A stretch of 64,000 nt of DNA, taken from the NCBI GenBank assembly GCA_025356435.1, contig JANXSY010000160.1, positions 1 to 64,000 of the forward strand, read 5' to 3'. Source of the stretch: Isosphaeraceae bacterium (lineage in GTDB: Bacteria; Planctomycetota; Planctomycetia; Isosphaerales; Isosphaeraceae). Positions within the stretch are counted from its first letter, which is position 1, and each line of letters opens with the position of its first letter. The notes under the pieces are model-generated. The model searched no databases. It worked only from the letters and a program-made list of their open reading frames with translations, and was not told where the DNA came from. Both the position numbers and the translations under genes were made by a program. This document shows positions 1 through 64,000 of the stretch, one piece after another.

Positions 1-161
1 GCATCCGTATTGTAACCGAGCTGTCCGTTGCCAAATGTGGTGGTCTCAAACCCACCATTCTGCAGATACCCTGCCTGAGCACCGCCGGATGAACTTATCG
101 CCAGGGTGAGCGTGGCGACACCGATCACGGCCATCTTCTTCAAATTCATTTTTGTCCTCAT
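1..161 (-). CDS. Secreted protein, N-terminal part only (runs off window edge)
   Basis: Minus-strand reading from ATG at 161 (or 149): MRTKMNLKKMAVIGVATLTLAISSSGGAQAGYLQNGGFETTTFGNGQLGYNTDA...; clear signal peptide followed by an 'NGGFE' start typical of PEP-CTERM-type secreted proteins; open to base 1. Confidence 0.6.
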   Translation of the reverse strand, partial: MRTKMNLKKMAVIGVATLTLAISSSGGAQAGYLQNGGFETTTFGNGQLGYNTD

Positions 162-999
162 CGATCTCTAAGCGTTGGCAATGTTAGAAACATACTGACC
201 GCACCTACAACGACGCAGAGTTCGGCATCATATCGGTGACACTGAACCCCAAGGATCGAGCCGGCAATGGGCCACCGAGAGCTTCTCACAACCGTCGAAA
301 TCCAGCTGTCTACTTCGCTAGATCGTATTCGTGAGAAGCTCGTGCGACTTGCACATATTAAGCTTAACCACTACAGGCTTCTTATCAATATTGTTTCGGA
401 AAAACACTCTCTCGTGATGAAAAAATGCAACATAACAAGATACTTCAGCTTGACAAATTGTCTGGATCGGGATGATTTTTTCTGGCGATCGAAGCACTTA
501 TCTATGGATAACCCAGGATTCGAGGCAATTCATTGCCCAGAAGACTCATCAGAGTCTCCAAAAGCGACTTAGCCCAGCTTTCTGGCGTTGTGAGCGAATT
601 CTAAAGATGCCGAGATAGAGAGAATTTCCTAAGCGAACATAGCACTGGGCGGACAGAGCATAACCTCGGTCGGATTATCCCGAACGAGAAGCTCATTTCC
701 CAGACTGCTCAGTCCTTGATGCTGGTTTTGCTCGGATCAGGAGAAAAACGTCAAGTCGAGGCCTTGGCGCGAAGTTTGTCTGTGACTAAATCCTCGCCCT
801 CTCGCTGATTTCCGAGGTAGGCACACGAGCGTTAAACTTTCAGTGAAGATTCTCAATCGATCCGAACTGAGAGTCGCAAGGTGAGATCAAATAGACGTTC
901 GGAGCGCCTTCATGAACATCGGTACGTGTCGTGCATCCAATTAGCAAGCTTTTCGGGACCTGAATCATAAGCCTGAGCCCATGATGCTCGATCGGTTTT

Positions 1000-1435
1000 G
1001 AGCCTTGGGCCTCGCCGGTCGTGCTGGAGGGGGAGGTTGAATGTAACGAAGTCTATGTGATGGCCGGACGTGAGGAGTATCCAGAGGCGGTCAAAACAGG
1101 CTCTCCCCCCCGGCGGCTTGGTCTACTCCGATAAATAGGACATCGACAGCCGGCTGGTCGAATGGGCTCACTCTTACAAAACTGTCTGCTATGGAAAGCG
1201 CGAGTTCGCTCGTGACGATGACGGGGATGGGTTCTTCAAGGTGCACGTCAACACTCTGGAAGGGCTTTGGTCGCTGCTCCGTTGGTGGCTGCGGCCTCAC
1301 CGAGGAATTCCGCAGGAAAGCCTGCCGCTCTATTCTGTGTTACTTCGAGTTCGTTCACGATGTCCGCGCCAGGGGAAAAAAAGGCTCTTGGGTGCCCTGA
1401 TCGGCCAATGGTTGGCACCACCTCGGAATCCATCA
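1000..1435 (+). mobile_element. Degenerate ISXO2-like (IS1595-type) transposase remnant
   Basis: Frame fragments LEGEVECNEVYVMAGREEYPEAV (from 1021) and DIDSRLVEWAHSYKTVCYGKREFARDDDGDGFFKVHVNTLEGLWSLLRWWLRPHRGIPQESLPLYSVLL (about 1139-1340), then FEFVHDVRARGKKG in another frame. 'VHVNTLEGLWSLLR' is the characteristic ISXO2-like C-terminal motif. Internal stop (TAG 1136-1138) and frameshifts. Confidence 0.7.
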
Positions 1436-1615
1436 TGAGGCAACGACTTTGCACGTCACGAGTGCCGTGCCTCTCCACGTTGATGCATCGCCGTTTCGGC
1501 TCAGAACGAATACCGGGTTGGTGCGACCGAAAGGCGGATCGACGGATCGAAATCGGGGTCGAGCGGCCGTAGGGCAGAGTGTTCGAAACGTGGCGTCGTC
1601 GATCGAGACTCCCTT

Positions 1616-5080
<3,465 letters not shown>

Positions 5081-5257
5081 CGCCAGGAATGAGAGAAGGG
5101 TTCTCAAGCCCGATTGCGAGCAAGACCGTACGGCGTCTGATCGATCAGTGCGCCGTTTCCAATCTGTCCCGTAGTCGGGTGAGAACCCTACTCACACGCG
5201 TCGAGCCGATACCGGGTAACCAGATCGGTCGGCTGGCTTAGGGTAACCGTTCAGGCA

Positions 5258-5306
5258 AGCGAGCCAACCACAGCGATGATCGCGGTGGTTGGCTCGCTCT
5301 CTTTTT
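5258..5306 (+). terminator. Rho-independent terminator downstream of katG
   Basis: Perfect inverted repeat agcgagccaaccac...gtggttggctcgct with inner gcgat/atcgc, followed by ctcttttt. Confidence 0.8.
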
Positions 5307-5635
5307 AGCGTCCCGAAGACGCTCTCCATCAGCTCGCTTCGGAAATGATCGGCCGTCGCCCCGTACGGCCAGCCCTCACCGGTGGCTCGAATTTCACGAT
5401 CGATGAGGAGCCGCTTTTGCTCCTCGCGGACGTCTGCCTCTCCGACTGGGTCACGGACGGGCGGCGGGGTGGATCGTCCCATATTTGTGGGGAAGGTCAG
5501 ACCGGGATTCGCGCGAGGCCGTGGATGCGACCCACCACGATCCGCCCAGACCCGCCCGGAGAACTCGGTGAGCGAGACAGGCCCGCCCGACTCCGTTTGG
5601 GGACGGAAGGGGCGAGCCTGTGTTTGCTCAGTCAA

Positions 5636-5985
5636 TGCGGCCCGCAGGATTCGAACCTGCAACCAAGGGATTCAAGCGCCCTCGCGTTTCCACGAGGCTT
5701 GGACTATCTCACCCTCCCCACTCGCCCGCGAGCGGGTCTGCGTGGAGGCCGGGGGCTCGTCGGCGGGGGTTATTGTTGGGACTCACCCCGCTAGTCTCTG
5801 AACCTTCCTGGCCACCGATGCCCGGCCAGGCTCGGCTGCGGATTGCCTTGCGACCGCCTATCGGACGTTCCCGCGAGACGGACGTTTAGGTTTCCCGCAA
5901 TTCACCCGGTTCGCATCCGGAGGTTACCCCCCGGTGCCACCTTTTCCTTGATGAGTCCCCTGCTCTACCGTTGAGCTAGGGCCGC
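5636..5985 (-). tRNA. tRNA with CAU anticodon (elongator Met or Ile2), interrupted by a group I intron
   Basis: Minus-strand exon 1 (5985..5951) GCGGCCCTAGCTCAACGGTAGAGCAGGGGACTCAT and exon 2 (5672..5636) AATCCCTTGGTTGCAGGTTCGAATCCTGCGGGCCGCA. Joined, they give a cloverleaf: 7-bp acceptor GCGGCCC/GGGCCGC, D stem GCTC/GAGC, anticodon stem GGGGA/TCCCT with loop CTCATAA, T arm GCAGG-TTCGAAT-CCTGC. CCA not encoded. Confidence 0.92.
5673..5950 (-). ncRNA. Group I self-splicing intron (IC3-like) in tRNA(CAU)
   Basis: Intron begins after U of CAU and ends in G. IGS GTG pairs with exon CAU; P4 TGCGGG/TCCGCA; core 'GGGAAACCTAAACG', 'GGCAATCCGCAGCC', P7 strands 'TTCAGAGACTAG' and 'GAGATAGTCCAAGCC'; terminal hairpin CCTCG/CGAGG. 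Same order of motifs as the Azoarcus tRNA-Ile(CAU) intron. No ORF of significance inside. Confidence 0.9.
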
Positions 5986-6002
5986 ATGTCTCTATCTTCA
6001 AG

Positions 6003-6042
6003 CAAGATCGAGGACGATGCAAGGGCATCGTCCTCGATCTTG
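6003..6042. terminator. Perfect 18-bp hairpin between desaturase gene and tRNA
   Basis: caagatcgaggacgatgc-aagg-gcatcgtcctcgatcttg; no U-tract on either strand. Confidence 0.55.
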
Positions 6043-6079
6043 AATCCAGATTCGTGCGAACTCACGGGCGACGGGCCGA

Positions 6080-7048
6080 TCAGTTGGCGGCGGTCGCGAG
6101 TTCGGGCTCTTCGTCCTTGTGAGACGCGTCGTGAACCCGAGCCTCCAGGTCGAGCGGACGTATCTCCAGGGGAGAGACGACGTTCGCAACTTTGGGCATC
6201 TTGATCGTGTGAACCAGACCGACCCAGGAGAGTGCCTTGATCGCCATGTAGGTCATGTCAATTTCCCACCAGGCGGTCCCGTGCCTGGCCGACGTCTGGA
6301 ACGCGTGATGGTTGTTATGCCAGCCTTCACCGTAAGTGACAATCGCGACCCACCAGAGGTTCGTCGAGTCGTCGCGGGTTTCGTGGGTCCGGTAGCCCCA
6401 GACGTGGGTGGCGGAGTTGACCAGCCAGGTCGCGTGGAGGACGAGAACCGTGCGGAGGAAGCCGCCCCAGACCAGCCACGACATCCCCAGCTTCGGCGAG
6501 AACAGGTTGCCGACCAGGTAGAGGCCGACGAACAGGAGCAAGGGGAAGATGAGGTGATTCTTGTCGAGGAAGACGTGGACCTTGTCGCGTTCGAGGTCCG
6601 GCGTCCACTTCCGGTAGTATTCCGGGGTGTGGCGCGAGGTGATGTCGGGGGTCATGAACCAGAACATGTGGGCCCAGCCGAAGCTCCGGCGAGGGGTATG
6701 AGCGTCTTCATCGGTATCAGAGTGGGCGTGGTGCCGGCGATGGTCAGCGACCCAACCAATCGCGCCGCCTTCGCTGGCGCAACAACCGATGATCGTGAGC
6801 AAGTATTCGAAGGCCTTGGGACGGCAGACGAAGCTCCGGTGCGTGAGCAGCCGGTGATAGGTCATGCAGATGCCGACCCCACCCGTCAGCCAGTGCAGGA
6901 TGAAGAGCAGTGCCACTCCAGACCACGAGAAGTTGCCCGGAAAGAGTGCCAGGAGAGCCCCAACGTGGAGGGCTCCGATCCAGATGAGTGGACCCCAGGC
7001 AATATAACCGTTGGATGTCTCGGGGGTGTTTGTCGTCGTGGTCGCCAT
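6080..7048 (-). CDS. Membrane fatty acid (acyl-CoA delta-9) desaturase
   Basis: Histidine boxes HRLLTHRSF, HRRHH, HNNHH in a multi-TM protein. Confidence 0.9.
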   Translation of the reverse strand: MATTTTNTPETSNGYIAWGPLIWIGALHVGALLALFPGNFSWSGVALLFILHWLTGGVGICMTYHRLLTHRSFVCRPKAFEYLLTIIGCCASEGGAIGWVADHRRHHAHSDTDEDAHTPRRSFGWAHMFWFMTPDITSRHTPEYYRKWTPDLERDKVHVFLDKNHLIFPLLLFVGLYLVGNLFSPKLGMSWLVWGGFLRTVLVLHATWLVNSATHVWGYRTHETRDDSTNLWWVAIVTYGEGWHNNHHAFQTSARHGTAWWEIDMTYMAIKALSWVGLVHTIKMPKVANVVSPLEIRPLDLEARVHDASHKDEEPELATAAN

Positions 7049-7375
7049 TCGTAACCTTGTCTCGTGGTGGGAATCGGGTACCCCGCGGGCGGACCCAGAT
7101 TCGTCCGCTTGCGGCTCGAAGTGTGGACTTGCTACGGTGTTACCGCTGAAGTTTCCGAGAGGAGCCCAGGCCTAGAGCCGACTCCCGCCCAGACTAAAGG
7201 ACGGAATCACGCTCGCGGATCGCCTCGAAATCTTGCCGTGTGGGGGGAATTCAGCGGGCCTGGGTGACGAGCGGAATAAGAGTCTAACTATTTTGCGTCG
7301 ACCAACCAGTCTTCTTTTTCACAATTTTTTTCAACTCCTCTCGCCGTGAGAGGTTTCTCAGAGGGTAATCTCGCG

Positions 7376-8320
7376 ATGCGAGGCGTCTTTTTCGACGGCA
7401 GCTCAGTCCACCTCCGCCGCGACCTTCCCGATCCGGCTGTTTGTGCGGGAGAGACACTCGTCAGAGTCCGCCGGGCCGGCATCTGCGAGACCGACCTTCA
7501 AATTGCGCGGGGGTACATGGGCTTTCGCGGTGTCCTTGGCCATGAATTCGTTGGCGAGACCTCTGAAGGCAGGCGAGTTACAGCCGAGATCAATAACGCT
7601 TGCCAGACCTGCGAGACCTGCCGAGCGGGCCGACAGAACCATTGCCCGAGTCGGACGGTGCTAGGGATTTTAAACCACGACGGCGCGATGGCAGACTACG
7701 TCGCGGTCAGTACCCGCAATCTTCACGCGATCCCCGACATCATCGACGACCGCTGCGCCGTGTTCATCGAGCCGCTGGCGGCGGCCTTTCGGATGATCGA
7801 GCAGGCCGAGGTCGGCTACGGAACGTCGATCGCCGTCATCGGCGACGGCAAGCTGGGGCTCCTCTGCACCTGGGTCGCGCGATCGTCCGGGGCGCGGGTG
7901 ACGCTGATCGGCAAGCATCCCGAGAAGTTGCGAGTCGCGGGCGAGGACGTCCAGATCGTCCACCTCGACGAAGTCGAAAGGTTGCGAGCGACGTTCGACT
8001 TCGTCGCCGATTGCACCGGCTCACCGACCGGCTTTCCGCTCGCCCTGAAGCTCGTCCGCCCATGCGGCACCGTGATCCTCAAGACCACAGTCGCGGGCGA
8101 CTACACCATAAACCTCGCCCCAGTCGTCATCGACGAAGTGACAATCATCGGTTCTCGTTGCGGCCCCTTCCCCCGCGCCATCGCAGCGCTGGCGACGCGT
8201 GAGATTGACGTCACTCCCCTCATCGGGGCCGAGTTGAATCTGGACGACGCCGAGAGGGCGTTCCAGCTTGCGGGCGAGAGGGGGGCCAGGAAGGTGCTAT
8301 TGGACATGCACTCGAAGTAA
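7376..8320 (+). CDS. Zinc-dependent medium-chain alcohol/polyol dehydrogenase
   Basis: MRGVFFDGSSVHLRRDLPDP..AGICETDLQIARGYMGFRGVLGHEFVG; structural Zn Cys motif CQTCETCRAGRQNHC; Rossmann region VIGDGKLGLL. Confidence 0.85.
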   Translation: MRGVFFDGSSVHLRRDLPDPAVCAGETLVRVRRAGICETDLQIARGYMGFRGVLGHEFVGETSEGRRVTAEINNACQTCETCRAGRQNHCPSRTVLGILNHDGAMADYVAVSTRNLHAIPDIIDDRCAVFIEPLAAAFRMIEQAEVGYGTSIAVIGDGKLGLLCTWVARSSGARVTLIGKHPEKLRVAGEDVQIVHLDEVERLRATFDFVADCTGSPTGFPLALKLVRPCGTVILKTTVAGDYTINLAPVVIDEVTIIGSRCGPFPRAIAALATREIDVTPLIGAELNLDDAERAFQLAGERGARKVLLDMHSK

Positions 8321-8339
8321 GAGCGTCAATTATCTCCGA

Positions 8340-10262
8340 CTAAATATCGATATCTTTAGCCGTATAAGCCTCTGACATGATGAATTGATAGCGTGCCTCG
8401 GGCTCTTTACCCATGAGGTCGGTGACAGTCCGCTCGGTGTAGGGGCGGTCGTCTTCGGGAACGCCGACGCGTAAAAGCCGGCGCTTGTCGGGGTCGAGGG
8501 TCGTCTGATAGAGGAGCTGGGCGGGCATCTCGCCGAGACCTTTGAAGCGGGTGATGTTGGGCTTGGCGTTCTTGGGGAGCTTGGCGAGAATCCGGTCTCG
8601 CTGGGCGTCGTCGGCCGCCCATTGGGTGTCCTGGCCGTGGGTGATCTTGTAGAGCGGCGGGCAGGCGAGATAGATCCGGCCGTCTTCGAAGAGCCTCGGC
8701 AGGTGTCGGTAGAAGAAGGTGAGCAAGAGAGTCGCGATGTGGTGGCCGTCGCTGTCAGCGTCGGTGAGAAGGATGACCTTGCCGTAGCGAAGCCGGGACT
8801 GGTCGTACTGGTCATCCATCCCGCAGCCGAGCGCGCTCACGATGTCGGTGAGTTCTTTATTCTCGAGCACCTTCGCCTTGCCGGCCTGCTCGGCGTTGAG
8901 AACTTTCCCCTTGAGCGGGAGGATGGCCTGGGTGTCGCGGTTCCTCCCCTGCTTGGCTGACCCGCCCGCGCTGTCACCTTCAACGATGAACAGTTCGGAT
9001 CGTTCGGGATCAGTGGTGTCGCAGTCGTGGAGCTTGCCGGGCAGGGTCAGCCGGTTCGAGATCGCCGTCTTGCGGCGTACCTGCGAAGCTGCCGCGCGGC
9101 TCGCTTCGCGGGCCTTTGCCGCCTGGATCACCCGGGCCGCGATCGCGTCACCGACGCTCCGGTTCTTGAGCAAGAAGTCTTCGAGCCGGGGTCGGACCAT
9201 GGTCTCGATCTGGTTGCGGACTTCCGGGTTGTTGAGCCGGCCCTTGGTCTGACCCTGGAATTGCGGCTCGTGCAGGCAGACGGAGAGGATCGCGGTCAGA
9301 CCCTCACTGATATCCTCACCCTTAATTTCCATGCCTTTTTTGAGCAGTTCATGATCTTTCATGTACCGCTGCACCGCCGCCCGGACCGCGGCGCGGAGGC
9401 CCTGCTCGTGGGTGCCGCCATCTCGCGTCGGGATCGTGTTGACGAAGGATCGGAGATGTTCGTCGGTCGCCTCGGTCCAGATCAACGCGACGTGACAGCG
9501 CAGGCCTGTGTCGGCGTCTTCGCGTTCCAGCACGAACGGCATTTCGGTGACGCGTGTGTCTCCACGCGCCTGGTTGATCGCCGCGAGGAAGTCGACGACA
9601 CCGCCGGCGTGGCGGAACTCGGTCGTCGCGCCGACCTTCTCGTTGTTGAATTGAATGACCAGACCTTTATTCAGGTAGGTCTTCACGTCAAGACGTTCGG
9701 CGATGACCTCGGGATCATACGCGGTGTCGCGGAAAATTTCGGGGTCGGGCGTGAACGTGACGGTCGTTCCCGTCCCCCGCGCCGGCTCGCCTGGCGTGAC
9801 GGGGCCGATCGGCTTGCCCTTGCGATAGATCTGCGTATAAGTGATTCCGTCGCGACGCACCTGCGCTTCGAGCTGCTTGCTGAGGGCGTTGACGACGCTC
9901 GCGCCGACGCCGTGGAGGCCGCCGGCCACCTTGTAGGCATCGTTGTCGAACTTGCCGCCCGCGTGCAGGGTCGTGAAGATGACCTCGAGCGCACTCAGAC
10001 CCGACTTGGCGTGCTTGTCGACGGGGATTCCTCGGCCATTATCGGAGACGGTGATCGTCTTGCCGTCTTTGCCGAGCGAGACGACGATCCGCGAGGCGTG
10101 GCCGTTCATCACCTCGTCGACCGAGTTGTCGACGATTTCCCAGAGCAGGTGATGCAGCCCGTCTTTATCGACGCCGCCAATATACATGCCGGGCCGTCGC
10201 CTGACGGCTTCCAGGCCCTCAAGGATGCTGATGGAGTCGGCGTTATAGGTTCCGGACGACAT
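8340..10262 (-). CDS. Type IIA DNA topoisomerase subunit B (GyrB/ParE family)
   Basis: LEAVRRRPGMYIGG, DNGRGIPVD, GGLHGVGASVVNALS, FIVEGDSAGGSAKQGRNR, LTDADSDGHHI. Confidence 0.95.
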   Translation of the reverse strand: MSSGTYNADSISILEGLEAVRRRPGMYIGGVDKDGLHHLLWEIVDNSVDEVMNGHASRIVVSLGKDGKTITVSDNGRGIPVDKHAKSGLSALEVIFTTLHAGGKFDNDAYKVAGGLHGVGASVVNALSKQLEAQVRRDGITYTQIYRKGKPIGPVTPGEPARGTGTTVTFTPDPEIFRDTAYDPEVIAERLDVKTYLNKGLVIQFNNEKVGATTEFRHAGGVVDFLAAINQARGDTRVTEMPFVLEREDADTGLRCHVALIWTEATDEHLRSFVNTIPTRDGGTHEQGLRAAVRAAVQRYMKDHELLKKGMEIKGEDISEGLTAILSVCLHEPQFQGQTKGRLNNPEVRNQIETMVRPRLEDFLLKNRSVGDAIAARVIQAAKAREASRAAASQVRRKTAISNRLTLPGKLHDCDTTDPERSELFIVEGDSAGGSAKQGRNRDTQAILPLKGKVLNAEQAGKAKVLENKELTDIVSALGCGMDDQYDQSRLRYGKVILLTDADSDGHHIATLLLTFFYRHLPRLFEDGRIYLACPPLYKITHGQDTQWAADDAQRDRILAKLPKNAKPNITRFKGLGEMPAQLLYQTTLDPDKRRLLRVGVPEDDRPYTERTVTDLMGKEPEARYQFIMSEAYTAKDIDI

Positions 10263-10588
10263 GCTCTTGGACTCGTTCCGCAGGGGTAAGGGGCGGGATT
10301 CGATTCAAACCAGCGTCGGAAAATCTTGTTTTCGACCCAGCACCCAGCCGGGCGCGACGTTGCGCCTCGCAGGGTCAAACTGCCCGTCATTCCGACTTCG
10401 ACGATCAGAAAGACGGGCAGGAATTCGGCAAGCTCAGGTTCGTCTCCCAATCCATCGGGTCCGATCATCAACGCGAATCGAAATATTGCCGCAACGGCCA
10501 ATGACAGTGTATAGGCCGGAATCGCCGAAGGCCCAGCCCTCGACGACGGATTCCAGAGGGCTCTCTTTCATAAGAACCTCTGTATTTC

Positions 10589-13030
10589 TCACTCGCCAAC
10601 CTCTTGCGGACTTGGCACTGGCTGCACCTCGTCGTGGATGATCGCGTCGAGCGAGCCGCGTTGGAGGATGCCGAATCCGGTGCCGCCGCGAGACGTCACG
10701 GGGTATTTCGTCGCCCGGACGATCTGGGTTGAGCCGCGATTGGTCTGGACGGTCAAGCCCTCACGCATCTTGTTGGCAAGCGCGAAGCCGATCACACGGT
10801 CGTCGGCCTTCAGCTTGATGGCGGTCACGCCCTTCGCTGCGCTCGAGACGACGTTAATCTCGCTCACGGGGAAGATCAGCACCCGAGCCGAGCGGGTGGC
10901 AAGGCAGACGGTCTCGTTGCCGTCAGACACTTCAACGCCGACGACCTTGTCGTCCTTCAGGTTGGCGTCGAGCCGGACGATGAGTCGCCCCTTACGGTTC
11001 GAGACGATCGCATGCGTCGAGAGGGGGAACCGCAAGACCTTGCCGCCGGCGGTGAGGGCGATCGCGTAAGGGCCGGGCGGTACGCTGTCGAGCGGGCCAT
11101 CGCCATTGACTGCCGCGAGTTCGCCGCCGAGGAGTGCCTGCACCGGGGTCGGCGGCGGTGCGGGCGTGCCGGTCCACACAGGCAGGCAGCGCGGATCGTA
11201 GCAGGCGACGCCGACAAGATGCTCGCCGTCTTCGAGGGCGAAGCCCTTCTGATAAGGCTCGCCGTGGCCGGTTGTCAGCGGGATGTCGTTCACCCGCATC
11301 GTGTAGCCGATGCCACGATCGGTAAAGAAGGTCAGGGTCTGCCGGGCACGCGATCGATAGATCCAGCCGACGCGGTCGTCGTCGCGGAGCCGGATGCTGG
11401 CGACGTCGGTGAACGACTTCTGCCGCTTGATCCAGCCGTCTCGGGTCACGATCACCCAGGCGTCTTCGTCAATGATGTAGTCTTCTTCACGATACTCAAC
11501 CGGGGCGCTCGGCCCCTCGATCTTGGTCCGCCTCGCGTCGCCATAGGCGCGTGCGATCTCTTTCAGCTCCTTGCGGATAATCTGCCAACGTGCCTCTTCG
11601 TCGGCGAGCAACGCCTCAAGCTCTGCCGCGCGAGACCGCTTCGCCGCGAGTTCGGCGAGGATGTCGGCGATCTCCAGCTTGCCGAGCTTGTAGAGCTTGG
11701 TTTCGAGGATCGCGTCGGACTGCTCGAACGAAAGCGCGAAGCGATCCATCAGCTTGGGCGAGGCGTCGGGCTTGCCGTCGCTGGCGCGGATGATCGCGAT
11801 CGCCTCGTCGAGGGCGTTGAAGACGATCGCGAAGCCTTCGAGGATGTGAATCCGTCTCAGCAGGTTCGTCAACTCGAACTGAATGCGCCTCGTGACGATC
11901 TCCAGGCGGAAATCGAGGAAATAGATCAGCATACTCTTGAGGTCGAGCCGCGCGGGGACCGCTACCTCTCCTGCGGTCGAAGGCAGGAGGCAGGTCAAGT
12001 TGACCCCGAAATTCGTATGCAAGGGCGTATTCTTGAACAAATAGGCCATCGCCGCGTCGAGGTTCGCGCCGGGACGCAGCTCGAGCGCGATCCGAACGTC
12101 TTCGGTGCTCAGGTCTTTGATGTTGGTGAGCTGCGGGACTTGACCCCTACCGATGAGTTCGCCGATCCGGAGGACGAGGGCATCCTTCTCGATCCCGTAG
12201 GGAATCGAGGTGATGAAGACCGAATTCGGCCGGTCGGGATCGCGCTCATAGGTGCCGCGCAGCTTAATCGAGCCTTGCCCGGTCGCGTAGATCTGCTGGA
12301 TCTCGGTCGCAGTGTTGAGAATCACGCCGCCGGTCGGAAAGTCGGGGCCCAGGATGTAGCGAGAGAGCGCCTCGATCGGCAGGTCGCGGTCGTCGAGGAG
12401 CGCGGCGAGGGCCGAGCAGACCTCCTTGAGGTTGTGCGACGGGATGTTCGTCGCCATGCCGACGGCGATACCGCTCGTGCCGTTGACGAGGAGATTGGGA
12501 AACTGCGCAGGGAGGACTTCGGGTTCGGAGGTCGTCGAGGCATAATTCGGCCTGAAGTTTACCGTGTCCTGGTTCAACTCGGTGAGGAGTTCCTCGGCAA
12601 TCGGCTGGAATCGGCACTCGGTATACCGCATGGCGGCCGCAGAGTCGCCGTCGATCGAGCCAAAGTTGCCGTATCCGTCGATCAAAGGGTAGCGGAGGCT
12701 GAACGACTGCGCCATTCGAACGAGGGCCTGGTAGATCGACTGGTCACCGTGCGGGTGATAGCTCTTCATCGACTCGCCGACGACCGCCGCGCACTTCATA
12801 TAGCGGCCGTCAGACCGGACGCCCAGGTCAGCCCACATGGCGTATAAGATCCGCCTCTGAACCGGCTTGAGGCCGTCGCGGACGTCGGGCAAGGCCCGCG
12901 AGGTGATGACCGAAAGCGCATAGTTCAGGTAGCGCGTTCGAGTTACCTCGGCGAGCGTGACATCCTCAACGATCATCTTCGGCGGGCGTCCGCCCCCGTC
13001 AGGGAGTAGCCCACTCTTCCGCTTCGCCAT
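10589..13030 (-). CDS. Type IIA DNA topoisomerase subunit A (GyrA/ParC family)
   Basis: [29 protein letters not shown], active-site Tyr region [22 protein letters not shown]; canonical GyrA box not seen in C-terminal domain. Confidence 0.93.
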
Positions 13031-13291
13031 CGGTCCGTCCTGAATCTCGCTCGGCGTTTCTCCGTCTCGGCAGCGGGCTTCCGGCCATCCCGCCGCCCTG
13101 ATCCGACCTGATTCACCTTCATACCATGAGGTTGATAGACCGCGTCAAGGCCAGCATTTTTGATTGCAAGTGCACATGCCTTTTTTATTTTGTCTCTCCC
13201 GGTGGCGTTCGGGCATGGAATCTGCTTTTAATTGTATCGAGTCTGGCCCGTGGTGATCGGTCGCTAGAGACGCTTATTGAAGGGTAATCGG

Positions 13292-13921
13292 ATGCGAAAG
13301 TATATCGTCGAATTCGTCGGGACTTTCTTCTTTGTCTTCACGATCGGAATGGCCGTCCTCAAGCCGAACTCGGCCGGAGACTTCGCGCCGTTGGCTATCG
13401 GTGCGGCCCTGATGGTGATGATCTACGCGGGCGGCCACATTTCCGGTGGCCACTACAACCCCGCCGTAACCCTCGGCGTTTTCCTTCGGGGCCGGTGCCC
13501 AATCGGAGATGTGCCATTCTATATGATCGCGCAGGTCCTCGGTGCGATCCTAGCGGCGATCCTGGTGCCGATCGCTAAGGGGTCGAGCACAGTCGATCCG
13601 AAAGCACTAACGCTCCTGCCAACCTTACTCGCCGAGTTCTTATTCACCTTCGCGCTCGTATGGGTGGTGCTTAACGTTGCGACTTCGAAAGCCACCCAAA
13701 ACAACTCGTATTACGGCCTCGCGATCGGCTTCACGGTAATGGTTGGTGCGTTCGCGGTGGGGGCGGTCAGTGGAGGAGCGTTCAATCCTGCCGTCGTGAT
13801 CGGAATCAGTGTGATGCGACTCGCTGCCTGGCAAAACATCTGGATCTACTTCCTCGCCCAGTTCGGCGCGGCAGTAGCGGCGTCCTTTCTCTTTAAGTTC
13901 ACGAACCCCGACGACCGTTGA
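13292..13921 (+). CDS. MIP/aquaporin family channel
   Basis: Two NPA motifs: HYNPAVTLG and AFNPAVVIG; about 210 aa, multi-TM. Confidence 0.92.
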   Translation: MRKYIVEFVGTFFFVFTIGMAVLKPNSAGDFAPLAIGAALMVMIYAGGHISGGHYNPAVTLGVFLRGRCPIGDVPFYMIAQVLGAILAAILVPIAKGSSTVDPKALTLLPTLLAEFLFTFALVWVVLNVATSKATQNNSYYGLAIGFTVMVGAFAVGAVSGGAFNPAVVIGISVMRLAAWQNIWIYFLAQFGAAVAASFLFKFTNPDDR

Positions 13922-13931
13922 GCCTTCGGGT

Positions 13932-14762
13932 TCAACTCGTGGCCTGCGTCAGTGCGTCTCGAAGCGTCTCGATGCTGCGTCGGGAGGTCTCAACAGCCCC
14001 CGGCGCGTAGTCGAACACTTCGACCGAGATCCAGCGATCGTAGCCCGACTCGACGAGCGCCTTGAGGATCGGCACGAAATCGACGTCGCCCATGCCCGGT
14101 CCCTGGCGGTTGGGGTCCTGGGCGTGGAAATGGCCGGCCTTGGCGGCATGACGGCGGATCAGCTCAGGGACGGTGGTCCCGACCTCGCCGCTCTGCGCCT
14201 TCACGTCCATGTGGAGGACGAAATTCGGATGATTGATCCGCGCGATCATCGCGTTGGCCTGCTCGCAGGTGTTGAGAAAGTCGGTCTCAGCCGGCGCGAG
14301 CGGTTCGAGGCAGAACGTGACGCCGAACTCGGCCACCTTGGGGATGATCCGGGCGAACACGTCTTCGGCATAGCTCGTCGCCTGGTCGTGCGTCACGCCT
14401 GGCAAGAGGTTCCGCTGCTTCGGACTGCCGAAGACCATCAATGAGCCGCCGAGATCTCGCGTCAACTCAGCCAGGCCAATGAGGTAGTCGCCGGTCCGGC
14501 GACGGGTCGCGGCGTCGGGGCTTGTCAGGTAATACCCTTCGGTCTGCGCGAGCAGCCAGTGCGTCCCAATCGTTTCGAGGCCGGAGTCAGCGATGATCTC
14601 TCTGATGGTCGCCCTGCGCGAGGCCGAGAGGTGGTCGATCGAGTCGGCGAGCGTGAACGGGGCGATCTCGATCCCTTCGTAGCCGAGTCCCTTGAGGGTC
14701 GAGCAGACCTCGACGAGTTCCGTCCCTTCGAACAATTCGTTGCACATCCCGAAGCGGATCAT
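13932..14762 (-). CDS. Sugar phosphate isomerase/epimerase (xylose isomerase-like TIM barrel)
   Basis: MIRFGMCNELFEGTELVEVCSTLKGLGYEGIEIAPF...; GHFHAQDPNRQGPGMGDVDFVPILKAL. Confidence 0.85.
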   Translation of the reverse strand: MIRFGMCNELFEGTELVEVCSTLKGLGYEGIEIAPFTLADSIDHLSASRRATIREIIADSGLETIGTHWLLAQTEGYYLTSPDAATRRRTGDYLIGLAELTRDLGGSLMVFGSPKQRNLLPGVTHDQATSYAEDVFARIIPKVAEFGVTFCLEPLAPAETDFLNTCEQANAMIARINHPNFVLHMDVKAQSGEVGTTVPELIRRHAAKAGHFHAQDPNRQGPGMGDVDFVPILKALVESGYDRWISVEVFDYAPGAVETSRRSIETLRDALTQATS

Positions 14763-14848
14763 CGCGGGTTCCTTAAGAGAGGAGAGTTCATTCGGTCCAG
14801 CGTTTCCAATGAGATTGTCAAGCCAAGTCTCGCGCGACACAATAGCGA

Positions 14849-15295
14849 GTGGCGCGGACCATCGCAACGACTCGGAGCGGCTTGATCCAGCCGACCACTC
14901 CTCGGGATTTCTTGAAGGTGTCGCTTCAACGACTTGATGCGGCCGAGAAGATCATGAGCATCCTGCTCCTCAACCTTGAAGCCCAGTATGTCGGCGGTTA
15001 TTCGGTCGAATGCTCTCTCAAGGCACTCGTTCTGGAAAAGACGACCGATGCTGATCGTCCGAAGATTCTTGAACGAATTACAAGCGGATCTACATACCAC
15101 AAACATGAACCATTACTCGAAAAATTGAGAGAACGTGGCGTCTTTCTGACCCTGGAACTTGCCAAAAAAATGCGTCGTTTCGACTGGACGACGAACTTGC
15201 GGTATGAAATCGGGCGAAGGGATACGGGCGAGACCAATGCCTTGCTTCGCACCGCGAGAACGATCTACGAGTGGGTTGAAGGACAGATATCATGA
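14849..15295 (+). CDS. HEPN-like domain protein (GTG start)
   Basis: LQRLDAAEKIMSILLLNLEAQYVGGYSVECSLKALVLEK resembles HEPN helices; stop overlaps the next ATG (ATGA). Confidence 0.6.
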   Translation: MARTIATTRSGLIQPTTPRDFLKVSLQRLDAAEKIMSILLLNLEAQYVGGYSVECSLKALVLEKTTDADRPKILERITSGSTYHKHEPLLEKLRERGVFLTLELAKKMRRFDWTTNLRYEIGRRDTGETNALLRTARTIYEWVEGQIS

Positions 15296-15630
15296 CCAAC
15301 GCCACACCCGCTTGGCACGCCAATCGTACCGAAGAGACCCGTATGGTCGAAGCGGTGTTGAGCAAGGGAGTCTTCGACAAGGTCGACGCCTACCGCTATA
15401 ACTCCGCCTCGATCCGGATTCGAGTGATCGATCGGCGTTTCGAGGGAATGTCGCGTGAGAGGAAAGATGCGATGGTCGAGGAATATCTCGACAGGCTCCC
15501 ACCAGAGACGCATAGCGATATTGTGACGCTTTTCACGTTCGCGCCCTCGGAACTCGACCGGACACCGACATCGTTCAGAGAATTCATGCTCAGCACCGAA
15601 TTCGACAATCCAAGTCCCAGTCTGCTTTGA
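15292..15630 (+). CDS. Small conserved hypothetical, coupled to upstream HEPN-like gene
   Basis: 112-aa ORF overlapping upstream stop by 4 nt; 'SASIRIRVIDRRFEGMSRERKDAMVEEYLDRLP' is weakly BolA-like. Confidence 0.6.
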   Translation: MTNATPAWHANRTEETRMVEAVLSKGVFDKVDAYRYNSASIRIRVIDRRFEGMSRERKDAMVEEYLDRLPPETHSDIVTLFTFAPSELDRTPTSFREFMLSTEFDNPSPSLL

Positions 15631-15648
15631 TTGCCCCATAAGAGGCCC

Positions 15649-16089
15649 TCATGGGTTCAAGAGCTGACCGACGCCTTGGGCATCCATTCCCGTCTTGAGG
15701 GCGATGACGAGGATCGCGGCGTTGAGGACGATCGTGCCAACGGCCATCAACCAGACGACTGGCCTGCCCCACGGGGTCCGGCCGAAGGCGATGGCCGTCG
15801 CGACTGAGGCGAGGCACCCGACGAAGATCACCGGGAATCTCAAGTGGCAGAACCAGGCCAGCCGCCAGACAAGGTGTGGCCAGCCGTTGAGCAATGCCCC
15901 CTGCTCGAAGCCGCCCGGGAGGATATTCGCCCAGAGTTGGGGCACGAGCCGCACGAGGAGTTGATAGCCGAGGACCAGGCCGGCCGCGAAGACGAACGGG
16001 GCCGTCGAGAAGCCTCGCCGCCGCTTCCGGCCCGAGCGGTCGAGGGCCTGCTCCATCCGGTCGAGAGCCTGCTGCGCTTTGTCTTTCAT
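15649..16089 (-). CDS. Small membrane protein
   Basis: 146 aa with about 3 hydrophobic segments; start overlaps folD stop (ATGA). Confidence 0.65.
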
Positions 16090-16952
16090 GCGAGTGTTAT
16101 CTTAAAAGCGTCAAGCGTGTTGCGTAAGAGCATGGCGATCGTCATCGGACCGACGCCGCCCGGCACCGGCGAGAGCATCGACGCGACCTCGACCGCTTCG
16201 GGTTGATGAACGTCGCCGCAGAGAGTGCCGTCAACGCGTCGGTGGATGCCGACGTCGATCACCACCGCGCCCGGCTTGATCCAGTCGCCCCTCACGGCTT
16301 CCGGCCGGCCCATCGCGGCGATAAGGATGTCGGCCTCTCGGGCGATTGCGGCGGTGTCTCGCGTGGCCGTGTGGCAGACGGTGACGGTCGCATCGCCGCC
16401 CGGGCCTTTCTGGAGGAGCAACAGGGCCATCGACTTGCCGACGATCTGCGAACGGCCGAGCACGACCGCCCTCGCCCCTTTAGTCTCGACACCCGACCGG
16501 ATCAGGATCTCGCGGATTCCGAGCGGCGTGCAAGGGACGAATCGGGGCGTGCCGATCGTCAGCAGGCCGGCGTTTTCGGGGTGAAACCCATCGACGTCTT
16601 TCAGCGGATCGATCCGCTCGATCACCGCCCGGTCGTCGATCTGGCGGGGGAGTGGGAGCTGGACGAGGATGCCATTCACGGACGGGTCGGCATTGAGGCG
16701 ATCCAGCGTCTGGAGCAACTCCGCCTGACTCGTCTCGGCCGGGAGCCGAAGGACTTCGCCGCTGAAGCCAACTTCGTCGCTGGCCTTACGCTTGTTGCGG
16801 ACATAGACCCCGCTCGCGGGATCGTCGCCAACGAGGACAACCACGAGTCCCGGCACCCGTCCGTGCTCGGACTTGAGCCGAGCCACTTCAGCCGCCACGT
16901 CCTTGCGGACTTGCTGTGCCAGCGCCTTTCCGTCGATGATCCGACAAGCCAC
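16086..16952 (-). CDS. folD: Methylenetetrahydrofolate dehydrogenase/cyclohydrolase
   Basis: [86 protein letters not shown]. Start at GTG 16952 is inferred; ORF extends to 17069. Confidence 0.95.
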
Positions 16953-17061
16953 GCGGGAGACCTCGTTAGAGAAGAGGGGCGAGACCGCCCGAAAATCGGC
17001 CCTCTGGCCGAGCGAACTATCATAACGTGTCGGGTGTCGGCTTGTCGTCGACGCTGAGATA

Positions 17062-18561
17062 TTGATCATACTAGCCCATCACCCCAGGATCGAGACGCTG
17101 ACCTTGCAACCGAAGACGTCCCTTTACATCCAGGAAGACGAAGGGACCGAGGGGGATATCCTCCTCACTCCGGCCGAACGCGAGGCCGTGCCCATTTCCC
17201 TGCCCGAGACCACGCTGGGGATCGTCGGCCGGGTGCTCGGGCTCTCGGTGCCGGTCGTCGTCGAGCAGTCTTTGCTCTACCTGGTTGGGCTGTCTGACAC
17301 CCTGCTTGCTGGGCGTTATCTCTCGGAAGACTTTCTCGCTGGAGTGACGGTTTCGAGTTATCTGCTCTGGGTGGTCGGCAGCCTGCTGACGATCGTCTCG
17401 GTCGGTGCGACGGCGCTCGTCGCAAGGCTCACGGGCTCGGGAGATCGGGCCTCGGCCGCGAGGATCGCCCAGCAGGCGATGGGCCTGGCCTTCCTGCTCG
17501 GCACAGTCATCATGATTGCGGGCGGGATCTCGGCCCCGTGGATCGTCCGAGCGATGAACCTCTCGGGCGTCTCGGCCGACGCCGCCGCGCTCTTCTTGCG
17601 GATCGTCCTGATCGTCACCCCCCTGCTCGCCTGCTCGGCGGCCGGGATCGCCTGCCTGCGAGGCGTGGGCGACACCCGAACCGGCATGTGGGTGATGATC
17701 CTGGTCAATCTGATCAACATCACGCTGAGCTGGGGCCTTGTGCGAGGGTTCGGGCCGTTGCCCCGACTCGGTTTCGCCGGGATCGCGGCGGGCACGGCCT
17801 GCGCAGAGGGGATCGGCGGGCTGGTCGTGCTCGCGATCCTGGCGCGAGGGCGGTCGGGCCTGAGACTGTCATGGGCGGGTCTGGCACCTCGACGGGCGGA
17901 GATCGGCCGGATCTTGCGAATCAGCCTGCCAGCGGCGGGCGAGAGCCTGACGAACAGCGGCTGCCAGCTCTGGTTCCTCGGCCTCATCAACCGGCTCGGG
18001 CCGACCGCGACCGCCGCGCACGGGGTAGCGATCCGTTGCGAAGCCCTGGCCTTCCTCACCGTGTCGGCCTTCGCCGTCGCCGCGAGCACACTCACCGGTC
18101 AATATCTGGGGGCGGGCCGTCCCGACCTCGCCAAACGAGCGGCGAGGGCTTCGTGGGGGATCGCGATGGTCGGGCTGTCGGCGATCGGGATCTTGCTCTA
18201 TGCCCAGGCCGAGTGGTTCTTTGACCTCTTCCTCGGCGGCAACAAGCCCGGGGTGATGGCCGAGGGTGTGCCGGTGCTGCGGATCGTGGCGTTCGCGATG
18301 CCGGCCCTGGCGACGATCAACGTCTTGAACGGAGCGCTCCGAGGCGCGGGGGATACCCGATGGCCGTGGGCGATCGTGCTCGTGGGCTACCTCGGGGTCC
18401 GGATGCCGTTGACCTACTGGCTCATCTCGCCGACAACCGCGCACGGCCTGGGATGGGGCCTGCGCGGGGCCTGGTTCGCGATGCTTTTCGATCTCTGCAC
18501 GCGTGGGGCACTCGTCGCCGTCCGCTTCCGTCAAGGGGGCTGGATCAAGGTCAAAGTCTGA
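17062..18561 (+). CDS. MATE family efflux transporter
   Basis: About 12 TM, internally repeated MATE architecture ([22 protein letters not shown]..., [25 protein letters not shown]). Confidence 0.9.
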
Positions 18562-18569
18562 GCGCAGGC

Positions 18570-18935
18570 TCAGGTCATTGAGACCGACGAGAGAGCCGCA
18601 GCGCGATCGCGGTCGATGGCGAAAAGGCGATCGAGATTCGAGGTGCGAAACACAGCCTGGATGGTCGGCGAAAGTTCGCAGAGGCGCAAACGTCCACCCG
18701 TAGAATCGATCCGCCGCTGGAGCAAGATGAGCTTGCCAAGGAGCGAGCTGGAGATCATGTCGACCCCAGAGAAGTCGAGCACGACATGGAGGGGCTTGCC
18801 GTCATTTGGCAGCGCCGCGCCGATCTGCTCTCCGACCTCGCGGACAGTGCGCTCGTCGAAAACCATCCGGTCTTTGAATCGGACAACACGCGCGAAATCG
18901 CTCTCGGCGACCTCAATTCGAGGAGTGACGGGCAT
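18570..18935 (-). CDS. STAS-domain (anti-sigma factor antagonist-like) protein
   Basis: LHVVLDFSGVDMISSSLLGKLILLQRRIDSTGGRLRLCELSPTIQAVFRTSNLDRLFAID. Confidence 0.8.
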   Translation of the reverse strand: MPVTPRIEVAESDFARVVRFKDRMVFDERTVREVGEQIGAALPNDGKPLHVVLDFSGVDMISSSLLGKLILLQRRIDSTGGRLRLCELSPTIQAVFRTSNLDRLFAIDRDRAAALSSVSMT

Positions 18936-19067
18936 CGGCTTGACCTCGCTGATTGTCAGGGCGCGACGCGGCCGAGGGCCGCTGGGAGCGGTAGGGAAAG
19001 ACAATTGTCCGGTCACGGATGATATCGCAATCGCGCGAGAAATGCGACGCCTCGACCGCGTCCTCGT

Positions 19068-19535
19068 TCAATCTTCACGAGGCTTGCGCCGGAGCCTCGA
19101 TGGCGCGGCTGGGCGAGCGGCGAGCTTGGGGATCGCGAGGGTCGACACGTTGGAGTCGGACCCCGAGGCGTTTGCGGCCGGCTCGGCGAGGACAATCAGG
19201 GCGGTGGCGCGGTCGGTCGCAAAGGTGTAGAGGCTGTCGAGACGGCTGACGCGGAAGACCTCAAAAACAGTCAGGTCGACGTTGCAGAAGACCATCCGCC
19301 CCCCCTTGGCACGCGCCACGCGTTGGAGGGCGACGAAGCCTCCGAGGGCCGCCGATCCGGCGAAACCGACACCCAGCAGGTCGATCACCAGATCGGCTCG
19401 ACCACCTCGGGCGAGATGCTCTTCGAACTGCTTGCGGAGGACCTGCACCGGCGCGGGATCGAGCCGGAGGCAATCCCAGAACTCCGCGACGAAGACGCCG
19501 TTTTCCTGGCCGACCTGTACCGAGGGATTGAGCAT
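19068..19535 (-). CDS. STAS-domain protein
   Basis: ADLVIDLLGVGFAGSAALGGFVALQRVARAKGGRMVFCNVDLTVFEVFRVSRLDSLYTFATD. Confidence 0.75.
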   Translation of the reverse strand: MLNPSVQVGQENGVFVAEFWDCLRLDPAPVQVLRKQFEEHLARGGRADLVIDLLGVGFAGSAALGGFVALQRVARAKGGRMVFCNVDLTVFEVFRVSRLDSLYTFATDRATALIVLAEPAANASGSDSNVSTLAIPKLAARPAAPSRLRRKPRED

Positions 19536-20158
19536 GAGCAGAAATGTCCGGAGAGACGGGGATGGCCGAGCAAGACCATCGATCGGGGGCCAGGACAAGA
19601 TTTCGCCCGAGACGACGGGCGGGACAGGATCGGTCACGACCGGTGTACGCTTTCGTCAGCGCTCGGGCTCGACCTGATTCGCGGAACTATAGGCTCGAAA
19701 CCCGCCGTCGACTAGGGCCTCAAAAAAAGCCACGCATGGATTGTGTCCTTTCATCGAGATTTGGATAGAGACAGGACGATGGCAACGTCGGAAACCGAGT
19801 TCGAGCACGCGATGGGTTAGACCGACAACGAGGGTGCCACCCAACACCAAGCGCCTTCGAACGCGGATACCGGCACTCGGGCCGTATGGTATGATCATCT
19901 CAGCTCCATCCGGTCTGCCGTCAGAGGGCCTCCACGCCCGACCGATAGACGACGGCTCGGCCCACGGCCGGTACGGCCCTGCGAGAACGCATCCAGACGA
20001 CCACCACGAGGGAACGTGCCAAGCGTCGGGCGATCGTTCGGTATCCGTCGACGAACTGCGAGGCAAGCCTTCCCCCTTTTCCAGCCTGCGCTCGACCCGA
20101 CACGTCGAGGGGGGGGCCAGGGGTTAGGGCGGCCTCCCCAGAAAAGGGATTGTCTCCA

Positions 20159-21157
20159 ATGCGTCCTCTCCTCAACGTCCTCATCGCCGTTGCCGCCTGC
20201 TCGGTTGGCCCAGGTGCCGCGCGGGGGCAAGACTGGATCAAGTCGGTCTTCCCGGATCGCGAACACGACTTCGGGACCGTCGCTCGCGGGTCGAAGATTC
20301 ACCACAGCTTCAAGCTGGTGAACACGACGAATGCCGAGATCCATATCGCCACGTATCAGACCAAGTGCGGCTGCACCGAGGTCCGCCTCGGGGCCACGAC
20401 GATTCCCGCAGGCACACAGACAGTGATCGAGGCGGTCATCGATACGACCAAGTTCCAAGGCCCAAAAGCGTCGGGACTGACCCTCATCATCGATCGGCCG
20501 CAGTACACGCAGGTTGATCTCAACCTCAAATGCTTCATCCGCGCTGACCTCACCCTCAACCCCGGCCAGGCCGACTTCGGGTCGGTCAACCGGACCGCAA
20601 AGCCGGCGGTCGAGCTAGCCCTCTCCTACGCGGGCGGGCAGGCCGACTGGGCCATCACCAAGATGCAGACCACCAGCCAGCACGTCACCGCGAGGCTCAC
20701 CGAACTCGGCCGGTCTCCCGGCGGGGCCGTGAATTATACGCTCACCGCCACCCTCAACCCCTCCGCACCGGTCGGCTTCTTCAAGGATGAGATCACCCTC
20801 TTTACCAATGACGCCTCCAGCCCGACGATCCCGGTTTCCGTCACGGCGATCATCCAGTCGAACGTCATGGTCAGCCCTTCGGTCCTGACTCTGGGTGCCG
20901 TTCGGCCCGGCGAAGAGGTCAAGAAGACGATCCTGGTCCGTTCGAGTCAGCCGTTCAAGCTGATCGGCGTCAAGTCGAGCCGAGGCGAGCTGACCACACC
21001 CGCTCCCGGCGATCAGCCCAAGGTCCTCCACCCGGTCGCGATCACCTTCAAGGCCCCCGCCGAGCCCGGACCATTTCATGCGGTGATCGAGGTCGAGTCG
21101 GACGTGAAGGATGAGCCGCCCACGAAAATCAACGCCTTCGCGACCGTCGTGCCCTGA
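20159..21157 (+). CDS. DUF1573 domain secreted protein
   Basis: Signal peptide; REHDFGTVARGSKIHHSFKLVNTTNAEIHIATYQTKCGCTEV. Confidence 0.88.
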   Translation: MRPLLNVLIAVAACSVGPGAARGQDWIKSVFPDREHDFGTVARGSKIHHSFKLVNTTNAEIHIATYQTKCGCTEVRLGATTIPAGTQTVIEAVIDTTKFQGPKASGLTLIIDRPQYTQVDLNLKCFIRADLTLNPGQADFGSVNRTAKPAVELALSYAGGQADWAITKMQTTSQHVTARLTELGRSPGGAVNYTLTATLNPSAPVGFFKDEITLFTNDASSPTIPVSVTAIIQSNVMVSPSVLTLGAVRPGEEVKKTILVRSSQPFKLIGVKSSRGELTTPAPGDQPKVLHPVAITFKAPAEPGPFHAVIEVESDVKDEPPTKINAFATVVP

Positions 21158-21182
21158 GCGATCATGCCCCTAAAAACGAGCA

Positions 21183-21216
21183 AGCCCCCGCGTCGACTCG
21201 ACGGCGGGGGCTTTTT
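21183..21216 (+). terminator. Rho-independent terminator after DUF1573 gene
   Basis: agcccccgc-gtcgactcgac-ggcgggggct followed by tttttctgttt. Confidence 0.88.
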
Positions 21217-21245
21217 CTGTTTGGAGAGGTCTGACGCGTTACCGA

Positions 21246-21476
21246 TCAACGACGCGGGCAGTTACCGGTCGCGCAGGCCGAGCCGACGGAATAGTAAGAC
21301 TGATACGCAACCCGTGCGGCAGGAGCCGCAGACACCGACTGGGCGGCCGGAGCGACGGGGGCCGTCGCATAGGTGGCGACGCGCTGGACGCAATGGCCAC
21401 GGGTGGCGCACGCGGTCTTGCCGCCGAAGAGTCCGCCGGACGCCGACATGGCGGTGAGGAGAATCAGTCCCTGCAT
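21246..21476 (-). CDS. Small secreted Cys/Ala-rich peptide (76 aa)
   Basis: MQGLILLTAMSASGGLFGGKTACATRGHCVQRVATYATAPVAPAAQSVSAAPAARVAYQSYYSVGSACATGNCPRR. Confidence 0.5.
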   Translation of the reverse strand: MQGLILLTAMSASGGLFGGKTACATRGHCVQRVATYATAPVAPAAQSVSAAPAARVAYQSYYSVGSACATGNCPRR

Positions 21477-21779
21477 GGGTCGAAACCCTTTCTTCAATCC
21501 TGGAGGTGCCGAACAAGGTGTGAAAGCGGGTCGGCACGCATTTCGGGAGTAAAGTCCCGCCGATCGAAATCGGGGAGCGTGACATCCGACTCGCTCAGAT
21601 TCGAGACGCGCATCGTCGTCTCCTCGCAACTCCGTCCATCCCAGTCACGGATTGCCGCCCGGCCGCTGACCCTCCCCGAAACGAATAGGGTCCGACGCGG
21701 CCAAGACTTTCATTGTACAAAAACAAAAACAATCCCGTCTACACAATAATCGCAAATGTTTTGGGGATCGTTTCGAGGA

Positions 21780-22454
21780 TCAATCGAGCGGTCCTGCCGC
21801 TGCTTCGACCCGGCGCGTCAGGTCTCCCGCGAGCCTGCGGACTGATGTCTTGGGATGACCGGAGCGGACGTAGTATCCGATGACGTCGAGCCCTCCGCCG
21901 TGGGAGGCTCCCGCGATGGCAGCTACTTGTCCCCCTTCGGGACGGAGAATCTCGGCTTCGACAGACGCCCCGCCGTTGCTGATCGGCCCGAAGACGATTG
22001 ACGCCAAGACGTTCGTGATTGTGCGCGCCGATGACACATCCGTCACCGCCGCATGAACGCGAGCCGTCCGAGGCCCCGGCGTCTCGACGATCGGGCGGAT
22101 CGGTCCCAGGCGCTCGCGAAGGCTGACTTCAAGCGCCTTGGTGACTCGTTCTCGGCGCGTCTTGTCCTTGCCGAGCCAGTCGTCCTCCGGGCACAACCAG
22201 GCGACCGGCTCGATATAGAACGAGTCGACCCCGACGAGTTCGGCTGGGGTTGGTTCGCGGACGTTGACCCGGTGATAGCCGAGACCCCAGTTCAACCGCG
22301 CGCCGCTCGATTCGAGATGCGAATAGTCGGAGAGGTAGCCGGTCTGCGTCGGCTTGACCGAGGCGCAGCCGGTCGACATGCACGCGAAGATCAACAGCCA
22401 AAGTACCGGCCCGAGTCGGGATGACGGGCGTGAATCGCTCGTTCTCGTGCTCAT
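21780..22454 (-). CDS. Lipoprotein, DUF3313-like
   Basis: Lipobox LLIFACMSTGCAS; GYLSDYSHLESSGARLNWGLGYHRVNVREPTPAELVGVDSFYIEPV. Confidence 0.75.
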   Translation of the reverse strand: MSTRTSDSRPSSRLGPVLWLLIFACMSTGCASVKPTQTGYLSDYSHLESSGARLNWGLGYHRVNVREPTPAELVGVDSFYIEPVAWLCPEDDWLGKDKTRRERVTKALEVSLRERLGPIRPIVETPGPRTARVHAAVTDVSSARTITNVLASIVFGPISNGGASVEAEILRPEGGQVAAIAGASHGGGLDVIGYYVRSGHPKTSVRRLAGDLTRRVEAAAGPLD

Positions 22455-22727
22455 CCTGAGCCCTTACCCTCCGTGTAAATCCCCCGACGGCCCGGGCAGT
22501 CCAACCCACCGTCTCTCTCCCACCTATCGTCCGATCGAGTTCCGGTTGTGCAGCTTTTCTGGATGGAATCGATTTTTCGGGCCGTCTCGCCCAAATAATC
22601 CCGCGAGCGACTTACCGGGCAGACGGTGGCGTCAACCCGGGTCAGCCGTTAGATTCGACGCACTCGCGAGGAGCCACCCGCCTCGCCTCCCCCGTCCCGC
22701 ACCCAGTCCCTCACGGGAGCCTCCGCG

Positions 22728-24020
22728 ATGAGCCTCGGCCTTCGGATCAAGTTGTCGGTCATGATGTTCCTCCAATATTTCGTCTGGGGGATCTGGATGC
22801 CCGTCCTCGCCCAGCAGCTCGGCGAGAATGGGGTAAAAATCCCCGTCCACCTGACCGGCTGGATCTTCGCGGTCGGCGGTTACGGATCGATCCTCGGCCC
22901 GTTTATCATCGCCCAGCTTGCCGACCGCTACTTCTCGACCGAGAAGGTGATGGCCTTCTGCCACCTGATCGGGGGGTTGCTGCTGATCGCCACGGCCTAT
23001 TGCACGACGTTTTGGCCGATCTTTATCCTCCTCTTCCTCTACAGCACGCTCTACATGCCCACGATGGGCCTATCGAACTCGATCACCTTCCGCAGCCTGG
23101 GCGAGGCCAACCAGAACTCCTTCCCGAACATCCGGCTCTGGGGAACGATCGGCTGGATCGCGGCGGGGCTGTTCTTCGCGTTCTATCTCGAACGGGCCGG
23201 CCAGATCGAAGCGCTGAAGCCCCTCTTTGACGCCATCGGCCAGCCGGCCTTCCGCGATTGTCTCCGCGTCGCGGGAGTCGTCTCGATGATCTACGGCCTC
23301 TTCTGCTTCGCCCTGCCGCACACCCCGCCCGTCCCCGCCGCGGCCAACGCGCCGATCGCGAAGAAGTCGGCGATGCTTGAGAGCCTCTCGCTGATGAAGT
23401 TCCGCTCGTTCGCGGTGCTCGTGCTGGTCGCGGGGCTGATCGGGGTCGTCCTGGCGTATTACTTCGCCTGCGAGAATCCGTTCCTCGTCTCAGTCGGCGT
23501 ACCCGTCAAGCAGGCTGGGGCGTATATGACGATCGGCCAGATCGCCGAGGTAGTCGTCATGGTGCTCGTACCGTTCACGGTCGCTCGGCTCGGGGTCAAG
23601 ACGACGATGCTGATCGGCGCGGGGATGTGGGCGTTGCGGTTCGTCCTGTCGATGATCGGCCAGCCGCAATGGCTGATGGTGAGTTCCATCGCCTTGCACG
23701 GCTTCTGCTTTGGCTTCTTCTTCGTCGTCGCCCAGATGTACGTCGATCGCGCGGCAAGTGGCGACATCAAAGCGTCGGCGCAGAACCTTTTGATCTTCAT
23801 CATCTACGGCCTGGGCAGCATCGCCGGCAGCGTCCTCTCGGGCTACCTCCGCTCGACGTTCACTCAGACCGTCGATGGCGTCGCCAAGACCGACTGGACG
23901 ATGGTCTGGGCCGGACCGCTCGTCCTCACCGTCGTCGCGATGGCGCTCTTCGCCCTCTTCTTCAAGGAGGAGGAATTGCGGAAGCCGAACGTCGTCTCCC
24001 AGGGTGAACTCGTCGCCTGA
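22728..24020 (+). CDS. MFS transporter, nucleoside:H+ symporter-like
   Basis: MSLGLRIKLSVMMFLQYFVWGIWMPVLAQQL...; 12-TM; ITFRSLGEANQNSFPNIRLWGTIGWI. Confidence 0.88.
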   Translation: MSLGLRIKLSVMMFLQYFVWGIWMPVLAQQLGENGVKIPVHLTGWIFAVGGYGSILGPFIIAQLADRYFSTEKVMAFCHLIGGLLLIATAYCTTFWPIFILLFLYSTLYMPTMGLSNSITFRSLGEANQNSFPNIRLWGTIGWIAAGLFFAFYLERAGQIEALKPLFDAIGQPAFRDCLRVAGVVSMIYGLFCFALPHTPPVPAAANAPIAKKSAMLESLSLMKFRSFAVLVLVAGLIGVVLAYYFACENPFLVSVGVPVKQAGAYMTIGQIAEVVVMVLVPFTVARLGVKTTMLIGAGMWALRFVLSMIGQPQWLMVSSIALHGFCFGFFFVVAQMYVDRAASGDIKASAQNLLIFIIYGLGSIAGSVLSGYLRSTFTQTVDGVAKTDWTMVWAGPLVLTVVAMALFALFFKEEELRKPNVVSQGELVA

Positions 24021-24272
24021 TCCGCAAGTCGTCACGGGGGAGCCATGCCCGACCTCCACCTCGCCGCCGGTCTGCGGCGGGTGGATCAGGCCGGCGGGCG
24101 GGGTCGCCGACCGGCTCCGGCTCCAAGGGGGCGGGCCTCTCGATCGTGTTCGTCACGCTTGACTGGACAAGCCGCACTATCGGGCGGCGATCCGGGCATT
24201 GCTGCTGGCCTGAGCGGGGTTCTTTCTCTAGGATTATAGGAGCAGACCCCGCAATCCCGGTCCGGTGGCTCG

Positions 24273-26624
24273 ATGACGGCGATCGCCCTCTTATTTCTGG
24301 CCTTGCAGATAGTCTCGCCGTCATCGAGTGAGATCGATGCGCAGCTTGAGGCGGTGCGTCGACAGATTCGTGACCCGAATCGGCCGGTCGAGCAGCGGGC
24401 GTCGATCGCGCTCGAAGAGTCGGCTACGCTCGACAAGATGGCGCAGGGGACGGGTTCACTGAGCGAGCGGCGGACCCGGGCCGTCCAGGCGATCACGCTC
24501 CTCGACGACTTCAACGCGGCCAACCCCCGCCACTCGCTCGAAGTGCCCGTCGCGATCCAGGCGGCGGTCTATCTCTGGGCCGACGGCCGGAGAGAATTCG
24601 ACCAGTGGCGGCTCGCTCCCAAGGACGAGACGAGCAAGATCCGGGCGCGTGAGGTCTTTGACTCGACGGTCGTGCGATTCGAGCGGATCGAACCTGCTCT
24701 CTCGGGGGCTGACCCGCTGGTCGCACAAAATGCGCGGTTCCGGCTGGCGCAAGCCCTGACCGATCGGTCGCAGCTCGACCCGCCCGGTTCTGACGCCGAG
24801 CGGGCAACGTTGCGTCGCGGCCTGGAATGCCTCGAACCGGTGCCGACCGAGGCGGCCGTCGTCGGCTATGCCCGACTGCTCCGCGCCGAGATCCGCGCGC
24901 GGTTGGGGAATTTCGACGTAGCCGAGTCCGAGCTTGATGCGGCCCTCAAGGCCAAGGAGCGGCCCTCGACCGAATCCGTCGTTGAAGTTCAGTCGACGAT
25001 TCTGTGCGGTCAGCGGCGTTTCACCTCGGCGATCTAGGCTGTCGACGAGTCTAAGGTTGACCCGGTTACAAAGGCAGCGCTGGGGATCAAGATCAGGCTG
25101 GCGCAGCGGCGGGCGATCTCCGCCGGGCAGGAACGACGCGAGGCCGATGACGACGCGATCCATCGCGGCCAACAGCTTCGCGGCTCGCCCCGGGTCGATG
25201 CGCGACTGGCGCTGATTGACATGGCCCGCGAGATCGACCATCCCTCGCCGCACTCCGAACCCGACGCCTGGGACATCCTTGCCGATGGGGCTGTCGGACT
25301 CGGCGACCCCGCCCGCGCGGCTCGGCTCCTTGAACTCGGGGCCGACCGCGCCCGGGACGGCGGCCGTCGCGACGAGGCGGGTCGACTCCGCCTCCGCGCC
25401 GGGGCGATCGTGTTTCAGGCGGGAGATTATCCCGAGGCCAACGCGATCTGCGGCCGGGTCTGGGACGACTCGAAGTCAGGTCCGTCGCGTCCCAAGGCCG
25501 GGATGCTCCGCGTGCTGGCCAGGGGACGGATGATTGCTGCCAGGAGCGCTGGGACGACCCGCGCGGGCTATCTGGCGGCGATGAATGACCTGCTCCGCGA
25601 CTACCCCAACGATCCGTCAACAGGCGAAGCGCGTTGGTTGCTCGGCGCAAATGAGCTTGCTGCGGGCCGGCCGGCCGCCGCGATGGCCCACTGGGAGGCG
25701 ATCGCGCCGGGCCAACCTCGATGGATCTCGGCTCGGCTCGCGATCGCCGAACAGCTTCAGCGCGAACTCGACACACTTCGGATCGCCGATAACCCAACGG
25801 TCGTCGCCGAGTCCTACAAATCAGCCGTCAGCTCACTCCGCAAGAGTCTCGCACGCGACGCCGAGGAGTCGGAGTCGCTCGACCTCGAACTCACGCTGAT
25901 CCGACTCGATCTCACGCCCGGCGTCGGGCATCCCGACCACGCGCGGAGCCTCTGCGATCGCGTGGCACATCGGGCTGGGTCGGACGCCCAGCACGCCCGC
26001 GCAAGGATGCTTCGCGTCATCGCGCTCGCGATGATCCAGCAGTTCGCGGAGGCCGAGCGCGAGGCCCGGGTCGAGGGCGTTCGCGCCTCATCTGACGACT
26101 TGCTCCTTGCCGCTCGCCTGCTCGACCACTCGGCCGACGCGACCGAGTCGGACGTCAATCGGTCTCGGATCGGCCGGATTTTGCGACTGCTGCTTGTCGC
26201 CGGGGCACGCCATCTCGACAAGCTCCCCCCCGCCGGACAGGCCGAGGCCCGGTTGCGAGCGATCCGCGCCGAGATCGCAGTCGGAGATACCGAGTCGGCC
26301 CGTCGCGCCTTCACCGAGCCGAATGGCCCGAACGCCGCCGATCTTGACCCCGACAGCCTCCGAGACCTCGCCGACGCCTACTTTAGAGTCGAAGCTTACG
26401 GTATGGCGATCGACGTGGAGCGACTCCGAATCCGCGGGCTCAAGCCTGGCTCGCCCGAGTGGATCGAGTCGAGGTATGGCCTCGCCCTCGCCCTCTATCG
26501 CGACAAGAAACCGCGCGAGGCTCAGCGGATCATCGACGCCACGGCGATCCTCCACCCCGAGCTAGGGGGAGGGTCGCTCAAGGCCCGATTCGAGCGGTTG
26601 CGGCAGCGGATCGAGCCTGAATGA
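24273..26624 (+). pseudogene. TPR-like helical repeat protein interrupted by one in-frame TAG
   Basis: ORFs 24273..25037 and 25221..26624 are in the same frame; the codons between (TAG at 25035-25037 then GCT GTC GAC GAG TCT AAG...) stay open and repeat-like. Confidence 0.75.
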
Positions 26625-26630
26625 CCGCGA

Positions 26631-27116
26631 TCAGTTCTGGTCGACCCAGTTGATCCCGCTCTGCCACCAGGGGGGAGTCGTCGCTCGTCGCGGCTTGTAG
26701 TAATAAGAATTCGCGGTTGGATACATGACGGGCTGCGGCCGGTCAAGGAACGGATTCGAGGACGATGTTCCCTCGGACTCGACCACCTCGCCGCTATAGC
26801 CACGCGAGTAGACCCGCACCGGCGCGGCGACTGACCGATAGGCCGAGATCGGCCCATAGATGGTAAGGTTGTTCACTCCATACTGGCCGAGCGGCGAATA
26901 GCCACGGCCGGTCGGGAAGTCGCCCTGCACGAAGATCGTCGGCGTCGAATAGAACGTTCCGAGCATGTTGCTGGGGGCGTTGGCATTGGCCGGGTTGCCG
27001 ACATAGGCCGTCGGCTCGACGTTGACCGTGCGACGCCGACCGAATCCGCCAGCCTCCGTCGTCGACGCGATCGAGAGGGTCAACAAAACACCGAACGCCA
27101 AGCGGTGCGCTATCAT
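26631..27116 (-). CDS. Secreted hypothetical protein
   Basis: MIAHRLAFGVLLTLSIASTTEAGGFGRRR signal peptide. Confidence 0.7.
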   Translation of the reverse strand: MIAHRLAFGVLLTLSIASTTEAGGFGRRRTVNVEPTAYVGNPANANAPSNMLGTFYSTPTIFVQGDFPTGRGYSPLGQYGVNNLTIYGPISAYRSVAAPVRVYSRGYSGEVVESEGTSSSNPFLDRPQPVMYPTANSYYYKPRRATTPPWWQSGINWVDQN

Positions 27117-27253
27117 GGGGTGTGAACTCAAAGGAGAGACAACCGAAGCGGCGACGACTTGTCGACTCGCAACCGATTGACCTTGAATGAATTTACCCCA
27201 GATTTCCCGCTTCTCCAATTTTTGACCAGAGATTCGGGAAAGTCGTCGAGTCG

Positions 27254-27514
27254 TCAGCTCTTCCCTTCCAACTCCGTCAAGACTCCCGGCAAGAGCTTGA
27301 CGTCCTTCTTTTCGAGCAGGTGGGCGATCCGTGCCGGGGGGAATTCCATCTTCGTGAGCAACTCGCCGACGTTTTTCCACAGTCGTTCGAGCTTCTTACC
27401 CTCAGCGAGGTAGATGTCGCCAATCATTTCGGAGAGGCGTTGATGCTGGATACCGTCGAAGTTGTTGTAGTACCGCTTGATGATCTTTTGCTGATAGTGC
27501 GAGAGGTCGGCCAT
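27254..27514 (-). CDS. Small conserved hypothetical (86 aa)
   Basis: MADLSHYQQKIIKRYYNNFDGIQHQRLSEMIGDIYLAEGKKLERLWKNVGELL...; non-random soluble composition. Confidence 0.75.
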   Translation of the reverse strand: MADLSHYQQKIIKRYYNNFDGIQHQRLSEMIGDIYLAEGKKLERLWKNVGELLTKMEFPPARIAHLLEKKDVKLLPGVLTELEGKS

Positions 27515-27531
27515 CGGATGGTCCTAAGAGT

Positions 27532-27960
27532 CTAGTCGGAGTCGGGAGCCTGCCTGCCCCGTTTGGTATCGGATCGGCGATGTTTCGACTCCACCCTCCG
27601 CTTCTTCGAGCCGAGAGTCGGCCGAGTCGCTCGCCTGGTCTTGGGAGGGTGGAGGGCGGCGAGGATCATCGCGCGAAGCTTGCTGAGGCAGTCGTCGCGA
27701 TTCTGACCCTGGTCGCGAGTCCGCGTTGAGGAGATGAGCAATTCACCACCGACGGTCAGCCGGCTCGTGACGGCGGCCATTAGCCGGGCCTTCACCGGGT
27801 CGGGTAGGCTGGGGCTGGCGGCGGGCGACCAACGCAGCTGAACCTTCGAATTCACCTTGTTGACGTTCTGCCCCCCCGGACCACCTGAGCGCGAGACTTC
27901 GAACTCGAACTCGTCGAGCGGGATCGAAATCGTTGCGGACACGTCAAGAGCGGCCATCAT
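27532..27960 (-). CDS. arfB: Alternative ribosome-rescue factor / peptidyl-tRNA hydrolase
   Basis: GGQ motif: FEVSRSGGPGGQNVNKVNSKVQLRW with basic C-terminal tail. Confidence 0.9.
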   Translation of the reverse strand: MMAALDVSATISIPLDEFEFEVSRSGGPGGQNVNKVNSKVQLRWSPAASPSLPDPVKARLMAAVTSRLTVGGELLISSTRTRDQGQNRDDCLSKLRAMILAALHPPKTRRATRPTLGSKKRRVESKHRRSDTKRGRQAPDSD

Positions 27961-28047
27961 CTGCCTCGGATCCGGGGACGTACCAGCCAACTTTATTCTA
28001 ACCGAACCCTTTGACAACCGGGCAGCCGTTGCGGTTCGAAATCGAAA

Positions 28048-28090
28048 GGCCCGGGCCGCCCCCCTGCGCAGAGAGGAGACGGCCCGGGCC
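28048..28090 (-). terminator. Terminator of the LEPR-XLL gene
   Basis: ggcccgggccg ... cggcccgggcc 11-bp perfect stem; minus-strand tail tttcgattt. Confidence 0.75.
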
Positions 28091-28107
28091 TGGTTCGGTT
28101 GCCAGAT

Positions 28108-29886
28108 TTACATCGCGAAGGAGGCGATCGCGGCGTCCTGGGTGGCCATCGAGGAGGAGGCGGTGGTGGCGGGAGCCGAGGCTCCAGCACGGCCTGCCCG
28201 TTGCATGGCGACGCCGCTCCTCATGTGGGGGCCGGCGATCTTGACCGACGCGGGATGGGCGCGGCGTCGGGGGATCGAGACGACCGACGGCGTGATTGTC
28301 GGGGCGGCCTGCGGGGCCGGGGCCATCATCATCGGGTCCATCGTCACCCGATACGCGGCGGCCGAAGTCTGGATCCCGGGGATCGAGACGGTCGACGGCG
28401 GGTAGTAGGTGGCGTTGGTCGAGGGGATCGTCTCGGCGGCGATCGCGGCGGCCGTGTTCTGTGCGAGGATATTGGCGTTGATCGTCGCCAGGTCACCGTT
28501 GGCGTTGAGCGACGCCATCTGAAGTCCCGACTCTTCGGCAGGGATAAATCCGAGCTTAGCGTCGCGGGCAGCGATCTGCGCCGGGGTGTAGAACGAGTCG
28601 TTCTTGTTGAAGATGAGCTGGGTCGTCTCGAACTTCTGCCCGTTGAAGAGCTGGCCCGTCACGGTGGCGGGGGTGATACCGCCGGGAAGGCTGATATCAT
28701 AGCCCCTGAAGACGAAGGTCTCGCTGAGGAAGTCGCTATGGTTGAAGTTCCGCGGGAACGAGGTGTACGGGGTCGCACCCCCGAGTCTGACCGTCGCGGG
28801 GTCGATCTGGGTCGCGTCGAAGCCCGAGGTTCCCTGGATCGTGACGCGGACGTTCTCGCCGTGAGCGGTGTTGACGTGCCGCGACGAGTGGGGGTTGATG
28901 AGCACCGGCGGCGAGACCGGCGGGCACAGGATCGGCGGGACGACCGGCGGGGTCGCCTGGTTGAGCGTGAACGGCTGCGGCGGGAAGAACGCCTCGCTGA
29001 TCCCGTCATCCTGGTTTGAAGAGCCGAACGCACCGATCCGGATTACCGATGAGGAACTTAGCGCTTTTCCCGTCTCCTGGGTGTAAAGCTGGGAGAAGTG
29101 GGTAATGCTGAACTCGAGCGCCCCGTGTCTCGGGTCGTTGACGAGATAAACGTTACCTTCGTTGTTCGTCAGCTCCATCCCGAAGGCGGGGATGTTCGGC
29201 CCGTTCGATATCCCCTTGGCGACAGTGTAATGCTTGGGGACGTTCGAGGGGCCGTTGTTCGCGAAGCCGGCGACGACGTCGGCGGGGAAGAACGTCTGGC
29301 CGGGGATGTTCGGGTTGGGTGCCGAGCCGGTCAGGTTAAGGAAGGCCCCCATGGTTTTCGAGCCGCCCATGCTGGGCGGATCCTCGAACCCGTTCTGCCG
29401 GAGGCCGGGCATGTTGGTCGGGCTGACCGGTTGGGCGGGGTCAAAGTTCGGGTTGTTGAGCAACGGGTTGACAGTCCCGCTGTCGCCATTGTTGTCCGAA
29501 TCGCCCGCGATCACCGGGTAGGTGACGCCGTTGGTTAAGTTCTGGCTCGACGGCTGGATCAGGCCGACGCTTAGGGTGTCGTTCGTCGGGTCGTAGGACG
29601 TGGAGATGCCACTGATGTCGAAGCCAGAGACCTTGACAATCGGTTTGATATCGAGTGGGATGGCAGGGTGTTGAACACCAAGGTTCCCGTTGTCCAGGAT
29701 GGTCACAACGCCTGGAACTTGTGTAGCGGGAAAATCGGTTGCAACGACTCCGGTAAAGTTGACGGCTAAAAGTTGCCGATGATCTAGCTGTTCCAGCCCG
29801 ACGCGGGCCACGGTGCGTCCCTTGGTTGCACCGCGTTGCCGCCGCCACGACTGAACGGCTTGAATGACTTTCGTGAACAACGACAT
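28108..29886 (-). CDS. Large extracellular protein with N-terminal LEPR-XLL-type motif
   Basis: N-terminus ...RVGLEQLDHRQLLAVNFTG; 592 aa; shares a domain with the divergent neighbour. Confidence 0.82.
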   Translation of the reverse strand: MSLFTKVIQAVQSWRRQRGATKGRTVARVGLEQLDHRQLLAVNFTGVVATDFPATQVPGVVTILDNGNLGVQHPAIPLDIKPIVKVSGFDISGISTSYDPTNDTLSVGLIQPSSQNLTNGVTYPVIAGDSDNNGDSGTVNPLLNNPNFDPAQPVSPTNMPGLRQNGFEDPPSMGGSKTMGAFLNLTGSAPNPNIPGQTFFPADVVAGFANNGPSNVPKHYTVAKGISNGPNIPAFGMELTNNEGNVYLVNDPRHGALEFSITHFSQLYTQETGKALSSSSVIRIGAFGSSNQDDGISEAFFPPQPFTLNQATPPVVPPILCPPVSPPVLINPHSSRHVNTAHGENVRVTIQGTSGFDATQIDPATVRLGGATPYTSFPRNFNHSDFLSETFVFRGYDISLPGGITPATVTGQLFNGQKFETTQLIFNKNDSFYTPAQIAARDAKLGFIPAEESGLQMASLNANGDLATINANILAQNTAAAIAAETIPSTNATYYPPSTVSIPGIQTSAAAYRVTMDPMMMAPAPQAAPTITPSVVSIPRRRAHPASVKIAGPHMRSGVAMQRAGRAGASAPATTASSSMATQDAAIASFAM

Positions 29887-30164
29887 CGCGCCCTCGTCCT
29901 TTCTTCCTGAACTTCGGACTCACGACGAGTCCGGCCCCTCACGGGAGATGGTCAGCCTGGATTTCGACGGGATTCCCGACGCAGTCCAGGGCGACCCGGC
30001 GGTGCGACGGCCTGCAAACAAAGGACGTGCGGCGGAACGATCGGCGTGAGCCGAAGCTCGCCCAGGGTTGAATCAAGGATGGTTTCGTCCCGGTGAACGT
30101 CGGGCCTGGAAATGGCCCGGGAGCCCTCCCGGAACGACGACCCCAACGCGGAAGGAAAGTCGAG

Positions 30165-31025
30165 ATGGATCTTCGACGAATGAAAAATTTGGCGGTGGCC
30201 CTCAGCCTGGTCGGGGCCGCCGGATCGGTCGCCTCGGCGAGCCCGATCACGTTCACCGGCAATGTCGCGGCCGACATGCCCAGCCCGAGCAAGGGGGTAT
30301 ATGTCCAGGCCGGTACCTCGCCGGCCGCAGTCGCCCAGGCCGACTTCATTACGCAGGCGGGTTGGATCACCGGCTGGAACATCAAAGACATCCGCTTCTT
30401 TTACGACAAGTCGTCGGATACCTTGCAGGTCGGTATCAACACCTATTCGATCGCCGGCAACTCGACGGGCAACGGCACCCCAGGCATTCCTGACCCGCGT
30501 CAGACCGCCGTCGGCGGCGTCGACCCCGCCCATATTGGTGGCCAGGGTTCGATCTCGGTCGCCTTCGCGGGCAACGGATCGAGCGATAAAGTTTCCGGTA
30601 TGCCTGTCATCATTGCAGGCGTCCCCGCCGACAAGTCGCATTCCGGACCCGGCATTGACGGCTTCACCGTCTCGTCGTATGCGCCCTCGAATTCCGGCAT
30701 CGCCTACAGCTACGGCTCGAACCTGCCGACCCACCAGGGATCGTTGGCCTTCGACCCGTCCGCCGCGCACCCGAACTTCGAGTTCTCGGTGACGAATTTC
30801 AGCAAGATTCCCGGCCTTGACCCGACAACAGGCTTCTGGATTCAGGCGTTCGCCGGATCGCCGAATGATGTGATCGCGGGCGAGGACACGATCGGCTGGG
30901 TTCACATCCCGGCACTTGCCGCGCAGCAGGTGCCCGAGCCGACCACCATCGCTGCCTGGACGCTGCTCGTCGGGGCCGGTGCGCTGGCTCGCCGCCGTCT
31001 CCGTCGTGATCAGGTCCAGGGTTGA
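30165..31025 (+). CDS. PEP-CTERM sorted extracellular protein
   Basis: Signal peptide; C-terminus VPEPTTIAAWTLLVGAGALARRRLRR. Confidence 0.9.
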   Translation: MDLRRMKNLAVALSLVGAAGSVASASPITFTGNVAADMPSPSKGVYVQAGTSPAAVAQADFITQAGWITGWNIKDIRFFYDKSSDTLQVGINTYSIAGNSTGNGTPGIPDPRQTAVGGVDPAHIGGQGSISVAFAGNGSSDKVSGMPVIIAGVPADKSHSGPGIDGFTVSSYAPSNSGIAYSYGSNLPTHQGSLAFDPSAAHPNFEFSVTNFSKIPGLDPTTGFWIQAFAGSPNDVIAGEDTIGWVHIPALAAQQVPEPTTIAAWTLLVGAGALARRRLRRDQVQG

Positions 31026-31234
31026 TGCGATCCGTCGCACGTTCAATCCGCCTCCATGTCGGGAAAGACGACCGGGTCCATAGTCGCTGTTCAGTCTATC
31101 GTCAGGGTTGAGCCGGAGAGTCCCGCGGTTTTGACCGCCCAATCCGGCTGACAACCTCCCCTCCGCTACGCTGAGACAAGTCCAGCCAGTCGAATCAACC
31201 GGCAACGTCACCGTCAGGGTCGGATCGGTAGCAC

Positions 31235-31285
31235 GAAACCCACTGAAGGAGCGAGGTACAAACCTCAGCTCCTTCAGTGGGTTTC
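31235..31285 (+). terminator. Long hairpin downstream of PEP-CTERM gene
   Basis: gaaacccactgaaggagc-gaggtacaaacctca-gctccttcagtgggtttc, 18-bp perfect outer stem with nested gaggt/acctc; no strong U-tract. Confidence 0.65.
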
Positions 31286-31483
31286 TCATTGGCCTTGCGC
31301 CGGTCGGACAAGTCGAACACGCCCTCCTCCTGCCGGCCTTCCTGGCGGAGACGAACCCCATTTCCGGACGACACGAACGGATGACCTCCCCCTTGCTCGG
31401 GAAATGGTCTGGGGATATCGTGCCGAGAAGGCCTACACGTGTTGGAGTCAGATTACGGGCATCTCGGCCGGGGAGAGTGCGTG

Positions 31484-32002
31484 GTGAATCTCTCGCGATT
31501 CGTAGCGTTCACAATCGGTGTCTCGCTCTTCGCCGCCGGGGCCGTCCGCGCCGACGACATGAAAGAGGCTGCGTCGACGCTAAAGATGTCGAAGCCTGTC
31601 GTCTGTCTCAAGGTCCACGGCTTCGGCAGCTTCGAAGAGTGGCCCGACGCCAAGCTCACCCCCGACGACAAGCTCACCATCTATTACGAGCCCTCGGGCT
31701 TTCGAACCGAGAAGACCAAGGACGGCTACCGCGCCCTCTTCAGCGAGGACGGCCGGCTCCGCAAGAAGGGAAGCAAGGACGCGATCTGGAAAAATGACGA
31801 CATGTTCAAATATGAAGCGACCAAAAAATTTCCACCCTATCAGGTCTACCTGAAGACCGACGTGAGCATCAAGGCTCTTGCCCCCGGCGAGTATGAGCTC
31901 GACCTGACGCTTCACGACCGGCTCGACAAGCGCGATGTCGCCCTGACGAAGACCGTCGCCTTCACGGTCTATCTCCGCCCCGAGCCGAAGCCCGAGCCCT
32001 AG
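31484..32002 (+). CDS. Secreted hypothetical protein (GTG start)
   Basis: VNLSRFVAFTIGVSLFAAGAVRADDMKEAA; RBS gggagag upstream. Confidence 0.75.
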   Translation: MNLSRFVAFTIGVSLFAAGAVRADDMKEAASTLKMSKPVVCLKVHGFGSFEEWPDAKLTPDDKLTIYYEPSGFRTEKTKDGYRALFSEDGRLRKKGSKDAIWKNDDMFKYEATKKFPPYQVYLKTDVSIKALAPGEYELDLTLHDRLDKRDVALTKTVAFTVYLRPEPKPEP

Positions 32003-32080
32003 AGCGGTTTCGCTCAAACGTGGCAATCGTCTCGTAGGGCCGGTTGGAACCGAACCTACGAGACGATCGGAAACCGCGCT
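32003..32080. terminator. Bidirectional hairpin between convergent genes
   Basis: Inner perfect stem atcgtctcgtagg/cctacgagacgat (32026-32067) with outer gcggttt/aaaccgc complementarity. Confidence 0.65.
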
Positions 32081-32101
32081 AGATCGCCGTCCGCTCGCCC
32101 C

Positions 32102-33208
32102 TCAACTCGACTTCTCGCCCGGGCGGGGCCTGGGGAGGTTGGGGTTGGAGTTGAGGTCAAGGTCAGGGACATGGGCCTTGATGAAGACGTCCATCTGCTG
32201 ACCGACATAGACCTTCGTCGGCATCTCGGTGAGGGCGTAGATCACCTGAAGGACGCGGGTATCAACGCGCTCAGAGTTGTCTCCCGTGAGGCTCTTCTTG
32301 GGGATCACGAACGGCTCGACCTTGACGTAATTCAGGGGGAACCGCACGTTCGGCCGACCCTTTAGGGTGGCGACGGCCTCCATGCCTTGCTTGAACAGCG
32401 GCAGGTCATTCTCGTCAATGTCGACCCGAACGTGCAGGGTGTTCACGTCGCCGAGGACGACGAGCGCCTCGTTCCAGGTGAGGGCGGCGAACTGGCCGGG
32501 CCGGACGTGAACCTGGAGGACCTCGCCATCGGCCATCGCCCGCACGGTGAGCCGTTCGAGCATAATTTCCATGCTCTTGACCTGCGACTTCGCCTGTTCG
32601 ACCGCGGCGGCCGACACTTTGATGTCTTCGTTCCACGAGCCCGCGAGCAGCTTCTTCAGCTCGGCCTCTGTCCGCGCGAGTGCAGCTTCGGCCGCCTTCT
32701 CCATGTAGTTGTCTCTATCGTAGTCGCTCCCTGGGGCCATCTTGCGGTCGAAGAGGCTTTTGGTCCTCCGATAGGCGGCGCGGGCGTCTTCGAGCTTTGC
32801 CCGGCTCTCCTCGACGGTGGCGATGGCCGGGGGCACGTCTTCGGCTCGGGGGGCGGCCTTGAGCCGGTCAAGCTGGGCCTGCATGGCGTTGGCGGTCGCC
32901 TGCCGGCCCACGAGTTCGGCGCGAAGGTCGCGGTCGTCGATGTGGAAGAGCGGGTCGCCCGCCTTCACCTGCTGGTTGATGACCACAAACACCTTGTCGA
33001 CAACGCCCGGGACCGGGGTGCCGATCGGGATGTTCTCGCGCTTCGCCTCGACGACCCCAGCCCCCGCGATCGACCGGTAAGCGGGGGTTGTCGGCGGGCT
33101 GATCACCGGCCTGGAGGACTCGGGCACCCGCTGGAGATTGACGACGTTGACGATCGCGAAGCCCAGCCCGCAGGCCGCGAGCAAGGGCAAGAGGAACTTG
33201 ACGACCAT
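32102..33208 (-). CDS. HlyD/DevB-type periplasmic adaptor protein
   Basis: VEAKRENIPIGTPVPGVVDKVFVVINQQVKAGDPLFHIDDRDL; coiled-coil and barrel-sandwich pattern. Confidence 0.9.
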   Translation of the reverse strand: MVVKFLLPLLAACGLGFAIVNVVNLQRVPESSRPVISPPTTPAYRSIAGAGVVEAKRENIPIGTPVPGVVDKVFVVINQQVKAGDPLFHIDDRDLRAELVGRQATANAMQAQLDRLKAAPRAEDVPPAIATVEESRAKLEDARAAYRRTKSLFDRKMAPGSDYDRDNYMEKAAEAALARTEAELKKLLAGSWNEDIKVSAAAVEQAKSQVKSMEIMLERLTVRAMADGEVLQVHVRPGQFAALTWNEALVVLGDVNTLHVRVDIDENDLPLFKQGMEAVATLKGRPNVRFPLNYVKVEPFVIPKKSLTGDNSERVDTRVLQVIYALTEMPTKVYVGQQMDVFIKAHVPDLDLNSNPNLPRPRPGEKSS

Positions 33209-33261
33209 GATCGGCCTCTCACTTGATTGAAGGAGATCGCTGGGGGAATGAAGGCCCGCGC

Positions 33262-34017
33262 TCAGGCGGCGGGGGCGTGGACGTTGTCACGGACTTCGGC
33301 GACATGGCCGTCGTCCATCCGGGTGATCCGGTCGCCGAAGTCGAAGACGCGGTTGTCGTGGGTCACGACCACGACGGCGCGGTCGGCCCGCAGCGCGGCC
33401 TCGCGCATCAGGTTCATGACGGTCCGGCCGCTCTCAACGTCGAGCGCGGCGGTCGGCTCGTCGCAGACGAGCAAGCTCGGTTCGTGGACCAACGCCCGCG
33501 CGATCGCCACCCGCTGCTGCTGACCACCGGAGAGCTGGTTGGGCATGCTCTTAATCTTCTTACCCATGCCCAGGCTGTTGAGCACATGCGACGCCTTCTC
33601 GATAGCCCGAGATTTCGACCATCCCGCGATCACTAGTGGGACCGCCGCGTTCTCGGCAGATGTCAGCGCGGGGAGGAGGTTGTATTGCTGGAACACGAAC
33701 CCGATCCGCTCGGCACGGAATCGGGTGAGGGTCCGATCGTTCATCTTCGTCACGTCGTTGCCGAAGATCTCGACCGACCCCTCATCGGCGTCGAGGATTC
33801 CCGCGATCACTGAGAGGAGCGTCGTCTTGCCGCAGCCGGAAGGGCCGATAATCATCGTGAGCTGGCCGACGTAGACGTCCCAGCTCACCCCTTGCAGCGC
33901 TGCGACCCGCTGCTCTCCCTTGCCGAAGTATTTCGATACCCCGCGCACCCGCACGGCGGTTTGAATCCCGTCGGGGGGCGGGGCGATCTCGTTGCCGTTG
34001 AACTCAAGGCTCGACAT
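33262..34017 (-). CDS. ABC transporter ATP-binding protein (DevA/LolD-like)
   Basis: Walker A GPSGCGKTT, signature LSGGQQQRVAIARAL, Walker B LLVCDEPTAALD. Confidence 0.95.
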   Translation of the reverse strand: MSSLEFNGNEIAPPPDGIQTAVRVRGVSKYFGKGEQRVAALQGVSWDVYVGQLTMIIGPSGCGKTTLLSVIAGILDADEGSVEIFGNDVTKMNDRTLTRFRAERIGFVFQQYNLLPALTSAENAAVPLVIAGWSKSRAIEKASHVLNSLGMGKKIKSMPNQLSGGQQQRVAIARALVHEPSLLVCDEPTAALDVESGRTVMNLMREAALRADRAVVVVTHDNRVFDFGDRITRMDDGHVAEVRDNVHAPAA

Positions 34018-34054
34018 GGGTCGGGCTCCACCGGTGAAAGAGAAGGGACGCCGA

Positions 34055-35365
34055 TCAGCCTCGGAAGACGATCGCCGGCTCGAGCACCATCACCCGACGG
34101 ATGCAGAGGATGCTCGAAAGGATGCAGATCGCAACGATCGCCACGCCGACGATCGGCAGCGTGATCGGGTGGGTGTGAAAGGCAAGCTCGCCGCCGTCGG
34201 TCAACACCCCGAAGAGCGCCCCGAGGCCGCAGCCGAGGCCATAGCCCAGTAGGCCGACCACCGCCGCCTGGAGCAGGATCATCCCGACGATCCGGAGGTT
34301 GGTCGCCCCCATCGCCTTCAGCGCCCCGAACTGCTTGAGGTTTTCAAGGGTGAAGTTGTAGAACGTCTGGCCCGCGATCGCTGTCCCGACCAGGAAGCCG
34401 AGCATCGCCGTGATGCCGAAGTTGATCGGGATGCCGGTGTACTTCAGATAATAATTGATCGTGTCCGCCTTGAACTCCGGCGACGTTCGCGCCTTGAGCC
34501 CCGTCTGGTTCATGATGGCCGTCGCTACCCGCTCAGGGGCGACCCCCTTCTCGGTCTTCGCCAGGATATACGAGAGGATCTTCCGCTCGCGGGGGACAAA
34601 GTTCTTGGCACGAGAGTACGTGGTATAGACCACCGGATTCGACTGAAACGTCCGGGTCGCCTCGCAGACGCCGACGATGATCGCTCGCGTGTCATTCATC
34701 TCGAAGTCGCGCCCGAGGAAGAGGTCGTAGAAGGCAACCTTTCCGTCGCCGTCGACCGGGATGCGTCCGTAGGTCTCTTCGAACCGTCGCCTCTGATCGG
34801 GCTTGAGCGTGTTGACCGGCTTCTTGTGCGTCGCCTGGAGCGACCAGTCTTCGCCCGGATAGAGCTTGGAGAGTCGGGTGAAGTCGACGACCACGGAATC
34901 GGGCTTGCGGAGCGCACTGAGCGAGCCCGCGAGCATCTTCGACGGCACGGGCGCTCCGACCATCGAGGCGTCGTCGAGGCCCAAGAGAATGACCTGCTCG
35001 ATCACCTTGAGGGTGGCCCCCTTCTTCGCCCTCGGATCGCCGTCGACGAGCTGGGTCGAGTTCAGCTTGGCGCGGCCGTTCCCCTTGTAGAGCGGGACCG
35101 CCCATTCCACCCCCTCGACGCCCCTCACCCGGTTGAGGTTGCTTTCGAGCATCGGCTTGACGTCGTCGACATAACGGACGTTAGCGTCCATCACCCAGAG
35201 GTCGGCCCCGGTGATATCCGTCACCTGGCCGGCGGTCCGGAGCATCAGGCCCCAGAAGATTGACCCTTGCTGATAGATGAGCAGCGAGGCAAATGTCAGG
35301 CCCATGACGATCCCGAAGAACTTGGCTCGGTCGCCCGTGAGCATCTTCAAGGCGATCCAATACAT
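34055..35365 (-). CDS. ABC transporter permease (FtsX/DevC-like)
   Basis: MYWIALKMLTGDRAKFFGIVMGLTFASLLIYQQGSIFWGLM...; C-terminal FtsX-like TM segments. Confidence 0.9.
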   Translation of the reverse strand: MYWIALKMLTGDRAKFFGIVMGLTFASLLIYQQGSIFWGLMLRTAGQVTDITGADLWVMDANVRYVDDVKPMLESNLNRVRGVEGVEWAVPLYKGNGRAKLNSTQLVDGDPRAKKGATLKVIEQVILLGLDDASMVGAPVPSKMLAGSLSALRKPDSVVVDFTRLSKLYPGEDWSLQATHKKPVNTLKPDQRRRFEETYGRIPVDGDGKVAFYDLFLGRDFEMNDTRAIIVGVCEATRTFQSNPVVYTTYSRAKNFVPRERKILSYILAKTEKGVAPERVATAIMNQTGLKARTSPEFKADTINYYLKYTGIPINFGITAMLGFLVGTAIAGQTFYNFTLENLKQFGALKAMGATNLRIVGMILLQAAVVGLLGYGLGCGLGALFGVLTDGGELAFHTHPITLPIVGVAIVAICILSSILCIRRVMVLEPAIVFRG

Positions 35366-36030
35366 CCTGTCCCCCCCTTCCCATTGACGGCGGCAACGCC
35401 AGGTTTTTCGGAGATCGAGGGGGCAGCCCCCATCGCGGCAAGGCAGAATCCGGTGATATGCTCGGTCAGATACTCGGCGTCGAGCCGGGCATAAGCCTCC
35501 GCACCGATCAGCCGGATCGAGATCGGGTAGGCCGACTTGTAATGGAGGCACTGTGCCACCACGCTGAACGCCAGCGCATGAAGGCGGCGGTCGTCGGCGT
35601 CCGGGCAGAGAGCCTTCAGCGCGGCCGACAACCGCTCGAAACGCGGCCGGATCGACTCGCGGACTAGGATGTCCGACGCCTTGGACGGTTGGATCATCTC
35701 CCGATGCATCATGGCCGTCTGCCACGAGCCTGACTCGCGGGCCAGATTCGTGAGGAACCGATGCACGAACCGCCGAAGCATCTCGGCCGGCGGCACCTCA
35801 ACATCGGCTGTCTCATCCAGCTCTTCCTGGCCACACCGGTGGGCTTCGAGCAGCGCGGCGGCATAGAGACCGTCTTTGTCGCCGAAGTGATAGTTCACCG
35901 CCGCGACATTCGTTCCCGCCTTCTGCGAGATCGACCGGATCGTCGCGCCCTCAAACCCCTTCGCGGCGAATTCCTCGCCCGCCGCCTCAATCAACCTGGC
36001 TTTCGTCGGATCTTGTCCCAAGGGTTGCAT
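35347..36030 (-). CDS. TetR family regulator (CecR-like C-terminal domain)
   Basis: TKARLIEAAGEEFAAKGFEGATIRSISQKAGTNVAAVNYHFGDKDGLYAAAL; 3' end overlaps permease start. Confidence 0.92.
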   Translation of the reverse strand: MQPLGQDPTKARLIEAAGEEFAAKGFEGATIRSISQKAGTNVAAVNYHFGDKDGLYAAALLEAHRCGQEELDETADVEVPPAEMLRRFVHRFLTNLARESGSWQTAMMHREMIQPSKASDILVRESIRPRFERLSAALKALCPDADDRRLHALAFSVVAQCLHYKSAYPISIRLIGAEAYARLDAEYLTEHITGFCLAAMGAAPSISEKPGVAAVNGKGGTGCIGSP

Positions 36031-36191
36031 TCCTCTCCACCAATTCGATCGACCGTTTCAAACAGACGTTTCAATCAACTGTATGAGACATGGCGAAATC
36101 GTCAAGGCCGGATTGATGGAAGTGAGGCCGGGGGGCATACTCGGTGACGAGACGAACGATCGGCACGACGGGCGAGAGGGCCGGGCGCGGG

Positions 36192-37400
36192 ATGGACGAA
36201 GACGGGCGGGGTCAGGAGCATGTCGTGGTCTGCGTCGTGGGGACGAGGCCCGAGGTCATCAAGATGGCCCCAATCGTCTCGGCGCTACGGAAGCTGCCGG
36301 AGCTGCGGGTCCGCCTTGTGACGACTGGCCAGCATCGAGGCCTCCTCGACCGCGCCCTCAACGACTTCGATCTCACCGCCGACATTGACCTCGACCTCAT
36401 GCGGCCTGACCAGTCGCTCGCCGAGACGACCGGCCGGGCCTTGATCGCGGTCTCCGACGCTCTCGGCCGGCTCGCCCCCTCGCTGGTACTGGCCCAGGGC
36501 GACACGACGACAGTGCTTGCGACCGCACTCGCTTCATACTATCGCCGGGTGCCGTTCGGGCACGTTGAGGCGGGCCTACGCACGGGCCAGCCCTATCGAC
36601 CGTTTCCTGAGGAAAAGAACCGAGTGGTCGCCAGCCACCTTGCCCAGTTTCACTTCGCCCCGACCGACACCGCCCGCGCGAACTTGCTCCGCGAGGGAAT
36701 TGCCCCGGCCTCGATCTTCGTCACGGGCAACACGGTCATCGACGCCTTGCGGATCACCGCATCGCGTGACATCGAGCCGTCATTCGTCCCCGCGACGCCT
36801 CGATTTCTGCTCGTCACCGCGCACCGACGCGAGAGTCAGGGCGAGCCGCTCGAACAGATCTGCGAGGCGGTCGCCGAGTTAGTGCGCCGGCATCGTGACC
36901 TCAGCATCGTCTTTCCGGTCCACCCAAACCCCCGGGTCTCCAAGGTTGTCCGCGGCAAACTCGGGAGGCTCGACCGTGTCCACCTGATCGAGCCGCAAGG
37001 GTATCGCGAGTTCGTCGCCCTCATGAAGCGATCCTATTTGATCCTCACCGACTCCGGCGGGGTGCAGGAAGAGGCCCCTGCGCTCGGCAAGCCGGTGCTC
37101 GTCCTCCGCGACGAGACCGAGCGCCCCGAGGCGGTCGCGGCCGGCACGGTGCAGCTCGTCGGAACCCGGTGCGGGGCGATCTGCGAGGCCGTCGAGTCTC
37201 TGCTTAACGACCCCGCCCGCTATCGGCTTTTCTCCACCATCATCAACCCTTACGGCGATGGCTGGGCTGCCGACCGGATCGCCCGGATCATCGCGAGGTC
37301 TCTCGGACTTGACGCCCTGCCTCTGCCTGCGGGTGTCGATGAAGTGTGGACGGTGAATCGGGGCGTTCGACCGACTGAAGCTGTAACAGGCGGGGCTTGA
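36192..37400 (+). CDS. wecB: UDP-N-acetylglucosamine 2-epimerase
   Basis: VVGTRPEVIKMAPIV, TTGQHRGLLD, GDTTTVLATALASYYRRVPFGHVEAGLRTG, SGGVQEEAPALGKPVLVLRDETERPE. Confidence 0.93.
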   Translation: MDEDGRGQEHVVVCVVGTRPEVIKMAPIVSALRKLPELRVRLVTTGQHRGLLDRALNDFDLTADIDLDLMRPDQSLAETTGRALIAVSDALGRLAPSLVLAQGDTTTVLATALASYYRRVPFGHVEAGLRTGQPYRPFPEEKNRVVASHLAQFHFAPTDTARANLLREGIAPASIFVTGNTVIDALRITASRDIEPSFVPATPRFLLVTAHRRESQGEPLEQICEAVAELVRRHRDLSIVFPVHPNPRVSKVVRGKLGRLDRVHLIEPQGYREFVALMKRSYLILTDSGGVQEEAPALGKPVLVLRDETERPEAVAAGTVQLVGTRCGAICEAVESLLNDPARYRLFSTIINPYGDGWAADRIARIIARSLGLDALPLPAGVDEVWTVNRGVRPTEAVTGGA

Positions 37401-37455
37401 TCGCGTAATATTGTCGGGCGAGTCATTGGGACTAGAACCGGGCGAGGTGGACGAT

Positions 37456-38457
37456 ATGCACGCAATGGAATTGCTGAAATCCTCCGCCAAGGTCATCGAA
37501 TCGACGCTGATCGCAGTCTATGGCGATGACTCATTCCTACGTCGAGAGGCCTTGAAGGCCTTGATCCGAGGTCTGCTCGGGGCCAACGACGACGAACTCG
37601 CCATCACAAGTTTCGCGGGCGACCGCGTGAGCCTGGCCGACGTCCTCGACGAACTGCGCACCCTGCCGTTCCTGGTCAAGCGGCGGGTGGTGATCGTCGA
37701 GGACGCCGACCCGTTCGTCACCGCGCATCGGAGAGAGCTCGAGGCGCTGGCCGACGGCCCCAAGACGCCAGGATCGTTGATCCTCTCTGTGAAGACCTGG
37801 CCTTCGAACACGAAGTTGGCCAAGGCGTTCGCCAAGACGGGGCTGGCGGTCGAATGCAAGGCACCCGATGAACGCGAGTTGCCCGGCTGGCTGATCCAGA
37901 CCGCGAAAACCCGCGACTCGGTCACGCTCCGCGAGGACGCCGCGAAGCTCCTCGTCGAGCTGGTCGGCCCGGAGATCGGCCTCCTCGCCTCCGAGGTCGA
38001 AAAGCTGGCGGTCTACGTCGGCGACCGGAAGACAATCGAGCGGGCTGACGTGGCCAAGATGGTCGGTGCGGGTCGGGTCGAGACGATCTGGCGGGCACTC
38101 GACGCCGCGACCACAGGCAAGGCGGGCGAGGCCCTCGAAGACTTCGATCGACTGATGTCGTCGGGCGAACACCCGGTCGGCCTTCTCGCCGCCATGACGT
38201 CGTCGCTCCGCAAGGTCCACCACGCAGGCCAACTGCGCCGGGCCAAGCTCTCGTTGTTCGATGCCTGTAAGGTAGCGGGGGCTTTCCCCGCCCCTCGCAT
38301 CGGCGAGCAGCACGCCCACCTTGGCCCGGCGCGAGTCGATAGACTCCCGGCCCTGCTCCTCCAGGCCGACCTCGATCTGAAAGGATCGTCGAGCCTCCCG
38401 CCCGACACAATCATCGAACGCCTCGCCGTCGTGCTGTCGAAGAAACGGGAAGATTAG
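37456..38457 (+). CDS. holA: DNA polymerase III subunit delta
   Basis: VYGDDSFLRREALKALI...LPFLVKRRVVIVEDADPF...LASEVEKLAVYVGDRKTIERADV. Confidence 0.88.
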   Translation: MHAMELLKSSAKVIESTLIAVYGDDSFLRREALKALIRGLLGANDDELAITSFAGDRVSLADVLDELRTLPFLVKRRVVIVEDADPFVTAHRRELEALADGPKTPGSLILSVKTWPSNTKLAKAFAKTGLAVECKAPDERELPGWLIQTAKTRDSVTLREDAAKLLVELVGPEIGLLASEVEKLAVYVGDRKTIERADVAKMVGAGRVETIWRALDAATTGKAGEALEDFDRLMSSGEHPVGLLAAMTSSLRKVHHAGQLRRAKLSLFDACKVAGAFPAPRIGEQHAHLGPARVDRLPALLLQADLDLKGSSSLPPDTIIERLAVVLSKKRED

Positions 38458-38490
38458 ATCTCGCTCGCGGAACTCGACTTCCCAATTCGG

Positions 38491-38769
38491 ATGGCCTCGA
38501 TGAACCACTGCGTCGCCAAGATCCACGAAATCATCAAAAGTGGCCGGGACGACCGTCGATCGATCCTCCAGCTCGGCTACAACCTCGGCCGCCTGAGCGA
38601 GCTAAGTGGTCTCGGCCGAGCCCCGTTCTGGGACGCCTGGGTAGACCCGATTGAACGATGGGACCGGCCAAGGCTCTTGGAGTTGGCACACGACCTGCTC
38701 ACTAAATTCTTGGTTTCTCCGCCCGAAACCGAGAGGGACAACTGGCAACCGAATCCCTCGCCTCCCTGA
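38491..38769 (+). CDS. Small conserved hypothetical
   Basis: MASMNHCVAKIHEIIKSGRDDRRSILQLGYNLGRLSELSGLGRAPFWDAWVDPIERWDRPRLLELAHDLLTKFL. Confidence 0.6.
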   Translation: MASMNHCVAKIHEIIKSGRDDRRSILQLGYNLGRLSELSGLGRAPFWDAWVDPIERWDRPRLLELAHDLLTKFLVSPPETERDNWQPNPSPP

Positions 38770-38996
38770 TACCGTGGTATTTTTTCTGTCCCTCGCCAGG
38801 CTGCGGCATCTCGGACGAAGTCGTCGATTCAGAGTCCAAGTAGGTCAAGTGAAGGCCACGCGAAAACAGTTCCAACAATAAGACTGTGTCTGTGGCAGAG
38901 AATTGACACCCGGCCTTTTCAATGCTAGTTTGATCGGAACGAGCTCCTCCCCCCCACCCCATCTAGAGATACTCCTTGATGCCGGAGATCGAGCGC

Positions 38997-39254
38997 ATGA
39001 CGTTTTATGAAACCAGCAGACCGTTCACTTTGCTGGAGAAAATTGAGGCCCGGGTGCGTGAATCAACGCACAACCGCATTCGCAACCTCTCGGTCGAAGA
39101 AATCCAGGGCCGTTTCGTCGTTGGCGGTCAGGTTGCCTCGCAGCACATGAAGCAACTCGCACTGCACGGCGCCCTTGAATTGCTTTCAGGCGAACAGTTT
39201 GCATCAAATATTGTGGTCAATATCATCGAACGCTCGCCTGCCCTCTCTTCCTGA
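38997..39254 (+). CDS. Small BON-like domain protein
   Basis: LLEKIEARVRESTHNRIRNLSVEEIQGRFVVGGQVASQHMKQLALHGALELL follows the BON spacing (V..L......I..L.V......V.L.G.V.S...K..A). Confidence 0.65.
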   Translation: MTFYETSRPFTLLEKIEARVRESTHNRIRNLSVEEIQGRFVVGGQVASQHMKQLALHGALELLSGEQFASNIVVNIIERSPALSS

Positions 39255-39282
39255 GATCGAAGCCCAGATGCTCTCGAGTTGC

Positions 39283-39306
39283 AACGCCCCCGACCGGGGC
39301 GTTTTT
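39283..39306 (+). terminator. Rho-independent terminator
   Basis: aacgcccc-cgac-cggggcgtttttgctttt. Confidence 0.88.
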
Positions 39307-39436
39307 GCTTTTCGAAGGGCCACCCTTTTCGGCTGCGATTGAGCGTCCGCCGCGTTTTGGCCATACTGATTCATCGCTCTCGATGCGCCGGACCCGCCGT
39401 CCGGGGCTTCCCGACGCCTGCCCAAGAGGATAAGCC

Positions 39437-40933
39437 ATGACTCTCCCTCGATCCGTCCGTCGCCCCGCCCTCGTCGCGATTGCCTTTCTGCTGGCTGGCC
39501 TCTCTCTGGCCAGGGCCGACGAACCTCGCGAGTCGTGGGACGCGGTCTATATCAAGGGCAAGCGGGTCGGCTATTTCCACACCCAGGTCAAGCCGGTGCA
39601 GGACAAGGGTCGCGACCTCTTCCGGGTTCAGATCGACATGTCGCTCTCGTTTGCCCGCAACGGCGACTCCGTGACAATCGAGACCCTCTACGGCACGATC
39701 GAGACGCCCGAGGGGGCGGTCCTCCGGCTCGATTCGCGGACGCTCGCCAGCAAGCAAGAGATGCGAATTTTCGGTGACGTGGTCAACGGCGAGATGACCC
39801 TCACCTTCGAAGGCTCGGGCCAGAAGCAGCAGAAGACCATCCCCTGGGGGACCGACGTTCGCGGCCCATACGGCGCTGAGATGAGCATGGCCCGCAAGCC
39901 GATGCAGCCCGGCGAGTCGCGCGAGGTCAAGATCTTCATTCCCGACCATAACCGGATCGGACTCGCCAAACTCCAGGCCAAACAGGTCGAGTCGGTTACG
40001 CTCGGCGGCGGCGTGAAGCGTGACCTGCTCCGGGTCGAACAGAACAATTACATGGACGACCAGCCCGTCCCGGGCCACGCCCAGACCTTCTGGGCCGACC
40101 CGACCGGCCAGATCCTCCGCAATTCCAACCCCAGCCTCGGCGGGATGGAGACCTATCGGACGACCCGAGAGGCCGCAATGCGCAACCTGAGCGGTCCCAA
40201 GTTTGACCTCTCCGCCGCGTCGCTTATCCGGGTCCGCCGCCAGATCCCCAACCCGACCAACACCCGGGACGTCGTCTACGACCTCACCCTCCAGGGCGAC
40301 GACCCCGCGAAGGTCTTCCCCAATGACCGCCGCCAGACCCTCACCCCGGGCACGACGCCCGGCACGGCGCGACTCGTCGTGAGGACCGCCGGCCCCGAGG
40401 TCGGCGAGTCGAATCCCGAGCCGCTTGAGGCCAAATACCTGCGGGCGAACGCCTTGATCACCAGCGAAGACAAGCGAGTCATCGAACTCGCCTCGCGGGC
40501 GACTGCCGGGCTAGTCGACCCCTGGCAGAAGGCGTCCGCCATCCAGCATTGGGTCTACACGAACGTCAAAAATAAGAACTTCGAGACCGCCTTCGCCGCC
40601 GCCAATGAGGTGGCCCGAGATCTCGAAGGCGACTGTTCCGAGCACAGCGTCCTTACCGCCGCGATGTGCCGGGCCGTCGGCGTGCCGTGCCGCGTCGTGA
40701 TCGGGCTGCTCTACGGCGACCGCCCGACGGGATTCGGCTTCCACATGTGGAACGAGGTCCACGTCAACGGCCGATGGGTCGCCATCGACTCGGCCTGGGA
40801 TCAGTCTTCCGTCGACGCCGTCCATGTCAAGCTGTCGGAGTCGAGCCTCGATGGCGTCTCCCCCTATGAGACCTTCCTCTCGATCGTCCGCGTCTTCGAC
40901 AAGCTCGCGATCGAGCCGGTCGAGATCCGCTAG
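39437..40933 (+). CDS. Transglutaminase-like domain secreted protein
   Basis: Signal peptide; GDCSEHSVLTAAMCRAVGVPCRVVIGLLYG ... GFHMWNEVHVNGRWVAIDSAWD. Confidence 0.88.
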   Translation: MTLPRSVRRPALVAIAFLLAGLSLARADEPRESWDAVYIKGKRVGYFHTQVKPVQDKGRDLFRVQIDMSLSFARNGDSVTIETLYGTIETPEGAVLRLDSRTLASKQEMRIFGDVVNGEMTLTFEGSGQKQQKTIPWGTDVRGPYGAEMSMARKPMQPGESREVKIFIPDHNRIGLAKLQAKQVESVTLGGGVKRDLLRVEQNNYMDDQPVPGHAQTFWADPTGQILRNSNPSLGGMETYRTTREAAMRNLSGPKFDLSAASLIRVRRQIPNPTNTRDVVYDLTLQGDDPAKVFPNDRRQTLTPGTTPGTARLVVRTAGPEVGESNPEPLEAKYLRANALITSEDKRVIELASRATAGLVDPWQKASAIQHWVYTNVKNKNFETAFAAANEVARDLEGDCSEHSVLTAAMCRAVGVPCRVVIGLLYGDRPTGFGFHMWNEVHVNGRWVAIDSAWDQSSVDAVHVKLSESSLDGVSPYETFLSIVRVFDKLAIEPVEIR

Positions 40934-41038
40934 AGCATCAAGCACGCCGGTTGACATCCCGGCGCGGCTCGCGACACAATCGCCCCTCCCCGGCCGGGTC
41001 GTCGGCCGGATCGACCGACCCCCAGCCGCCGGGCCTTT

Positions 41039-41995
41039 ATGTCTGAACCGAGCACACCCCGCCCCCTCGACCTCGCCGGGGTGGGGATTATGGTCTTCTG
41101 TTGTGCCCTCTGGGGCGGCAACTCCGTCGCCGTCAAGTTCTCCAACGGCGTAGGGGCGCTGCCCCCATTCGGTTGCGCGGCCTTGCGGTTCGCGATCTGC
41201 CTACCGATCGTCGCCCTCTTCTGCGCGCAGGGCGGCACGGGCTTCCTTCGGCCTCGCCGCGACTGGTGGCTCATCGCCCTCCACGGCTTCCTGACCGCCC
41301 TTCAGATCGGCACCTATAACTGGGGAACCGCACACAGCGAGGCGGGCCGTTCGTCGATCTTCATCAACATCCACCCGCTCATCACGGTCGGGCTCGCCTG
41401 GCTCCTCCTGGGCGAGCACCTCGGCACGCGCGGATTGTTGGGTCTGGGGGCGGCAGTGTTCGGGGTGGCGATCATCCTCGTCCGGCAGTTCCGCACGGGC
41501 GGGGGTCTCGACGGCGACCTCGTCGTGCTCGCCTCAGGGGTGATCTTCGCCTTTCAGACGATCGCCCAGAAGCTGACATTTCCGCGCATCCCCCCTCGGA
41601 CGCTCCTCTTCAACCAGACCGTCTTGGCCCTACCAATCGTCGCGGCCTGGAGCCTGATCGGCGAGGGGCTGGAGAGTTATCACTTCACGCGGCCAGCCGT
41701 CTGGGGCCTGCTCTATCAGGGGCTCATCTCGTCGGGGGTCTGTTTCAGCCTCTGGATGATCCTGCTCGGTCGTTACCAGGCCGGTCGGCTCGCGACGATC
41801 GCCTTCCTCACGCCGATCTTCGGGCTCAGCTTCGCCAACCTCTTCCGGGGAGACCCGATCACCCCGCCCTTGATCATCGGCGGCAGCCTGGTCGGGCTGG
41901 GGATTTATCTCGTGGCTGGCGGCAGGATTGCCCAGACCGATGGCCTTCCGGAAGCGGTCCAAGGGGTGGCGTCGGCCACTGAGCCACGCCCATAA
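41039..41995 (+). CDS. DMT/EamA family transporter
   Basis: Ten-TM protein with repeated EamA half (IMVFCCALWGGNSVAVKFSNG..., SEAGRSSIFINIHPLITVGLAWLLLGEHL). Confidence 0.88.
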   Translation: MSEPSTPRPLDLAGVGIMVFCCALWGGNSVAVKFSNGVGALPPFGCAALRFAICLPIVALFCAQGGTGFLRPRRDWWLIALHGFLTALQIGTYNWGTAHSEAGRSSIFINIHPLITVGLAWLLLGEHLGTRGLLGLGAAVFGVAIILVRQFRTGGGLDGDLVVLASGVIFAFQTIAQKLTFPRIPPRTLLFNQTVLALPIVAAWSLIGEGLESYHFTRPAVWGLLYQGLISSGVCFSLWMILLGRYQAGRLATIAFLTPIFGLSFANLFRGDPITPPLIIGGSLVGLGIYLVAGGRIAQTDGLPEAVQGVASATEPRP

Positions 41996-42046
41996 TAGGT
42001 GTGGGTCGGCCAATATCAAACATCTCCACAGATCGGGAGGCCCGTG

Positions 42047-43564
42047 ATGGGTGACGTGATCCGTCGTCGACGGTTCTTGCAATCGGCCTCGGCGCTGGGG
42101 CTTGGGGCGGGGCTAGGGTCGTGGGACCGGCTGGCGGGCGTCACCCCCTCCCGCGCGGCGGACTTCGCGGTCGGCCCTGACGCCGTCCGGTTCCGGCCCG
42201 AGATCGAGCCCGTCGTCCGCTGGATCGAGGAGACGCCGAGGGATCGCGTCTTCGAGACGGCCCTCGTCCAGCTCAAAGCAGGCCTGTCGTATCGCGACTT
42301 TCTTTCGGGTCTCTTCCTCGCCGGCATCCGCAACATCAAGCCCCGGCCGGTGGGCTTCAAATTCCATGCGGTGATGGTCATCAACTCGGCGCATCTGCTG
42401 GCCCAAGCGTCGGCGATGGACGAGCGGTTGCTGCCCCTCTTCTGGGCGCTCGACAACTTCAAAGGGTCGCAGGCGCAGGACGTCAAGGAGGGCGACTGGA
42501 CCCTCCAGAAGGTCGACGAGTCTCGCCTGCCCAAGCCCCATCAGGCCCGCGCGGCGTTCGTCACGGCGATGGAGGGCTGGGATTCCGACGCGGCCGACGT
42601 CGCCACCGCTGGCCTCGCCCGATCTGCAGGCGCGGCCGAGACGATGGAAGCCTTCTGGCGATACGGACTCCGCGACCAGCGCGACATCGGCCACAAGGCC
42701 ATCTTCGCGGTGCAGTGCTGGCGGACCTTGCAGACGATCGGCTGGCAACACGCCGAGCCGGTCTTGAGGTCGCTCACCTTCGGCCTTCTCGACCTTCAAG
42801 GGGACAAACGGCCCGTCGCCGTCGGCCCTTATGAGGCGAATCTGGCCAACGCGAAGGGGGTGCGAGAAGACTGGACCCTCGGGAAACCGGACCTGGGCGC
42901 GACCCGTTCGCTCCTCGCCACGATCCGCTACGCCGACCCCGAGGCCGCCTCCGCCGAAGCCCTGAGTCTCTTGAACAAGGGCGTCGCCCCGGCCTCGATC
43001 TGGGACGCCGTCGTGCTCGCCGGCAACGAGTTCCTGAGCAAGAAGCCGGGGATCATCTCGCTGCACGCCGTCACCGCCTGCAACGCCCTCCACTACATCT
43101 TCAACGCCAGCGGCGACAACACCAACCGCAAGCTCGCCCTCCTCCAGGCCGTCGGCTGGCTCCCCGCCTACCGAGACCGGACCAAGGCCGACACCGGCGT
43201 CGGCCTCGACGCCCTCGAACCGATCCCCGTCACCGCGAAGGGCGAAGCCGCGGTCGCCGAGATTTTTGATACGATCGGCAAGGACCGGGACCAGGCGGCC
43301 CGCAAGACTCTCGGCTATCTTCAGGCCGGCGGCTCTCCCGCCCTCATCTTCGCGGCTTCTCGGCGGATGATCTTCCATAAAGGTCGAGACAGCCACGACT
43401 ACAAGTACGGTGCCGCCGTGTGGGAAGAGGCCCAACTCGCCTCCGACCCCAAGTGGCAAGCCGTCCTCGCCGCCGCTTCAATGCACTATACCCCCGGCAC
43501 AAATTCACCCGACAGCCCACTCATGAGGCGTGCCAGAGAGGCAGTCGCCGGGGTGCTCGGTTGA
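42047..43564 (+). CDS. Tat-exported hypothetical protein
   Basis: Twin-arginine leader MGDVIRRRRFLQSASALGLGAGLG; 505 aa soluble helical. Confidence 0.8.
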   Translation: MGDVIRRRRFLQSASALGLGAGLGSWDRLAGVTPSRAADFAVGPDAVRFRPEIEPVVRWIEETPRDRVFETALVQLKAGLSYRDFLSGLFLAGIRNIKPRPVGFKFHAVMVINSAHLLAQASAMDERLLPLFWALDNFKGSQAQDVKEGDWTLQKVDESRLPKPHQARAAFVTAMEGWDSDAADVATAGLARSAGAAETMEAFWRYGLRDQRDIGHKAIFAVQCWRTLQTIGWQHAEPVLRSLTFGLLDLQGDKRPVAVGPYEANLANAKGVREDWTLGKPDLGATRSLLATIRYADPEAASAEALSLLNKGVAPASIWDAVVLAGNEFLSKKPGIISLHAVTACNALHYIFNASGDNTNRKLALLQAVGWLPAYRDRTKADTGVGLDALEPIPVTAKGEAAVAEIFDTIGKDRDQAARKTLGYLQAGGSPALIFAASRRMIFHKGRDSHDYKYGAAVWEEAQLASDPKWQAVLAAASMHYTPGTNSPDSPLMRRAREAVAGVLG

Positions 43565-43581
43565 GGCCAAACGCGAAGACT

Positions 43582-43797
43582 ATGAGCAAAGGGGAGCCTA
43601 TAAACTATCAGGTTGCGCTGGTACGTACTGAAGAGGGATACAGCATCTGGGTGCCAGGTTTGCCGGGATGCTGCTCTCAAGGAGTAACCGAAGGAGAGGC
43701 GCTGGCGAACATCGCGGATGCCATCCGAGACGATTTGGAAGTTAGAGACGAGATGGTGGAGCATGCGGAAGTCTGCGAAGTCGAGGTGATTTTCTAA
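43582..43797 (+). CDS. hicB: HicB-like antitoxin
   Basis: YQVALVRTEEGYSIWVPGLPGCCSQGVTEGEALANIADAIRDDLEV. Confidence 0.85.
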   Translation: MSKGEPINYQVALVRTEEGYSIWVPGLPGCCSQGVTEGEALANIADAIRDDLEVRDEMVEHAEVCEVEVIF

Positions 43798-43798
43798 G

Positions 43799-43987
43799 AT
43801 GTCCTCACTCCCCGGCGTTAATCACCTCGACGCCATTCGAGCATTGCGAAAAGCAGGATTCGAGGTCAAACGACAAAGCAAGCACGTGATCATGTCCGAT
43901 GGAATACGTATCCTGACGATCCCCCGCGCAAATCTGATCCACAGCGTCACTATGGGGAGACTCGTCAGGGATGGGGTTCACCAATGA
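43799..43987 (+). CDS. hicA: HicA-like mRNA interferase toxin
   Basis: DAIRALRKAGFEVKRQSKHVIMSDGIRILTIPRANLIHSVTMGRLVRD; starts 1 nt after hicB. Confidence 0.85.
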   Translation: MSSLPGVNHLDAIRALRKAGFEVKRQSKHVIMSDGIRILTIPRANLIHSVTMGRLVRDGVHQ

Positions 43988-44026
43988 AACGTTCCGCGAA
44001 CTGCTTTGAGCCAGCAATCTCGGACA

Positions 44027-44509
44027 TCAGAAACCCTTCTTGAGTTCCTTATAAGCCGCCACTGCCATACGGTCACAAGCCTCATTCTCGGGATGCCCGT
44101 TGTGGCCGAGCACGACGGTCACTTTGACCTGATGCTTGGCGACGAGTTCGTCGACCTTCTGCCATAAATCAAGGTTGACGACCGGCTTGAACGCCCCTTT
44201 TTCCTTGCGACGCCAGCCCTGAACCTTCCACTTGGGCATCCATTCGACGATCCCTTTGCCGACATACTGGCTATCGGTCACGATCTCGACTCGACAAGGG
44301 CGTTTGAGGCTGGCGAGGCCCTCAATGACACCCATCAACTCCATGCGGTTGTTGGTGGTCGCGGGCACGGCACCGGAGGCGTCGCGGGTCTGGCCGCTGG
44401 CAGGGTGGTTGAGTATGTAGGCCCAGCCGCCGGGGCCAGGGTTGCCGCTGCAAGCGCCATCTGTGAAGAGGCGGACGTGGTCGATCGGGGCGGGGGCGTC
44501 GGCCGGCAT
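44027..44509 (-). CDS. rnhA: Ribonuclease HI
   Basis: LFTDGACSGNPGPGGWAYIL, NRMELMGVIEGL, VTDSQYVGKGI, GHNGHPENEACDRMA. Confidence 0.95.
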   Translation of the reverse strand: MPADAPAPIDHVRLFTDGACSGNPGPGGWAYILNHPASGQTRDASGAVPATTNNRMELMGVIEGLASLKRPCRVEIVTDSQYVGKGIVEWMPKWKVQGWRRKEKGAFKPVVNLDLWQKVDELVAKHQVKVTVVLGHNGHPENEACDRMAVAAYKELKKGF

Positions 44510-44695
44510 GGCAGTCCTTTTCCAAGCCCGTTCACAGCATAGCCGACCTCAGAGAGGATGTCGGACGACGCCGGACGCGAGGAGGCCTAGGCTAGCGGTG
44601 GCCGGGCCGTCTCGTCCAGCCCGATCCGTTTTCCGACCCCAGGGGAGGGATGCCTGCCGGCGGGATCCCACCCGATGGGGCCGAATCGGTCTTCA

Positions 44696-45304
44696 TCAAT
44701 ACTTGCGTACGACACCCACGAGGACGCCGAGGATGTCGACCTTGTCGCGGTAAATCGGCTTCATCGTCTTGTTGGCCGGTTCGAGGCGAACCCGGCTCTT
44801 CTCGCGGAAGAAGGTCTTGAGCGTCGCCTCCCCCTCGTCGTCGCGGATTGCCACAATCTGGCCGTCGCGGGCCTGCGACTGTTTGTGGATCACGACATAG
44901 TCGCCATCCTGGATGTGGGCGTCGATCATCGACTCGCCAGTCACTTTGAGGGCGAACTTGTCTTCGGAGCCCTCCCAATCGGCGAAGCTCAGCTCTTCGT
45001 CCTGCTGCTCGATCGCCTCGATCGGCGCACCAGCGGCGATCCGGCCGAGGAGCCTGACCCCCTGGCTTGGCGCGGAAGTCGGGTCGTCGAGGAGCTGAAT
45101 CGCCCGCGACATGTTTGGCTCTCGGTGAATCAGGCCCTTCTTCTGGAGTGCCTTGAGGTGGCACATGACGCCGTTGGGGCTCTTGATGTTGAATTCGGTG
45201 CCGATCTCACGGACGGTCGGGCCGTAGCCTCGCCCCTGAATCTTATCGCGAATAAACAGGTAGATTTCGCGCTGGCGTGATGTGAGATTGTCGAGGTTGG
45301 CCAT
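44696..45304 (-). CDS. lexA: LexA-type SOS repressor
   Basis: LTSRQREIYLFIRDKIQGRGYGPTVREIG; cleavage-site region RIAAGAPIEA; Ser/Lys dyad GESMIDAHIQDGDYVVI. Confidence 0.95.
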   Translation of the reverse strand: MANLDNLTSRQREIYLFIRDKIQGRGYGPTVREIGTEFNIKSPNGVMCHLKALQKKGLIHREPNMSRAIQLLDDPTSAPSQGVRLLGRIAAGAPIEAIEQQDEELSFADWEGSEDKFALKVTGESMIDAHIQDGDYVVIHKQSQARDGQIVAIRDDEGEATLKTFFREKSRVRLEPANKTMKPIYRDKVDILGVLVGVVRKY

Positions 45305-45555
45305 CAGGGGAGACTCCGCTACGAAACAGGGACAAGGGCGCGACCCGAATTGGGGTTGCCTCGCATCCCGAGGAGCGAGGATCTTGACGGGATCAATCGA
45401 ACGTATTGCGACATCCAAGCAAATGGACACCACGCAACGGACGATCACCACCTGACCCTTTGATTGCTAATGTACACGGGTCGCTTAGCGCACGCCAGAA
45501 CATTTTCCAGAATTGCCCACAAGAGGCTCTTCGGATCTCGAAATAGGTGCCAATC

Positions 45556-46347
45556 ATGTCCAGCATGACGCGAGTCCTTGCCATCCATGCCCATCCCGAC
45601 GATGTCGAGTTTCAGTGTGCGGGGACTCTCGCCCTCCTGGCGAGGGCGGGCTGTCACGTCACCATCGCGACGATGACCCCCGGCGATTGCGGCAGCGCGG
45701 AGCTGGATAGCGAGACGATCGCCGAGATTCGTCGCGGAGAGGCCCGAGAGGCCGCGCTATTGATCGGCGCGGAATTCCATTGTTTGGAGTTTCGAGACCT
45801 CGCCATCTTCAACGACGACGAGTCGCGTCGCCGCGTCGTCGAGTTCCTTCGCAGGGCGAGGCCCGACCTGATCCTCACCGCGCCCCCGATCGACTATATG
45901 GCCGACCACGAGATGACGAGCGTGCTCGTCCGCGACGCCTGCTTCGCCGCGCCGATCCGGAACTACCTCACCCGGCAGTGGGAGCCCGCCGCCCCCCTGC
46001 CGCGAATCCCCCATCTTTATTACGTCGATCCGCTCGAAGGCTACGACCGCGATGGTCTCCCGCAAGCCGTCGGATTTCATGTCGATATCTCCGACGTCTT
46101 CGCGATCAAGCGGGAGATGCTTGCCCGTCACGCGAGCCAGCGGGACTGGCTCTTGAAGCACCACGGGATCGACGAATATCTGGACAGCCAGTCGGCGTGG
46201 GGACGCAAGCGAGGGAGTGAGGTCGGGGCTGAGCAGGCCGAGGGATTCCGGCAGTATCTCGGGCATGCCTATCCGCATGCCAACCTGCTCCTCCGTCTCC
46301 TCGGTCAGGATGGCGGAGGAGGCAAATCGGGCGGGGTCGTCGTGTGA
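45556..46347 (+). CDS. PIG-L family N-acetylglucosaminyl deacetylase (LmbE/BshB-like)
   Basis: VLAIHAHPDDVEFQCAGTLALLARAGCHVTIATMTPGDCGS; PIDYMADHEMTS. Confidence 0.9.
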   Translation: MSSMTRVLAIHAHPDDVEFQCAGTLALLARAGCHVTIATMTPGDCGSAELDSETIAEIRRGEAREAALLIGAEFHCLEFRDLAIFNDDESRRRVVEFLRRARPDLILTAPPIDYMADHEMTSVLVRDACFAAPIRNYLTRQWEPAAPLPRIPHLYYVDPLEGYDRDGLPQAVGFHVDISDVFAIKREMLARHASQRDWLLKHHGIDEYLDSQSAWGRKRGSEVGAEQAEGFRQYLGHAYPHANLLLRLLGQDGGGGKSGGVVV

Positions 46348-46363
46348 ACGCCCAGAGCCGGGT

Positions 46364-47350
46364 TCAGGCGCGTACGCCGTGAATCCAGGAGAACTCGACG
46401 TGCGGCTGCCTGGCGAGGTTCTCGGCGATCTCGTCGGCGAAGAAGGTATAGCGTTCGGCCTGTTTGCAGAGATAGTCCTGGGCCTTTGCCGCCTTGCCCG
46501 TGAGCGACCGGTGGGCAACTCCCCACGTCTCGATCAGGTGCTGGATGATCTGGGCGTAGGACGTGACCGTGTAGACGCCCAGGCGCTGGGCGACGACCGC
46601 GAAGTGGTCGTAGAGGTCGGGGTCTTTGCCATCGAACATCCGCCGGCCCGGCATGGCGACGATCCCTCTCAGCATGCTTCGGAAGGCGAGGATCGCGTTC
46701 TCGGGGTCTTGGTCCATCGCCTGGCCGACGACGCGAGTATAGAAGGTCTCGTGCCGTGTCTCTTCGGAAGCGATCTTGCGACAGATCCTGGAGAGGTTCT
46801 CGTCGCCGCTCTGACTCGCGAGCTTTGCGACATTGCCGTGGCTCACCCGCGTCGCCCGCTCCTGAAAGGCCGCATAAATCAAGCCCGCGCACGGATCGCC
46901 TTGATAATTGGAGTTGAATCCGTTGCGGATGAGATGGTGGATCGTCTGCTCGACGGAGCGCATGTCGACGCGGCCCGTGAGCCGGAGATAGGCATTCAGC
47001 AGGTCGCCGTGGCGGTTCTCTTCAGAGGTCCACCCCCGGAGCCACTGCGACCAGTTATCGGTCGCGACGCCGGACGGGTCAGGCACGATGTTCGATAGCG
47101 AGACGGAGTAATTCGGGAGGGCCTCTTCAGTCACCATGTTGCCGACGAGGACCACGAGCAGTTCGTCTGGAATCGCCATGGCCGTGGTTCGGAAGCGCGC
47201 CATCTGTTCCGACCAGTCCGACGCAGTCAGATCGGGGAGGAAGTCCGTCGGCTGCCAGGCCTGCTCGACCGGGGTGAGTAGGTCGAGGTTTTCTCCTACG
47301 AACCCTTCGAGGTTCTTCATCAAATCCATGAGAGGGCTCACCATTGACAC
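46364..47350 (-). CDS. Soluble acyl-ACP desaturase family protein
   Basis: Di-iron motifs TSEENRHG and ASEETRHETFY. Confidence 0.9.
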   Translation of the reverse strand: MSMVSPLMDLMKNLEGFVGENLDLLTPVEQAWQPTDFLPDLTASDWSEQMARFRTTAMAIPDELLVVLVGNMVTEEALPNYSVSLSNIVPDPSGVATDNWSQWLRGWTSEENRHGDLLNAYLRLTGRVDMRSVEQTIHHLIRNGFNSNYQGDPCAGLIYAAFQERATRVSHGNVAKLASQSGDENLSRICRKIASEETRHETFYTRVVGQAMDQDPENAILAFRSMLRGIVAMPGRRMFDGKDPDLYDHFAVVAQRLGVYTVTSYAQIIQHLIETWGVAHRSLTGKAAKAQDYLCKQAERYTFFADEIAENLARQPHVEFSWIHGVRA

Positions 47351-47613
47351 CGGAGGGAATTCGTATCACGACGACGCGAAAGCGGGCGATGAATGTGTGG
47401 ATCGCCGAAAAGGATCGGGCGGAGGGTGTCGAGCCGGTTCGATACGGCCCTCGGGTCGACCCGAGAGCTTTGAGGAGAAATACAGCCGAGGATGCGGGCG
47501 CGCATCCGGTCCCTCGCACCAGAGAGGAGCGGACTCAATACTAATCTAACAAAAAGCTGGTCGTTGTTTGAATGGTCCAATGCAACGATCTTGTTGAAGC
47601 GCGGGTTGTTCAT

Positions 47614-48462
47614 TCAAGGTGAAACGTAGTCGATCAACTGGGCGAGCAGGCTTCTCAAATCTTTGCGGTGGACAATCCGGTCGAGGAAGCCGTGTTCGAG
47701 AAGAAATTCGCTGGTCTGGAACCCTTCGGGAAGCTTCACCCGGACGGTCTGCTGGATGACCTTCGGGCCGGCGAATCCGACCAGGGCCTTGGGCTCAGCG
47801 AGGATGATATCGCCGAGCGAGGCGAAGCTGGCGGCGACCCCACCCATCGTCGGGTGCGTCAGAACGCTGATGTAAAGGCACCCGGCGGCGTTGTGCCGGC
47901 CGATGGCCTGCGAGACCTTCGCCATCTGCATCAAGGAAAGGATTCCCTCGTGCATCCTTGCCCCGCCGCCTGATCCTGAGACGATGATGACAGGAAGCTT
48001 CTGACGGGTGGCCTCTTCGATGGCACGGGTGAGCTTCTCGCCGACGACCGACCCCATGCTGCCCATGATGAACGAGCTGTCAGTGACGCAGAAGACGATG
48101 CGTATCCCTTTGATAAAGCCTTGCCCGACGATCGCCGCCTCGTTCAGCCCGGTCCGCTCCTGCTCGGCTTTGACGCGCTCGGGATAAGGCCGACGGTCGT
48201 TAAATTCGAGCGGGTCGCCAGGACGGAGGTCGGCGAACCACTCTTCGAAGGTGTCGGCGTCAAGAATCTGGGCAATTCGATCGGCCGCGCCCACCTGGAT
48301 GTGGTGATCGCACTCGGGACAGACGTTAAGGTTCTCGACAACCAGCTTTCGGAAGAGCGTCGCGCCGCATTGGTCGCAGCGCATCCAGACCCCCTCCGGC
48401 ACCCGTTTGGGCTCGAAGTGGCCATGCCAGGGGTTCTTCGGTCCGCCGCTCTTCCGCGCCAT
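47614..48462 (-). CDS. accD: Acetyl-CoA carboxylase carboxyltransferase beta subunit
   Basis: Zn ribbon [48 protein letters not shown]. Confidence 0.95.
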
Positions 48463-48561
48463 GGTCAAGGAGACTCCCTTCGCTGGCTCACGATCGCGCT
48501 TGACTGACTCGGCGGCGATGATCTTCGAAGTCATGGGACCGGAACCGCCTTGCTTCTCGCG

Positions 48562-49146
48562 TTAGCCGATGACGCCATTGCGGCCCCACTCCGGGGCGAC
48601 GGTGATCCGTTCAAATCCGCCTGTCGGGACCTGTTCGTCGAGTTGGACCCTAGGGTCGCGACGGAGCTGGGCGGCGATGAGCTGCGCGATGGGCTCGCAG
48701 GCAACGAGACCGATCGACTCGTCGCGATGACGTTTGACCATCGGCCGGAGCGCCGTCTTAATCCGCTCGCAAGCCAGCTCAACATCTTCCCCTTGAGGGG
48801 GTTGGACAGTGAACGGATCATCGAGCCATTGGCGGAAGATTTTCAGGTGCCGCCTCCGGATCTCCTCAATCTGGAGCCCCTGCCAGAGGCCCTGATCGAG
48901 ATTGCGAAGCTCGTCAATCCGTCGGGGGCGAAGGCCAAGGGCACGGCCAACGACTTCCGCCGTTCTCAGAGCGCTCTGACTCGGCCCGCAGTAAAGCGCG
49001 GCGAGCTCAAGCTCTGAGACCCGCTCCGCCAAGGTCGCGACTTCGGCCCGGCCGCGATCGCTCAAGGGGAGGTCGAGGATACCTTGGACCCTGTTTTGCT
49101 CGTCGTAGACGGTCGCACCGGGTCGGATGAGGACCACTTGGGTCAT
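48562..49146 (-). CDS. Histidine phosphatase (phosphoglycerate mutase-like) family protein
   Basis: LIRPGATVYDEQNRVQGILDLPLSDRGRAEVATLAERV; starts in the rpe stop (ATGA). RHG motif is RPG here. Confidence 0.8.
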   Translation of the reverse strand: MTQVVLIRPGATVYDEQNRVQGILDLPLSDRGRAEVATLAERVSELELAALYCGPSQSALRTAEVVGRALGLRPRRIDELRNLDQGLWQGLQIEEIRRRHLKIFRQWLDDPFTVQPPQGEDVELACERIKTALRPMVKRHRDESIGLVACEPIAQLIAAQLRRDPRVQLDEQVPTGGFERITVAPEWGRNGVIG

Positions 49147-49916
49147 TCGTGTGACGGTAGCCCGGCCGTCTCGGTCGGGACACTGCCTCGTTGACTACCG
49201 CGACGGATCTCCTGGGCCAACTCGGCCAAGGCTGCCGCGTAATTGCCATCAGGACGGAAAACGCCCGTGCCCACGACCAGTTGCGTCGCCCCCGCAGCCA
49301 CGGCCTCGGCCGCAGTCACAGGCTTGATGCCGCCGTCGATCGAGATCGGCAAGGCCGGACGGGCCGCGCGGACCGCGCGGACCTTGTCCAAGACCTCGGG
49401 CATGAAGGATTGTCCGCCTTTGCCCGGGTGGACGCTCATCACGAGCACGGCGTCGACTTCGTCGAGATACGGCGCGATCGCCGAGAACGGAGTCGGAGGA
49501 TTGAGGCAGAGCGAGGCCCTACATCCCGCCGCCCGAATCCGCCGGAGCAGCGGCACGGGGTTGGGCAAGACTTCAATATGAACGACAATGATATCGCAGC
49601 CCGCGTCGACAAAAGCGTCGAGATACTTCCCCGGGTCCGACATCATCAGGTGGGTGTCAAACGGAAAATCGGTCACGCGACGCCAGTCTTTGGCGACCGA
49701 GGCCCCGTAGCTGAGATTATCGACGAAATGCCCGTCCATGACGTCGAGGTGGACGCCCACAACGCCGGCTTTCCGGAGTGCGTCAAGCTCTTCACCCACC
49801 CGAGCGAAGTTGCAGTTCAACAGCGACGGGGTGACGAAAGGCCGGGGGGCTGCGTCCCATACTGCGAGCCGAGCGGCACGGGCCGCCGATGAAAATCGAT
49901 CCGCCGTCATTTCCAT
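49143..49916 (-). CDS. rpe: Ribulose-phosphate 3-epimerase
   Basis: PSLLNCNFARVGEEL, HLDVMDGHFVDNLSYG, HLMMSDPGKYLDAF, VMSVHPGKGGQSF, ISIDGGIKPVTA. Confidence 0.95.
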   Translation of the reverse strand: MEMTADRFSSAARAARLAVWDAAPRPFVTPSLLNCNFARVGEELDALRKAGVVGVHLDVMDGHFVDNLSYGASVAKDWRRVTDFPFDTHLMMSDPGKYLDAFVDAGCDIIVVHIEVLPNPVPLLRRIRAAGCRASLCLNPPTPFSAIAPYLDEVDAVLVMSVHPGKGGQSFMPEVLDKVRAVRAARPALPISIDGGIKPVTAAEAVAAGATQLVVGTGVFRPDGNYAAALAELAQEIRRGSQRGSVPTETAGLPSHE

Positions 49917-49986
49917 TCTCTTCCCCCAGCCGCCGCCCTCCCAGGCGAGAGCGAACACGGGCCGAAACGAGGGTTCCCCGATTTGA

Positions 49987-51177
49987 TTAACGATCGGGTA
50001 TAACACGCAAGGAATTGAACGTTTTCCCTTCGAGCGATTCGAGGAACGCGCCGCCGCCGGTCGAGACGTGGCTGACCTTGTCGGCATAACCAAACCGTTC
50101 GACCGCCTCCGCCGTCTCGCCGCCGCCGACGACCGTCACAGCGGGTGACGCGGCCATCGCCTCGGCGATTTCCTTTGTCCCCGCCCGGAACGGCTCGTCC
50201 TCGAACTTGCCCATCGGCCCGTTCCAGATCACCGTGCCGGCGTTCTGAATGATCTCGCTGTAAGCTTTGATCGTCGCAGGTCCGATGTCGAGACCGAAGA
50301 GTCCTTCGGGAATGTCTGATCCGGCGACGATCTGGGTCTTGGCGGTTGCCTCGATGCCGTCGGCGACGAGGTGGTCGACCGGCAGGACGAGCTTTGGCCC
50401 CGCTAATTCGAGCAGTCGCCGGGCCTCGTCGAGCCGGTCGGCCTCGACGCGGCTCTTGCCCGTCGCGTGGCCTTGTGCCTTGAGGAACGTGTATGTCATC
50501 GCCCCGCCGACGAGGAGCTTGTCGATCCTCGGCAAGAGATTCTGAATCACCAGAATCTTGTCCGAAACCTTGGCCCCGCCCATGATCGCGACCATCGGCA
50601 ACTTGGGATCCCCGAGCAGGGTGTCGAGGATGTGCAACTCTTTTTCGACGAGGAAGCCGATCGCGCGATCTTCCGCCTTGAACCGTTCGGGAACGGCGAC
50701 CATCGAAGCCTCGTCACGATGGCAGGTGCCGAAGGCGTCGTTGACGTAAGCGTCGGCGAGACCAGCCAGTTGCGCGGCGAATGCGGGATCGCCCTTCTTC
50801 TCGCCCTTGTTGAACCGGACGTTTTCGAGGACGACGATCCCGCCCGGCTTGAGGGCGGCACACGCCGCGATCGCGTCGGGGCCGACGGTGTCGTTGACCT
50901 TGACGACGGGCCGGCCGATCAGCTCTTGGAGCCGGACCGCGACCTTGTCGAGCTTGAACAGCGCGTCGTTCGCCGGGTCGCCGGTCGGGCGGCCGAGGTG
51001 GCTCACCAGGATGAGCGACGCACCCTTGTCGAGCGCAAATTGAAGAGTGGGGAGCGCGGCGCGGATACGACGGTCGTCGGAAACGTCGCCGGCTTTGGTC
51101 TGCGGGACGTTGAAATCAACCCGCACCAGAACCTTGCGCCCTTCGAGCGAGAGGTCCCGGATCGTCTGCTTGGGCAA
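49987..51177 (-). CDS. pgk: Phosphoglycerate kinase (probable TTG start)
   Basis: KVLVRVDFNVPQ, SHLGRPTG, AIMGGAKVSDK, GNP-type motif WNGPMGKFED, GGGETAEAV. Confidence 0.95.
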   Translation of the reverse strand: MPKQTIRDLSLEGRKVLVRVDFNVPQTKAGDVSDDRRIRAALPTLQFALDKGASLILVSHLGRPTGDPANDALFKLDKVAVRLQELIGRPVVKVNDTVGPDAIAACAALKPGGIVVLENVRFNKGEKKGDPAFAAQLAGLADAYVNDAFGTCHRDEASMVAVPERFKAEDRAIGFLVEKELHILDTLLGDPKLPMVAIMGGAKVSDKILVIQNLLPRIDKLLVGGAMTYTFLKAQGHATGKSRVEADRLDEARRLLELAGPKLVLPVDHLVADGIEATAKTQIVAGSDIPEGLFGLDIGPATIKAYSEIIQNAGTVIWNGPMGKFEDEPFRAGTKEIAEAMAASPAVTVVGGGETAEAVERFGYADKVSHVSTGGGAFLESLEGKTFNSLRVIPDR

Positions 51178-51212
51178 GGGGATTGTCCTTAGTCGGCTCG
51201 TGATGGGAACCC

Positions 51213-51242
51213 GGCCGGGGGTGCCTGACGACACCCCCGGCC
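51213..51242 (-). promoter_or_regulatory. Hairpin in gap-pgk intergenic region
   Basis: ggccgggggtg-cctgacga-cacccccggcc, 11-bp perfect stem, no U-tract. Confidence 0.6.
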
Positions 51243-51269
51243 CAGTTCCCGAACCTGTGAGGTGGGGAA

Positions 51270-52277
51270 TCAGCCCAAATTGGCGAGTTTGGTGATCAAC
51301 TCGGCCGTTCGGTTGGAATAGCCCCACTCGTTGTCGTACCAGGAGATCGTCTTGACCATGTTGCCGCCGATCACGGTCGTCCACTCGCTCATGAAGATCG
51401 ACGAGGCGGGGTTGCCAACGATGTCGCTCGAAACGAGCGGGTCGGTCGCGTATTCAAGGATGCCCTTGAGCGGCCCCTCGGCGGCGGCCTTCATCGCGGC
51501 GTTAACCTCTTCCTTCGTCACGTCCTTCATAAGGATCGACGTGAGGTCGGTGATCGATCCGTCGGGCACGGGGACGCGGAGGGCGTAACCGGTCAGTTTG
51601 CCGTTGAGTTCCGGGATGACCTCGCCAACAGCCTTTGCCGCGCCCGTAGTGGACGGAATGATGTTAATCGCCGCCGCACGGGCACGGTAGGGATCGGTGT
51701 GGACCTGGTCGGCGACCCGCTGGTCGTTCGTGTAGGCGTGGCAAGTGGTCATCAAGCCTTTTTCGATACCGAAGCTCTCGTGCAACACCTTCGCCATCGG
51801 GGCGAGGCAATTCGTCGTGCAGGAGGCGTTGGAGACGATCCGGTGCTCGGGCTTGAGGATGTGGTCGTTGACGCCGAGGACGATGGTCGCATCGAGCTTA
51901 TCCTTGGCGGGGGCGCTCAGGATCACGCGGCCGGCGCCGGCGTCGATGTGCTTCTGAAGCGAGGCCTTATCCGTGAAGAACCCGGTTGATTCGAGCGCGA
52001 CGTGAACGCCGAGGGCTTTCCAGGGCAGGTTCGCGGGGTCTCGCTCCTGGGTGATCTTGACTTCTCTGCCGTTGACGATCAGTGCCTTCTCGCCCACCTC
52101 GACGGTCCCGTTGAACCGGCCGTGGACGCTGTCATACTTGAGGAGCAAGGCCAGGTGCTTGGCGTCCGAGAGGTCGTTGATCGCGACGATCTCATATTTC
52201 TCGGGCGACGCCGCCATGACGCGGAAGACCAGGCGACCGATCCGACCGAACCCATTAATACCGACGCGAACCGCCAT
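51270..52277 (-). CDS. gap: Glyceraldehyde-3-phosphate dehydrogenase
   Basis: [45 protein letters not shown]. Confidence 0.97.
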
Positions 52278-52558
52278 TCGTGCCACTCCCGGCTGATGAA
52301 AAAAATCTGCAACGCCGCCCCGGTCCGTCATAAGTCGACGACTCGACTAGGCGAAGGGTGGGATCATCCCCGACCCATGAGCTTCGGTCCCGCTCCCAGC
52401 CATTCTCGCGATCTCGCTCTGGTCGCGACCGAAGGGCATATTATAGGACCTGCGAGAATCCGGTGTCAACGCGGCGTAGCGCACGACCCCGCCGCACGAG
52501 CTTCTCGGGCGACGGAGCCTTGTGGATCTCAGGAGAATATCGAACGACAGGCCGACGC

Positions 52559-53737
52559 TCAGCGAGAGCCACCCTGACCCTTCGGCGAGGTCTCACCGGT
52601 CGTCGGATTCGCGTTATTGCTCGGGGCCGGATGCAGATGTTTCGGATCGATGCCGTGGAAGATGTCCGTCGGAGACGACGGATTTGTTGAAACGGGTGCT
52701 GGAGCGGGGGGCGTGGCAGCGTCGCTCGGCTTGCCGATCAGCTTCTCCCGCGTTGCAACCATGATCGGGTAGAGCTGGCGATAGGCACCCCGCTGCGCAG
52801 GCACGTCGGCCGAGCCGAACCGGAGGTTGTAGGAGTGCATGAAGGCAATCAGATTCCCGACCGTGGTCTGGTCGATCTTCTCGAGTTCAGCGAGCACTTT
52901 CTCAACGTTCGCTTTCTCTAACATCTTCGAGAACCCGGCCAGGCCCTTGAGATAATTCACGGCCTGGAGATGATCGGGCTGGCGCGTCACCGGGATCGTC
53001 TCGCCGACGCGACGGTAGAGATTAGAAACCGTGTCGCGGACCCTCCGGACGCTCGCGGGAGAGATGTCGCCGTTCTTGTCTTCCTCTAGCGCATCGGCGA
53101 CGGCCTTGATATAGGCCTGCCGTTCGGCATCGAATTTGGGGTCCCGAAGCGGGGCGGGCCAGCTCTTGTCGTCGGTCAGTTGCGAAAGGGTGATCGTGAT
53201 CGCATCGGTCGCGTCGCGGAACGGGATGTCCCGAATCAGCTTGGCGTCGAGCTTCGCGTTTGCGAATCGGAGATTGGAACCTCCGCTGACCTTCGGGTTG
53301 GAGAGCTGGTCGAGGATCGCGTTCAGGGCGGACCCGTTTTCGATGTCGGCCTCGGTGGGGTTCTCGCGAATCCGTTGGCCGATCGACTGTGCCGTCGATT
53401 GCGAGGCATTTACCTTGGTCTGGCGTCGGACCATGACCTCATGTTCGCGGCGGTTGGCCTCTTGCTGGGAGAGCCAGAGATACTGGTTGACGCTGACGAT
53501 CGTGTTTGCGTTGATCGAGTTGGCGACCGCCGTATTGTAGTTATAGACCCCCTCGCCCGCCGCGAAAGCACCCATTCCGCGCGCCACGTCGCCGTCAACA
53601 GTTGACGACCAGCCGCCGAATCCACCCCCCGAGTAGCCAGTCCCATAGGGGTAGTTGTACTGGGCGTCCGCCCGCCGGAGCGATCCGGCGGAAAGGGCCA
53701 GCAATCCGAGAAACAAACAACGATACCCGCGGTCCAT
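52559..53737 (-). CDS. Secreted hypothetical protein
   Basis: Signal peptide MDRGYRCLFLGLLALSAGSLRRADA; 392 aa. Confidence 0.75.
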   Translation of the reverse strand: MDRGYRCLFLGLLALSAGSLRRADAQYNYPYGTGYSGGGFGGWSSTVDGDVARGMGAFAAGEGVYNYNTAVANSINANTIVSVNQYLWLSQQEANRREHEVMVRRQTKVNASQSTAQSIGQRIRENPTEADIENGSALNAILDQLSNPKVSGGSNLRFANAKLDAKLIRDIPFRDATDAITITLSQLTDDKSWPAPLRDPKFDAERQAYIKAVADALEEDKNGDISPASVRRVRDTVSNLYRRVGETIPVTRQPDHLQAVNYLKGLAGFSKMLEKANVEKVLAELEKIDQTTVGNLIAFMHSYNLRFGSADVPAQRGAYRQLYPIMVATREKLIGKPSDAATPPAPAPVSTNPSSPTDIFHGIDPKHLHPAPSNNANPTTGETSPKGQGGSR

Positions 53738-53882
53738 TGACGGTCTCCTTCAGCGATATCGATCTGCGCCGCTACTCAGGCTCGTCGTCGGCTCGCGTGG
53801 CACAGCCGGTGTGTGGGCTAAATCTCAATTTATAGACAATTAGCATGCAAGCCGCGTACCTTTTTCGTCCACCCCTCCACGC

Positions 53883-54269
53883 TCAGTCGTCTTCGAGCGG
53901 GATCAGCTCGTCGAGGTCGTCGACCGGCTTGGGGCGAGGCGCGGGAGTCGAGATTGCGGGCGGAGGCGGGACGGTCGCGAGTTCTTCGAGTCGGTAGAGG
54001 AATTGGCCGATCGCGACCTCGTCGCCGGGGCGGAGGATTGTCTCTTCAACCACTCGGCCATTCACCCGGACACCGTTCCGGCTGCCAAGGTCGCGAATCA
54101 TAATCCGATCGTACGCGAGGGCCACGCAGCAATGTCGCCGCGAGATCTGCGGGGCGTCGATCCGAACGTCACACTCGGGGTGGCGTCCGATCAAGATTAC
54201 CGGCCGCTGCAAGGCAATCACCGGCGCCGTCGTCGCCGTCAGGTTTAGTGGGACGAGTCGGGACGACAT
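53883..54269 (-). CDS. FHA domain protein
   Basis: VILIGRHPECDVRIDAPQISRRHCCVALAYDRIMIRDLGSRNGVRVNG. Confidence 0.9.
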   Translation of the reverse strand: MSSRLVPLNLTATTAPVIALQRPVILIGRHPECDVRIDAPQISRRHCCVALAYDRIMIRDLGSRNGVRVNGRVVEETILRPGDEVAIGQFLYRLEELATVPPPPAISTPAPRPKPVDDLDELIPLEDD

Positions 54270-54799
54270 ACGGCCGGAACCTCCGGCTCGTTATAATTCG
54301 GATCCAAGTTCACGATGACCTGAATCCGGCACTTATCGGCCATCCCGGCCGGCAGGATGTCGCGCACCGCCGCCGCGAGCGGTTGCTCAAACTCCGAACC
54401 GACGACGAACGGATTGTTGAGAGCGGCTCGATTCAGTCTTGCAAGGCCGTTGATGGCCCCCATTGCGCCGGGGGCGACTTCGCTCGGGATGCCGTCGACG
54501 AGCGTCATCTCCTGATTTGCCCCGTTATCGAGCCGATAACGGATGTGGGCGATCGACAACTCGTCTCCCGTCCGCAGGCGGCCGATCTCCACTCGCTGGC
54601 CATTAATCCGAATGCCGTTCGTGCTGCCGAGGTCGCGAACGACCACGTCGCCATTTTCAAGCGTCATACAGCAGTGGTGCCGCGAGATCCGCAGGGAGTC
54701 GAGTCGGGCATCGCACTGGGGGTGACGGCCGACGACCACCATGGTGCGATCCAGAGGGATGTCTAACCCTTCATCCAAAGCCACCAGACGTGCGGGCAT
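54245..54799 (-). CDS. FHA domain protein
   Basis: MVVVGRHPQCDARLDSLRISRHHCCMTLENGDVVVRDLGSTNGIRINGQRV. Confidence 0.9.
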   Translation of the reverse strand: MPARLVALDEGLDIPLDRTMVVVGRHPQCDARLDSLRISRHHCCMTLENGDVVVRDLGSTNGIRINGQRVEIGRLRTGDELSIAHIRYRLDNGANQEMTLVDGIPSEVAPGAMGAINGLARLNRAALNNPFVVGSEFEQPLAAAVRDILPAGMADKCRIQVIVNLDPNYNEPEVPAVCRPDSSH

Positions 54800-55194
54800 G
54801 GAGGCGTGTCCTCAGCTTGGGCCAATTACCCATTCCTGCGGTGCGGCAACCGTTGGGTGGAGAATGACTCGTTGTCCATACCCTCTGTCGAAACATCCAA
54901 CAGAAGTATACCGACTGAATCAAAATTGGGACGACCGTTAATCTGGGAAAATTTACCCTCTGTTCCCAAACTACGCAATTCTTGAACCCTTACAAATTAT
55001 TACAAGGGCGAATCAGGTCGGTCGAGCGAGGGGCAATTTGAAAACGTTGAGGATGGCTCGGTCAGTGAACCAACCTGAAGTAGTTTCCTAGGATGTACGG
55101 CGAGCGTGGCATGAAGATGTGGAATACTTCAATATAGACGATGCAATGACAAATCGGAAACTTTTTCCCATTTTTTGATCAAATAAAAGACCAT

Positions 55195-56724
55195 TCACCC
55201 GTCAGGCGAATAGTCAGGGCATCGGTCGCAAGCCATGACGACGTCTCGTCCCATCCGGATAAGAGCCTCATGATAAACCGTCGATTTGGGGTCATCTGGT
55301 CCGACCGTCGATATGGAACAGAGAGCGTGCCGTTCGCATCCCCGAATCCATCGGCGGGGGCAGGCGCAGTCAAGCCTGTCCTTCACGGTTCCAAGGTGGA
55401 CGCAATCGACGTGTTGTCTTGGATCAACGGATTCAAAGACGACAAGGCCCGGCTGTTCGAGCTGATTCCATCGCGCGCGTCGAGCCTCGGGACCGTCGTC
55501 GTCGAACGGGCCCTGGGTGAGGACTTGCGCCTCGATCTCGCCGATCGTCTTCCGTCCGTCGACGAGCCGGAGCGATTGCGACGCGCGGAAATCGACCTCG
55601 CCAAGAGAGCCGTTGACCGCACGATAGGTCACTCGCCCGCGCCCCGAGGCCGGGTCGGGCACGAGGTTCGCCGGAGAGGAGAGCCCGGTCGCGTGGGGGA
55701 TGAGGCGGTCGAACGACTCCGGTTCCTTCTCTTCGGGCCAGGCGGGAAGGTGCGGCTCGGTAGCGACGTGGCAGCAATAGAGGGCATAAGAATCGGGGTG
55801 AAGGCTGACGTCGAGCGCATCCTTGAGGGTCGCCAGGGCGAGTTCGTCGAGCTCGCCCACGCGGTCGCGAAGCACCTCGGGGATGCTGGGGAGGAGGACA
55901 CGGTCAGGACGCCACCCGCCGCGATCGGCGACGTAGAGGCATTTCAATCCTGCCCCCTCGACCGAGTTGGTGGCGGCCTCCAGAGTCCAATCCTGGGAAC
56001 GATCATTCAGATATGTGGCGGCGAACTGCTCGATTGTCGGCAATCCGGCACCGTGTCGGCTCGCGTCAAACCGCCGGATCGGATGGTCTGGACGGATCGT
56101 CGCGAGCAGGTCGATGCCGATGGCCGCGCGTTCGTTGGCGGTCGCTTTCGGCCCGGCGAGGGCGTCGATCGCCCTTTGAAGCTGGCGAACCGGCATCCGC
56201 CCCATCGCGCTGGGGAAGGTGGCCAGCAACAGGCCACCCGGCGCGAGCGACCGCGTCAAGGTCGTCAGGATCGGCGCGGGATCGTCCCCGTTGCCCAGGA
56301 GGTTGCGTGCGACGACGAAGTCAAACAGACCCATCTCGGCGGGCAAGGCCGATGCAAGGTCATGCTCACGAAACTCGACCTTGTCGAGCCCGGCCGCCTC
56401 TGCCCTTTCTCTCGCCACGGCGAGCGACCTCGGCGAGAAGTCGACACCGACAACTTTGGCCGACGGGTTGAGCGTCGCGAGCCCAAGCGTGCTCAGCCCG
56501 GTCCCACACCCGGCGTCGAGGATGCGGATTCCGTCGGCCCTGCGATAGACGTAACGATGGCGGTGCCACGACCAGCCGTAGTGCAACGAGTCATCGATCC
56601 GGTCGAGCTGGCCCGGCCCGATCGGGACGATCACGGGGGAGGGGTCGGGAAACGTCTCGTAGTACTCTAGGATCGCGCCGCCCATCGATAAGTCTCCGAA
56701 ATGAAAGTGTGAGAATCGACTCAT
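55195..56724 (-). CDS. SAM-dependent methyltransferase with Cys-rich C-terminal tail
   Basis: IRILDAGCGTGLSTLGLATLNPSAKVVGVDFSPRSLAVARERAEAAGL; C-terminal CVHLG..CACP..CERHALC..ACDRCPDY. Confidence 0.88.
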   Translation of the reverse strand: MSRFSHFHFGDLSMGGAILEYYETFPDPSPVIVPIGPGQLDRIDDSLHYGWSWHRHRYVYRRADGIRILDAGCGTGLSTLGLATLNPSAKVVGVDFSPRSLAVARERAEAAGLDKVEFREHDLASALPAEMGLFDFVVARNLLGNGDDPAPILTTLTRSLAPGGLLLATFPSAMGRMPVRQLQRAIDALAGPKATANERAAIGIDLLATIRPDHPIRRFDASRHGAGLPTIEQFAATYLNDRSQDWTLEAATNSVEGAGLKCLYVADRGGWRPDRVLLPSIPEVLRDRVGELDELALATLKDALDVSLHPDSYALYCCHVATEPHLPAWPEEKEPESFDRLIPHATGLSSPANLVPDPASGRGRVTYRAVNGSLGEVDFRASQSLRLVDGRKTIGEIEAQVLTQGPFDDDGPEARRARWNQLEQPGLVVFESVDPRQHVDCVHLGTVKDRLDCACPRRWIRGCERHALCSISTVGPDDPKSTVYHEALIRMGRDVVMACDRCPDYSPDG

Positions 56725-57764
56725 GATGAGTGGACCGACGGTCGCCTTTTCGCGTGGGGGATTCGAGGCGTGCTCGGCACCTGCCCCGTCGCCCTCAGCC
56801 ACACCACGGCGTCGACCAGTGACTCGCGGACTCGTCGCGGCGTCAGGCCGAGTTCATTCAGGGTCCTCGATGCGTCAAAGTGCATCGTCCTGCGCGTGAG
56901 GCGGACGCCGGTCAACGTCGCCTTGGGGGTCGTCCCCGAGACGTGATCCGCCCAGAGTTCGCTCAGGGCCGCGACGAGCAGGCCAAGGGGATACGGCACG
57001 CGCCAGGTCGGCACCGGCACGCCGGTCTGCTCCGAGAGGATGCCGAGCAGGCCGACCAGCGTGAGATTCTCGCCACCGAGCAGGTAGCGACGGCCGGGGC
57101 GACCGCGCTCCATCGTGAGGATCAGGCCCTGGGCCACGTCGCGGACGTCGATCAGGTTGAGCGTGCAGTCCATCCGGGCGGGGAGCTTGCCGAGGCAGAA
57201 GTCGCGGATCAGTCGGGTCGGGGGCGACATCCCCCGGTCGCCGGGGCCGACCGGCATCGTCGGGTTGGCGACGACGATCGGCCATCCGTCCCGAGCACGC
57301 GCCATCGCCTCGTTCTCGGCCCGCAACTTCGACCGGCAATAGGGGCCAACGGCGTCGGACATTTCGATTTTCACGTCTTCATCGATCGGGCCACTTGACC
57401 GGGCACAGGTGAGGATGCTCTCGGTGCTCGTGTGCAAGATCCGCTCGGCCCCAGCCTCGCGTGCCGCGTCGAGGACGTTGACCGTCCCTCTGTGGTTCAC
57501 GGCGTCGAACTCGCCGCGATTTCGGACCCAGAGGTTCGGGTTGGCCGCGAGGTGATAGACCTGCCGCGCCCCCATCATCGCCTTCGCGACGGCTTCCCGG
57601 TCTCGGATATCGGCCCCGACCACTTCGACACTGGCGGGCAGGTGCGAGCTATCGACGCCCGGGCGCTCGACCACGCGGACTCGCTCTCCCCGATCGACGA
57701 GCAGACCAACGAGATGGCTACCGATGAACCCAGCCCCACCCGTAACGACTGTCAGAGCGTCCAT
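56721..57764 (-). CDS. NAD-dependent epimerase/dehydratase (dihydroflavonol reductase-like)
   Basis: VVTGGAGFIGSHLVGLLVDRGERVRV; SDR YxxxK as YCRSK. Confidence 0.92.
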   Translation of the reverse strand: MDALTVVTGGAGFIGSHLVGLLVDRGERVRVVERPGVDSSHLPASVEVVGADIRDREAVAKAMMGARQVYHLAANPNLWVRNRGEFDAVNHRGTVNVLDAAREAGAERILHTSTESILTCARSSGPIDEDVKIEMSDAVGPYCRSKLRAENEAMARARDGWPIVVANPTMPVGPGDRGMSPPTRLIRDFCLGKLPARMDCTLNLIDVRDVAQGLILTMERGRPGRRYLLGGENLTLVGLLGILSEQTGVPVPTWRVPYPLGLLVAALSELWADHVSGTTPKATLTGVRLTRRTMHFDASRTLNELGLTPRRVRESLVDAVVWLRATGQVPSTPRIPHAKRRPSVHSS

Positions 57765-57786
57765 GCAACCCTCCCTGCCTTGCGTT

Positions 57787-59931
57787 TCACTTCGTGGAGA
57801 GCACGGTGTACAGGTCTTGAAGAGGGCCCAGGGATCGCGATTCGGAGAGGACTCCCGCTCGGACGAGCCGCTCGATCCGGGTGGGGGTCATGTAGTCGGT
57901 GAATCCATAATTGCCGGGGGCTCGATATCGTTCGATTTCGTGCCAGTCGACATAGATATGCGTGATCCCCCGTCGACGCAACTCGGCACCGACCTCTTCG
58001 GGCAACCGATCTCGGTCGATTGATTCGAAGATCTCGCGGTCGAATACGGTGTTATAGACGACGGGGTGCGAGAGGTGGAAGACGGCCGCCTGTCCGATCA
58101 GGAGCGGCCTCGCCTCCGGTGGCAGTTCGGCATCGAGCCGTGCCAGGGGCGGATTGAGCATCTTGGGCACGCCCGTCCGCATCTGGAGCAGGTCTCCGGT
58201 CCACTCGTTGAGGCCGGCGAGCGCTGTCGAGCAGTAGGCGAAATTGGTGGCGATCGAGATCGTCAGGATCAAGCCGAGCAGCCACGACCAGAACGTCCCT
58301 CGGGTCCAGTCGGCCCCCAATCCCGCGAGCAGAGCCAGGCCGGGCAGCAAGGGAAGCCAGAAGCGGTCGAGCCGATGCGTGAGCAGCCACCAGGTCAGGA
58401 AGACGTAGAGGACGAACCCGCCGGTCGCCCAGACGACCCGTCGCGGCCCGCGTCTCAGGAAGGCGAGCGGGGCCAGCGCCATGAGGGCAGGCGATTGCCA
58501 GTCGGATCGGCCCGATACGTCGACGATCGCTTCGGCCATCGCACGCGCCTCGATCGGCTTGCGACCGTGGGCGTTCTCCCACTTCTGCTCGCGGGCCCCA
58601 TCCCAATCGCGCCCGCCAAAGATGCGGTAGGCGAGCGGATAGACCGGGTTGCCTGTGTCGACCACGTTCTTGACCATCCACGGCCCCATCACGACGGCCA
58701 CCCCCGCGACATATGCGATCGCGATCCGGGCCGATCGACCCTTCCAGGCCGCCGCCAGAGCGACCGCGCCGAATGGAATGATGGCCGAGATCAGGGCGGT
58801 GTATTTGATCGCCATCGCCCCGCCAGCCAGTATCCCGATCACGAGCCAGAACCGCGCGCGGGCCTTGTCCGATGCACCCCAGGCTGTCCCTGCCGCCCAG
58901 AGGAGCGCAGCGTGGTAATAACAGAGCGGACCCTCGACATAGGGGATCGCCGCGATCCGATAGATCCAGGGGGTCGTCAGATAGACGGCCGTCGCGACCC
59001 ACGCCGCGCGCGGGGAGCCCCAGCGACTCGCCGCCAGCCAGATCGCCAGCCCGGCCATCGGAGCGAACGAAGCCACGAGCAGTTGGCCGACCAAGGCCCC
59101 CCGCCACCAGTCGCCCATCACGTTCATGCCGAGCAGGTGGAGCATCTCAACATTGAACGGCATGCTCGTGTAGACGTTATGGGGGAGGAATCCGATCCGA
59201 CCCGCCAGGAAGTATTCCTTCGGCCCTTGGAGATGATACTCGATCGCGTCGAAGTCGATCGTCGGCAACATCGATGCCAGCGCCATCGCGATCAGGAACG
59301 GGCCGACGACCAGCGCGAGCCCGAGCAATGACGTCCGCGAGACCGTCTTAACCTGTGCGGCCGGGATCGTCTCGAACGACTCTTCGCGAGCCTGCCGCCT
59401 CCAATCGCGGAGCCGCAGCGTGATCTCGGCCACAATAGGCAGAAGCAGTCCGATCCTCGCGGTCCTCGGGTTGAGCCATCCCAGCCGTCCCGAACCGAGG
59501 CACAGTAGTCCGAGCCCGGTCATCCCGAGTCCATATGCGATCATGAATCGTTCGAGGGGCGGACGGCGATGGAGTCCGACAGCTCGCAGGATGAGGCTGC
59601 CGATCGAGAGTCCCGCCAGCACGATGAATCCGCCCGCGAGGACGATCGGGATGCGCTGAGGGAGGTTCTCGATGTGGCTCAGCTCTTTCGCCGCGAGGCC
59701 GAGGAACGACTCACGCCAGGTGACTCCGGGCACGACCTCGGGGAAGAGACGCCAGAGGAAGTATGACCGGCGCATCGCCTCGCCGCCGGCCTTGGCGTTG
59801 GGCAACGGCTCGTTGAGCACCCAGCCGAGCCAGGCCAGCTCAACGACCGCGATCACGGCCAGGACGGCCCACGTCTCCCGGAATCGTCCGACGAACGTCG
59901 GCCGGTTTGCTCCTTCTGAAACCGTGCTCAA
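57787..59931 (-). CDS. Large multi-TM membrane protein, GT39/ArnT-like glycosyltransferase
   Basis: 714 aa, about 12 TM; DFDAIEYHLQGPKEYFLAGRIGFLPHNVYTSMPFNVEMLHLL. Confidence 0.75.
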   Translation of the reverse strand: MSTVSEGANRPTFVGRFRETWAVLAVIAVVELAWLGWVLNEPLPNAKAGGEAMRRSYFLWRLFPEVVPGVTWRESFLGLAAKELSHIENLPQRIPIVLAGGFIVLAGLSIGSLILRAVGLHRRPPLERFMIAYGLGMTGLGLLCLGSGRLGWLNPRTARIGLLLPIVAEITLRLRDWRRQAREESFETIPAAQVKTVSRTSLLGLALVVGPFLIAMALASMLPTIDFDAIEYHLQGPKEYFLAGRIGFLPHNVYTSMPFNVEMLHLLGMNVMGDWWRGALVGQLLVASFAPMAGLAIWLAASRWGSPRAAWVATAVYLTTPWIYRIAAIPYVEGPLCYYHAALLWAAGTAWGASDKARARFWLVIGILAGGAMAIKYTALISAIIPFGAVALAAAWKGRSARIAIAYVAGVAVVMGPWMVKNVVDTGNPVYPLAYRIFGGRDWDGAREQKWENAHGRKPIEARAMAEAIVDVSGRSDWQSPALMALAPLAFLRRGPRRVVWATGGFVLYVFLTWWLLTHRLDRFWLPLLPGLALLAGLGADWTRGTFWSWLLGLILTISIATNFAYCSTALAGLNEWTGDLLQMRTGVPKMLNPPLARLDAELPPEARPLLIGQAAVFHLSHPVVYNTVFDREIFESIDRDRLPEEVGAELRRRGITHIYVDWHEIERYRAPGNYGFTDYMTPTRIERLVRAGVLSESRSLGPLQDLYTVLSTK

Positions 59932-61496
59932 AGCTGGGGTCCGATCGACCAGGGAGAGAATTCATCCTCGCCGACGCCGGTGCGCTCGCTCTTCGTCTCC
60001 TGCCCACCGGCCACGTCGAGAATCATCTCAAAGAGGCGACGGCCCGCGTTCTCGACGCTCTCGGTTTCGAGGATCGTGCCGGCATTCATGTCCATATCGT
60101 CGGACATGCGTTCAAACATCGGCGTGTTCGTGGCGACCTTGATGCAGGGCGTCGGTTTGAGGCCGAGCACACTGCCCCGGCCCGTCGTGAAGACGAGGAC
60201 GTTTGCCCCCGAGGCCACAAGGCCAGTCGTGCAGATCGGGTCATATCCGGGCGTATCCATGAAGTGCAGGCCGGGCTTATCAACCCGCTCGGCGAAATCG
60301 ATCACGTCGACCAGTGGCGTCGAGCCCGCCTTCGCGAGTGCGCCGAGCGATTTCTCGTAGATCGTCGTCAGGCCGCCATCCTTGTTTCCGGGGGACGGAT
60401 TGTTGTTGATCTCGCCGTTAAAGATTCCGGCGTACCACTCCCACCACTTGATCCGTTCGATCAGCTTCTCGCCCACTTCCCGAGAGACGGCACGCCTCGT
60501 CAACAGGTGCTCCGCGCCATAAATTTCGGTCGTCTCACCGAGAACGGCCGCGCCTCCTCGCGCGATCAGGAGGTCAGAGGCGACCCCCAACGCGGGGTTA
60601 GCCGTGACGCCCGAGTTGCCGTCTGAGCCGCCACATTCCATCGCCAGCACGAGCTTCGATGCCGGCTGCTCGGTGCGTCTCCAGGTATTTGCCTCAGGCA
60701 GCAGGCGGAGGACCGCCGCGACCCCTGCCTCGACCGTCTTGGCAATCCCGCCCTGCTCCTGGATGTTGAGCACGCTCGGCCGATCCGGTGCCCCCTTGCC
60801 GTTCGTTCGGACCCCGCCGAGCATGACGAGGTCTTGCGAGTCGACGAGGTGCTGCGCGAAGCTCACCTCGCAACCGAGGCCGATGATCACATAGGCCGCG
60901 ACGTTGGGATGGTTGGCGAAACCGGCCAGCACGCGGTCGATGATCTGGTGATCTTTGCCATTGAACGGGATGCCGCAGCCGACCTTGTGAGTGATCGCGA
61001 ACACGCCGTCGATGTTCGGGAAGTCACGCTTCCACTCGCCCGATCGGAACCGATCGGCGATGAATCGTGACGTGCCGGCCGAGCAGTTGACCGTGCTGAT
61101 AACCGCGACATAATTCCTCGTCCCGACCCGACCGTCCGGCCTCAGATAACCGGGAAAGGTGCGGACCTCCGACGAACGGACGACCTCGGGAATGGCCGAC
61201 GCATAGGCATAGTCGCGTTCAAAAAGATCCGCGCGAGTATTCTGGACATGGACCCAGCTCCCGGCCGCGATCGGTCGCGAGGCGAACCCGATGACCTGAC
61301 CATACTTGTGGATCGGCTCTCCCTCGGCGATGTCGCAGAGCGCGACCTTGTGGCCCAACCGGATCGGCTCGCGGACCTCAACGACCTTCCCGCCAAGCTC
61401 GAGCACAAACCCCGCCGGGATCGGCCGCGCGGCGACCGCGACGTTATCATCCCCGCGCAGCAAGACGGCCCGACGCTCCTCGATGGTCATCGCCAT
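59928..61496 (-). CDS. uxaA: Altronate dehydratase (UxaA family, SAF + core)
   Basis: YLRPDGRVGTRNYVAVISTVNCSAGTSRFIADRF; HKVGCGIPFNGKDHQ; MECGGSDGNSGVTANPALG; FTTGRGSVLGLKPTPCIKVATNT. Confidence 0.9.
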   Translation of the reverse strand: MAMTIEERRAVLLRGDDNVAVAARPIPAGFVLELGGKVVEVREPIRLGHKVALCDIAEGEPIHKYGQVIGFASRPIAAGSWVHVQNTRADLFERDYAYASAIPEVVRSSEVRTFPGYLRPDGRVGTRNYVAVISTVNCSAGTSRFIADRFRSGEWKRDFPNIDGVFAITHKVGCGIPFNGKDHQIIDRVLAGFANHPNVAAYVIIGLGCEVSFAQHLVDSQDLVMLGGVRTNGKGAPDRPSVLNIQEQGGIAKTVEAGVAAVLRLLPEANTWRRTEQPASKLVLAMECGGSDGNSGVTANPALGVASDLLIARGGAAVLGETTEIYGAEHLLTRRAVSREVGEKLIERIKWWEWYAGIFNGEINNNPSPGNKDGGLTTIYEKSLGALAKAGSTPLVDVIDFAERVDKPGLHFMDTPGYDPICTTGLVASGANVLVFTTGRGSVLGLKPTPCIKVATNTPMFERMSDDMDMNAGTILETESVENAGRRLFEMILDVAGGQETKSERTGVGEDEFSPWSIGPQL

Positions 61497-61672
61497 GTCC
61501 CGACCGTCCTTCTTCTCGATTCTGTCTCGCGCGAAGTGTGATCTTCCTCGCAGTTTAGTGGCTCGATCGGCCGATGGGAAGCCGACAACCCGCCCGACAC
61601 TGGACCTGGGCCTCCCCGGCGTTTATGCTTGCCGCCGAACCCGTTCCGATTGACTCGACGGCCGAGGTCCGC

Positions 61673-62863
61673 ATGCCCTCCTACATCCTTACCGACGTGG
61701 CCAGCGACCTCTGGGTCGAAAACTTCTCCCTCCGCTCGGCCGACCTCGGCCCGCCCGATCCGATCCCCTGGTCGGTGACGAAGACGACGCTCAGGGGGGG
61801 CCGTCGCGACGGGGTCGACTTGATCCGGCTCGACAACGGGGCCTTCTCGGTCGACATCGTGCCGACGCGTGGGATGGGCTTGCGGCAGGGGAATTATTGG
61901 GGGAATCGCGTTGGCTGGACCTCGGCCGTCACCGATGGGCCGGTGAACCCGAAGTTCGTCAACCTCATGAACTGGGGCGGACTCGGCTGGCTCGAAGGCT
62001 ATGACGAGATGCTCGTCCGCTGCGGTCTGGAGAACATCGGTTCTCCCTATCAGGAAACGGTCGAAGCCGCCGACGGATCGAAGCGAGACATCCTCTACGG
62101 CCTGCACGGCAAGATCGGCAACATCCCGGCCCATCACGTCGCCGTGCATTACGACCCTGCGACGAAGGAGATCACCGTCGAGGGGCATGTCGACGAGTCG
62201 AAGCCGTTCGCGGATCAGATCCGGCTCTCGACCAGGCTCACCACGACTCCTGGATCGAACAAGATTGCGGTCCGCGACGAGTACATCAACCTCCGCGAGT
62301 CGCCGAGCGAGATGCAGGTGCTCTATCACTGGAACTTCGGTACGCCATACCTCGAAGAGGGAGCCCGCCTCGTCGCGCCGATCAAGACTGTGTTGCCCCG
62401 CGACAAGCGAGCCCAGGAAGACATCAAGAGTTTCGACACGTATCGAGGCCCGACGCCGGGGTATGCTGAGCAGGTCTATTTCTTCGAATTGCAGGGGGAC
62501 GAGAAAGACGGACGGACGATTGCCATGCTCCGCAACCGCGCGGGGGACAAGGCGGTCGTGCTTCGGTTCTCGATCGCCCAACTGCCCGCGTTCACCGTCT
62601 GGAAGAACACGGCGGGCCTGAAGGAGGGATACGTCACCGGCCTCGAACCGTCGACGAGCTATCCGAACGCCAGGCCGTTCGAAAAGGCCCGAAACCGGAT
62701 CGTGACTCTGCCGCCGGGCGGGTCGCATGTCGTCGAGACAACGCTCGAACTGCTCGACTCGGTTGAGGGCGTCTTGGCCGTCGAGGCTGAGATCAAGCGG
62801 CTCCAGAAGTCGACCCCGGTAATCCACGATCGGCCGGTCGAACCCTTCGCGGCGGAGGGTTAA
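61673..62863 (+). CDS. DUF4432 / aldose 1-epimerase-like protein
   Basis: VDIVPTRGMGLRQGNYWGNRVGWTS...NLMNWGGLGWLEGYDEMLVRCGLENIG...LYGLHGKIGNIPAHHV. Confidence 0.85.
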   Translation: MPSYILTDVASDLWVENFSLRSADLGPPDPIPWSVTKTTLRGGRRDGVDLIRLDNGAFSVDIVPTRGMGLRQGNYWGNRVGWTSAVTDGPVNPKFVNLMNWGGLGWLEGYDEMLVRCGLENIGSPYQETVEAADGSKRDILYGLHGKIGNIPAHHVAVHYDPATKEITVEGHVDESKPFADQIRLSTRLTTTPGSNKIAVRDEYINLRESPSEMQVLYHWNFGTPYLEEGARLVAPIKTVLPRDKRAQEDIKSFDTYRGPTPGYAEQVYFFELQGDEKDGRTIAMLRNRAGDKAVVLRFSIAQLPAFTVWKNTAGLKEGYVTGLEPSTSYPNARPFEKARNRIVTLPPGGSHVVETTLELLDSVEGVLAVEAEIKRLQKSTPVIHDRPVEPFAAEG

Positions 62864-62867
62864 TCGC

Positions 62868-64000
62868 GTGCGGCGTCGGCATCGTCGCGCCGCGTACGGC
62901 CTGTTCGTCGCCTCGGTCGCGGCGATCTCGGTCGGTCTGAGCACCGATCTCCGTTCGCCGCCGAGATACGACGGTGCCGGTTATTCCGTGCTCGGGTGGT
63001 CGATCCGCACCGGGCAAGGTTATCGCGAGATCGCCCATCCTGGCTCGCCCCTTCACGCCCACTTCCCTCCGGGCTATCCTGCGGTCCTGGCCAGTCTCTG
63101 GACGATGACAGGCCGGTCGGTCATCGCTGCTCATCTTCTGTCAGTCGTTTGCACGGTCTCGGCGGTCTGGCTCGCGTGGCAGTGGTTTCGTCGGATCGAG
63201 CGGCCCGTCGTCGCGAACTTGCTCGCCCTGGCGCTCGCGGTCAACTGGACCTGGGCGAATAATGGGGGCGGGATTCAGTCGGAACCGCTCTACCTCCTGC
63301 TCACCATACTCGTCTTGGTCATGGCGAAGCGGCCCGGGGGCGTCGCGGTTGGGCTGCTGCTCGGCCTGAGCGTGTTGACGCGGCACGTCGGGATCTGTCT
63401 GGTCGCGGCGGTCGTTCTCGACCGATGCTTGAGTCGTCAATGGCGCGAGGCCGGGGTCATCGGGCTTGTCGCCACGGCTATGGTCTCACCCTGGATTTAC
63501 TGGCTGGCGACGGTCAAAGGGAAGTCGCAAGCCGGGCTCTTGCAGGGTGAGGGGCTGGCCTCACTCATCCGGAGTCAAACCCTCTTCTATGCGAGACGCC
63601 TACCCGACACGTTGGCCGGCCCATTCGTCGAGGTGGCAACAGTCTTCGGCCGCTCGCGGTGGGTCGCTCTGATCGCAACCGTCGGGGCGATAGTCTTCTC
63701 TTTGATCACACTGGTTGGCCTGATTCGCGCCACCCGCAACCCTCGCAAGCGACTCGCCGGGTTGGTGCCGCTGCTGACCCTTCCGCTCCTGCTGGTCTGG
63801 CCGTTCACCGAGGCCGGTCGATTCTTGATCCCGCTGGTGCCCTGCCTGCTGGTGGGGCTGGTCGAGGGGTTTGGTTGGATCGGACGGTTCGTGGCGTGGG
63901 GACCGACTGTATCGAATTCCGGTTCACGACGACTCATCCTCGGAGCGGGCCTTATCCTCCTCATCGCGCTACCCTATCCGCTCTATTCGCACCTCACGAA
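62868..64000 (+). CDS. Multi-TM glycosyltransferase-like membrane protein (GTG start, truncated by window end)
   Basis: Open frame from GTG 62868 to the window end (absent from the supplied ORF track): YDGAGYSVLGWSIRTGQGYREIAHPGSPLHAHFPPGYPAVLASLW... typical GT39-like N-terminus. Confidence 0.8.
   Translation, partial: MRRRHRRAAYGLFVASVAAISVGLSTDLRSPPRYDGAGYSVLGWSIRTGQGYREIAHPGSPLHAHFPPGYPAVLASLWTMTGRSVIAAHLLSVVCTVSAVWLAWQWFRRIERPVVANLLALALAVNWTWANNGGGIQSEPLYLLLTILVLVMAKRPGGVAVGLLLGLSVLTRHVGICLVAAVVLDRCLSRQWREAGVIGLVATAMVSPWIYWLATVKGKSQAGLLQGEGLASLIRSQTLFYARRLPDTLAGPFVEVATVFGRSRWVALIATVGAIVFSLITLVGLIRATRNPRKRLAGLVPLLTLPLLLVWPFTEAGRFLIPLVPCLLVGLVEGFGWIGRFVAWGPTVSNSGSRRLILGAGLILLIALPYPLYSHLT

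Follow-up and report, generated by a model that had tools for sequence, protein, structure and literature searches.

Introduction

The Azoarcus pre-tRNA-Ile(CAU) intron is a member of subgroup IC3 reportedly described by Tanner and Cech in 1996 (cited in PMC4033280). It uses the guide sequence GUG and has P2 and P9 capped by GNRA loops. Subgroup IC3 (Azoarcus type) is characterized by these two GNRA loops and by a compact core in which P7 and P3 have no additional helices between them. The authors of tRNAscan-SE 2.0 traced the absence of fMet or Ile2 genes from 36 genomes to group I introns, and they place the Ile2 cases in Acidovorax and Burkholderia (PMC8450103). Group I introns are also known from the cyanobacterial and plastid tRNA-Leu(UAA) and from the cyanobacterial tRNA-fMet (cited in PMC4033280 and PMC8450103). 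In a published table, the only bacterial hosts of tRNA group I introns are cyanobacteria and alpha- and betaproteobacteria (PMC4033280).

Here we analyze a window of 64,000 nucleotides from an Isosphaeraceae bacterium (contig JANXSY010000160.1), in which a preliminary description had reported a compact group I intron, free of an endonuclease ORF, directly after U36 of a CAU tRNA. The window intron and the Azoarcus intron are alike in the tRNA they occupy, in the guide GUG, in the GNRA loops on P2 and P9 and in the core. The tRNA-Leu(UAA) and tRNA-fMet introns are likewise small bacterial tRNA introns in the anticodon loop, and the tRNA-Leu case also resembles ours in its apparently long inheritance within a lineage, but these introns occupy other tRNAs and other insertion sites. 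Group I introns of tRNA-Ile2 are already known; for a planctomycete host, the open-licence literature gave us no earlier record of a tRNA group I intron.

The split tRNA gene and its junctions

On the minus strand of the window, positions 5985..5951 and 5672..5636 join to a perfect 72-nt tRNA, which ARAGORN folds into a full cloverleaf with the anticodon CAU. The 5' exon (5985..5951, 35 nt) runs through U36 and contains the anticodon at 5953..5951, while the 3' exon (5672..5636, 37 nt) runs from A37 to the discriminator base, with no CCA encoded at its end. Between U36 and A37 lies an insert of 278 nt (5950..5673) that follows a U and has G as its final base. Two outgroup genomes from another family of the class (G044 and G039) carry the same tRNA uninterrupted (...GACTCAT/AATCCC...); in these CAT is followed directly by AATCCC, and therefore the limits of the insert are 5950 and 5673. 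The half-tRNAs, the length of the insert, its flanking U and final G and the junction directly 3' of the anticodon had all been given in the preliminary description, and they proved exact to the base. Its expectation that standard pipelines might miss or mis-call the tRNA was also borne out, in that ARAGORN finds no tRNA in the raw unspliced window and in its intron mode calls the locus tRNA-Ser(UGA), which is wrong.

The intron fold

The Rfam Intron_gpI model (RF00028), which had been named beforehand as a check, matches 5963..5680 on the minus strand from its first to its last position with 41.4 bits (E-values of 3.9e-9 for the local stretch and 8e-9 genome-wide). The model has no other match genome-wide. 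The score falls below the Rfam gathering score of 50, and a default Rfam scan is therefore silent here. In 30 of 45 family genomes the model has a match above the cut-off. The free-energy folding of the intron (z -1.5) is not unusual and not diagnostic. Both strands have ORFs that overlap the insert (e.g. 5345..5794 and 5382..5801 on the plus strand), and these are probably spurious.

We aligned 29 Isosphaeraceae introns and tested a structure of 64 pairs, including the P7 pseudoknot, by pair counting. Standard pairs fill 97.4% of the pair cells, and double-sided changes occur at 23 of the 64 pairs, a number as high as which was reached in none of 500 shuffles. Sliding the pair partners lowers the pairing to about 38-52%, in a control that favors our structure because it was derived from the same alignment. 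The architecture is the full P1-P9, with P3, P4, P5, P6, P7 and P8 all present. P4, P7 and most of P3 are invariant in the family, and thus the support from covariation comes from the other helices.

The internal guide sequence GGUG (5938..5941, minus strand like the features below) forms P1 with exon C34-A35-U36 and intron C1, in agreement with the complementarity of GUG to the exon CAU that had been claimed for it. The guide is invariant in the 29 aligned introns, P1 is paired in 100% of them and the 5' splice site has its U36.G wobble in 29/29, with a compensatory change of the fourth pair from C-G to U-A in three sequences. The predicted P4 (UGCGGG/UCCGCA) was found as well; it encloses P5 and spans 5837..5899. 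The 5' strand of P3 lies at 5903..5909 and its partner at 5755..5749, and one of its pairs is a U x C mismatch in the window genome only and in none of the 28 relatives. P7, the guanosine-binding helix, has its 5' strand GACUA at 5792..5796 and the partner UAGUC at 5706..5702. Between P7 and P3 is an extra P7.1-like hairpin (5763..5791, GCGGGG..CCCCGC) that is nearly invariant; all family introns have GCGGGGUGAG....AAUAAYCCCCGC at this place, with very little variation. The L2 loop is GUAA in the window intron and GNRA across the alignment, the L9 loop GAAA is invariant, and every extracted intron has the terminal G. With the sequence, structure, covariation, exact junction and conservation all in good support, the insert is a group I intron, as had been claimed.

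Its likeness to the Azoarcus IC3 ribozyme is only partly upheld. All core strings quoted in the preliminary description are present and match, and the P2 and P9 loops are of the GNRA kind, but the conserved hairpin between P7 and P3 is an extra helix that the compact Azoarcus-like introns do not have. Those of proteobacteria (e.g. locus L200 of Limnohabitans) are about 203-222 nt long and lack the hairpin, whereas the Isosphaeraceae introns are 252-416 nt long and carry it. When classes are assigned by pattern, the introns of Comamonadaceae and Bacteroidota have a similar hairpin (UGAGGA..CAAUCCGAUAAG), those of gammaproteobacteria have another kind of hairpin at this place, and those of the compact type have no hairpin there. 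Judged by its sequence, the Isosphaeraceae intron is of a larger type that is marked by the additional P7-P3 hairpin, and the IC3 or Azoarcus label fits the core only.

Distribution in the Isosphaeraceae and in other bacteria

A same-site insert, with CAU followed by a base other than A, is present in 41 of the 45 sampled Isosphaeraceae genomes, and the planctomycete host that had been thought noteworthy is thus no one-off. Three of the remaining genomes (G008, G019 and G065) are incompletely assembled, and in G008 a match of 25 bases lies at the end of a contig. In the fourth, G016 (96% complete), no tRNA-Ile2 gene was found. The exons are near-identical across the family while the intron varies from 252 to 416 nt, as expected for a functional gene. 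By tblastn, about 31 family genomes have desaturase-like genes next to the tRNA; the one in the window lies upstream at 6080..7048 on the minus strand, its name coming from a reading of the sequence. The Isosphaeraceae introns form one clade in the intron tree (100/99) in which several genera group together, in a tree whose bootstrap is not fully settled and which leaves the nearest relative of this clade unplaced. The conserved neighbor and the single clade with its grouping of genera point to vertical inheritance of the intron in the Isosphaeraceae. This separate clade and the host phylum set our introns apart from the Acidovorax and Burkholderia tRNA-Ile2(CAU) introns (PMC8450103). The Comamonadaceae introns found here have the same insertion point as the Isosphaeraceae introns and a similar P7-P3 hairpin. 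The start of the intron had no exact match in viral contigs.

Just upstream of the tRNA and beyond the desaturase-like gene, we also noticed a perfect 18-bp inverted repeat with a 4-nt loop (6003..6042), which is possibly the terminator of that gene.

The 353 other genomes of the class gave three pattern matches (G048, G093 and G207), of which G048 is a verified intron. G093 and G207 were rejected as they have no group I match. G207 resembles a Y RNA, with a sub-threshold YrlA (Y RNA-like) match and a tRNA-like half at L315:59-189 on its contig C1. The G048 intron (contig C275, locus L123), from another planctomycete family, is real and at the same tRNA-Ile2 site but of a different, compact Azoarcus-like type. 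Two genomes of its family are intronless, which suggests a separate acquisition.

A pattern scan with one genome per species gave at least 120 places. Among the matches listed, we extracted at least 95 further distinct same-site inserts, a few of which extend too far at the 3' end owing to the pattern match. The labels of their assemblies are Gamma- and Betaproteobacteria, Bacteroidota, Verrucomicrobiota and Actinomycetota. The Rfam cut-off is passed by 15 of 18 tested loci, two of the 18 being from Isosphaeraceae. One contig of a MAG labelled Akkermansia muciniphila (L136) has an intron that closely resembles the one of Limnohabitans, and this contig is probably Limnohabitans contamination. 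Three same-site introns of Bacteroidota (L179, L196 and L241) are 665-685 nt long, which leaves room for an internal ORF.

Splicing model and alternative explanations

We are highly confident that the locus is best explained by a self-splicing group I intron that interrupts tRNA-Ile2(CAU) and whose splicing restores the AUA-decoding tRNA. The intron RNA very probably excises itself. Before splicing, C34 A35 U36 of the anticodon would pair with the guide GUG of the intron and form a U.G wobble at the 5' splice site. The first attack on this site would come from a guanosine in the binding helix P7. The U36 set free in this way would in turn attack directly behind the intron's terminal G, and its ligation to A37 would re-form the anticodon loop. 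The spliced tRNA alone could receive lysidine from TilS, be charged with Ile and read AUA. From this we infer splicing in the cell by the chemistry described, and splicing should be essential for AUA decoding.

This model depends on which tRNA is restored and on whether the genome has another copy of it. The spliced product is most likely tRNA-Ile2(CAU). ARAGORN labels any CAU tRNA as Met, but an elongator tRNA-Met(CAU) is very improbable, for three reasons. One elongator-like (L023) and three initiator-like CAU genes are present elsewhere in the genome; in E. coli the spliced tRNA has its best matches, at about 80% identity, among genes annotated as tRNA-Ile (the one inspected has the anticodon CAT); and tilS is present, which needs a substrate. 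For tRNA-Ile2, the uninterrupted CAU gene of the same type that the preliminary description had proposed to look for was not found in the draft genome (94% complete, 303 contigs), nor was a UAU tRNA, and in the finished relative G027, with its intron at the same position, the interrupted copy is likewise the only one seen. The interrupted gene is apparently the only copy, and together with the presence of tilS this would make splicing necessary for reading AUA, a codon that is rare but used (7/212 Ile codons in eight window genes). It is very improbable that the gene is a relic whose intron no longer splices while another tRNA supplies AUA decoding. The draft state of the genome, the P3 mismatch absent from the 28 relatives and the rarity of AUA would fit such a relic, but they have to be set against the lack of a second Ile2 or a UAU tRNA in the genome, the single interrupted copy of G027, the near-invariant exons across the family and the retention of tilS.

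A group I intron could also be merely mimicked by another kind of element, such as a protein-spliced tRNA intron, a transposon remnant or a coding sequence. We consider this extremely improbable despite the sub-threshold Rfam score and the several ORFs that cross the insert, because the full P1-P9 architecture with its covariation, the matches above the cut-off in the family and the 15 passing loci with same-site inserts from assorted genomes all speak against it. The preferred reading of a self-splicing intron in tRNA-Ile2 has consequences for annotation, as nearly all members of a planctomycete family have a tRNA group I intron and yet the one in the window is missed by the defaults of ARAGORN and Rfam. 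Where a genome seems to be without tRNA-Ile2 or tRNA-Lys(UUU), the gene may just be interrupted. An essential single-copy tRNA in which an intron has become naturally fixed would also be a clean system to study why such introns persist.

A second split tRNA gene

Outside the window, the same genome has another intron of group I type, 299 nt long (L263:1541-1839; with exons G000:C269:38704-39083), that splits tRNA-Lys(UUU) between U34 and U35. The locus was found through extra group I matches in relatives. The intron is present in about 35 relatives, while several genomes of genus g18 have the gene uninterrupted, and ARAGORN found no uninterrupted Lys(UUU) gene in the draft assembly of the window's genome. 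Its alignment folds into a group I layout, in which 33 of the 77 pairs predicted show compensatory changes; at one pair of P7, several members have C-G in place of A-U. Rfam scores are 36-54 bits in four relatives, with no match to this intron in the window's genome. The 34|35 site is also the position of the tRNA-Leu(UAA) intron. A Leu(UAA) gene was not found in the genome, and a search there for further tRNA-Leu 5' halves gave four, all from known Leu genes. We found no earlier full-length group I intron in a bacterial tRNA-Lys(UUU) in the open literature; elements of 22-49 nt, one of them in a tRNA-Lys, have been called group I introns (PMC5733544), and we judge these too short to be such.

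It is conceivable, but in our view rather unlikely, that two unrelated self-splicing introns have been kept in the single-copy essential Ile2 and Lys(UUU) genes through much of the Isosphaeraceae radiation, coupling AUA and AAA decoding to splicing. If true, the decoding of both codons would be tied to ribozyme splicing and, for example, to GTP or Mg2+ levels.

Two weak group I matches were seen in other genomes. One of 22 bits lies outside any recognizable tRNA (L117, G005:C107:22001-22139). The other (21.8 bits) is in genus g6, where an insert splits a tRNA-Leu with the apparent anticodon CAA (L116, G023:C122:1394-1609); the Leu(CAA) gene in the window's genome (L047) is uninterrupted and cut by a contig end.
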